From NCBI GenBank assembly GCA_028710155.1, contig JAQUSR010000004.1, forward strand, positions 1 through 39,519: a DNA stretch of 39,519 nt, given 5' to 3'. The notes below the pieces were generated by a model. It was not told where the DNA came from, searched no databases, and saw only the letters and a list, made by a program, of their open reading frames with translations. The stretch is from Bacteroidales bacterium (lineage in GTDB: Bacteria; Bacteroidota; Bacteroidia; Bacteroidales; WRLA01). Below, piece after piece: positions 1 through 39,519 of the stretch; within the stretch, counting starts at the first letter, position 1; every line of letters starts with the position of its first letter. The translations under genes and the position numbers were made by a program.

Positions 1-485
<485 letters not shown>

Positions 486-560
486 GACTTCCGCAAGAAG
501 AGTTTCTTATGGTTGTTTTTTAATAATTACTTTTCTCTGATGTTGTTAATTAAAGAAATT

Positions 561-672
561 ATATGGTGGTTATAGCAGTGGTGTTCACCTCTTACCATTC
601 CGAACAGAGAAGTTAAGCCCACTCACGCTGATGATACTGCATTTATGTGGGAAAGTAGGTAGCCGCCAATTT
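561..672 (+). rRNA. rrf: 5S ribosomal RNA
   Basis: The gene is about 111 nt long. Its ends pair (TATGGTGG near the start with CCGCCAAT at the end). The internal segments CCGAACAGAGAAGTTAAGCC and GTGGGAAAGTAGGTAGCCGC are typical of 5S RNA. It lies about 75 nt after the 23S end and before a strong terminator, as expected for the end of an rrn operon. Exact ends are uncertain by a few bases. Confidence 0.95.
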
Positions 673-716
673 CCTATACAGAGTCTGAAATGCTCTGAAA
701 AGAAAAATTTCTCATA

Positions 717-992
717 GTGAATTGTTTTTGGTTAATGCAAGGAATGCCCGATTCTCCCCGAATCGGGTTTCTTTGTTTTTTAGCAAAGATGAAATACAAA
801 TCTTGTTATAACCCCCAAATTTTCTTTCTAAAAAAGCATAGGCTTTTTGTCGTATTTTTATTATATGAAATTTTTTTTAAGTTAGAACTTTGCCATAAAT
901 AGTAAAACGAAACTGTTAAACATAATACGATGCAAGTGAATTTCTTTTGTTAATGCAAAGAATACTTGATTAGTCATGAATTTAGCTTTTTT
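717..992 (+). repeat. Degenerate tandem copy of the rrn terminator region
   Basis: The stretch beginning at 717 (GTGAATTGTTTTTGGTTAAT, then GCAAGGAAT and the terminator stem) is echoed at 936 (GTGAATTTCTTTTGTTAATG, then CAAAGAAT). In the second copy the stem has decayed to mismatched ACTTGATT...ATGAATTTAG, followed by a run of T. The two copies are about 219 bp apart. No gene is seen in the stretch 781-1020 between the terminator and the next promoter. Confidence 0.55.
747..780 (+). terminator. rrn operon Rho-independent terminator
   Basis: A perfect 8-bp stem CCCGATTC / GAATCGGG (747-754 with 760-767) closes a 5-nt loop TCCCC and is followed by a T-rich run (TTTCTTTGTTTTTT). It lies about 75 nt after 5S rRNA on the same strand. 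Confidence 0.88.
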
Positions 993-1020
993 TACTCGAT
1001 ATTTTTGTTAAAATTTTCTA

Positions 1021-1050
1021 TTGTCAATGATTGACTTTTTTATACTTTTG
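1021..1050 (+). promoter_or_regulatory. Bacteroidota-type promoter for the WYL regulator
   Basis: TTG at 1021-1023 and TACTTTTG at 1043-1050 are separated by 19 nt, matching the known Bacteroidota -33/-7 consensus. The predicted transcription start near 1056 lies just upstream of the ATG at 1073. This rules out the in-frame TTG at 1031, which lies inside the promoter. Confidence 0.75.
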
Positions 1051-1072
1051 CATCAAACTTAAAACGATAATT

Positions 1073-2014
1073 ATGGATCAACCAAAAGTGGAAAGAATGT
1101 TACAACTGATGATGTTGCTTACTTCAAATCATTATTACACAATAGAAGACATTGCAGAAAAGTTTAATATGTCGCCTCGTACCATTTATCGATATTTGGA
1201 CACTTTTCGTAATGCGGGTTTCGTTATCCAAAAACATAATAATAACGTCTTTTATATCGATAAATCTTCCAAATATTTTAAAGAAATCAGTGAATTAGTT
1301 CATTTTACAGAAGAAGAAGCCTATATCCTTAAATCAGCAATTGAAAGTATTGACGAAAACAACCTTCTGAAACAGAATCTGAAACGTAAGTTATATTCCG
1401 TTTACGATTATAAATTAATTGCTGATATTGTCGTGAAACCAAAAAATCGCGATAACATTCACCAACTGATTGATGCCATTGAACAAAAAAAACAAGTTCG
1501 TTTGTGTGATTACAATTCTGCCAATAGCAACTCGGTAAGTGATCGAATTGTTGAACCTTTTGCATTTACGACCAATTATATACAATTATGGTGCTATGAA
1601 TTAGAATCTCATTCTGTGAAATTATTTAAAGTTTCTCGAATTGCAAAAGTTGAAATTTTGAATCAAGATTGGGAGTGTGAATCACAACATATCAAAGGTT
1701 TTATCGATATTTTCAGAATTCATAGCAATAAAAAATATCCGATTACCATCGAACTAACGGTACGGGCAGCCAATCTTTTGATGGAAGAATATCCTCTTTC
1801 TGATCAATATTTAACAAAAATCAACGAAAATAAATGGCTGCTTCGTGTAGAAGTGAGTTCATTTGATGGCATTGGTAGGTTTATTTTGGGGTTATATGAC
1901 GAAATTAAAATTATCGATTCACCTCAATTAAAAAAATTTATTGACGAAAAAATTATGGAAATGCGTCGAAAAAGCATGGAAAATAATCGAAATGTACCAA
2001 GTTTAGACTTATGA
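1073..2014 (+). CDS. WYL-domain transcriptional regulator (DeoR/YafY-like)
   Basis: This 313-residue protein has an N-terminal winged helix-turn-helix (about residues 5-60, with EDIAEKFNMSPRTIYRYLDT) and a C-terminal WYL-type domain (about 125-215) ending in a helical extension. WYL proteins of this class sense ligands or nucleic acids and regulate transcription; several control DNA-damage or defence genes, but the target here is unknown. The ATG at 1073 is chosen because a good promoter ends at 1050. The gene is monocistronic, faces the minus-strand murA gene, and lies directly after an rRNA operon, which says little about its regulon. Confidence 0.85.
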   Translation: MDQPKVERMLQLMMLLTSNHYYTIEDIAEKFNMSPRTIYRYLDTFRNAGFVIQKHNNNVFYIDKSSKYFKEISELVHFTEEEAYILKSAIESIDENNLLKQNLKRKLYSVYDYKLIADIVVKPKNRDNIHQLIDAIEQKKQVRLCDYNSANSNSVSDRIVEPFAFTTNYIQLWCYELESHSVKLFKVSRIAKVEILNQDWECESQHIKGFIDIFRIHSNKKYPITIELTVRAANLLMEEYPLSDQYLTKINENKWLLRVEVSSFDGIGRFILGLYDEIKIIDSPQLKKFIDEKIMEMRRKSMENNRNVPSLDL

Positions 2015-2203
2015 GAATAGACGACTAACAAAACTAATTACACAAAAGTATCCTCAAAAATTTTTTGTAGTGCCAAGCAGAAAATAAAAAAGAAAAGAGT
2101 GTCGCAAAAAAAATTCGTTTATCAATGTCATCTGCAAAAAAAATGCAAATAGCTTATCAAAAAATCCTCCTCCTTCTTAAACCTAAACAATTATAGTTCA
2201 ACG

Positions 2204-3508
2204 TTAAATTCTTCTAATATCTGCACCTAATGCCTGCAAGCGTCTATCGATGTTTTGATAGCCTCGGTCTATTTGTTCGATGTTGTCGATAATGCTGGTA
2301 CCTTTGGCAGAGAGGGCTGCAATGAGCAGTGCCACACCTGCACGAATGTCGGGTGAACTCATCCGCAGTCCGCGTAGTGGAGCCGTGCGTGCCAATCCGT
2401 GAACGCTGGCGCGGTGTGGGTCGCAAAGGATAATTTGTGCGCCCATGTCAATCAATTTATCGACAAAAAACAGACGACTTTCAAACATTTTTTGATGAAT
2501 CAAAACCGTTCCTTCTGCCTGAATAGCAGTAACTAATGCAATACTGATCAAGTCGGGAGTGAAACCCGGCCACGGTGCATCAGAAATGGTCATGATAGAA
2601 CCGTCAATGAAAGGTTCGACAGAATATTTTTCTTGTTCTGGGATAAACAAATCGTCATTTTTTAATTCAATTTTGATTCCGAGACGGCGGAAAACTTCGG
2701 GGATGATTCCCAATTCTTTGTAATGGACATTTTTGATGGTTAAAGCCGAGTTGGTCAATGCAGCCATTCCGATAAAGCTGCCGATTTCAATCATGTCTGG
2801 CAGCATGGTGTGAGTGGTGCCGTGTAGTTCAGTAACACCTTCGATGGTGAGCAGGTTGCTTCCCACGCCGTTGATTTTGGCACCCATACTATTCAGCATT
2901 CGACAGAGTTGCAAAAGGTAAGGTTCACAAGCTGCGTTAAAAATGGTTGTAGTGCCTTGAGCCATCACAGCAGCCATCACAATGTTGGCAGTTCCTGTAA
3001 CAGAAGCTTCATCTAACAGCATATAAGTTCCTTTAAGATTTTTACCGTCAATGGTAAAGAAACGGTTTACGGGATCGAATTCAAATTTGGCACCTAAATT
3101 TTGTAAACCGACAAAATGGGTGTCCAATCTGCGACGACCGATTTTATCGCCTCCGGGTTGTGGAATAAAACCTTGTCCGAAACGAGCTACCAGTGGACCT
3201 ACTAACATTACCGAACCACGTAAACGACGTGCTTTATCTTGAAAATCAGGAGTTTTTAAATAGTCCAAATGAATGTTGTCGGCTTGAAACGAAAAAGAAC
3301 CTTCACCCAATTTGGCAACTTTCACACCCATATCGCGTAAAAGTGTGATGAGGTTGTTGACATCTAAGATGTCGGGAATATTGTTGATAATAACCTCTTC
3401 GGAGGTGAGTAAAACAGCACACAATACTTGTAATGCTTCGTTTTTTGCGCCTTGCGGAATGATTTCGCCTGATAATTTTCGGCCGCCTACAATTTCAAAT
3501 GATGCCAT
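2204..3508 (-). CDS. murA: UDP-N-acetylglucosamine 1-carboxyvinyltransferase MurA
   Basis: MurA transfers enolpyruvate from PEP to UDP-GlcNAc, the first committed step of peptidoglycan synthesis in the cytoplasm. The 434-residue length is usual for the family. Seen directly: the N-terminal GAKNEAL motif with the catalytic lysine at residue 22; the PGGxxIGxRRLDTHF loop at about 118-132; and the C-terminal DIRAGVALLIAALSA motif. In the loop, the cysteine that fosfomycin alkylates in E. coli (Cys115) is aspartate here (Asp121, codon GAT). By analogy with Mycobacterium and Chlamydia MurA, this predicts intrinsic fosfomycin resistance. It lies 42 nt downstream of the DUF4290 gene on the same strand and is probably co-transcribed with it. 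Confidence 0.97.
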   Translation of the reverse strand: MASFEIVGGRKLSGEIIPQGAKNEALQVLCAVLLTSEEVIINNIPDILDVNNLITLLRDMGVKVAKLGEGSFSFQADNIHLDYLKTPDFQDKARRLRGSVMLVGPLVARFGQGFIPQPGGDKIGRRRLDTHFVGLQNLGAKFEFDPVNRFFTIDGKNLKGTYMLLDEASVTGTANIVMAAVMAQGTTTIFNAACEPYLLQLCRMLNSMGAKINGVGSNLLTIEGVTELHGTTHTMLPDMIEIGSFIGMAALTNSALTIKNVHYKELGIIPEVFRRLGIKIELKNDDLFIPEQEKYSVEPFIDGSIMTISDAPWPGFTPDLISIALVTAIQAEGTVLIHQKMFESRLFFVDKLIDMGAQIILCDPHRASVHGLARTAPLRGLRMSSPDIRAGVALLIAALSAKGTSIIDNIEQIDRGYQNIDRRLQALGADIRRI

Positions 3509-3550
3509 GATGATTAATGAATTATAAATTATTGATTGTTAAACTATAAT

Positions 3551-4252
3551 CTAATAATTGTTTTTTAATGGAATTATTTTTCTCTTTTTTTTGTTTTTCT
3601 TTCCGATATTTTTTTTGGATTTATCTTCAACTTTTTTGGGAGCATTTTTGCTCAGAACGTTCGTTTCTGCTTGAAATAATTCGAGAATTTCTGCAGTCGT
3701 CATCAATATAGTATTATCAGGTAAATCCAATTTTCCGGCAGAAAGAATCCTTAATTGATTGATGATGAAATCATCTGTAACTGAGTCTCGATTCCATTGC
3801 AAATAGCATTTTTTGATGTGATTAGCTAAATTGAATGTTAGTGTGTTCTTTAATTCCAAATTGTCAATTTGACAAATAGAATCGGCTAAACCTTTCATAT
3901 TGTGTCCATAGCTGCGATAATTATTGACAACAGCTGTATTGTAAGTGGGCTTTTCAGGCGGAATATTGACTTTTTCTTGAGGTTGTGGAATCTCGAAAGG
4001 ACTATCTGCATCCAATTGAAATTGGCTGATAATGAATAAATGATCCCAAAGTTTATGTAATTGTTCCGTATTGGGTTCAGTTTTGATTCCTTGAATTTGT
4101 ATCATGGCCGTGATAATGCTTTTTGCAGATTTGTTGCGTTCTTCTCGATTTTTGATTTTACAACATTGTTCCACCATTTTTTGAATGTTTCTACCATATT
4201 CCGGTAGAAAAAGTTTTTCACGTGTTGAATTATATTCCAAATTATCAACCAT
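3551..4252 (-). CDS. DUF4290 family protein
   Basis: This 233-residue protein is recognised as the Bacteroidota-specific DUF4290 family, whose function is unknown. It is predicted soluble and mostly helical. Visible features are a conserved N-terminal NLEYNSTREKLFLPEYGRN segment and a central Y...VVNNYRSYGHNMKGLAD segment. The very basic C-terminal tail (about 205-233, many Lys) suggests nucleic acid or ribosome contact, but that is inference. DUF4290 genes are, to my knowledge, commonly found directly upstream of murA in this phylum, as here. A shorter frame-shifted reading overlapping its 5' end is not supported. Confidence 0.82.
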   Translation of the reverse strand: MVDNLEYNSTREKLFLPEYGRNIQKMVEQCCKIKNREERNKSAKSIITAMIQIQGIKTEPNTEQLHKLWDHLFIISQFQLDADSPFEIPQPQEKVNIPPEKPTYNTAVVNNYRSYGHNMKGLADSICQIDNLELKNTLTFNLANHIKKCYLQWNRDSVTDDFIINQLRILSAGKLDLPDNTILMTTAEILELFQAETNVLSKNAPKKVEDKSKKNIGKKNKKKRKIIPLKNNY

Positions 4253-4342
4253 ATTTTTTGAATTGAGGATGTTTTTTTAAGATTAATTCGAAAAAATGTA
4301 ACAGATGGAATACCATAAATCATTTTTTCAAAAATTATTGGA

Positions 4343-4350
4343 CAAAGGTA
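4343..4350 (-). promoter_or_regulatory. Probable -7 element for DUF4290-murA
   Basis: Read on the minus strand this is TACCTTTG, a match to TAnnTTTG, about 90 nt upstream of the DUF4290 start. No clear TTG is seen at the proper distance, so the call rests on the -7 alone. Confidence 0.45.
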
Positions 4351-4650
4351 CTGCTTTTGTTAATAGTATTGGCAGAAGCTCTCTTTTTTTTTAAGTATAG
4401 TAAAGTTGGAATATATTGCTGAAAAAAGCAAAATTCTATAATTATAAATGATAAGAAACCGATATTAAATTGTTGTGTTTAAAGTGCAAAAAAGCGACTA
4501 AGTCGCTATATTTTTGGTTGTTTTTTTTTGTGAAACAGCTTCGAAAATGGTAACATTGCTGCACTTTGTTTGCATCGAATATTGTTGTCTTGAGCAATTT
4601 TCAAAGTTGAAGTGTAAAGCTATATTATTTTATTGAGACAAAAATTGTTG
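4351..4650. other. Intergenic stretch without a recognisable gene
   Basis: About 300 AT-rich bases between the DUF4290 promoter and the terminator of the DUF2795 gene. The only structure seen is a short hairpin AGCGAC-TAA-GTCGCT at 4493-4507, followed 4 nt later by a T-rich run on the plus strand. There is no plus-strand promoter or gene before it, so I do not call it a terminator. Confidence 0.5.
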
Positions 4651-4683
4651 TAAAAAAAAACACCGCATTTCTATTGCAGTGTT
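4651..4683 (-). terminator. Rho-independent terminator of the DUF2795 gene
   Basis: On the minus strand, a 9-bp stem with one mismatch (4659-4667 with 4675-4683) and a 7-nt loop is followed by nine T. It lies just after the stop codon of the 73-residue gene at 4705. Confidence 0.75.
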
Positions 4684-4704
4684 TTAAATATTCGTTGAAT
4701 GGTT

Positions 4705-4926
4705 TTATAATTCATCTTCATTAAAGAGAAAGTCTCCTTTGGTGGGATAATCGGGCCATAAATCTTCGATTTTCTCATAAATATCACCTTCATCTTCAAT
4801 CTCTAATAAATTTTCAATAATGTTTTGAGAAAGACCAGAACGAATAGCATAATCAAGCAATTCTTCGCGGGTTGCAGGCCATGGAGCATCATCCAATTTT
4901 GAAGCTAATTCTAATGTCCAATACAT
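4705..4926 (-). CDS. Small DUF2795 family protein
   Basis: This 73-residue acidic protein is recognised as DUF2795, a family of small helical proteins. It opens with MYWTLELASKLDDAPWPATR and has the family's pattern of an alternating hydrophobic helix followed by a Trp-Pro, then REELLDYAIR and an acidic Glu/Asp-rich second half. The molecular function is unknown. It is a single-gene unit: its own -7 element lies at 4953-4960 and a terminator follows the stop. Confidence 0.8.
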   Translation of the reverse strand: MYWTLELASKLDDAPWPATREELLDYAIRSGLSQNIIENLLEIEDEGDIYEKIEDLWPDYPTKGDFLFNEDEL

Positions 4927-4952
4927 AATTTTTCCTTTTTTTTTAGCGGGTG

Positions 4953-4960
4953 CAAAAGTA
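4953..4960 (-). promoter_or_regulatory. -7 element for the DUF2795 gene
   Basis: Read on the minus strand this is TACTTTTG, 26 nt upstream of the ATG at 4926. No good -33 TTG is visible. Confidence 0.6.
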
Positions 4961-5158
4961 TTATTATTTTATTCCGAAAAGCTATTATTGAAAAATAATT
5001 ATTGTGTTTATAAATATAAGAAAATCAATTCAATAAAAATGTAAAAAACGAAAATTCTTTTTTTACAAATCAAAAATTCAGGTATTTTTATCTATAATTG
5101 AATAATAATTTCGCTTTTTTGTATATAAAAAAACAACTTTTTTTCTGATGTTCAATTA

Positions 5159-5189
5159 TTGGAAACTGCTTGATATTTTATTACTTTTG
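5159..5189 (+). promoter_or_regulatory. Promoter for the arginine decarboxylase-rel pair
   Basis: TTG at 5159-5161 and TACTTTTG at 5182-5189 are separated by 20 nt. The predicted start of transcription near 5196 leaves a leader of about 75 nt before the ATG at 5273. Confidence 0.7.
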
Positions 5190-5272
5190 CAACAATTTTT
5201 TTCACTCACACTTCATGAGCGAACCTATTGATAAAGAAAGAAATTGACAAATTATTAATTTCATATAATTTA

Positions 5273-6667
5273 ATGAAAAACAAGTATATAGATTTAATTG
5301 AGCAAACCTACGATTGGCCTCAAAATTATTTTGAAGTAGATGATGATGGCATTTTGCTGTTTCATGGAATCAATTTGATGGAAATTATTGAAAAATATGG
5401 AACTCCTTTGAGGATCACTTATTTACCCAATATTGCAGAAAAAATTAAAAGTGCCAGACGTTTGTTTAATGTGGCAATGGCTAAAGTGGATTATAATGGC
5501 GAATACAATTATTGCTATTGTACCAAAAGTAATCATTTTGAATTTGTGTTGGAAGAAACTTTGAAAAACGGTATTCATATTGAAACATCATCCGCTTTTG
5601 ATATCAATATTATTGAAAAATTGTTGCAAGATGGTTTGATCAACAAAAACCACTATATCATCTGTAATGGCTATAAACGACCTCAATACCTTGAAAATAT
5701 TGCTCGATTAATTAATTCCGGATTTGTTAATACTATTCCTATTTTGGATAGTTTATTTGAATTAGATGATTTAGAACCGCTTCTGACAACTAATTGCGAT
5801 ATAGGTATGAGAATCGCCGCCGAAGAAGAGCCGAATTTTACATTTTATACTTCACGTTTGGGCATTCGCTATAGTGAGATTTTGCCTTATTATGAACATC
5901 GCATTAAACATAGCAAACGTTTTAAACTGAAAATGCTTCATTTCTTTATCAATACAGGTATTCGTGATACAGCCTATTATTGGAACGAGTTGATGAAAGC
6001 TGTTACTGTCTATTGCTCGCTAAAAAAGATCTGTCCCGATTTGACATCGTTGAATATCGGTGGTGGTTTTCCGTTTCAAAACACGCTGAATTTTAGCTAT
6101 GATTACGAATATATGGCAGAAGAAATTATTGCCCAAATCAAAGCCATTTGTCAGCAACATAATGTTCAAGAACCGAATATTTTTACAGAGTTTGGATCTT
6201 ATACAGTGGCAGAAAGTGGTGCTGTTTTGTATAAAGTGATGCAGCAGAAACTACAAAATGATCGCGAACGTTGGAATATGATTGATAGTTCGTTTTTGAC
6301 CACTTTGCCGGATACTTGGACGATAAATCAACGGTTTATTCAATTAGCAGTCAATAATTGGCACGAAGAATATGAACGAGTAAACTTAGGTGGTGTTACC
6401 TGCGACAGCAACGATTTCTATAATGCAGAAGCACACCAAAATGCTATTTTCTTGCCGAAATTCTCTAACGAACATCCTTTGTATATTGGCTTTTTCCATA
6501 CCGGAGCTTATCAAGAAGCCATCGGCGGTTATGGCGGTGTGCAACATTGCTTGAATCCGGCTCCAAAACATGTGATTATTGATAGAGACGAAAATGGAGA
6601 AATTGTAACCAAATTGTTTGCTAAAGAGCAAAGTTTTCAGTCGATGTTACGAATTTTGGGATATTAA
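5273..6667 (+). CDS. speA: Arginine decarboxylase-like fold-type III PLP enzyme
   Basis: This 464-residue enzyme belongs to the alanine-racemase-fold decarboxylases; close Bacteroidota relatives are annotated as arginine decarboxylase (agmatine formation, polyamine synthesis). Seen: Lys85 in CYCTKSNHF, the likely PLP Schiff-base lysine; HIETSSAFD at about 102-110; the glycine-rich phosphate-binding segment NIGGGFPF (261-268); the EFGSYTVAESGAV segment (306-318); and CDSND (377-381), matching the catalytic cysteine/aspartate motif of the C-terminal barrel. It is shorter than E. coli SpeA (about 650 residues). The ATG at 5273 is preferred over the TTG at 5228 because it aligns with the family start. 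It ends 5 nt before rel, so co-transcription is likely. Substrate choice (arginine versus another diamino acid) is family-based. Confidence 0.8.
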   Translation: MKNKYIDLIEQTYDWPQNYFEVDDDGILLFHGINLMEIIEKYGTPLRITYLPNIAEKIKSARRLFNVAMAKVDYNGEYNYCYCTKSNHFEFVLEETLKNGIHIETSSAFDINIIEKLLQDGLINKNHYIICNGYKRPQYLENIARLINSGFVNTIPILDSLFELDDLEPLLTTNCDIGMRIAAEEEPNFTFYTSRLGIRYSEILPYYEHRIKHSKRFKLKMLHFFINTGIRDTAYYWNELMKAVTVYCSLKKICPDLTSLNIGGGFPFQNTLNFSYDYEYMAEEIIAQIKAICQQHNVQEPNIFTEFGSYTVAESGAVLYKVMQQKLQNDRERWNMIDSSFLTTLPDTWTINQRFIQLAVNNWHEEYERVNLGGVTCDSNDFYNAEAHQNAIFLPKFSNEHPLYIGFFHTGAYQEAIGGYGGVQHCLNPAPKHVIIDRDENGEIVTKLFAKEQSFQSMLRILGY

Positions 6668-6672
6668 TTTTT

Positions 6673-9000
6673 TTGAAAAAAGTGGAAGCAGATAAAAAAC
6701 ATACGAAAGAATTGCAGCCGATACGTCCGACTTTGCCAGAAGAAAGTAAGGAGATGCTTAAAAAATATAAGCAAATCATGTATGCGCTACAAACAAGAGG
6801 AGAAGTGTCGAAGCCTGATAAAGAAATGATTAAAAAGGCTTTTCGTTTAGCTGTTTCTGCTCACAATGGAATGCGTAGAAAAGGTGGCGATCCCTATATT
6901 TATCATCCGTTAGAAGTGGCTCGCATTTGTGTTTCCGATATCGGATTGGGACCAACAGCCGTTACAGCAGCACTTTTGCACGATGTAGTAGAAGATACCG
7001 ACTATACATTAACAGATATAAAATCACTTTTTGGCGATCGTGTTACACTTATTGTCGATGGCTTGACCAAAATCAAAGAGTTTTTGGATAATGATGAAAC
7101 GCGTCAAAAAGCTTTTAATCACCAAAAAATTATTTTTACGCTCGCCAGCGATGTGCGGGTGATTCTCATCAAACTCGCCGACCGTCTGCATAATATGCGT
7201 ACCTTGGATTCTATGCCAAGAGATAAACAGATCAAAATTTCAAACGAAACACAAACCTTTTTTTCTCCTTTAGCACATCGATTAGGTTTATATGTCATAA
7301 AAACAGAATTGGAGAATTTGGCTTTCAAATATTTACAACCTGTTGTATATGAAAATATTTCTAATAAATTAAATCAAAAAATCCAAGAACGTAATCCGGA
7401 TATTAAAGAATTTATTTTGCCCATAAAAAAAGCTTTGGCAACTCAAGGTTTTAGCTTTGAAATTAAATCACGCGAAAAATCGGTATATAGTATTTTTAAT
7501 AAAATGGTTCGAAAATCGATCGATTTCGATGCTGTTCAAGATATTTTTGCAGTGCGCGTGATTATTGATGTGCCTTTTGAAGAAGAAAAAGATAAATGTT
7601 GGGCGGTTTATTCTATTGTATCCAATTTATATCGACCTAATATTGAACGTCTTCGTGACTGGATTTCTACGCCGAAATCGAATGGTTATCAAGCTTTACA
7701 TACGACTGTGATGAGCGATTTTGGCGAGTGGGTGGAAGTGCAAATTCGTTCAAAAAGGATGGACGAAATTGCTGAAAAAGGTTACGCCGCTCATTGGAAA
7801 TATAAAGGTGAAGATATTTCCAATTCAACCAAAAACTTGGATCATTGGCTTGACCGTATTCGCGATATGTTACAAAATCCACAAGCCGACATCAACGAAT
7901 TTATGGAAAGTTTTCGTGGCTTTTTGTTTACAGACGAAGTCTTTGTTTTTACGCCAAAAGGCGAGTTGCGAATACTTCCCACTGATTCTACTGTGTTGGA
8001 TTTTGCGTATGCTATACACTCTTCTTTGGGTGATCATTGTATTGGTGCAGAAGTTAATCATCATCTGAAACCATTAAACTATCAGGTTCAAAATGGCGAT
8101 CAAATCAAAATTCTGGATTCCACTGTTCAAACACCAAAAGAAGAATGGTTGAAAATTGTTAAGACATCACGAGCGCAAAGTGCTGTCTTGGATGCCTTGA
8201 AACGAGACCAGAAAAAGCAAGCGGAAGTAGGGGAGAAAATGTTGCAACAAATTCTGGATGAGTTGGAGATTGATTGGAAAGAAACAGAAAAAAAATCTAA
8301 AACAAATAGCGTAGATCCGGAAGAAAACAAAATACAAATTAAAGATGCCATTAAGGCTCAATTTGTTGATGCTACAAAAAGCGATATTTTATCCATTTAT
8401 CGCGATGTTGCTACAGGTGTTTTGGGACGTCAAGAGATTCAAACACTTCTTCGTAAGCAAAATAAAAACTGGTTCAGAAAAATCAATCTGTTTAGAAAAG
8501 AAGGATCATCTTTACAAGAAATCGGCTATGAATTATCGCAAAAAAATGATAATCTGAGAGATGTCAATAAAAAGGATTTAAAATATGTAATAGCTGATTG
8601 TTGTAATCCGATTCCGGGCGATGATATTATTGCCATTCCCAATTTAGTTGGTGAAATTGAAATTCATAGAGCTTATTGTAAAAAAATCCCCGATATTACC
8701 TCTGAAAACGATAACCAACTGACAGGAGCCTCATGGCAAGAAATTTCAAAACACGAGTTTTTGACAGAAATTTATATTCAGTTAATTGATACTAAAGGAA
8801 TCCTTTTTGAAATCACAAAAGTTCTTTTACAAGAAATGGATGTCAACTTGAAAACCGTAAATATTGATTCAACGGAAGGTGTAGCTTATTGCAAAATGAA
8901 ATTATTTGTCAATAATTTGGAACATTTAACCCAAATTTTAGAACGTTTGCGAGAAATTGATGGTGTCAAAAAAGTCTATCGCTGGTATCAATTAGATTAA
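6673..9000 (+). CDS. rel: Bifunctional (p)ppGpp synthetase/hydrolase, RelA/SpoT family
   Basis: Makes and degrades the alarmone (p)ppGpp in the stringent response. Domains in order over 775 residues: HD hydrolase (about 50-200, with Arg69, HD at 103-104, EDT at 107-109, and KLADRLHNMRT at 168-177, so the hydrolase looks active); synthetase (about 260-390, with STPKSNGYQALHTTV and EVQIRSKRMDEIAEKGYAAH); TGS (about 415-475); a CC-type segment with ADCCNPIPGDDIIAI; and a C-terminal ACT domain (about 700-770). The start shown is a TTG 5 nt after the speA stop; later in-frame ATGs (codons 28 and 36) are possible. Its stop shares the palindrome TTAA with the convergent mltD stop, a 4-nt overlap. 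Confidence 0.95.
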   Translation: MKKVEADKKHTKELQPIRPTLPEESKEMLKKYKQIMYALQTRGEVSKPDKEMIKKAFRLAVSAHNGMRRKGGDPYIYHPLEVARICVSDIGLGPTAVTAALLHDVVEDTDYTLTDIKSLFGDRVTLIVDGLTKIKEFLDNDETRQKAFNHQKIIFTLASDVRVILIKLADRLHNMRTLDSMPRDKQIKISNETQTFFSPLAHRLGLYVIKTELENLAFKYLQPVVYENISNKLNQKIQERNPDIKEFILPIKKALATQGFSFEIKSREKSVYSIFNKMVRKSIDFDAVQDIFAVRVIIDVPFEEEKDKCWAVYSIVSNLYRPNIERLRDWISTPKSNGYQALHTTVMSDFGEWVEVQIRSKRMDEIAEKGYAAHWKYKGEDISNSTKNLDHWLDRIRDMLQNPQADINEFMESFRGFLFTDEVFVFTPKGELRILPTDSTVLDFAYAIHSSLGDHCIGAEVNHHLKPLNYQVQNGDQIKILDSTVQTPKEEWLKIVKTSRAQSAVLDALKRDQKKQAEVGEKMLQQILDELEIDWKETEKKSKTNSVDPEENKIQIKDAIKAQFVDATKSDILSIYRDVATGVLGRQEIQTLLRKQNKNWFRKINLFRKEGSSLQEIGYELSQKNDNLRDVNKKDLKYVIADCCNPIPGDDIIAIPNLVGEIEIHRAYCKKIPDITSENDNQLTGASWQEISKHEFLTEIYIQLIDTKGILFEITKVLLQEMDVNLKTVNIDSTEGVAYCKMKLFVNNLEHLTQILERLREIDGVKKVYRWYQLD

Positions 9001-10751
9001 TTTTTTTGTGGTATTTTTAATTTTTGATTTACTGTCAACTGATCACTTGTCAGATTATTGGCGTTTTTGATCTCTTCTACTGAAATATTTTTGTAGTTAT
9101 TGGCGATGTTCCATAAGTTGTCGCCCTCTTTGACAGTGTAGGTGGAAAAATTGTTCTGAGAAGAAGTTGGAGAAGTGGTTGTCGCTGATGCTTTTTTGAC
9201 TCTCAACTTTTGTCCAATAGAAATTTTTGTAGAAGAAAGATGATTCCATGTTTTAATTTCATCTACCGAACAATGATATTTTTGTGAAATAGCACCTAAG
9301 GTTTCTCCTTTTTTGACATAATGAAATTCGGAGGTTGAAGGTGTCGATTTTTGGGAAGCGACTGAACCACCACCGATTGGAAATATTACCAACTTCTGCC
9401 CGATTTGTAAATGCGTTGATTTCAATTTGTTCCACGATTTTAGTTGAGTAACAGAACAGCGATATTTTTGAGCAATGTGGCTAAGCGTTTCACCTTTTTT
9501 GACGGTATGCAAGGTTTGATGTTCCACTTTTTTGATTTCAGCCAAAAGATGTTCGCGTTCTAATCCTTCTTTTGTTTTATAGAAATAAATGGAATCTTCG
9601 TTAGCAATAAACAATCGAATATATTCGCGAGGCAAAGTGAGCGACATCAGGTTCTCTTCCGAAGCGGGAATAATGCCTTTTTTGTACACGGGATTAAGAA
9701 ATTCAATCATATCCAAAGGGGCACCGATTACTTCTGAAATTTGATCAAAAGATAAAACATTGCTAATGGTAATAGTATCAATTTGATAGTTGAAAATTCC
9801 GGGTGTTGTCGGATAGATATTGTGTTCGGTAGCATAATTCATCATATATGTAACAGCCATAAAAGCAGGCACATAACCACGGGTTTCTTTAGGAAGATAA
9901 GGCCATAATAACCAGAAACTTCGTTTTCCGCCGGAGCGTTGAATTGCTTTGTTGACGTTTCCTGCACCGCAATTATAGGCTGCTAATGCCAAACTCCAAT
10001 TATCGTAAATTTGATGTAAATCTTTTAAATGACGACATGCGGCATCAGTTGATTTTAGCGGATCACAACGGTCTTCGGTAATGCTGGTAACTTGCAAGCC
10101 GTACAATTTTCCGGTATTGTACATAAATTGCCATAAACCGCGAGCACCGGCACGAGAAGTAGCTTTGGGGTTGAGTGCCGATTCAACAATAGCCAAATAT
10201 TTGAGTTCTAATGGCATCTCATATTTATCCAATGTCTCTTCTATCATCGGAAAATAGATTTCGGCTAATCCTAACATTTTGGAAGTCAGTTTTTTCCATC
10301 GAGAGTATGAGTCGATGTAGCTTTTGACTTGTGCATTATAAATAATTTCGATGGGAGAATAAAGGTTGAGTTGCTTAAAGCGTTCTATGAAAACTGAATC
10401 GGGAAAAACGGGAATAGAATCTGCTGCATAACCATAAATATTCAGTTCATTGATGTTGTCGGTAAATGTTGAGTTGTCCAAATATTTTTGAGTGGCTAAA
10501 CTATCTAATTGGGCATAAATCGGATCATAACTTTTGTTTAGCGTAATATGATCGGTATGAAATTCTTTCGCATCCGGAATTATAGGATCTTCATTTTCAA
10601 CAATAATGTCGATAGAATCGGTTTTGTTGAGTGAACTTGTTGTATCATTGGTGAAGGTTTCTTTGTCTGTGGAAAATGTAGAATTGTCTTGAGCTAAGGC
10701 TAAATGAATGGACAATCCCAACATTATATATAAGAAAAGTTTCAACTTCAT
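8997..10751 (-). CDS. mltD: MltD-like membrane-bound lytic transglycosylase with three LysM domains
   Basis: Cleaves the glycan strand of peptidoglycan, leaving 1,6-anhydro-MurNAc ends, in the periplasm. The 584 residues start with a signal peptide (1-20, ending in ALAQ). A low-complexity linker follows, then the SLT domain (about 155-310): catalytic Glu190 in IVESALNP, then SRAGARGLWQFM and ALAAYNCGAGNV. Three LysM repeats at about 415-457, 477-519 and 537-580 bind the wall. There is no lipobox cysteine, unlike E. coli MltD. It begins 6 nt after the S24 repressor gene, so the two form an operon. The anhydro-sugar product is the substrate of anmK, encoded about 6 kb away. Confidence 0.93.
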   Translation of the reverse strand: MKLKLFLYIMLGLSIHLALAQDNSTFSTDKETFTNDTTSSLNKTDSIDIIVENEDPIIPDAKEFHTDHITLNKSYDPIYAQLDSLATQKYLDNSTFTDNINELNIYGYAADSIPVFPDSVFIERFKQLNLYSPIEIIYNAQVKSYIDSYSRWKKLTSKMLGLAEIYFPMIEETLDKYEMPLELKYLAIVESALNPKATSRAGARGLWQFMYNTGKLYGLQVTSITEDRCDPLKSTDAACRHLKDLHQIYDNWSLALAAYNCGAGNVNKAIQRSGGKRSFWLLWPYLPKETRGYVPAFMAVTYMMNYATEHNIYPTTPGIFNYQIDTITISNVLSFDQISEVIGAPLDMIEFLNPVYKKGIIPASEENLMSLTLPREYIRLFIANEDSIYFYKTKEGLEREHLLAEIKKVEHQTLHTVKKGETLSHIAQKYRCSVTQLKSWNKLKSTHLQIGQKLVIFPIGGGSVASQKSTPSTSEFHYVKKGETLGAISQKYHCSVDEIKTWNHLSSTKISIGQKLRVKKASATTTSPTSSQNNFSTYTVKEGDNLWNIANNYKNISVEEIKNANNLTSDQLTVNQKLKIPQKN

Positions 10752-10757
10752 TTGTTT

Positions 10758-11561
10758 TTAATTGCTACTTAATTTATTATTAATGTTTTTAACCTCTTCT
10801 TTCAGTTCGGAAATACTATCCAATAATTCGTTTTCAGTAGGTCGAACTTCGGGCAATTGCGGACTGATATAATTAACAAACTTCCAAACTTCACGTAAGT
10901 CTTTTACCGATATAACATAAGGTTTAAACATCGGATTAAGTGAATGCAGTGTTAACGTTCCGTTCTCTTGAATATTGTTTTCTGCAACCTTAAAAACAAT
11001 GCCATCATCATACGTGAGAAATATGTAGGCGTGTTTGTCGCGAATCGTTTCCCAACTTTGGACAAATTCTCCGGTAACATAGGCTCCGTCAGGAATGGGT
11101 AGCATTGAATCGCCACAGATTTGAAAAGTTCGATATTTTTTTTCGCGTGATAGAAAAGGTAATTGAAAAGCGGGTAAAACGCTGATATATTCCGGATCAG
11201 CATAACCGGTCCGATATCCGGCTTTTGCTTTTTCGGTAACTAATTCAATGTTTTCACAATTATCGCTATCTACTGTCGATACTAAAACTCGCAAATTGCT
11301 TCCGTTGATAAAAACATCGGTTCCGTTTTCTAACATTTGCATTTCTCGATTGGTGAGTTTTGAAAAATCAATGCGAAAAAGTGTATCGATGGCAATTTTG
11401 TAAAAATTTGAAAAATCTAATAATGTGTCGGCTGTGGGAAATGATATATTGTTTTCGTAACCACTATATGTGGGGCGTTTTAGGTTTAAAATGACAGCCA
11501 TTTCATCCTGTGTTTTGCCGATTCGTTTTCTTAAAATTTTAATGTTTGATGAAAAATACAT
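10758..11561 (-). CDS. XRE-S24 (LexA/CI-like) transcriptional repressor
   Basis: This 267-residue protein has an N-terminal lambda-repressor-type helix-turn-helix (about 5-62; GKTQDEMAVILNLKRPTYSGYE) and a C-terminal S24 peptidase fold. All self-cleavage elements are visible: an Ala114-Gly115 bond in EKAKAGYR, the nucleophile Ser152 in CGDSMLP, and the general base Lys191 in GIVFKV. This predicts RecA-stimulated or stress-stimulated autoproteolysis, as in LexA or CI. The C-terminal 30 residues form a short coiled coil. The ATG at 11561 is chosen over an upstream in-frame start at 11672 because a -7 element lies between them at 11580-11587. It is the first gene of an operon with mltD. A chromosomal regulator is favoured over a prophage repressor because no phage genes are nearby. 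Confidence 0.85.
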   Translation of the reverse strand: MYFSSNIKILRKRIGKTQDEMAVILNLKRPTYSGYENNISFPTADTLLDFSNFYKIAIDTLFRIDFSKLTNREMQMLENGTDVFINGSNLRVLVSTVDSDNCENIELVTEKAKAGYRTGYADPEYISVLPAFQLPFLSREKKYRTFQICGDSMLPIPDGAYVTGEFVQSWETIRDKHAYIFLTYDDGIVFKVAENNIQENGTLTLHSLNPMFKPYVISVKDLREVWKFVNYISPQLPEVRPTENELLDSISELKEEVKNINNKLSSN

Positions 11562-11579
11562 AGTCCTATAATTTTGCGG

Positions 11580-11587
11580 CAAAGTTA
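11580..11587 (-). promoter_or_regulatory. -7 element for the S24 repressor-mltD operon
   Basis: Read on the minus strand this is TAACTTTG, 18 nt upstream of the ATG at 11561. No clear -33 is seen. Its position fixes the downstream start codon. Confidence 0.55.
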
Positions 11588-11667
11588 ATAAAGTTGTAAA
11601 TATAATCTCACTTTTGCTAAAAAAATAATCAAAATAATTAAAAGTGTTGGTTATTAATTGTTTATAA

Positions 11668-11699
11668 ATCACAAAACCTCATTTAAGAGGTTTTGTGAT
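11668..11699 (-). terminator. 13-bp perfect hairpin, probable terminator of the sugar kinase gene
   Basis: The arms ATCACAAAACCTC (11668-11680) and GAGGTTTTGTGAT (11687-11699) are perfectly complementary around a 6-nt loop. It lies 75 nt after the kinase stop and about 80 nt upstream of the S24 repressor promoter. The minus-strand tail is AT-rich (TTATAAACAATTAATAA) rather than a run of T. Termination is therefore likely but not certain; an operator is the alternative. Confidence 0.5.
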
Positions 11700-11774
11700 G
11701 AAAGATGTCTATGACAAACATCGTATTTTTTTCGAAACTATTGGCTGTTTTGCAATGATTGTTGTTTTGAAAAA

Positions 11775-12611
11775 TTATAGGTGATATTGTATTAATCCGT
11801 CCATTGGTTTTTGAATGATGTTGCCAATCATCAAATTCAATTTTTTTGCTTCATCTCGGGTAAAATCTTCAAATACTTGAGCAATAGATCCTGTGCAATT
11901 GATGGGCAGTTGATGCGCCAATTGATATTTGCAAACATTTTCTTCAAAAAATTCTCGGATAGATTGACGAACAATGTTTTCTATGAATGGATCGTCAATG
12001 TTTTTACCGACAAAGAGGCTTGTTTGTGAAAATAGTAGCTGTGGTTCATTATCTTTATAAATGCGCGTTAAAATATTTTCAAATTCAAAACCGGTAGTTT
12101 CCGTAAATTTCTCTGCCAAATGTTTCGGACATTCCGATTTTAAAAATGCTTCAATAAACAATTTTCCAATATGTGTGCCGCTGCCTTTATCGCCAAACAT
12201 CCAACCTACAGATTCAACATTTTCGATGACCGATTTTCCATCGTAATAACAAGAGTTTGAACCTGTTCCCATGATGCATGCTATACCTGCGTTATGTCCG
12301 CAAAGTCCTCGAGCAGCTCCTAATAAATCGTGTTCAACAAAAATTTCGGCATTGGGAAAACATTCAAACAAAACTTCTTTGACGGTTGTATTGTTTGCTT
12401 TAGTCGAGCATCCCGATCCATAAAAATATATTTCATGCACACTTTCGGCATCAATAAGAGGTAATAGCGTTACCGTGATGCCGCTTTGTAATACCGATTT
12501 TGGAAAATAATTCGGATTATATCCTCGTGTAACACAATGATTGACTTGTTGTTTCTCTTTTAAAACGACCCATTCAGTTTTGGTGGAGCCGCTGTCTGCA
12601 ATTAATTTCAT
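11775..12611 (-). CDS. BadF/BadG-type N-acetylglucosamine kinase family protein
   Basis: This 278-residue ASKHA-fold ATPase has the phosphate-1 motif DSGSTKTEW at residues 6-14, phosphate-2 motif GTGSNS near residue 116, and GWMFGDKGSGTHIG near 135-148. The fold and length fit bacterial GlcNAc/MurNAc kinases (NagK/MurK-like), which phosphorylate amino sugars released from cell wall or chitin. Exact substrate cannot be read from the sequence. It follows the transporter and MetS-like subunit genes on the same strand with a 56-nt gap, and a hairpin follows it. With mltD and anmK nearby, a role in wall-sugar recycling is plausible. Confidence 0.8.
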   Translation of the reverse strand: MKLIADSGSTKTEWVVLKEKQQVNHCVTRGYNPNYFPKSVLQSGITVTLLPLIDAESVHEIYFYGSGCSTKANNTTVKEVLFECFPNAEIFVEHDLLGAARGLCGHNAGIACIMGTGSNSCYYDGKSVIENVESVGWMFGDKGSGTHIGKLFIEAFLKSECPKHLAEKFTETTGFEFENILTRIYKDNEPQLLFSQTSLFVGKNIDDPFIENIVRQSIREFFEENVCKYQLAHQLPINCTGSIAQVFEDFTRDEAKKLNLMIGNIIQKPMDGLIQYHL

Positions 12612-12667
12612 TATTCAGTTTTTTTGTTATGTAAAATGATAAATTAGATTTTTGTTATAAATGGAGG

Positions 12668-12784
12668 CTAATCATCTTCTTTTTGATTAGGCTTTGAGTG
12701 CATCATTTTCCAAAAAAAAATGATGGTTATCGTTGTTATGGAAATTTGTGTGGTGAGCATTATGATGAGTGCAGAAGTATTCAT
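12668..12784 (-). CDS. metS: MetS-like small subunit of the NSS transporter
   Basis: This 38-residue gene starts at an ATG at 12784 and stops at a TAG at 12668. It encodes MNTSALIIML, a Thr/Ile-rich hydrophobic segment, FFWKMMHSK and a charged tail ending KEDD. That is the pattern of the MetS / methionine-and-alanine importer small-subunit family: a very short single-span protein beginning M-(S/N)-T-S-A. Such genes sit directly after the large SNF subunit, as here (25 nt after its stop). In Corynebacterium MetP-MetS the small subunit is needed for transport. The match in length, opening residues and position makes this a real gene despite its size. Confidence 0.75.
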   Translation of the reverse strand: MNTSALIIMLTTQISITTITIIFFWKMMHSKPNQKEDD

Positions 12785-12809
12785 GTTTAAAAATTTTTAA
12801 ATGAATGGT

Positions 12810-14636
12810 CTATTTTAAGTTATTGGTGATATGATTATCAATAAATCCTCTTTTTTGCCGGTTTTTATAGCCGATATACACAAATATATTAATAGAGATG
12901 AGTAGCAACAATAACAGCAATCGTGTGATATCAATATAAAATGAGGAGTTGATGATTTTTCCTGTATAGAGAATATCTCCGGTTTTAACGGAGGCACCTA
13001 ACTTGACAGCTAAAGAATGGGGTGTATCAAATGAATATGTTTTTCCTGAAATTTCGACATAATGATGCTGGTTTTTTTCATAAATGGCATCTACAATTCC
13101 GTCATTCTCAGCGTAAAAGTTATCAGCAAACCAATTAGCATTGGGACCTTGTGGACGTTCTGTCAATTCTGCGATGATGCTGGTTGGGTCTAATTCCCAT
13201 CCTTTGAAACTAATTTGTGACCAATCGTCGTTTTTCGGCTTGACAAGAGAGGATAAAAAAATGATAATCAGCATTGTTGGAGTGATGTATTTGAGTATAA
13301 ATTTGAAAAACTTTGGTAGTTGCAAATCAGCTCCTTGGTGAATCATTTTCCAACCTTTTTCAACGCCAATGACCCAAGAAAACAAGATCGTTTCCATCAT
13401 GGCAAAAATGACCAACGCAATGGTTCCTCCCCAATAGTCGTATTCATCAAAAACACCTTTCGAGAAGAAGAAAATTGTAGGCAATCCGATCAAAAATATG
13501 ATGACTCCAAATGCTATGGATGAGCGTTTTCTGTTCCAATTAAATCCGTCTTTCATAAAAGCAACGATGGGTGAGCCCATGGCTAAGGATGAGGTGATTG
13601 CCGAGAAAAATAGCAATCCAAAAAAAGCAATTCCGGCAATGGCACCCATCAAATCTCCCCAATTTTGAAAGAGAAAGGGGAGAGAACGAAAGCCTAACCC
13701 AAAGCCACCCGTTTGAGTTAACTCTACCACACGGTCTATGCCGAAATAACCTATTGAAATGGGAATAATGACAGAACTACCAATGATGATTTCACAAAAT
13801 TCGTTGGTGAATCCGGTCGTCATGGCATTTAAAGAAATATCGTCATTTTTTTTCAGATAAGAGGCAAAACATTGGATGCAACCTAATCCTAACGAAAGAG
13901 TAAAAAATATTTGACCGGCAGCAGCCAACCATACTTTGGGATTGGCTAACGAATCCATATTAGGAGTCCACATGAAATTAAATCCGACTAATCCATCATA
14001 TTTTGCTCCATCAACGTTTGCTTTAATGGTAAAGGCTTTAACAGCTAAAAATAAGCCGAAAATCACCAATAAAGGCATACAAATTTTGGCGATTTTTTCA
14101 ATGCCGTTTTGTAATCCACGACTCAATATAGTGATATTCAGCACTAAACAAAGTATATAGAACAGAATGGATTCGTAAGGAATACCTGTAGTAGAAACAG
14201 TTACATCTAAATAATTATCAAAGAATTGAGATACTTGAATTTCGTTCATTCCTCTGAAAGTACCTATAATAGAATGATAAACATACGACATCGTCCAACT
14301 TTCAATGTAACAATAGTAGGAAGCAATGATCAGGTTGGAAAAAATGCCCAACCCTCCGATAAATTTCCAAATACGGCGTTTGTTCAAACTTTGCAGAATA
14401 TATGGTGTTGAATGACAACGATAAATTCCTCCATAACGTCCTGTTGACCATTCAATCATCATCAAAGGAATCCCTAATACAATGAAAGAGATCAAATAGG
14501 GAATAATGAATGCGCCGCCACCATTTTGAACGGCTTGGATAGGAAAGCGTAAAAAATTCCCCAATCCGACAGCATTACCGGCCATGGCTAAAACTAACCC
14601 TAAACGAGAACCCCAAATTTCTTTAGGTTGTGCCAT
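12810..14636 (-). CDS. Sodium-dependent NSS/SNF-family transporter (MetP-like)
   Basis: This 608-residue inner-membrane sodium symporter opens with the family signature WGSRLGLVLAMAGNAVGLGN, which forms part of the sodium and substrate site in LeuT-like proteins, followed by FLRFPIQAVQNGGGAF. About twelve hydrophobic segments are visible. The substrate is probably an amino acid; the MetS-like partner suggests methionine/alanine-type uptake. About 100 polar residues (467-569) are inserted between the last two membrane spans, an unusual soluble domain with a lipoyl-like V-K-x-G-D-x-L pattern. The start at 14636 is chosen because a complete promoter lies at 14661-14690, excluding the in-frame start at 14690. 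Confidence 0.9.
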   Translation of the reverse strand: MAQPKEIWGSRLGLVLAMAGNAVGLGNFLRFPIQAVQNGGGAFIIPYLISFIVLGIPLMMIEWSTGRYGGIYRCHSTPYILQSLNKRRIWKFIGGLGIFSNLIIASYYCYIESWTMSYVYHSIIGTFRGMNEIQVSQFFDNYLDVTVSTTGIPYESILFYILCLVLNITILSRGLQNGIEKIAKICMPLLVIFGLFLAVKAFTIKANVDGAKYDGLVGFNFMWTPNMDSLANPKVWLAAAGQIFFTLSLGLGCIQCFASYLKKNDDISLNAMTTGFTNEFCEIIIGSSVIIPISIGYFGIDRVVELTQTGGFGLGFRSLPFLFQNWGDLMGAIAGIAFFGLLFFSAITSSLAMGSPIVAFMKDGFNWNRKRSSIAFGVIIFLIGLPTIFFFSKGVFDEYDYWGGTIALVIFAMMETILFSWVIGVEKGWKMIHQGADLQLPKFFKFILKYITPTMLIIIFLSSLVKPKNDDWSQISFKGWELDPTSIIAELTERPQGPNANWFADNFYAENDGIVDAIYEKNQHHYVEISGKTYSFDTPHSLAVKLGASVKTGDILYTGKIINSSFYIDITRLLLLLLLISINIFVYIGYKNRQKRGFIDNHITNNLK

Positions 14637-14660
14637 AAAAGTGATTTTGAAAAAGTGATA

Positions 14661-14690
14661 CAAAGGTAGATAATTTTGAAATTTAATCAA
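14661..14690 (-). promoter_or_regulatory. Promoter for the NSS transporter operon
   Basis: On the minus strand, TTG (14690-14688) and TACCTTTG (14668-14661) are separated by exactly 19 nt, a full consensus match. It lies 24 nt upstream of the ATG. Confidence 0.8.
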
Positions 14691-14756
14691 TGAAAAAATC
14701 TTTTTTTGCTGTATGAAGTGGTTTTTTTATAAAAGTGGCCATGTTGTACAAAAAAG

Positions 14757-14764
14757 TACCTTTG
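14757..14764 (+). promoter_or_regulatory. -7 element for menG-menA
   Basis: TACCTTTG lies 40 nt upstream of the menG ATG, divergent from the NSS transporter promoter about 70 bp away. No TTG is found at the usual distance. Confidence 0.6.
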
Positions 14765-14804
14765 CATACAATTTTTATGAATATTGTTTTTTTTAAAGTT
14801 TAGT

Positions 14805-15545
14805 ATGCAAATTACTGATGTGAAGATGGATATTGCTCATCTATTTGATCGTATAGCACCGCATTATGATTTTTTAAATCATTTTTTGTCGTTTGGAATT
14901 GATAAATATTGGAGAAAAAAGGCAATACGTCAGCTGTCGCCGTTGAAGTCGTGCTATCTTTTAGATGTGGCTTGCGGTACCGGAGATTTGGCTTTTGAGG
15001 CGATCAAACAAGGTGCTAAACAGGTAAAAGGTATTGATATTTCCGAGGAAATGTTAAAAATAGCCGTCAAAAAAAACAATCAAAAATTTCATTACGATAA
15101 TCTTTCTTTCCAACAAGGAAGTAGTCACGAAATTCCCTTTCCTAACGAATCGTTTGATGCTGTTACAGTCGCTTTTGGGGTTCGTAATTTTGCGCATTTA
15201 GAAATAGGTTTACATGAAATTTTTCGGGTTTTAAAAGATAATGCCACACTATTAATTTTAGAATTTTCGATGCCGGAAAACCGGTTAATGGCTTGTTGTT
15301 ATAAAATTTATTTTCATCGATTTTTACCTATTTTGGGTGGCTGCATTTCCGGAGATAAAAAGGCTTATCAGTATCTTCCTCATTCTGTTATGGAATTTCC
15401 TCAAGGAAATGATTTTTTGAAAATTCTTTCTAAAATAGGCTTTTCTTCATTTCGAAAAATAAAATTGAGTTGCGGAATTGCTCATATTTATATTGCAAAA
15501 AAACAAGTTAACCATCAAGTTGAAAACATTAAAAACGAACAATGA
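14805..15545 (+). CDS. menG: Demethylmenaquinone methyltransferase MenG/UbiE
   Basis: SAM-dependent C-methylation of demethylmenaquinone, the last step of menaquinone synthesis. The protein has 246 residues. Seen: the N-terminal FDRIAPHYDFLNHFLSFG signature; SAM-binding motif I LLDVACGTGDLAFEA; DAVTVAFGVRNF; and LEFSMP. The ATG at 14805 is chosen over the TTG at 14784. The TGA overlaps the menA ATG by 4 nt, so the two are translationally coupled. Respiratory quinone in this organism is therefore menaquinone. Confidence 0.95.
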   Translation: MQITDVKMDIAHLFDRIAPHYDFLNHFLSFGIDKYWRKKAIRQLSPLKSCYLLDVACGTGDLAFEAIKQGAKQVKGIDISEEMLKIAVKKNNQKFHYDNLSFQQGSSHEIPFPNESFDAVTVAFGVRNFAHLEIGLHEIFRVLKDNATLLILEFSMPENRLMACCYKIYFHRFLPILGGCISGDKKAYQYLPHSVMEFPQGNDFLKILSKIGFSSFRKIKLSCGIAHIYIAKKQVNHQVENIKNEQ

Positions 15546-16438
15546 AAATCAATGCGTATTTAGATAGTTTGCGTTTGCGAACACTTTTTCTTTCCGCTTC
15601 TGGAATTATTTTGGGAAGTGGAATTGCTGCTTCTCAAGGCATGTTTGATGTAAAAATATTTATTTTTGCTTTATTGACTGCTGTTTCATTACAAATTCTT
15701 TCCAATTTGGCCAATGAGTTGGGCGATTATCAAAAAGGAACCGATAATCAACAAAGAACAGGTCCTATTCGGAGCATTCAACAAGGAGAAATGTCTGTTC
15801 ATCAATTAGAAACGATGATGTTTCAATGGATGGTAATATCGATGATTTCAGGATTATTATTGGTCTTTTTTGCTTTTGATTCGTTATTAAATCCTATTGC
15901 TGTTTTTATGTTAGGCATTGGTGCTTTTTCAATTGTGGCTGCAATTTTTTATACTATTGGCAAGCGAGCGTATGGCTATCATGGTTTTGGCGATATTTTT
16001 GTATGGCTTTTTTTTGGCATCGTCAGTGTGATGGGTGGCTTTTTTTTGCAAACTAAAATGTTGGATTTTTATCTGCTTTTGCCCGCTTCTGCTATTGGTT
16101 TTTTAGCAACTTCTGTTTTGAATCTCAATAATATTCGCGATATTGAAAATGATCGAAAATATAAGAAAAATACAGTTTGTGTGCGTATAGGTGAAAAAAA
16201 AGGAAAAATATATCATTTTTCTTTAATCGTTTTGGCATTGATTACCTTAATATTATATACAGCCTTAACGTATGATCATTGGTACAATTTTTTCTATTTG
16301 TTGACGCTTCCACTTTTTGGTTTTCATGTGGCAAAAGTCAAAAAATATTCCGGACGAGCATTGGATCGTCAATTTCCGGTGTTAGTATTAAGTATTTTTT
16401 TATTAACACTTCTCATCGTTGCAGGCATAATGTGGTAA
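15542..16438 (+). CDS. menA: 1,4-dihydroxy-2-naphthoate polyprenyltransferase MenA
   Basis: Attaches the polyprenyl tail to dihydroxynaphthoate at the inner membrane, giving demethylmenaquinone, the substrate of MenG encoded just upstream. The 298 residues form about eight or nine membrane spans. Two acidic prenyl-diphosphate/Mg binding motifs of the UbiA superfamily are seen: NLANELGDYQKGTD (about 56-69) and NLNNIRDIENDRK (about 194-206). It overlaps menG by 4 nt, and its stop lies 3 nt from the stop of the convergent anmK. Confidence 0.93.
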   Translation: MKINAYLDSLRLRTLFLSASGIILGSGIAASQGMFDVKIFIFALLTAVSLQILSNLANELGDYQKGTDNQQRTGPIRSIQQGEMSVHQLETMMFQWMVISMISGLLLVFFAFDSLLNPIAVFMLGIGAFSIVAAIFYTIGKRAYGYHGFGDIFVWLFFGIVSVMGGFFLQTKMLDFYLLLPASAIGFLATSVLNLNNIRDIENDRKYKKNTVCVRIGEKKGKIYHFSLIVLALITLILYTALTYDHWYNFFYLLTLPLFGFHVAKVKKYSGRALDRQFPVLVLSIFLLTLLIVAGIMW

Positions 16439-16441
16439 AAA

Positions 16442-17530
16442 TCAAATTTCTGCAATGCTACCTGCCGAACAATTGCATGTTGCTCCGGTAACGCTGGATA
16501 AGCAATTTTTTTGATGATTAATTTTCAAAAAAGCCATGAAAGCAAAAATAATGGCTTCTTTATAATCAATAATGGAATAATCAGGAATCACCACTTCCCA
16601 AGATGCTTTATCTTGAATTAGTTGCATTAAAAAACGATTTTTGACACCGCCTCCGGTAAACAATACTTTTCCGTTTTTGAAAGGAATATCTCGAATGATT
16701 TGTTGGGCAATATATTCATATAAAGTGCGTAACAAATCCGGAATTTGATTTTCGGAATTTAGAAATATCGGGAAAAAATTAGTTTCAACCCATTCTCGTC
16801 CCAAAGATTTTGGCGGTGGCGTTTGGTGATAGGGCAGAAGTAGAAATTTTTCCAACAAATGAGGGAGGACGACTCCTTGTTTTCCCAATAAACCATCTTT
16901 ATCAAAGGGTTGCAACGTTTTTTGTGCCAAAAAATTGGCCACAAAATTAACCGGACAAATATCAAAAGCTACCCGAGATCCATTTTGTTCGTAACTGACG
17001 TTGGAAAAGCCACCCATATTGACACAAGCTTGATAATCACCAAAAAGCGATTGGTCGCCAATGGGAACCAAAGGTGCTCCTTGTCCGTCCAAGGCAACAT
17101 CTAACGAACGAAAATCAAAAATTACAGGAAGACCGCATTCTGCCGCAATGGATGGTCCGTGTCCCATTTGAAAAGTGAATTTTTCGTGAGGAACATGAAA
17201 AACAGTATGTCCGTGTGAAGCAACGTAATCGGGTTTGATATGCGTCTTCTTGATCAATGAGTTTATCGCTTTTCCTAAATAATGACCATAAATTCTATCG
17301 GCTTTGATTAATTCTAATCCTGATAGCAATGGTGCTTGTTGCAACATTTTTTTTATGGTAGAGTCGTATTCTAACGTTTCGGCGTACAGTAATTGAAAAG
17401 AATAATTAGCATCTTTTTTGGTGAAAGTACAAAAAGCCATATCCAAACCATCTAATGAAGTTCCGGACATTAATCCCAAAAAAATGGGTAAACGATTCTC
17501 TTGAATATTTTGTAATGAAACCATCTTCAA
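16442..17530 (-). CDS. anmK: Anhydro-N-acetylmuramic acid kinase AnmK
   Basis: Opens and phosphorylates 1,6-anhydro-MurNAc to MurNAc-6-phosphate in peptidoglycan recycling. The 362-residue length is usual. ASKHA motifs are visible: LGLMSGTSLDGLD (phosphate-1), ASHGHTVFH, FDFRSLDVALDGQGAPLVP, MGGFSN and LFTGGGVKN. The usual GGQGAP reads DGQGAP here, a tolerated-looking change near the active-site loop. It lies 5 nt after murF, so the two form an operon. The anhydro-sugar it uses is produced by lytic transglycosylases such as the MltD-like enzyme at 8997-10751. Confidence 0.95.
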   Translation of the reverse strand: MKMVSLQNIQENRLPIFLGLMSGTSLDGLDMAFCTFTKKDANYSFQLLYAETLEYDSTIKKMLQQAPLLSGLELIKADRIYGHYLGKAINSLIKKTHIKPDYVASHGHTVFHVPHEKFTFQMGHGPSIAAECGLPVIFDFRSLDVALDGQGAPLVPIGDQSLFGDYQACVNMGGFSNVSYEQNGSRVAFDICPVNFVANFLAQKTLQPFDKDGLLGKQGVVLPHLLEKFLLLPYHQTPPPKSLGREWVETNFFPIFLNSENQIPDLLRTLYEYIAQQIIRDIPFKNGKVLFTGGGVKNRFLMQLIQDKASWEVVIPDYSIIDYKEAIIFAFMAFLKINHQKNCLSSVTGATCNCSAGSIAEI

Positions 17531-17535
17531 GCAGT

Positions 17536-18822
17536 TTATAAATAGGGCAACACCTCTTCTAATTTCATCCCTCTTGATCCTTTTATTAATAATAAAGTAT
17601 CGGAAATAGGATGATTTTGTATGTATTGAACGAGTTCTTGGACATGATCAAAAGTGTTGTATCCTGAAGAAACCGCCACTGATGAGAATTGTTGTCCAAC
17701 GAGAAAAACATGAGTCATAGAATGATTTTTGATTTTTTCAATAATCTTTTGATGTTCTTCTTTTGACCAACTTCCCAACTCCAACATATCACCTAAAATG
17801 AGTGCTTTATTGCCCGAAAAATCAAAAAAATTATCTAAAGCGGCATTCATGCTGGTCGGATTAGCGTTGTAAGTATCAATAATCAATCGATTTCGCTCTG
17901 TTTCTTTAATTTGCGAACGCATATTATCGGGATAATAGTTCTCTATAGCGTGAACGATTTGTTCGGGTGTGACCTGAAAATATAGTCCAATGGCAATAGC
18001 TGCTAAAACATTACTTAGGTTGTATTTTCCGACTAAATGAGTTGATATTGTGAAAATTTTCTGATGAAACGTGAAGGAGACTTGCAAAAAAGGATTCATG
18101 TCTTCCATTTTTCCTTGAAAATCGCAAATGGATGTAGAACCATAACTTTTTTTCATTAATCGCTCGGATAAATGGAGCAGAAGTTGATCATCGCCATTCA
18201 CAAAAGCAAAACCTTTTACGTTTTCCAAATGACGATAAAGTTCTGTTTTGGTTTGAATAACTCCTTCAACTCCGCCAAATCCTTCCAAATGAGCTCTACC
18301 GATATTGGTGATTAATCCAAAATCGGGTTGCGCAATATGGCAAAGGGTTTCAATCTCTTTGGGATGGTTGGCGCCCATTTCTACAATGGCAATTTCAGCA
18401 TTATTTGGAATAGAGAGTAATGTTAACGGAACGCCGATATGGTTGTTGAAGTTTCCTTTAGTGGCGGTGATTTTGTATTTTTCAGACAATACGCTACTTA
18501 CTAATTCTTTAGTAGTTGTTTTTCCATTGGTTCCGGTGATGGCAATAATGGGAATAGTAAGTTGTTGCCGATGATATTGGGCTAATTGTTGCAAAGTTGT
18601 CAAAACATCTGCTACCAAAATTGTTCGTTGGTCAATATATGCTTTAGGATTATCAATAACACAAAAAGCAGCTCCGTGTTCTAATGCTTGAGGCACAAAT
18701 TGATGGGCATCAAAAGATTCTCCTTTGAGGGCAAAAAACAATGATTGTGCAGGAATCGTTCTTGTGTCGGTTGAAATAACGGGATGTTGAAGATAAATTG
18801 AATATAATTCGTCAATTTTCAT
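17536..18822 (-). CDS. murF: UDP-MurNAc-tripeptide D-alanyl-D-alanine ligase MurF
   Basis: Adds D-Ala-D-Ala to UDP-MurNAc-tripeptide, the last cytoplasmic step of muropeptide assembly. The 428 residues contain the Mur ligase N-terminal domain (STDTRTIPAQSLFFALKG), the ATP-binding P-loop ITGTNGKTTTKE (about 95-106), the central motif EMGANHPKEI, and the C-terminal segment with DTYNANPTSM and LGDMLELG. It lies downstream of gldJ across a strong terminator; the gldJ-murF order is also known in gliding Flavobacterium. Confidence 0.96.
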   Translation of the reverse strand: MKIDELYSIYLQHPVISTDTRTIPAQSLFFALKGESFDAHQFVPQALEHGAAFCVIDNPKAYIDQRTILVADVLTTLQQLAQYHRQQLTIPIIAITGTNGKTTTKELVSSVLSEKYKITATKGNFNNHIGVPLTLLSIPNNAEIAIVEMGANHPKEIETLCHIAQPDFGLITNIGRAHLEGFGGVEGVIQTKTELYRHLENVKGFAFVNGDDQLLLHLSERLMKKSYGSTSICDFQGKMEDMNPFLQVSFTFHQKIFTISTHLVGKYNLSNVLAAIAIGLYFQVTPEQIVHAIENYYPDNMRSQIKETERNRLIIDTYNANPTSMNAALDNFFDFSGNKALILGDMLELGSWSKEEHQKIIEKIKNHSMTHVFLVGQQFSSVAVSSGYNTFDHVQELVQYIQNHPISDTLLLIKGSRGMKLEEVLPYL

Positions 18823-18831
18823 GGTATGAAT

Positions 18832-18873
18832 ATTTAAAAAAAAATCGTTTAAAAGGATCTTTTAAACGATTTT
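18832..18873 (-). terminator. Rho-independent terminator of gldJ
   Basis: A perfect 14-bp stem (18841-18854 with 18860-18873) has a 5-nt loop GATCC on the minus strand. The stem ends in TTTT and is followed by five more T, then AAATATT. It lies 30 nt after the gldJ stop and before murF. Confidence 0.87.
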
Positions 18874-18903
18874 GAATCATTTATTTAAGAAATTAATATT
18901 CGG

Positions 18904-20553
18904 TTAAAAAGTTTGTCCGATAACAGCTGTTCCGACTCTATCCATTGCACAACGGAACCCGATACAGGCAGACGATCTGTCTTGGTCTAAAAAGCGTCTA
19001 GCACCCGGACTGATGTAAAAAGCACGATCATTCCATGAACCGCCTTTGTAAACTCTTGATTTATCGCTGATGAGAGAGGTTGGATTTTCGCCTTCTGAAT
19101 TATACATATTAACGCTATTATCGTTAGGCTCCCCATTCCAATCTGTTCTTTTTTGAGAGGTGAAATCTCCATCCAAATAGTTGATATAGTCAGATTTACG
19201 GTAATTTCTACGAGCAGCTAAATTATCTTTTTCTACGTCAACATTACGATAAATTCTTCTACCTAATTCATCGGTTTCGCCTGCTTTAGATTCATCAATA
19301 GTTTTGTATAAATTGCCACGGAAAGAACTAATATCGTTCATGTCTTCAAATGTTAAAGGACGATAAACATCCATCACCCATTCCGAAACGTTACCGGCCA
19401 TATTGTACAAACCGAAATCGTTCGGTAAAAATGATTGGACCGGAGCAGTAAAAGCTGCACCATCATTTAATTGTCCTGAAATACCCATATAGTCGCCACG
19501 TCCGCGTTTGAAGTTGTCGGCAAATTGTCCCATATTTTCTCCTTCCAGACGAGTAAAGTTACCTCTCCAAGGGTAAATATTTCTGTTGCTGATATTTTCT
19601 TCATTGTAGTCACCGATTAAACCAACAGCGGCAAATTCCCATTCAGCTTCAGTTGGGAGACGATAGTTGGGTAAAAAGATACCGTCTTCAGTACGTACAC
19701 GGCGAGGTTGTCCTTCTGTACCGTTGATAGAAGCGTTAGGGCTCAAATCTACTAAAGCTCCTGTTTCATTATCTTGTGCTGGTGTATATAATCCTGCTAA
19801 ATAAGCTTCTGTGTTGAAGTTATCAGATCCGCGTTGATTGAGGTCAACAGTATTTAAAATACCTGCTTGAATCATTCGTTGTTCATTAACACGATCGGAA
19901 CGCCAAATGCAAAATTCTGTAGCTTGTTCCCACGATACGCCAACCACAGGATAATCACGATAAGCCGGATGTCGTAAATATAATGAAATCATAGGTTCAT
20001 TATAGGTAAGAGGATCACGCCAAACAAGAGTGTCCGGAAGTGCGTTTCCGTATACATTTGCCCAATTTCTGGTTGCTGATGATGAAGTCTGTTCACCGCC
20101 TCCAATAGAGGCTGTATTAGGAGCACTGAAAACCCATTGTAACCAATGTAAATATTCCAAATAGTTAAAGTTGCTGATCTCAGTTTTGTCCATATAAAAG
20201 GAATTGACTGTAACACGTCTGGGAACGTTATCCCATTCATACATGATTTGATCTTGTGTCGTTCCCATGACAAAAGTACCACCAACGATAAAGGTTAAAT
20301 TTGGTCCGATGTTATTAGGATCATCAATGTAATTCATTTGTTCAAAACCACCATACATGGGATCGTTAAAATTCCAATCAGTAACACTGGAAGTTTGCCC
20401 TGCTGTTTTATTTTCTCCCAGTTTCTTATAGAGATTTTTAGTAACCTCAGCATTAGATACATAGGAAGGTGAATCTTTTTTCGAACTCTTGCAACCAAAT
20501 AATGCAAGTGCCATTAATAAAATAATTGAACCTTTAAAAAAAATGGATTTCAT
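18904..20553 (-). CDS. gldJ: GldJ-like type IX secretion/gliding lipoprotein (FGE-sulfatase fold)
   Basis: This 549-residue outer-envelope lipoprotein of the GldJ/GldK (PorK) group has a formylglycine-generating-enzyme-like fold with no evident catalytic role. GldJ stabilises other gliding/T9SS proteins; PorK/GldK forms a ring with GldN. A lipoprotein signal ends in LALFGC, with the acyl cysteine at about residue 21. FGE-type segments are seen: FVMGTTQDQ, YPVVGVSWEQATEFC, YRLPTEAEWEFAA, MAGNVSEWVMDVYRP and IGFRCAMD. I favour GldJ over GldK because of the YEWDNVPRRVTV, LPDTLVWRD and LRHPAYRDYPVVGV segments and the adjacent murF. The ATG at 20553 places the signal peptide correctly. It lies 34 nt after the predicted full-length porP stop. 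Confidence 0.82.
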   Translation of the reverse strand: MKSIFFKGSIILLMALALFGCKSSKKDSPSYVSNAEVTKNLYKKLGENKTAGQTSSVTDWNFNDPMYGGFEQMNYIDDPNNIGPNLTFIVGGTFVMGTTQDQIMYEWDNVPRRVTVNSFYMDKTEISNFNYLEYLHWLQWVFSAPNTASIGGGEQTSSSATRNWANVYGNALPDTLVWRDPLTYNEPMISLYLRHPAYRDYPVVGVSWEQATEFCIWRSDRVNEQRMIQAGILNTVDLNQRGSDNFNTEAYLAGLYTPAQDNETGALVDLSPNASINGTEGQPRRVRTEDGIFLPNYRLPTEAEWEFAAVGLIGDYNEENISNRNIYPWRGNFTRLEGENMGQFADNFKRGRGDYMGISGQLNDGAAFTAPVQSFLPNDFGLYNMAGNVSEWVMDVYRPLTFEDMNDISSFRGNLYKTIDESKAGETDELGRRIYRNVDVEKDNLAARRNYRKSDYINYLDGDFTSQKRTDWNGEPNDNSVNMYNSEGENPTSLISDKSRVYKGGSWNDRAFYISPGARRFLDQDRSSACIGFRCAMDRVGTAVIGQTF

Positions 20554-20587
20554 ATACTTTCTGTTATTTATAATCAAAAACAATATT

Positions 20588-20701
20588 TTAGAAATGCGGA
20601 CAAGGAATACCGCTTCTTATGGGTTTACCTCCTTTGTTTTTACTGCTTCTTTTGAAGGTATAGGATAATGAAACTTCATGAGCGCCGCCAGTAGTATTTG
20701 C
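20588..20701 (-). pseudogene. Separated C-terminal coding tail of porP, after an in-frame TAA
   Basis: Directly after the porP TAA (20702-20704) the same frame continues for 37 codons to a second TAA at 20588. It encodes ANTTGGAHEVSLSYTFKR and a basic segment, and ends CPHF. GGAHE(V/I)SLxYxF followed by a basic stretch and a CP-x-F end is the usual C-terminus of PorP/SprF proteins. This is therefore the real end of the gene, cut off by one nonsense codon with no frameshift. The SLSYTF segment would be the last barrel strand. Confidence 0.8.
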
Positions 20702-21601
20702 TTATTTGGATAATGTAATGTCATAACTATAACCTACTTGGAAACCGTTAAAATTTAAACCGACCATCAATACAACGGCATCGGGGTTGGCAATATTGCA
20801 TCGATACCAAGCTCCAACCATTATTGGATTATAGGTGTAGTATAAACCGGCACTTAAAGTCTTGAAATTTAATTGTTGTTGGTATAATAATGCCGGAGAA
20901 AGAATGGATGACCTTTTGGAATTCCATGAAGATTGTTTGCCGCTTAAATTGAAATTGGCTCCTAAATGGGCGGTATATTTTCGGTAAACCTTGCTGTCGT
21001 CTCTATTGTATAACCCATCCTTAGGTTGTGCTAAATGGTGTATGGCGATACCTCCATAAAGAAGATCTTTATAGCCGACTACTGCTCCAAAAGAAAAATC
21101 CGGAAACCAAATGCTGGTTTTATCAGGTGGTATTTCACTAGAAGAATAGTAGTTTAAACCGTAAACAGGATGAATTGCATCTTCAAAATAAAGGTCTTCC
21201 CAATGTAAAGAACGATTCGATACCGATCCTTGAACTGATAAATTGACAAATAAATCGCGAGAAGCCTGAAGGTTGTAAGTGTATATGAGGCTGATAGAAG
21301 TGGCATTAAAAGCACCGCCGGCTGTTCTATCATTGTTGGCTAATAAGGCAAATGTACTATTGATATCGTTTACATAATGTTCATACGAAACATTATATGT
21401 AACAAAATTGGCAGCCAAAGAAGGCCATTGATTCCGATAATTGACAATGGCTCTTGGTGATAATGTTGAACCTGCTAATGCAGGATTCAAATACAAAGGA
21501 TTGGCATAATATTGACTAAAAATGGGGTCTTGTCCAAAACTTTCTATAGTAGAAAGCACAAATAAAACTATTATAAATAGGTGTCCTTTAATATTTTTCA
21601 T
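20702..21601 (-). CDS. porP: PorP/SprF-family type IX secretion outer-membrane protein, C-terminally truncated
   Basis: This 299-residue reading frame has a signal peptide ending in ESFGQ, followed by DPIFSQYYANPLYLNPALAG, the near-invariant PorP/SprF start, and alternating aromatic beta strands (ALLYQQQ, LSAGLYYTYNP, VGLNFNGFQVGYSYDI). PorP/SprF proteins are outer-membrane barrels that anchor T9SS substrates or motor components. The stop after DITLSK comes 37 codons before the conserved family end, which is still present in frame (see 20588-20701). The product as read lacks the last strand that would guide barrel assembly. Start at 21601 fits the promoter at 21632-21639. Confidence 0.85.
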   Translation of the reverse strand: MKNIKGHLFIIVLFVLSTIESFGQDPIFSQYYANPLYLNPALAGSTLSPRAIVNYRNQWPSLAANFVTYNVSYEHYVNDINSTFALLANNDRTAGGAFNATSISLIYTYNLQASRDLFVNLSVQGSVSNRSLHWEDLYFEDAIHPVYGLNYYSSSEIPPDKTSIWFPDFSFGAVVGYKDLLYGGIAIHHLAQPKDGLYNRDDSKVYRKYTAHLGANFNLSGKQSSWNSKRSSILSPALLYQQQLNFKTLSAGLYYTYNPIMVGAWYRCNIANPDAVVLMVGLNFNGFQVGYSYDITLSK

Positions 21602-21631
21602 AAGTATAATATTCGCTTCAAAAAAACCGTT

Positions 21632-21639
21632 CAAAGGTA
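21632..21639 (-). promoter_or_regulatory. -7 element for porP
   Basis: Read on the minus strand this is TACCTTTG, 30 nt upstream of the ATG at 21601 and overlapping an upstream in-frame start at 21634, which it excludes. The divergent intergenic region 21640-21918 is AT-rich, and I see no gene in it. Confidence 0.6.
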
Positions 21640-21918
21640 CAACGATTTTTTTAAACTCTGTGAAAATTATTATCTTTTTTTTATTATTATATTGTATTGA
21701 AAATCAATTGTAAAGCAATAATAATGCTTGTTTTTTTGTTTTTTTTTGTGGTTTTAACGATAAAAAAAAACGCGATTCCTAAATCTTGAATTTCTTTTTT
21801 GGATGGTTTTAAAACCTTTTTGTGATTTATAAAAATGTGTACTTATTAATAAAAATGTTAATGAATTATAAAATAAAAATTATATAAATTTAACATTTTA
21901 ATAGTGGCATATTTGCAT

Positions 21919-21926
21919 TACTTTTG
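21919..21926 (+). promoter_or_regulatory. -7 element for the GGGP synthase gene
   Basis: TACTTTTG lies 45 nt upstream of the ATG at 21972. A matching TTG is not evident. Confidence 0.6.
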
Positions 21927-21971
21927 CAAAAAATTACATTTTTTTTCTTGATATGATTTTATTATAAAAAT

Positions 21972-22700
21972 ATGAAAAAAGAATTGTTGCATTTAATCGA
22001 AGAAAATAGAGCCAATCATCAAAAAATGTTAGCTGTTTTGATTGATCCTGATAAAATCAATCATGTGGATTTTTTTACCCGATCTTTGAAAAATGTTTCT
22101 ATCGATTTCTTCTTTGTAGGAGGCAGTTTGTTGAATGGAAGTAGTTTGTTTGATTGCATCGACAAACTCAAATCAACAGCACCGGTGGTCATTTTTCCTG
22201 GCGATAATTTCCATATCTCCGATAATGCAGATGCCATTTTGCTGCTTTCGCTGATTTCTGGAAGAAATGCAGAAATGCTGATCGGAAAACATGTAGCAGC
22301 GGCTCCTTATTTGAAAAAAAGCGGTCTCGAAATCGTTCCTACCGGCTATATGGTCATCAACACCGGTGCCATGACGTCTGTTTCCTATATGTCGCAAACC
22401 TTTCCGTTGCCTTACGATAAAAACGATATTGCAGTGGCAACAGCCTTGGCGGGAGAAATGTTGGGTTTGAAATTGATTTACTTGGATGGTGGTAGCGGAG
22501 CGCAAAAAACTGTAAGTTGCAGTATGGTAAAAGCTATCCGAGAAAACAGCTCATTACCAATCATTGTTGGTGGTGGCATCAAAACGGCTGAACAAGCCGC
22601 CGATTTATGCAACGCCGGAGCTGATGTGATTGTAGTTGGCAATGTTTTGGAAAAAAATCCCGAATTACTACCCGAAATTTCTCGTGTAGTTCATCAATGA
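21972..22700 (+). CDS. Geranylgeranylglyceryl phosphate synthase family protein (bacterial group)
   Basis: This 242-residue TIM-barrel prenyltransferase has LAVLIDPDK (about 21-29), FFFVGGSLLNGS, VPTGYMVINTGAMTSV, LKLIYLDGGSGAQ (phosphate site) and LPIIVGGGIKTAEQA plus GADVIVVGN near the end. In archaea the enzyme joins sn-glycerol-1-phosphate to a C20 prenyl diphosphate. Bacteroidota carry a related group whose members are GGGP synthases in vitro, with a still unclear physiological lipid. No archaeal-type lipid gene is next to it here. It is probably followed in the same transcript by the dCMP deaminase gene. Confidence 0.9.
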   Translation: MKKELLHLIEENRANHQKMLAVLIDPDKINHVDFFTRSLKNVSIDFFFVGGSLLNGSSLFDCIDKLKSTAPVVIFPGDNFHISDNADAILLLSLISGRNAEMLIGKHVAAAPYLKKSGLEIVPTGYMVINTGAMTSVSYMSQTFPLPYDKNDIAVATALAGEMLGLKLIYLDGGSGAQKTVSCSMVKAIRENSSLPIIVGGGIKTAEQAADLCNAGADVIVVGNVLEKNPELLPEISRVVHQ

Positions 22701-22779
22701 TTTTTTTTAACTATATCGTTTCGAATAAGAATCGCCTTTCAATATGGCGTTTCAAATTAATTGTAATTCATTAAAAATC

Positions 22780-23265
22780 ATGGAAAAATATATTCGTCCC
22801 GATTGGGATCATTATTTTATGGAAATTGTTCAAACAGTTGCCAAACGTGCCACTTGTGATCGTGGTAGAAGCGGTTGTGTCATTGTTCGCGATCGTCAGA
22901 TTTTGGTAACGGGTTATGTCGGTTCGCCAATCGGTTTGCCGCATTGCGATGAAGTCGGACACCTTTTTAAAAAGGTAATACACGAAGATAATTCCATTTC
23001 CAACCATTGTATGAGAACGGTTCATGCTGAACAAAATGCCATCTGTCAGGCAGCCCGACGTGGTATTATGTTGGATGGCGGAACGTTGTATTGCAAAATG
23101 ACTCCATGTCGTACTTGTGCCATGCTGATTATCAATTGTGGTATCCAACGAGTGGTTTGCGAAAAAAAATATCATTCGGGTGCCGAATCAGAAGATATGT
23201 TTCAACAAGCCGGCGTGCAGTTGGAATATTTTTCGGAAGAGATTGAAAAATATGAAAATCAGTAA
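22780..23265 (+). CDS. dCMP deaminase family zinc enzyme
   Basis: This 161-residue cytidine/deoxycytidylate deaminase-fold protein has zinc ligands and catalytic Glu visible as VHAEQNAICQAARRG and MTPCRTCAMLIINCGI (H-A-E and P-C-x-x-C). The inserted segment CDEVGHLF and the following HCMRTVHAE are typical of dCMP deaminases, which supply dUMP for thymidylate. The ATG at 22780 (MEKYIRPDWDHYF) is chosen to match family starts; an upstream in-frame ATG at 22744 would add 12 residues. Confidence 0.88.
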   Translation: MEKYIRPDWDHYFMEIVQTVAKRATCDRGRSGCVIVRDRQILVTGYVGSPIGLPHCDEVGHLFKKVIHEDNSISNHCMRTVHAEQNAICQAARRGIMLDGGTLYCKMTPCRTCAMLIINCGIQRVVCEKKYHSGAESEDMFQQAGVQLEYFSEEIEKYENQ

Positions 23266-23325
23266 AATGATCAATTTTTAAATTTCATTCAGCCCATATT
23301 TTTAATAAACTCATTCATTCAAAGT

Positions 23326-23973
23326 ATGAAACAACTTGCCATTTTTGATATGGACGGATTGTTGATTAATTCGGAGCCGTTGTGGGAACGGGCTGAAATG
23401 AGCGTTTTTAAAGAACAAGGTATTACCATTACATTGGAAATGTGCGAAAAAGTAAAAGGTTTTCGTGTTCAAGAAACCGTTGCTTTTTATCGAAAACTAT
23501 TCCCTGAAATTTCGGAACCGACTGAATTTTACGTAAATAAAATAGTAGAACGTTTAAAAATTTTGATTGCCAACGAAGGGAAAATGTTGCCCGGCGTTCT
23601 TCATGCGCTTTCATTGTGTCGGAATCAGAATATGAAATTAGCGGTAGCTTCTTCTTCATCAATGGAATTGATTCAGTTTAATTTAAAAAAAATCGGAATT
23701 TTAAACGACTTTGATTTGTTGGTTTCGGGTGAAAACGAAACATACGGCAAACCGCATCCATCCATTTTTCTGACGGTGGCTCAACAAATGAAAATGTTAC
23801 CCGATAATTGCATAGTTTTTGAAGATTCTTTAAACGGAGTTATTGCCGGAAAAGCAGCAAAAATGAAGGTGATTGCTGTGCCGGAACCTAAAAACACAAA
23901 CAATCCGAAATTTGTCATTTCAGATTGTTTGTTACATTCGTTGGAAGAATTGAAAATGAGTGACTTGTGTTGA
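23326..23973 (+). CDS. HAD-superfamily sugar-phosphate phosphatase (YniC/HxpB-like)
   Basis: This 215-residue Cof/beta-phosphoglucomutase-like HAD protein has motif I FDMDGLLINSEPLW (nucleophile and acid Asp8 and Asp10), motif II AVASSSS, motif III lysine in GKPHPSIF, and motif IV VFEDSLNG. The DGLLINSEPLW wording resembles E. coli YniC (hexitol/2-deoxyglucose-6-phosphate phosphatase), but substrate range in this family is broad. It is the last gene of a plus-strand run after the dCMP deaminase, with a 60-nt gap. Confidence 0.85.
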   Translation: MKQLAIFDMDGLLINSEPLWERAEMSVFKEQGITITLEMCEKVKGFRVQETVAFYRKLFPEISEPTEFYVNKIVERLKILIANEGKMLPGVLHALSLCRNQNMKLAVASSSSMELIQFNLKKIGILNDFDLLVSGENETYGKPHPSIFLTVAQQMKMLPDNCIVFEDSLNGVIAGKAAKMKVIAVPEPKNTNNPKFVISDCLLHSLEELKMSDLC

Positions 23974-23974
23974 T

Positions 23975-24052
23975 TTAATCCCAAGCAAGTCGTTTTTTCG
24001 TCAACATCTTTTGAGCGGCAGCATTACCCATTTTTGCAGCTGCTTTCACTAA
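23975..24052 (-). pseudogene. Possible C-terminal remnant of a lost gene
   Basis: Between gpmA and the HAD phosphatase gene, a minus-strand frame of 25 codons reads VKAAAKMGNAAAQKMLTKKR and then LAWD before a TAA at 23975. An in-frame TAG closes it upstream. The A-K-M-G-N-A-A-A-Q-x-x-L spacing looks like the end of a Sel1-type helical repeat. With no start or promoter of its own, it looks like the leftover end of a deleted gene. This is a weak call. Confidence 0.25.
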
Positions 24053-24057
24053 CTAAA

Positions 24058-24762
24058 TTATTCAAAATCTTTCGGATCCAAAAAATAATCTTTTTGCAAA
24101 GTCATATCATCATCAAATTCAAAGACATAGGGTATCCCTGTGGCGATATTGAATTCGAGGATTTCTTCGGTAGTCATTTTTTTCAGATACATGGCGATAC
24201 CTCTTAGGCTATTGCCGTGTGCGACAACCAAAACGTTTTTTTCTTGTTTTAGCGTAGGACTAATGACGATATGCCAATAGGGTAACATACGGTTAATAGT
24301 ATCTTTCAACGATTCGGTACGCGGAATTTCGCAGTCTAACAGCGATTGATAACGAGGATCAAATTTGGCATTACGCGGGTCGTCTTCGGGAATAGGATCA
24401 GGCGCTACATCGTAACTGCGTCTCCAAAGATGCACTTGTTCTTCACCGAATTTTTTCATGGTTTCGGCTTTGTTCAACCCTTGCAATTGTCCGTAATGTT
24501 TTTCATTGAGTCGCCAGCTTTTGTAAACAGGAATATAGAGCATATTCATCTCTTCCAAAGCCAAATTCAACGTTTGATTGGATCGTGTCAATGCAGAAGC
24601 GAAGGCTACTTTTGGTGCAAAATCAATAGACTTCAACCATTTTCCGGCTCGGTGTGCTTCTTGTAAGCCGTTTTCAGATAATTTAACATCTGTCCAACCG
24701 GTAAAGCGATTTTGTAGATTCCATTCACTTTCACCGTGTCTGAGTAAAACAAGTTTTAACAT
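24058..24762 (-). CDS. gpmA: 2,3-bisphosphoglycerate-dependent phosphoglycerate mutase
   Basis: Interconverts 3- and 2-phosphoglycerate in glycolysis. The protein has 234 residues. Catalytic His appears in LVLLRHGESEWNLQNRFTGW (residue 8 from the chosen start); other residues include SALTRSNQT, the RLNEKHYGQLQGLNK segment, and the second His in VVAHGNSLRG. The start at 24762 is chosen because a -7 element occupies 24784-24791, on top of the alternative start. It is divergent from recQ. Together with the two gap genes downstream it gives a loose lower-glycolysis neighbourhood. Confidence 0.95.
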   Translation of the reverse strand: MLKLVLLRHGESEWNLQNRFTGWTDVKLSENGLQEAHRAGKWLKSIDFAPKVAFASALTRSNQTLNLALEEMNMLYIPVYKSWRLNEKHYGQLQGLNKAETMKKFGEEQVHLWRRSYDVAPDPIPEDDPRNAKFDPRYQSLLDCEIPRTESLKDTINRMLPYWHIVISPTLKQEKNVLVVAHGNSLRGIAMYLKKMTTEEILEFNIATGIPYVFEFDDDMTLQKDYFLDPKDFE

Positions 24763-24783
24763 AATTACAAAAATTTTGAGGTG

Positions 24784-24791
24784 CAAAAGTA
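24784..24791 (-). promoter_or_regulatory. -7 element for gpmA
   Basis: Read on the minus strand this is TACTTTTG, 21 nt upstream of the ATG at 24762. Confidence 0.6.
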
Positions 24792-24824
24792 CTTAATTTT
24801 AAGTATGAAATTATTATGTGTGAT

Positions 24825-24857
24825 TTGTTTTTCTTCCGAAAAAAAACAGTAACTTTG
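24825..24857 (+). promoter_or_regulatory. Promoter for recQ
   Basis: TTG at 24825-24827 and TAACTTTG at 24850-24857 are 22 nt apart, slightly long. The -7 ends only 10 nt before the recQ ATG, so the mRNA would have a leader of only a few nucleotides. Confidence 0.55.
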
Positions 24858-24867
24858 TGCCGATTTT

Positions 24868-26775
24868 ATGACATCACAAGAAGTATTAAAAAAATATTGG
24901 GGATACGCCAATTTCCGTTCCATGCAAGCTGAAATTATTCAGTCGGTTTTGGATGGAAACGATACATTGGGTTTGTTGCCCACGGGAGGTGGTAAAAGTA
25001 TTTGCTATCAAGTTCCGGGCATTATGTTAGACGGATTGTGTTTAGTCATTACGCCGTTGATAGCCTTGATGAAAGATCAGGTGGATGGATTGAAAAAAAG
25101 GGGAATAGACGCTAAGTCAATTTATTCGGGCATGCATGCCAATGATATTGAAATCACTATAAATCAGGCGGTGAATGGTTTTTTGAAATTCTTGTTTGTG
25201 TCGCCTGAAAGGTTGCAGACAAAAGCTTTCATTGAAAATTTTAAATTAATGAAAATCGGGTTGATTGCTGTTGATGAAGCGCATTGTATTTCGCAATGGG
25301 GCTATGATTTTCGTCCGCCCTATTTACAAATCGCAGAAATTCGACCCTATCAACCGAAAGTCCCGATTTTAGCCTTAACAGCTACTGCTACACCTATGGT
25401 TGTCAAGGATATACAAAATAAATTAGATTTTAAAAAAGAGTGTGTTTTTCAAAAAAGTTTTGAGCGGAAAAATCTTTCGTATATTGCTATTTATGAGGAA
25501 AATAAATCGCGAAAATTGTTAGAAATACTACACAAAATATCCGGAACCGCCATCATTTATGTTCGCAGTAGAAAACGCACCAAAAGTATTGCTCAATTTT
25601 TGAGAGCAGAAGGCATTTCAGCCGAATTTTATCATGCCGGTTTGGATGTCGTTGAACGCGATAAAAAACAAAACCTTTGGATGCGAAATCAAGTGCGAGT
25701 GATGGTGGCCACCAATGCTTTTGGAATGGGTATCGATAAACCTGATGTGCGTTTGGTGATTCATATTGATATTCCCGATAATCCGGAAGCCTATTTTCAG
25801 GAAGCGGGGAGGGGAGGACGTGACGAAAATCCTGCTTATTCGGTGATTTTATGGGAAAAATCTGATATTATTGATTTGCAAAATCGTTTTGCAGAGAGTT
25901 TTCCCTCTTTGTCCACAATTCGGTCGGTATATAATGCATTAGGGAATTTTTTTCAGATTCCGGTTTATTCCGGCGCCGGACAATCGTATGATTTTGATAT
26001 GGCATCATTTGTACAAACCTATCATTTAAAATCGGTGGAGGCATGGAATAGTATCAAATTTTTAGAGCGGGAAGGTTATATTTCTACCATCGATGCCGAT
26101 CATTTAACCGAAGCCATTATGATTTGTTGCAGCCACGAGGAGTTGTATCGATTTCAAGTAGAAAATGCTCGTTTTGATCCTTTTATCAAATTTTTACTTC
26201 GTTCTTATAGCGGACTTTTTACCACTTTTGTAAACATCAATCACCGACAAATTGCCGCCAAAACCAATATTCCGGAAGAAAAAGTTGTGGCGATGCTTAC
26301 AGAATTGAACCATTTGAAAATCATTTATTATCAACCGGAAACAAAAAATCCGAGAATAGTATATGTTTGTGAGCGTCTTTCTGAAAAAGATATTTATTTA
26401 TCGAAGGAGGTGTATGAAAAACGTAAACAAGTGGCTCAAGATCGCTTGGATGCAATGATTAATTATGTGTCTAACGATAAAAAATGTCGTAGTTTGATGC
26501 TTTTAGAATGGTTTGGTGAAACCGACGCACAACGCTGCGGACGCTGCGATGTATGTAAAAATCGGAATCGTATTGAAGTGAATAAGATAGAATTTGATTA
26601 TGTGGTTCAAAATATTAAACCAATTTTAATGTCTAAAGAATGTACACTCGAAGAAATGGTGAATTTAGTGCCAAAATTTAGACGTGAAAAAGTGATTAAT
26701 GTAATTCGATGGTTATTGGAAAACGGAAAAATTATTGAAAAAATGGGACGATATTTATGGATTTCGAAAGAATAA
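24868..26775 (+). CDS. recQ: ATP-dependent DNA helicase RecQ
   Basis: 3'-5' superfamily 2 helicase acting in recombination and fork repair. The 635 residues contain Walker A LPTGGGKSICYQ (Lys43), DEAH box VDEAHCISQWGYDFRP (136-139), helicase C with YHAGLD and AFGMGIDKPDVR, and the arginine motif QEAGRGGRDE. A zinc-binding cysteine set is seen (CRSLMLLEWFG...RCGRCDVC), with an RQC winged-helix region after it. No C-terminal HRDC domain is evident, making it shorter than the 700-plus-residue RecQ forms that carry one. Single gene with its own promoter. Confidence 0.95.
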   Translation: MTSQEVLKKYWGYANFRSMQAEIIQSVLDGNDTLGLLPTGGGKSICYQVPGIMLDGLCLVITPLIALMKDQVDGLKKRGIDAKSIYSGMHANDIEITINQAVNGFLKFLFVSPERLQTKAFIENFKLMKIGLIAVDEAHCISQWGYDFRPPYLQIAEIRPYQPKVPILALTATATPMVVKDIQNKLDFKKECVFQKSFERKNLSYIAIYEENKSRKLLEILHKISGTAIIYVRSRKRTKSIAQFLRAEGISAEFYHAGLDVVERDKKQNLWMRNQVRVMVATNAFGMGIDKPDVRLVIHIDIPDNPEAYFQEAGRGGRDENPAYSVILWEKSDIIDLQNRFAESFPSLSTIRSVYNALGNFFQIPVYSGAGQSYDFDMASFVQTYHLKSVEAWNSIKFLEREGYISTIDADHLTEAIMICCSHEELYRFQVENARFDPFIKFLLRSYSGLFTTFVNINHRQIAAKTNIPEEKVVAMLTELNHLKIIYYQPETKNPRIVYVCERLSEKDIYLSKEVYEKRKQVAQDRLDAMINYVSNDKKCRSLMLLEWFGETDAQRCGRCDVCKNRNRIEVNKIEFDYVVQNIKPILMSKECTLEEMVNLVPKFRREKVINVIRWLLENGKIIEKMGRYLWISKE

Positions 26776-26845
26776 TGCATCAAAGATGGCTCTTTGCTTG
26801 TTTTTCGTATTTCGTAAAAATGAATTTTTTGTCTCAAGTTTATTA

Positions 26846-26853
26846 TACCTTTG
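26846..26853 (+). promoter_or_regulatory. -7 element for the gap-dikinase-gap cluster
   Basis: TACCTTTG lies 77 nt upstream of the first gap gene. No good TTG is seen at 19-21 nt. No other strong promoter is apparent inside the three-gene cluster, where gaps are 45 and 58 nt. Confidence 0.5.
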
Positions 26854-26929
26854 CTGATTCGTGTAAACACACAAAAATGTTTGTAAAGTGTTATAATGTA
26901 AAATATTAAAATTTAGAAAATCAAGATAT

Positions 26930-27928
26930 ATGTCATTGAAAGTTGGAATTAATGGTTTTGGAAGAATCGGTAAATTAGTGTTTCGACATATTTTCGGTCA
27001 AACAGATATGGAAGTAGTTCATATTAACGATAAAATGAACACACAATTAATGGCTCATTTGCTCAAATACGATAGTTTGCACGGGCGTTTTGATGTCGAC
27101 ATCTCTTTCGATTCTAATCATTTGTATGTTAATCATAAAGAAATTTTAGTCACCAATTTTCCCTCGCCGGAAGAAATTCCGTGGAGCAAAACCGATGTTG
27201 ATATTGTTGTCGATTCATGCGGAAGGTTTAAAACGCGTCCGCTATTGGAAGGACATCTTCATAATGGTGCCAAAAAAGTAATTTTGAGTTGTCCGCCAGA
27301 CGATAACTCAATTGAGCGGACGGTGGTCATGGGCGTTAATCATTCTACCATTCAACCCACCGATTTAATCATTTCAAACGCGTCTTGCACAACTAATTGT
27401 GTTGCATTGATGCTGAAAGTGGTGAACGAAGTATTCGGGTTTAAAAAAGGCTTTATGAATACCGTTCATCCCACCACCAACAACCAAAATTTGCAAGACG
27501 GTTATCATTCCGATTTTCGCCGCGCCCGCTCTGCCATCAGCAACATTATTCCGACTACATCCAGTGCCGTGAAAGCCACGCAGTTGGTGATGCCCGAAAT
27601 GCGAGGCATTTTCGACGGTTTTGCAACACGCGTTCCTGTTCCCGATTGTTCGTTTGTGGAGCTGACTGCCGAAATAAAAAGCAACGTTAGCGTGGGACAA
27701 GTCAACGAAGCCTTTATGCATTATGCCAAAACCGAACTTAAAGATTACTTAGAATATACCGAAGATCCGATCGTTAGCAGCGACATTAACAACAACCGAC
27801 ATTCTGCCATTCACGATGCATTGGCAACCCGTGTTTTGGGCGGCGATTTAATTCAAATTCTCGGATGGTACGACAACGAATTTGGCTATTCTTCACGAAT
27901 TGTCGATTTAATTCGATATATTTCGTAA
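26930..27928 (+). CDS. gap: Glyceraldehyde-3-phosphate dehydrogenase (canonical paralogue)
   Basis: Oxidises glyceraldehyde-3-phosphate to 1,3-bisphosphoglycerate with NAD. The 332 residues are of usual length. Seen: the nucleotide-binding GINGFGRIGKLVFRH; an Asp at residue 34 (INDKMN) of the kind that favours NAD; catalytic Cys153 in SNASCTTNC; His180 in NTVHPTTNNQ; IIPTTSSAVKA; and GWYDNEFGYSSR. The usual SAPAK segment is replaced by SCPPDDNSIERTVV, so this is a divergent branch. It is the first gene of a tight three-gene cluster with a PPDK-like protein and a second GAPDH. Confidence 0.9.
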   Translation: MSLKVGINGFGRIGKLVFRHIFGQTDMEVVHINDKMNTQLMAHLLKYDSLHGRFDVDISFDSNHLYVNHKEILVTNFPSPEEIPWSKTDVDIVVDSCGRFKTRPLLEGHLHNGAKKVILSCPPDDNSIERTVVMGVNHSTIQPTDLIISNASCTTNCVALMLKVVNEVFGFKKGFMNTVHPTTNNQNLQDGYHSDFRRARSAISNIIPTTSSAVKATQLVMPEMRGIFDGFATRVPVPDCSFVELTAEIKSNVSVGQVNEAFMHYAKTELKDYLEYTEDPIVSSDINNNRHSAIHDALATRVLGGDLIQILGWYDNEFGYSSRIVDLIRYIS

Positions 27929-27973
27929 TATTCTATCAAACAAACATTTAACTACTTTATTAAAAATTGAATC

Positions 27974-30900
27974 ATGGTCGAAATATTAGAATCAGATGCC
28001 TTAAAAGCCAACTTGTCGCAAACCAAAATCGGTGAAATCATCATTCCGCCCGAACATCAATGGTTTTTATCCATTTCCGAAAAATATTGGGGAATCCATA
28101 AACGGATGCAGGAGTTTATTAACGAGTTGCATCATCCCTATTCCAATAAAAAAGTGGTCATCGACCTATTGGTTTATGTGGCAATCAGCGATTTTTGGAT
28201 TTATAAAGACCTGAATCCTAAGGATCAAGAACGTGCATTCAAAGATATTTTAGACATTTTCGATCAATTGTTAAAAGAGCATTTGCCCGACGAGTTTAAC
28301 AAACATTTGGTGTACATTTTTTTGGATTTTTTCCCAAACAATTATGAAAGTTTGTCTGCTTTCGATAGCATTCCGAGTTTATATATTAAGGTGCTGGAAG
28401 ATAATTTGGAAGAAAATCTGTTCAGCTATTTGAGCAACATCGGGTATTTCAAAAATGCGTTGAGCAAAGCTTCTGAAAATCCGAAAACCAATGGCGAAGT
28501 GATGGCGTTTATGCGAAAATTGGTACAAAAAAATATCAATTTTTGGGAAACAACCACTCGATTTGAACAATGGTATGCTGATAATCAATCGAAAATGTCG
28601 CACGATTATACCGCAACGGTACAATCGTTTGGAACGCCGTTTTTTAAAGATTTGTGGGAAAAATTCGACAGTGCAAAAGACTATGAATCTCTGTGCAACA
28701 TGATTTTCACCTTTTCGGATGTGATGAACGCACTCCGCAAGAAAATTGACGATTTTGAAAAAGTTACCGAACAATTTTGCTATATTTTTTATCTGTTACA
28801 TCTTCCGGGTGCTGTCTATCAACGGGAATATCTGTTGATTGAACTTAATAAAGTCATTAAACGTGTCAGCATTGATTTGAATGAAGATCAGTGTATTGAA
28901 GCTGTGGATGAGTTGTTTGTGCTTTTTGCAGATTTCAAAAAAAGCAACCTGAATTTGATTCTTGATTCAATTCAATATTTGGGTAAAGAGATTATCAATA
29001 CGCAAAACAAAAAAATCATTCACCACTTTGAAGATCAGATTATTAAATTCGGTTTCATTGCACCTGGGATTGCGTATCTGACTAACGATTGGGAGTTGAA
29101 GGTGAATCCGTGCCATGTAAAAAATATTCGTGTTTGGTTGGAACTCATTGAATATGATCCTGAAACAATGAGTAAATTGTTGTCAGCGTTGATTATTCAC
29201 CTGCGCATCGGCGGAATTTTTATTTTCGATACCGATTTTTTCCAAAAAGACATTACCAAGCTGCTTAATTCCAAAGTAGCTCCTATGTATAAGCAAATCA
29301 AACAGTTGACGAGAATTTTTCCGGTATATTTTAACGAAATCGGAGCAGAAGGACATTTACGTACCGTTTCTACCAAAGTGGATGAAATTTCGTATCGCAA
29401 CGATAAATTGATCCATTTCTTACGCAAACAAGTTCATACAGAAGGAAATAACTCTCACATTCAAATCACACAAGAGGTGATCCGTTTTTGGTACGATTTG
29501 GACATGAAACGTTTGAAAAACATTGTTCCGCCCAACGTTTACGAAACGGTTGATGTTGGCAGCGAATGGGTTGTAGGCGTTCACGAAGTGTTGGTGAAAA
29601 TTTGTACAAAAAACAAAATTTCGTTGGACGATTTGTTGGAGAAAGACAAAGACGAAGTTGCCGAATTGATTTCGCACATTCATCATGTCAATTGCAATGA
29701 TGTTGAACGTGTTAGTTTGATCATCGAACTTTATCAACTGCTGAAAGAAAAATATATTTTTGAAACCAACAATATTTCGACCATCCTACATCGCTATCAT
29801 TTTATTGAAAGCTCGGATGTGGAGTTGTTAGACCAATATTTAACCGAAGAAAATCATGTGGAAGCGTTGAAGCTGATTTATTCGTTTATGGTGAAATTGA
29901 ACAACATCATTTTTGATCCGAAAAAGAGTGAAGGATGGGAAAATGTATTTTATAAACGCCACATTGCCTTTGGAATACCTTCAATGTACGGCTATTATAA
30001 AGAGGAAAAATTTGATGCTTTGGGACTTACATTCCGCTTGGAACGCATTGCCTCCATTTTAATCACAAATATCATAGAATCCATTAATACAGAATATTTT
30101 ACGCTGAAGACTTTCAAAGATATTTATTCGGTGATGGAATATATGCGACAAGGTTTAAGTTTGGACGGCATCTATAATCAAGGTTTCGATTCACACCTTA
30201 AAATGTTGAAATACAGTTTAACTTCGGGCTGTTTTACGATTAAACAATACATCAACATTTTCCAATTTATGGAGGCGAGTTTGAAAGAAATCACCAACAG
30301 CTATTTCATTCGTCCTTACGAGCAACTGCTACACACCATTATTCCGCAATATTTGACCACGCAAGAACGTGAAGAGAAAAATATGAATAAGGTGATTGTG
30401 CAAAAATCGGAGATTTTTTATCGCGAATTGCTCTCATCGGCATTCATTATTCAACCGTTGGATAATTTAATCGGTGAAATATTGAACAACTTGCGAAGAC
30501 AAATCAATGTTTTGTCGGACAGCGAGTTGCAGGGAATTATGTCGTATGACCCCGAATTGACGGTCAGTCCGATTTACGCCGAAACGCCCAATATTGATAA
30601 TCAGGTATTTTTGGGATCCAAAGCCTATTATTTGAAAACATTGTTTTTGAAAAATTATCCCGTTCCACCGGGGTTTGTACTCACTACCGAAATTTTTAGA
30701 CGGCTGAACTCAATTTTGAAAGTTCCGGCTTTAACTACTGAAATCAATCAGATAGTAAAAAGTAACGTTGCTGAATTGGAACGCATTACAGGAATGAAAT
30801 ATGGCGATCCGACCAATCCGCTGTTGCTGAGTGTTCGTTCGGGAGCCGCCATATCGATGCCGGGTGCAATGAACACCTTTTTGAATGTAGGTTTGAACGA

Positions 30901-32074
30901 TGAAATCACCGAAAAACTCAGTCAAAAAGACAATTTTGGTTGGACTTCGTGGGATTGCTATCGCCGTTTGTTACAAACGTGGGGCATGTCGTATGGCTTG
31001 GATCGTAACGATTTCGACCAAATCATCATCAATTACAAACAGAAATATAATGTTTCGCAAAAGTTGGAGTTCAAACCGGCAATGATGCGCGAGATTGCTT
31101 TTGCTTACAAACAATTGCTGATTGATAACAACATTCATTTTGAAGAAGATCCGTTTGAACAGTTGAAAACTGCCATCGTTTCGGTATTCAACTCGTGGGA
31201 TACACCGCGTGCCAAAGTTTATCGGTCGCACATGAAAATTGCAGACGAATGGGGAACCGCCGTCATTGTGATGAAGATGATTTTCGGCAACTTGCATCGT
31301 GAATCAGGATCGGGCGTTGTTTTTACGCACGATGTTCAAGATACGGAAGACGTTATTAATCTGACGGGCGATTTTTCGTTCATCAGCCCAGGAGAAGACA
31401 TTGTAGCCGGTTTGGTTAATACGTTACCTATCAGCGAAAACCAACGTTTGAAATATTATCACAACTGTCAGGTTTCGTTGGAATCGGCTTTCCCGAATAT
31501 TTATAATCGGTTGCGGGAAATTGCAAAACAAATGGTTGAAACACATGGATTTAGTCATCAAGAAATTGAATTTACATTTGAAACATCTCAACCCGAAGAT
31601 CTGTTTATTTTGCAAACCCGAAACATGAATACCACTAAGAAAAGCTCGATGGAAGTTTTTGCGGCTCAAGAGCATGAAATGGTGCGTGTGGGCGGCGGCA
31701 TCGGTATCGGAAATCGTGTAATTAATGGATTGACCGTGTTTGACTTAGGTGATGTAGCCATGTTAAAAGTGAAATTTCCCGACCAGAAAGCCGTGTTGGT
31801 GCGACCCGATACCGTTCCGGACGACATTGAAATCATCTTCGAGTGCGAAGGCTTGCTGACCGGCAAAGGCGGATCGACTTCGCATGCAGCCGTTACAGCC
31901 GCTGCTTTGGGAAAAATCGGAGTTGTGAACTGCAACGACATGATCGTTTACGAAAAACAGAAAAAATGTGTCATCACCGGACACGAATTTCAACTTTTCG
32001 ACCCCATTGCCATCGACGGTGCCAACGGCATTATTTACAAAGGAAACTATCCAATCAAAGTTCAAGAATTGTAG
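27974..32074 (+). CDS. Large PPDK-like dikinase/phosphotransferase lacking the PEP barrel
   Basis: This 1366-residue protein has an N-terminal two-thirds (1 to about 860) of no family I recognise; it is predicted helical and soluble. It is followed by a PPDK-type ATP-grasp region (about 870-1220), with YPVPPGFVLTTE, LLSVRSGAAISMPGAMNT near 950, DEWGTAVIVMKMIFGNL and the closing FILQTRN near 1213. Then comes a swivelling phosphohistidine domain with TGKGGSTSHAAVTAAALGK; the phosphoacceptor is His1304. It ends about 60 residues later: the C-terminal PEP/pyruvate TIM barrel of true PPDK is absent. ATP-driven phosphorylation of His1304 is therefore expected, but the acceptor is unknown, perhaps bound by the N-terminal region. 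It lies between two GAPDH genes, suggesting a link to triose-phosphate metabolism. Confidence 0.8.
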   Translation: MVEILESDALKANLSQTKIGEIIIPPEHQWFLSISEKYWGIHKRMQEFINELHHPYSNKKVVIDLLVYVAISDFWIYKDLNPKDQERAFKDILDIFDQLLKEHLPDEFNKHLVYIFLDFFPNNYESLSAFDSIPSLYIKVLEDNLEENLFSYLSNIGYFKNALSKASENPKTNGEVMAFMRKLVQKNINFWETTTRFEQWYADNQSKMSHDYTATVQSFGTPFFKDLWEKFDSAKDYESLCNMIFTFSDVMNALRKKIDDFEKVTEQFCYIFYLLHLPGAVYQREYLLIELNKVIKRVSIDLNEDQCIEAVDELFVLFADFKKSNLNLILDSIQYLGKEIINTQNKKIIHHFEDQIIKFGFIAPGIAYLTNDWELKVNPCHVKNIRVWLELIEYDPETMSKLLSALIIHLRIGGIFIFDTDFFQKDITKLLNSKVAPMYKQIKQLTRIFPVYFNEIGAEGHLRTVSTKVDEISYRNDKLIHFLRKQVHTEGNNSHIQITQEVIRFWYDLDMKRLKNIVPPNVYETVDVGSEWVVGVHEVLVKICTKNKISLDDLLEKDKDEVAELISHIHHVNCNDVERVSLIIELYQLLKEKYIFETNNISTILHRYHFIESSDVELLDQYLTEENHVEALKLIYSFMVKLNNIIFDPKKSEGWENVFYKRHIAFGIPSMYGYYKEEKFDALGLTFRLERIASILITNIIESINTEYFTLKTFKDIYSVMEYMRQGLSLDGIYNQGFDSHLKMLKYSLTSGCFTIKQYINIFQFMEASLKEITNSYFIRPYEQLLHTIIPQYLTTQEREEKNMNKVIVQKSEIFYRELLSSAFIIQPLDNLIGEILNNLRRQINVLSDSELQGIMSYDPELTVSPIYAETPNIDNQVFLGSKAYYLKTLFLKNYPVPPGFVLTTEIFRRLNSILKVPALTTEINQIVKSNVAELERITGMKYGDPTNPLLLSVRSGAAISMPGAMNTFLNVGLNDEITEKLSQKDNFGWTSWDCYRRLLQTWGMSYGLDRNDFDQIIINYKQKYNVSQKLEFKPAMMREIAFAYKQLLIDNNIHFEEDPFEQLKTAIVSVFNSWDTPRAKVYRSHMKIADEWGTAVIVMKMIFGNLHRESGSGVVFTHDVQDTEDVINLTGDFSFISPGEDIVAGLVNTLPISENQRLKYYHNCQVSLESAFPNIYNRLREIAKQMVETHGFSHQEIEFTFETSQPEDLFILQTRNMNTTKKSSMEVFAAQEHEMVRVGGGIGIGNRVINGLTVFDLGDVAMLKVKFPDQKAVLVRPDTVPDDIEIIFECEGLLTGKGGSTSHAAVTAAALGKIGVVNCNDMIVYEKQKKCVITGHEFQLFDPIAIDGANGIIYKGNYPIKVQEL

Positions 32075-32132
32075 CATTAAAGAAAAAATCAAATAGTTAT
32101 CATCAAAAAATTATTCATTAAAAATTGTAGTT

Positions 32133-33377
32133 ATGATTAGCATTAATGAAAAGAAACTCTTAGGTATCAATGGTTTAGGACGCATTGGTAAACTTTCGTT
32201 GTGGTATCACCTGATTTCACGAAAATTTGATGGCGTTGTCATCAATGTCGGACGTGAAGTGGGAAAAAGTCTGGAAGACTTGGTGCAAACCATTATCACC
32301 GACTCCACGTATGGTTCGTTGCAATTTTTTGTAAACGGAAGAGCAGGGAAACCGCTCAACATCGAAATTACCGACCAAGAGCAACAAATTATTACCATAG
32401 ACGGTTTTCCGATAAAAGTGTTATCGAAAGAACGTAATCCGCAGAACATCAATTGGAAAGATGAAGGCGTTCGCGTTGTTGTTGATTGTACGGGAAAATT
32501 TTTAGATCCCACCATTCCGGCAACCGATCCTAAAGGAAGCATTTTGGGACACTTGAATGCCGGAGCCAGCAAGGTGATTTGCAGTGCACCGTTCAAAATG
32601 AAAAATGAACCCGTCGGAGAACCATTTCCGACTTTGATTTACGGTATTAACCACACTTGTTTTGATCCGTTGCATCATAATGTTATTTCGGCAGCCAGCT
32701 GCACCACCACCGGATTAGCGCACATGATGAAACCACTGCTCGAAGACAAAGAAACCTGCAATGTTTTAACAGCATCATTATCAACCGTTCATGCAGCAAC
32801 CAATACACAAAGCGTTTTGGATTCTGTTCCGTCTGCAGGCACCAAAGATTTGAGAAAAAATCGTTCGGTATTGAATAACATCATTTTGTCTTCAACCGGT
32901 GCTGCCAAAACATTGGAAAAAGTGATTCCGCAAGTCATTCATTTTGGTTTTATGGCAGACTCGATTCGCATCCCGACTACCACCGTTTCGTTGATTGCAT
33001 TGAACATTACCTTCAGCTCGCGAATGGACGAAAATAGTATGCCTTACATTAGCGGCGATTATATTCGCAACATTTACAAAATGGCCGAAAAAGGCAATCA
33101 AAACGGATTGTTGTTCTACTCGGCAAAACAAAATGTATCTGCCGATTTGATGGGAAAACCTGCCGCCATCGTTATCGAAGGCAATGAAATTCATACTCGT
33201 ACAGGATTTTTGAAAGTGCCGTCAGAGATTTTGGCAGCCGCCGGAATACAAAATATTCAAGACATCAATATTCCCGTTACCCACGCCAAAATCATGGGTT
33301 GGTACGATAACGAATTTGGCAGTTATGTCAATTGCTTAGGTCACTTGACAGAATATGTGGCTTCACACATCGATTAA
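32133..33377 (+). CDS. Divergent glyceraldehyde-3-phosphate dehydrogenase paralogue
   Basis: This 414-residue protein is about 80 residues longer than usual GAPDH. Catalytic Cys190 (SAASCTTTG instead of S-C-T-T-N-C) and His220 (STVHAATNTQ) are kept, as is the GWYDNEFGSYVN end. The dinucleotide motif GINGLGRIGK is present. However, the acidic residue that binds the NAD ribose is missing: the second strand reads VVINVGREVGK where INDP-type sequence is usual. This points to NADP use, altered cofactor, or a non-catalytic role. The phosphate-site segment is also changed (RKNRSVLNNIILSSTGAAK). It is the third gene of the gap-dikinase cluster. Its stop lies only 6 nt before the first CRISPR-like repeat. 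Confidence 0.82.
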   Translation: MISINEKKLLGINGLGRIGKLSLWYHLISRKFDGVVINVGREVGKSLEDLVQTIITDSTYGSLQFFVNGRAGKPLNIEITDQEQQIITIDGFPIKVLSKERNPQNINWKDEGVRVVVDCTGKFLDPTIPATDPKGSILGHLNAGASKVICSAPFKMKNEPVGEPFPTLIYGINHTCFDPLHHNVISAASCTTTGLAHMMKPLLEDKETCNVLTASLSTVHAATNTQSVLDSVPSAGTKDLRKNRSVLNNIILSSTGAAKTLEKVIPQVIHFGFMADSIRIPTTTVSLIALNITFSSRMDENSMPYISGDYIRNIYKMAEKGNQNGLLFYSAKQNVSADLMGKPAAIVIEGNEIHTRTGFLKVPSEILAAAGIQNIQDINIPVTHAKIMGWYDNEFGSYVNCLGHLTEYVASHID

Positions 33378-33383
33378 TCGCTT

Positions 33384-33504
33384 GGTGTGATTTGCTTTCA
33401 AAAATTGTACTTTTGCAGTCGTAAACAACTGCTTATTAAATAAATTGTCTGAAAAACAGTTGTGATTTGCTTTCAAAAATTGTACTTTTGCAGTCGTAAA
33501 CAAC
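33384..33504 (+). CRISPR. Two-repeat CRISPR remnant, type II-C-like (46-bp repeats, 29-bp spacer)
   Basis: Repeat 1 (33384-33429) and repeat 2 (33459-33504) are 46 bp each, differ at one base (position 2), and enclose a unique 29-bp spacer (33430-33458). The period of 75 is usual for type II-C arrays. The repeat opens GTTGTGATTTGCTTTCAAA and ends AAACAAC; from memory this opening is shared with Bacteroidota Cas9 arrays such as that of Bacteroides fragilis. Repeat 2 contains TTG and TACTTTTG 20 nt apart, so it could start its own crRNA. Repeat 1 keeps only the TACTTTTG (33408-33415). After repeat 2 no third repeat follows at the expected place. No cas gene lies in the window. Confidence 0.65.
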
Positions 33505-33587
33505 GCTGTATCTAACTATTTGTTTAGAAGTAAAAAAGAACGTGAAATATGGATTATATGGAAAAAGAAACTTTTAAAATTCTGTAA

Positions 33588-33665
33588 TTAAAAATAAGAG
33601 AGCGACACCAATTAGATGCCGCTCTAGGGGGGTTCCGGCCATCTCTTTCGAGGTTGACCGGTACC
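33588..33665 (-). ncRNA. Candidate small structured RNA between repeats 2 and 3
   Basis: The minus strand has a -7 element TACTTTTG (33678-33671), then a GC-rich hairpin (33661-33635) capped by a GAAA tetraloop (CTC-GAAA-GAG). A C-rich stretch follows, then a terminator: a 9-bp stem with one G-U pair (33625-33617 with 33607-33599) and the tail CTTATTTTTAA. The predicted RNA is about 75 nt. The GC content is far above the surroundings. It has no coding frame of note. I do not recognise the family. An alternative reading is the tail of a tracrRNA whose anti-repeat would be the minus strand of repeat 3. Confidence 0.5.
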
Positions 33666-33670
33666 GCCGG

Positions 33671-33678
33671 CAAAAGTA
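33671..33678 (-). promoter_or_regulatory. -7 element of the candidate small RNA
   Basis: Read on the minus strand this is TACTTTTG. A TTG on the same strand at 33703-33701 is 22 nt upstream, a slightly long spacing. Confidence 0.5.
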
Positions 33679-33703
33679 ATACTATTTTTTAAACAAAAAA
33701 CAA

Positions 33704-33749
33704 GTTGTGATTTGCTTTCAAAAATTGTAATTTTGCAGTCGTAAACAAC
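33704..33749 (+). repeat. Orphan CRISPR-like repeat 3
   Basis: A 46-bp copy identical to repeat 2 except for one C-to-A change. The embedded promoter is kept (TTG at 33705-33707, 20 nt, TAATTTTG at 33728-33735). It has the same orientation as repeats 1 and 2, 199 bp after repeat 2. A coding fragment opens within 7 bp of its end. Confidence 0.8.
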
Positions 33750-33755
33750 GGGTGA

Positions 33756-33986
33756 ATTGTTGGAACTTTAACGCTCACTGAGATAGAGAAGCCCGGTATT
33801 AGTGAGCGAAACGACACCGTGAAACGGGTATGCTACAGTTATCGGTTGATGCGGAGTTATGTGCGATATTATTTAAAATACACTCCCGATGTGATGGATA
33901 AAATGAGTGTTAGGCAGCTTACAGAGGCCTTTCAAGATGTGCTTTTTGTTAGGAGCAGACGGTCGAGATTTGAGCCGGAGGAGTGA
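33756..33986 (+). pseudogene. 5'-truncated phage-type gene fragment
   Basis: A 76-codon frame begins right after repeat 3 and ends at a TGA at 33984. It has no ATG until codon 32 (33849). The translated end (RSYVRYYLKYTPDVMDKM, then SVRQLTEAFQDVLFVRSR) is a credible protein, not random sequence, and lies just upstream of a tape-measure-like start. This suggests the C-terminal part of a small phage tail gene cut off at the repeat. A GTG at 33819 could serve as start of a 55-residue protein, so truncation is likely but not proven. I cannot name the family. Confidence 0.5.
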
Positions 33987-33990
33987 TAGA

Positions 33991-34182
33991 TTAAAAAACC
34001 TTTTTGAAAATAGAATAAAAGAGATATAACAAATAGAGCACAATGGATGCTATCATCAAGCCAAAGAGATCGAAACAATAGGCTATGAAGCAGATTTCAA
34101 GTAGTAAAATCGTTAAGACCACCCATTTTGTTAAAGAAGGGAAAAACGAATAACAAATTATAAAAACCAATAAAGAACACAT
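33991..34182 (-). CDS. Small two-span membrane protein, opposite to the flanking phage-like genes
   Basis: This 63-residue, very hydrophobic protein has two likely membrane helices (about residues 3-27 and 36-58) and a basic end FKKVF. It is on the strand opposite to the phage-like fragments on each side. A -7 element TACCTTTG on the minus strand (34215-34208) lies 26 nt before the ATG, which supports a real, independently transcribed gene. The pattern is that of a phage moron gene. No function can be assigned. Confidence 0.45.
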   Translation of the reverse strand: MCSLLVFIICYSFFPSLTKWVVLTILLLEICFIAYCFDLFGLMIASIVLYLLYLFYSIFKKVF

Positions 34183-34207
34183 AATTTTTTGATTTAAAAA
34201 TTTTCGG

Positions 34208-34215
34208 CAAAGGTA
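34208..34215 (-). promoter_or_regulatory. -7 element for the small membrane protein
   Basis: Read on the minus strand this is TACCTTTG, 26 nt upstream of the ATG at 34182. No TTG at the expected distance. Confidence 0.45.
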
Positions 34216-34228
34216 AAAAAAACATATA

Positions 34229-34636
34229 ATGAGCGATAATACCGTAAAATATTCTATTCAGATTATTGATCAATTTGGCAAAGTTCTTGAAAAATTTTAT
34301 AAAGGGATTGATGGAGCAACCGAGAAAGTTGAAAAATTTGATAAAACGATAAGTAAGCAAAAAAAAGACCCTTTTAATACACAAAAAAGGTCGCTTTCCG
34401 AGCTGAGAGAAAATGTAAAACGTTATCAAACAGCAGCCGAAAATTCGTTCCGTTTGGATCATATAAAAAAATACAACAAGCTGATAGAGGCGACCCAAAA
34501 AAAGATAAAAAACATAGAAGATGCTGCCGAAACATGTAAACAGCGTACAGAAGATATGTTTGACGAGAAAGGAGTTGTGATTTGCTTTCAAAAATTGTAC
34601 TTTTGTAGTCGCGGTAATAACCATTATGGAAATTGA
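34229..34636 (+). pseudogene. N-terminal fragment of a phage tail tape-measure-like protein
   Basis: The frame starts with MSDNTVKYSIQIIDQFGKVL and runs through Lys/Glu-rich helical sequence (KRSLSELRENVKRYQTAAEN...YNKLIEATQKKIKNIEDA), the style of a tape-measure protein N-terminus. Tape-measure proteins are normally several hundred to over a thousand residues. Here genuine coding stops at about residue 115, where repeat 4 begins (34574), and the last 20 codons are the repeat read through in frame. The gene is therefore 3'-truncated at the repeat and non-functional as a tape measure. Confidence 0.6.
34574..34611 (+). repeat. Truncated CRISPR-like repeat 4
   Basis: The first 38 bp of the 46-bp repeat are kept with one C-to-T change; the last 8 bp are replaced. 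The embedded promoter is complete (TTG at 34575-34577, 20 nt, TACTTTTG at 34598-34605). Orientation is the same as repeats 1-3. It marks the right edge of the phage-like segment. Confidence 0.78.
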
Positions 34637-34747
34637 AGAAAAGATTGCATCTTGATTACCGATTTGTTCAGAAACATTGAAAATGGATTGGCTCTGATAG
34701 AAAAATTGTTACGCAACAAATATTCAATTGTATTTTTCGGCATTTGA
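34626..34747 (+). pseudogene. Decayed short frame downstream of repeat 4
   Basis: An ATG 20 nt after the repeat-4 promoter element opens MEIEEKIAS and stops at 34653. The +2 frame from 34652 continues LITDLFRNIENGLALIEKLL and stops at 34745. Joined by one base change in length the two would give a helical peptide of about 40 residues. This may be a frameshifted small gene or chance. The remaining stretch 34748-34890 shows no gene that I can support. Confidence 0.25.
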
Positions 34748-34897
34748 GAGGAAATGTACAATCTTTATTTTAATTCTTTGAAATAGAGTAAATTAAAAAC
34801 GCTGCAAGTTGAAACCGTCTGTTTTTATGCTTACTTAAAAACTTCATCTGTCTAATTGTCAGATCATAAAAAATGGCAAAACTTTTGATAAAGGGCG

Positions 34898-34933
34898 ACC
34901 GCAAACTTTGAAAAAAGATTTGCGGTTTTTTTA
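34898..34933 (+). terminator. Hairpin with T-run directly upstream of grpE
   Basis: An 8-bp stem ACCGCAAA / TTTGCGGT (34898-34905 with 34919-34926) has a 13-nt loop and is followed by TTTTTTATT, a plausible Rho-independent terminator. It ends 29 nt before the grpE ATG, and there is no room for a promoter after it. A possible promoter lies upstream instead (TTG at 34856-34858, then AACTTTTG at 34880-34887). This raises the possibility of a leader attenuator rather than a simple boundary terminator. Confidence 0.7.
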
Positions 34934-34961
34934 TTGCTATATAATTAATAATTAAAGATAT

Positions 34962-35555
34962 ATGAACGAAGAAAAACAAAACAACGAGGCTTTTGACGAG
35001 CTGTCGGATTCACAAAATGAGTCAACGGAAAATGTAGTCGAGCCAACAAAGGAAGAAAAACAGGAGCCGGAACAAAAAAAATCGAGAAAAGAGAAACGTC
35101 AGCAAAAACAAGTCGAAGAATTGGAGAACAAAGTAGCTGAATTGAACGACAAATATTTACGTCTTTTTTCGGAATTTGATAATTATCGCAAACGTACAGC
35201 CCGCGAAAAAATAGAAATGAGCAAAACGGCTTCTGAAGGTTTGATTCAAGATCTTTTGCCGGTTCTTGACGATATGGAACGTGCTTTGGTGAATATTCCC
35301 GAAGTGGAACAAAACAAAGAACTTCGTCAAGGGGTGGAACTCATCTTTTCCAAATTTTTGAAAATATTGGAAAACAAAGGTTTGAAAGCTATTGAAGCCA
35401 AAGGTTTGGATTTTGATACCGATTTTCATGAAGCCATCGCCAAATTTCCGGCACCGACGCCTGAACAAAAAGGTAAAGTAATTGATGATACTGTGCGTGG
35501 TTATATGCTGAATGATAAGGTGATACGTTTTTCAAAAGTGGTAGTCGGAGAGTAA
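34962..35555 (+). CDS. grpE: Nucleotide exchange factor GrpE
   Basis: Releases ADP from DnaK and works with DnaJ, encoded next. The 197 residues have a Glu/Lys-rich disordered start (1-45), a long dimerising coiled coil (about 46-95, VEELENKVAELNDKYLRLFSEFDNYRKRTARE), the helical segment with LLPVLDDMERAL, and the C-terminal beta domain (GLDFDTDFHEAI...GYMLNDKVIRFSKVVV). dnaK is not in the window. The upstream 330 bp is the accessory island. Confidence 0.96.
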   Translation: MNEEKQNNEAFDELSDSQNESTENVVEPTKEEKQEPEQKKSRKEKRQQKQVEELENKVAELNDKYLRLFSEFDNYRKRTAREKIEMSKTASEGLIQDLLPVLDDMERALVNIPEVEQNKELRQGVELIFSKFLKILENKGLKAIEAKGLDFDTDFHEAIAKFPAPTPEQKGKVIDDTVRGYMLNDKVIRFSKVVVGE

Positions 35556-35667
35556 TCATTTCCATTTGTTAATGGAACCTTTGGTTGTCAAAAAATCAAC
35601 GCGATTTTTTCAGCCATACAACAATTAACTTGTAACAACTCAACATGAAACAAAAAAAAGTAATGTT

Positions 35668-36837
35668 ATGGAAAAAAGAGATTATTATGAAGTGTTGGGC
35701 GTGGACAAAACTGCCGATGCCGATACAATAAAAAAAGCATATAGAAAAAAAGCCATTCAATTTCACCCCGATAAAAACCCGGGAGATAAAGAGGCGGAAG
35801 AAAAGTTTAAAGAGGCAGCCGAAGCCTACGAAGTGTTGAGCAATCCTGACAAAAAGGCACGTTACGATCAATATGGTCATGCCGGATTGAGTGGTGCTGC
35901 CGGTGGCGGATTTTCGGGCGGTGGCATGTCGATGGACGACATCTTCTCAAATTTTGGAGATATTTTCGGCGACTTGTTTGGCGGCGGTTTTGGCGGCGGA
36001 TTTCGTTACAGTACTCGCGGCGGCGGCAGCGGTCGTCGTCCTATGTCACAAGGTTCCAACTTGCGCATTAAGGTAACGTTGACTTTGAAAGAGATAGCTG
36101 AAGGCGTAACCAAAAAAATCAAAGTTCCAAAATATGTAACTTGCAGCCATTGTGGCGGCACCGGAGCGAAAGATGCTCAAAGTTTTAGCACTTGTTCAAC
36201 GTGTCATGGAACAGGTCAGGTGCATCGGATGCAAAATTCGATTTTCGGGCAGATGCAAACAGTTTCGGCTTGTCCGCATTGTGGCGGTGAAGGTAAAACC
36301 ATTACCAGCAAATGTACGCACTGCATGGGCGAAGGCATCGTCAAGGGCGAAGAGGTGGTTACGATAGAAATTCCGAAAGGTGTAGCCGAAGGAATGCAAA
36401 TGTCGGTTAGCGGCAAAGGCAATGCGGCACCGCGTGGCGGCTATCCGGGCGATTTGCTCGTGCTGATTCACGAAGCCGAACATCCCGATTTAGTTCGTGA
36501 CGGAGCCAATCTTTTGTACGAGAAATATTTAACAATACCTGAAGCTGCTTTAGGAACTACCATCGAAGTGCCAACCATTGATGGAAAAGCACGGGTGAAA
36601 ATTGAACCCGGAACACAACCCGGAAAAGTGTTACGCTTGCGTGGAAAAGGTTTACCGGTGTTTAGAGGTTATCAGAATGGCGATTTATTGGTCAGTATCA
36701 ATGTTTGGATTCCCAAAAAATTGACAGACGAAGAGAAAAAAGCGATGGACTTGTTTAAAAATTCTAAGAATTTTACGCCCAATCCTTCCAAAGAGGAAAC
36801 CACATTTTGGCAACGGATGCGTGAAGCCTTTCAGTAA
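35668..36837 (+). CDS. dnaJ: Chaperone protein DnaJ
   Basis: Type I J-protein that delivers substrates to DnaK and stimulates its ATPase. Domain order over 389 residues: J domain (1-70, HPD in [11 protein letters not shown]); Gly/Phe-rich linker (about 72-125); four CxxCxGxG zinc motifs ([32 protein letters not shown]; about 157-225); and the C-terminal substrate-binding barrels ([26 protein letters not shown]). It lies 112 nt after grpE and is very likely co-transcribed with it. Confidence 0.97.
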
Positions 36838-36877
36838 TTTTTAAATCGCTGAATCATTATTTTTTTCAATATTTTTT

Positions 36878-37603
36878 ATGTCGGAATTTCCCAACTGGCT
36901 CTCTCGCACTCAATTGCTTTTAGGCGATGAGTCGCTTCAAAAACTGCAACAATCGCATGTTTTAGTGGTTGGATTGGGCGGGGTAGGAGCTTATGCTGCC
37001 GAACAGTTGTGTCGCAGCGGAATCGGATCTATGACCATTATTGACGGCGACATCATTAATGAAACCAATCGCAATCGCCAATTGTTAGGATTGAAGAGTT
37101 TGGAAGGTTTGGGAAAAGCCGAAATGATGGGGCAACGTCTGTTGGATATTAATCCGGAATTGCAACTGACAGTGTTGTCTGAATACATTCGCGATGAACG
37201 AATGATCGATATATTGCGTTCACAACCATTTGATTATATTATTGATTGCATTGATACCATTTCACCAAAACTTTACCTGATGTTGCATGCCGTTGCGTTA
37301 AAAATTCCGATTGTCAGTTCGATGGGCAGCGGCGGAAAAACCGACCCGATGAAAATTCGTATCGGCGATATTTCCGAAACGGAAGGCTGTGCATTAGCAC
37401 GGGTGATGCGAAAACGATTGAGAAGTCATGGTGTCGAAAAGGGCATCAAGGTTGTTTGGTCGGCAGAACCGGTTGATCCGAAAGCCGTTGTTGTTACCGA
37501 AGGCGAGTTTAACAAAAAATCGAATGTAGGCACTATCTCCTATATTCCGCCATTATTTGGCGGTATTTTAGCAAGTGTTGCCATCCGCGATTTGATTCAT
37601 TAA
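36878..37603 (+). CDS. tcdA: tRNA threonylcarbamoyladenosine dehydratase TcdA
   Basis: An E1/MoeB-like ATPase that cyclises t6A37 to ct6A in ANN-decoding tRNAs. The 241 residues show the nucleotide loop VLVVGLGGVGAYAAEQLCRSG (about 28-48), DGDIINETNRNRQ (the D-x-x-x-x-N-x-N-R-Q signature), DCIDTISPKL, and the SMGSGGKTDPMKIRIGDISET segment typical of TcdA. It is shorter at the C-terminus than E. coli TcdA (268 residues), lacking the membrane-associated tail. It starts 40 nt after dnaJ and may share its transcript. Confidence 0.92.
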   Translation: MSEFPNWLSRTQLLLGDESLQKLQQSHVLVVGLGGVGAYAAEQLCRSGIGSMTIIDGDIINETNRNRQLLGLKSLEGLGKAEMMGQRLLDINPELQLTVLSEYIRDERMIDILRSQPFDYIIDCIDTISPKLYLMLHAVALKIPIVSSMGSGGKTDPMKIRIGDISETEGCALARVMRKRLRSHGVEKGIKVVWSAEPVDPKAVVVTEGEFNKKSNVGTISYIPPLFGGILASVAIRDLIH

Positions 37604-37628
37604 GGTATAGGAATAAAGAATACCAAGT

Positions 37629-37668
37629 CACTGAAAAAGCGATAATAAGGTTACATTTTTTTTCAGTG
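37629..37668. repeat. 10-bp inverted repeat upstream of the sigma factor gene
   Basis: CACTGAAAAA (37629-37638) and TTTTTCAGTG (37659-37668) are perfectly complementary around a 20-nt loop. There is no T-run after it on either strand, so it is not a clear terminator. Its place about 75 nt upstream of the sigma factor gene would suit an operator, but this is speculative. Confidence 0.35.
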
Positions 37669-37742
37669 CAAAAAAAAATCTTAATTTGTCACAAAAACCG
37701 ATCTTTGTCCGACTTATTATTGATTTTAGATAAAAAAAAGCA

Positions 37743-38228
37743 GTGGATACTTTCGACATCACATATCAAGAGAACTATTTAAAAATGTTTCGTCTAGCCA
37801 ATAAGATGGTGAATGATGAAGATGTTGCCAAAGATATTTTACAAGAAGTTTTTATTAATTATTACGAAAAGTCGAAAAAAGAACACCACATTGATCATTG
37901 CACGGCATGGTTGATGCGAGCCGTAGTTAATAAATGTATCGATTTTATTAAATATCAAGCAAAATTTTCAAAAATTGATACGCTTGATTCCATTTTAGAT
38001 GATGAAGCCTCTAGCCAAGAACATGATATTTATTATTTACGATTGGCTTTATCGCAATTAAAACCCCGAGAAAAGACGTTAGCCGTTTTATATAGTGAAG
38101 GACATTCTTATCAAGAGATTTCGCAAATAACCGGAATAAAAATGTCGTCTGTGGGGAAATTATTATCACGATCGTTAGATCAGCTCAAAGAACAACTTAA
38201 AAAATTAAATTATGAAATGTGTGAGTAA
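37743..38228 (+). CDS. Sigma-70 family (ECF-type) RNA polymerase sigma factor
   Basis: This 161-residue protein has region 2 (about 8-75; FRLANKMVNDEDVAKDILQE, AWLMRAVVNKCIDF) and region 4 (about 100-152; LKPREKTLAVLYSEGHSYQE, then ISQITGIKMSSVGKLLSRSL), with a short variable linker. This is the two-domain layout of ECF sigma factors. It starts with GTG. It overlaps the next gene, a zinc-finger anti-sigma candidate, by 17 nt, so the pair is translationally coupled. The regulon probably includes the secreted-protein gene that follows; that is inference. Confidence 0.88.
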   Translation: MDTFDITYQENYLKMFRLANKMVNDEDVAKDILQEVFINYYEKSKKEHHIDHCTAWLMRAVVNKCIDFIKYQAKFSKIDTLDSILDDEASSQEHDIYYLRLALSQLKPREKTLAVLYSEGHSYQEISQITGIKMSSVGKLLSRSLDQLKEQLKKLNYEMCE

Positions 38229-38661
38229 CATTCTTTTGCAAAAATATTTGGATCACGAAACAACGTTGCAGGAAAATATCCAAATTGAAAACCATTTAGC
38301 TTCGTGTACTCATTGTGCCACTAAGTTGAAAGAGCGACAACAATTGACTCGTCTGCTCAAAAAAACGATGTCGTCAATGGATGAGAAAATGGTTGAAATC
38401 CCGAATTTTGATCCGAATAAGAAATATGATAAAATAAAGAAAAACAATAAATTAAAGATATTTATTTATACCGTTTCTTTAGCTGCAGCTTGTTGTTTAA
38501 TAACATGGATTTTTTTACCGGCTCTTTCATCTTCAGAAAATGTGCCAACCGAAGATTATTATCTCATATATAACGTAGAAGGGGAGTTTGATGCCAATCG
38601 TCCATTATTGGAACAAGAATATCAGTTTCATGTAATGAATCAAGTAGAAAAAGACAAATAA
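38212..38661 (+). CDS. Membrane-anchored zinc-finger anti-sigma factor candidate
   Basis: This 149-residue protein has an N-terminal zinc-binding anti-sigma motif (ENHLASCTHCATK, H-x3-C-x2-C, about residues 27-35), a basic linker, one membrane span (about 82-103, IFIYTVSLAAACCLITWIFL) and a periplasmic tail of about 45 residues. The arrangement predicts that the cytoplasmic domain holds the sigma factor encoded upstream and the periplasmic tail receives an envelope signal. It overlaps the sigma gene by 17 nt; the secreted-protein gene follows 32 nt later. Confidence 0.8.
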   Translation: MKCVSNILLQKYLDHETTLQENIQIENHLASCTHCATKLKERQQLTRLLKKTMSSMDEKMVEIPNFDPNKKYDKIKKNNKLKIFIYTVSLAAACCLITWIFLPALSSSENVPTEDYYLIYNVEGEFDANRPLLEQEYQFHVMNQVEKDK

Positions 38662-38693
38662 TAGATCAATAAACATTTAAAATCAAATGCATT

Positions 38694-39519
38694 ATGAAAA
38701 ATTTAAAACAAATATTAACATTAACTTTCCTGATGATGTCTATGGTCATCATTTTTGCACAGGAAGGATTTGTTCCGCAAGATTTGTTAAGCGATCAAAT
38801 TTGGATGGACGGACAAACGCGGAATGTTTTCGGATACCCTACTACACGAATGTTTGGTAACGATAATATATCTAACGAACGTTATCACGGTTTTCGATTT
38901 TCATCAGAAGTGAGCGGCGGCATGTTGTCGGTAACCAATGTGGGATATGTGGCTTTTGAAGATATTTTGAAAGATTTGCAAAAGGCGTGGAATCGCAACA
39001 ACATCAGTTTTCCGGTTCAGAAATATTTGGAAGATAGTTTGCGTCAAATTTCGGGTGGAGGCTTTATCTACGTGTATATCGAGCGTCCTAAAGAAGATGC
39101 TGCCAATTTGAAATATTTTTTTACTGTTGTTCGCGATCAAAACGACCAAAAAAAGTTTTATGAGTTTCAATTTCCACGTCAATCACCGCAATTGGTCGGA
39201 GGAAAAGGTAATTGGTGGAATTATTATGTGATTCCGATGGCAAAAATTCCTGAATATCCTTTTTATATCTATATCAATGACAAACAAACGGAAGACTTGT
39301 CTGATTTTAAATTCCGTATCGACTCACCGGCTTTTTGGGAACAAGTGGTTAAAACTGTTCGATTAGTTCCTGATGAAACCTATGCTCAAGATAATCAATG
39401 GAATAAAATATTTTCTTCCTATACGGATACGTTGGGCGGAAAAGCTATCGGAAAACGGAAAACGTTGCAGGTGCTTCCCGATGGTTCGGCTGTGGTGAGC
39501 CATACCAACAAAAATTTTT
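38694..39519 (+). CDS. Secreted protein of unknown function, cut by the window end
   Basis: The frame is open from an ATG at 38694 to the last base of the window (275 codons) and has no stop. It begins with a signal peptide (MKNLKQILTLTFLMMSMVII, then FAQ), so the product is exported. The mature part is rich in aromatic residues and beta-type segments (GGGFIYVYIERPKEDA, WWNYYVIPMAKIPEYPFYIY). I recognise no domain. It lies 32 nt after the anti-sigma gene and is probably the output gene of that sigma/anti-sigma operon. The C-terminus, where a T9SS sorting domain might be, lies outside the window. Confidence 0.8.
   Translation, partial: MKNLKQILTLTFLMMSMVIIFAQEGFVPQDLLSDQIWMDGQTRNVFGYPTTRMFGNDNISNERYHGFRFSSEVSGGMLSVTNVGYVAFEDILKDLQKAWNRNNISFPVQKYLEDSLRQISGGGFIYVYIERPKEDAANLKYFFTVVRDQNDQKKFYEFQFPRQSPQLVGGKGNWWNYYVIPMAKIPEYPFYIYINDKQTEDLSDFKFRIDSPAFWEQVVKTVRLVPDETYAQDNQWNKIFSSYTDTLGGKAIGKRKTLQVLPDGSAVVSHTNKNF

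Follow-up and report, generated by a model that had tools for sequence, protein, structure and literature searches.

In a 39,519-nucleotide stretch of Bacteroidales DNA (the window), we found 824 bp of phage tail DNA in a spacer position between two direct CRISPR repeats, with the phage gene at either end cut at the repeat. The window is contig 113 of a 214-contig, 2.26-Mb assembly with a completeness of 93.5%. The finding is unusual because it recurs: two further genomes, G304 and G042, carry phage slices between cognate repeats, and the three belong to three different families of the order Bacteroidales. Most likely, identity between spacer and protospacer joined array and phage at both ends, whether in the cell, through recombination, or in the course of assembly, through the path that the assembler took. 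The structure is thus either genuine, an unusual capture of viral DNA, or an error of genome assembly that recurs.

The array consists of a 46-nt repeat, GTTGTGATTTGCTTTCAAAAATTGTACTTTTGCAGTCGTAAACAAC, present in four direct copies (R1 to R4) that span 33384-34611 in the same orientation between a GAPDH-like gene and grpE. Its units and flanks are listed here.

32133..33377 (+): GAPDH-like gene, the left flank, which stops 6 bp short of R1
33384..33429 (+): R1, type II-C CRISPR repeat, with one substitution at its 5' end (GG for GT) relative to R2
33430..33458 (+): ordinary spacer of 29 nt; the norm of the sampled arrays is 29-30 nt
33459..33504 (+): R2, CRISPR repeat, the reference copy
33505..33703 (no strand): first oversize 'spacer', 199 nt, with a frame open from R2 (AVSNYLFRSKKEREIWIIWKKKLLKFCN, then stop)
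33704..33749 (+): R3, CRISPR repeat, with one substitution relative to R2 (C27A)
34574..about 34611 (+): R4, CRISPR repeat, degenerate at its 3' end from about 34606 on
34962..35555 (+): grpE, followed by dnaJ; the right flank

The gaps from R1 to R2, R2 to R3 and R3 to R4 are 29, 199 and 824 nt. One of the three is regular and lies in the 29-31-nt range of spacers; the intervals of the two oversize units are 245 and 870 nt. R1 to R4 hold the sole copies of the 24-nt repeat core in the 2.26-Mb assembly, and a reversed control pattern gave no match. The left-flank GAPDH-like gene is absent from the corresponding place in the congeners examined, and gene order near grpE and the second GAPDH gene is not conserved among them, so there is no empty site to compare. 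The two GAPDH-like genes of the window (26930-27928 and 32133-33377) are separated by about 4 kb, and a pyruvate phosphate dikinase-like gene lies in the interval. Of the eight nearest relatives searched, a single one has a match to the second gene at 59% identity; matches in the others are 34-38% identical.

The DNA between R3 and R4 is a contiguous slice of the tail module of a contractile-tail phage. It comprises the following features.

33750..34573 (+): contiguous phage tail-module fragment in spacer position, 824 bp, assigned by homology to phage relatives
33751..33771 (+): end of TAC, the tail assembly chaperone (last 6 codons and stop, GELLEL-stop; compare DGQLEEL-stop in L127)
33756..33986 (+): TAC-T, which extends TAC in the -1 frame; a stretch of 52 residues is closely similar to L127
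33991..34182 (-): antisense open reading frame for a small membrane protein of 63 aa; analogous frames lie in the same place in L128, L129 and G210
34208..34215 (-): TAnnTTTG promoter box of the antisense gene, TACCTTTG, from sequence inspection
34229..34573 (+): first 115 codons of a tape measure protein, homologous to L127, G210 and G372

Searching IMG/VR with a profile of five tape measure N-termini returned five contigs (L127-L131), and the closest relative of the window protein was that of L127, 41% identical over residues 1-112 (E 9e-24). L127 (IMGVR_UViG_3300020048_000979) encodes sheath, tube, chaperone, tape measure and baseplate hub, and its full tape measure protein matches PHROG tape measure families. 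Prophages in other genomes of the order (G210 and G372) also encode relatives of the tape measure N-terminus. The alignment of TAC-T with L127 (RYYLKYTPDVMDKMSVRQLTEAFQDVLFVRSRRSRFEPEE against RYYLKYTPEVLDKMTITQLSEAFNDIEYVRSKRSRFEPED) scored 194, and the best of 1000 shuffles scored 55; TAC-T-like extensions are also found in G210, G167 and G372. In the window, the end of a tail assembly chaperone gene and its frameshift extension stand directly upstream of the tape measure gene. Its gene order, including the optional antisense membrane gene, is that of the contractile-tail (myovirus-type) modules of Bacteroidetes in L127, G210 and G372. Unlike these modules, the window has only an 824-bp slice, with both end genes cut by CRISPR repeats. 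The sheath, tube and baseplate genes that L127 carries are absent around it.

The edges of the slice coincide closely with the repeats. Homology to the L127 tail module starts at 33751, within 1-2 nt of R3, and ends at a conserved FD at about 34561, some 12 nt before R4. About 98 N-terminal TAC codons are missing from the fragment, and neither the continuation of TAC nor the remaining 580 or so tape measure codons were found elsewhere in the window's assembly. In the phage relatives L127, L128, L129, G210 and G372, the junctions between TAC, TAC-T and tape measure are native and free of repeats. The first-pass annotation had described about 824 bp of phage-like DNA framed by two direct CRISPR-like repeats that cut both phage-type genes and share one orientation, as if part of a phage tail operon had taken the place of a spacer; this description is supported. 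We found the repeats in place and in one orientation, and the homology to L127 bears out the phage assignment. That annotation also had R4 interrupting a tape-measure-like gene after about 115 residues, as the homology of this N-terminus to L127, G210 and G372 confirms. It had read one 5'-truncated frame after R3; a truncated phage gene is present, but as two overlapping frames, the TAC end and its -1 extension. We also looked for a relative with the repeats inside its tail operon, which would have undermined the description, and found none; nor do the fragments lack phage homology, since both have phage homologues. The proposed search for an intact phage with the two genes side by side gave relatives such as L127 with native junctions, but not the source phage: the tape measure and chaperone fragments matched nothing in the INPHARED phage collection, and IMG/VR held no match to single proteins or to exact pieces of either oversize segment.

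An antisense small membrane gene with a TAnnTTTG-type promoter lies between tail chaperone and tape measure in several Bacteroidetes phages (33991-34182 on the minus strand of the window, about 6560-6680 in L046, and upstream of the tape measure in L128 and L129); it is absent from L127. This gene is a candidate for expression in the lysogen, for example in superinfection exclusion.

The window repeats are members of the type II-C CRISPR family with long repeats in Bacteroidales, in which direct repeats of 46-48 nt carry terminal GTTGT/ACAAC, as they do. The exact 24-nt core also occurs in ordinary arrays with a 76-77-nt period in named Bacteroidales assemblies. A pattern scan found cognate 46-47-nt repeats in 12 of 393 genomes of the order, mostly in regular arrays, and the reversed control found none. 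Rfam models CRISPR-DR49 and DR50 match the same window copies below the gathering score. Cognate arrays adjoin cas2, cas1 and cas9 in G042, G304 and L110; at the G042 locus we identified Cas9, Cas1_II and Cas2_II. In the cas-linked cognate arrays the leader sits between array and cas2, and a tracrRNA-like anti-repeat is present at the cognate array of L103. Repeat and spacer lengths of the cognates agree with those of published Bacteroidetes II-C arrays (PMC5704556, PMC5006608). The window shares repeat length and sequence family with the II-C arrays of Bacteroides fragilis and Riemerella (46-48-nt repeats, 29-30-nt spacers; PMC5704556, PMC5006608). It also shares with Bacteroidetes II-C arrays the one 29-nt spacer and a promoter-like box within the repeat (PMC5704556, PMC5006608); each window repeat holds this Bacteroidetes promoter-like box, TACTTTTG.

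Unlike those arrays, the window has intervals of 245 and 870 nt and no cas genes, and we found no leader or tracrRNA anti-repeat there. No cas1 was found in its 93.5%-complete assembly, where positive controls were detected, and for cas9 there was nothing convincing: the Cas9 model gave a weak match below its cut-off. Because the assembly shows neither gene, we call the array an orphan; it is a decaying remnant of the II-C family with no working system. The search for an anti-repeat beside the array gave none: its one significant match, at 33664-33703, is common promoter sequence. Protospacers of cognate arrays, sought for PAM inference, were not found. L110, a contig of a bin labelled Sulfuricurvum, has cas9, cas1 and cas2 in a II-C locus of Bacteroidales type whose array consists of one repeat; it is probably misbinned, or the array has collapsed. 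At the leader-distal array ends of L104 and L106, from two different bins, the terminal repeat is broken by a near-identical palindrome, GTCGGAGTGCGACTTTAAGTCGCGCCCCGAC, which looks like a small mobile palindrome.

All 180 regular intervals sampled from cognate arrays measured 75-79 nt. Besides the window, the sample held two irregular exceptions, G304 and G042; a long interval in L136 was rejected as a further case, being a run of N. Nor, after inspection, did we count as cases the isolated repeat-like matches in G224 and G325 or the loci L108 and L110, which have one repeat each. G304 has a complete cas9-cas1-cas2 locus with 18 identical repeats and a leader-distal repeat with two substitutions, and between this variant repeat and the regular array lie 610 bp of phage DNA (L144/L182, G304:C39). 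Here a phage virion morphogenesis gene (PF05069 and PHROG 26, both weak matches) with a family-like end, ...YAAVHQFG, is cut exactly at the repeat. A further degenerate repeat lies 459 nt beyond. In G042 (L028 4759-8513, G042:C9) the order is a pair of variant repeats with their ordinary spacer, a 3,632-bp stretch of phage DNA, the regular array, the leader and the cas genes. At one end of this segment a primase-like gene is cut within about its first dozen codons. At the other a minor head/ADP-ribosyltransferase gene is cut and lacks the first 177 codons by comparison with Bacteroides phage Versailles. Two IMG/VR contigs (L147 and L153) carry the segment's four genes in the same order without repeats, so the G042 slice is native phage DNA.

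As in the window, then, the II-C loci of G304 and G042 hold a phage slice between two array repeats, with phage genes cut at the repeats. In contrast to the window, these arrays are cas-linked and otherwise regular, their slices come from other phage regions, and their inserts sit at the old, leader-distal end. The repeats flanking the inserts are unlike each other, with 4 of 46 positions substituted in G042 and 2 in G304; in the window R4 is degenerate. Elsewhere, a Prevotella-labelled bin has a single II-C repeat right after a truncated-looking open frame (L108, about 1160-1220), and this junction may be another of the same kind as the window's.

The 199-nt unit that separates R2 from R3 is possibly a further insert of this kind. 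No homologues of it or of its hairpin RNA were found, and searches that included exact pieces against IMG/VR could not demonstrate a phage origin. Its last 33 nt match many genomes and look like shared promoter sequence. On the minus strand it contains a possible small RNA (33586..33685) with a Bacteroidetes-type promoter (TACTTTTGC), a GAAA-capped hairpin and an 11-bp terminator hairpin. This candidate forms two stable hairpins (MFE z = -4.2) and matches no Rfam family.

The reading that we favour, at a little short of an even chance, is that repeats and spacers of a decaying cas-less II-C array were swapped for the contiguous phage DNA between two protospacers. The 29-30 nt at either end of the segment (33750-33778 and 34545-34573) would be, or would once have been, spacers copied from the phage, so that array and phage would share sequence from each repeat border inward. 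A crossover in each end stretch would then swap the intervening array for 824 bp of phage DNA. We infer that the exchange took place in the cell, where the donor may have been a linear fragment released by Cas9 cutting at both protospacers. This model yields exact framing, contiguous phage DNA and flanking repeats that differ, the last because the array stretch between the two spacers is lost. It is supported by the II-C identity of the repeats, by the phage DNA abutting both of them, by the fact that neither gene continues anywhere in the assembly, by the native, repeat-free junctions of the phage relatives and by the like anatomy of G304 and G042. Unlike flanking repeats beside 18 identical repeats in G304 are as expected if non-neighbouring repeats were joined, or if only inserts between unlike repeats survive. 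In the latter, alternative reading, inserts between identical repeats would be deleted by recombination between those repeats; the stability of polymorphic terminal repeats has been discussed (PMC8047081). Several points weigh against exchange. The bridging spacers are postulated, since none of the arrays searched held an ordinary spacer of 29-30 nt that equals one of the end stretches. In addition, 30 bp is short for homologous recombination, an assembly path would give identical sequence, and the host assembly, 93.5% complete, now has neither cas1 nor cas9. Ectopic spacer integration and rearrangement by repeat recombination (PMC8047081) likewise leave irregular arrays with polymorphic terminal repeats, but what these known events move or add is spacers of unit length and not phage segments of a kilobase.

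The same identity between spacer and protospacer could also have acted during assembly, a candidate that the first-pass annotation did not list and that we regard as doubtful but a serious contender. Array and phage would merge in a short-k graph, and the assembler would exit through one spacer, run along a phage from the sample and return through a second. Exact repeat framing on both sides follows automatically from such a path. CRISPR arrays confuse short-read assembly, and many cognate arrays stop at contig ends; the window itself comes from a 214-contig assembly, and all three cases could be metagenome bins. Yet the path needs two exact spacer matches, on the same strand and in order, to a phage of the same sample, in three genomes. 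The G042 and G304 inserts are leader-distal, where spacers are least likely to match current phage, and the window array lacks cas genes and its repeats are decaying. Moreover, the 3.6-kb detour in G042 exceeds usual insert sizes, and the window's assembly has no leftover contig with the repeat.

Aberrant acquisition, in which Cas1-Cas2 put a long prespacer (199, 824, 610 or 3,632 bp) directly at the repeat, seems to us improbable. In its favour, the enzyme that breaks into DNA precisely at the edges of repeats is Cas1-Cas2; half-site integration has been documented (PMC6895254), ectopic integration inside arrays is known (PMC8047081), and the window's two longest units lie on the side where cas-linked relatives have the leader. 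Against this, the complex measures prespacer length, all 180 regular intervals sampled are 75-79 nt, and we found no description of a kilobase spacer in the open-access literature. A spacer made by Cas1-Cas2 should have the length that the integrase dictates and start out between two identical repeats. The window segment is 824 nt long with R3 differing from R4, which is degenerate, and the flanking repeats differ at 4 positions in G042 and 2 in G304.

We give very little credence to an ordinary prophage remnant, a transposable or other temperate phage that entered a spacer and eroded to 824 bp ending at the repeats by chance. Temperate phages of such a kind do occur in Bacteroidales genomes, and no other phage genes are left near the window fragment. 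Random erosion, however, would hardly be expected to end about 1 nt from one repeat and about 12 nt from another, and G304 and G042 would call for this coincidence again.

Hardly credible at all is that the repeats belong to the phage, as a phage-borne mini-array or as the prophage's own promoters, the latter suggested in the first-pass annotation. The promoter-like box in each repeat would fit, but a box of this kind is described for II-C repeats generally, no related phage locus has a repeat (L127, L128, L129, G210 and G372 have the same junctions without one), R4 would destroy the tape measure gene, and the repeat family is that of cas-linked II-C arrays; we rejected both forms. Integron-like cassettes were also considered as a reading and rejected.

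We found no description of kilobase phage segments between CRISPR repeats in the open-access literature. There is a substantial chance that the structure reflects a recurrent assembly error; such an error would be recognisable and would make false phage-host chimeras in public genomes. Either way, the signature is simple to search for: phage genes that break off exactly at a CRISPR repeat at each end. If the structure is real, protein-coding pieces of phage, hundreds to thousands of bases long, can reside in CRISPR arrays, where spacer-detection tools would overlook them or break them up, and there would be a route for DNA exchange between immunity loci and the phages they target. A broader proposal, which we hold tentatively and think rather unlikely, is that, in living cells, II-C arrays of Bacteroidales repeatedly acquire phage fragments on the kilobase scale at their spacer positions; such fragments might, for example, be released by Cas9 when it cuts one phage at two protospacers and be rejoined through matching spacers. 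If that were so, these arrays would be capture sites for phage genes besides stores of 30-nt memories.
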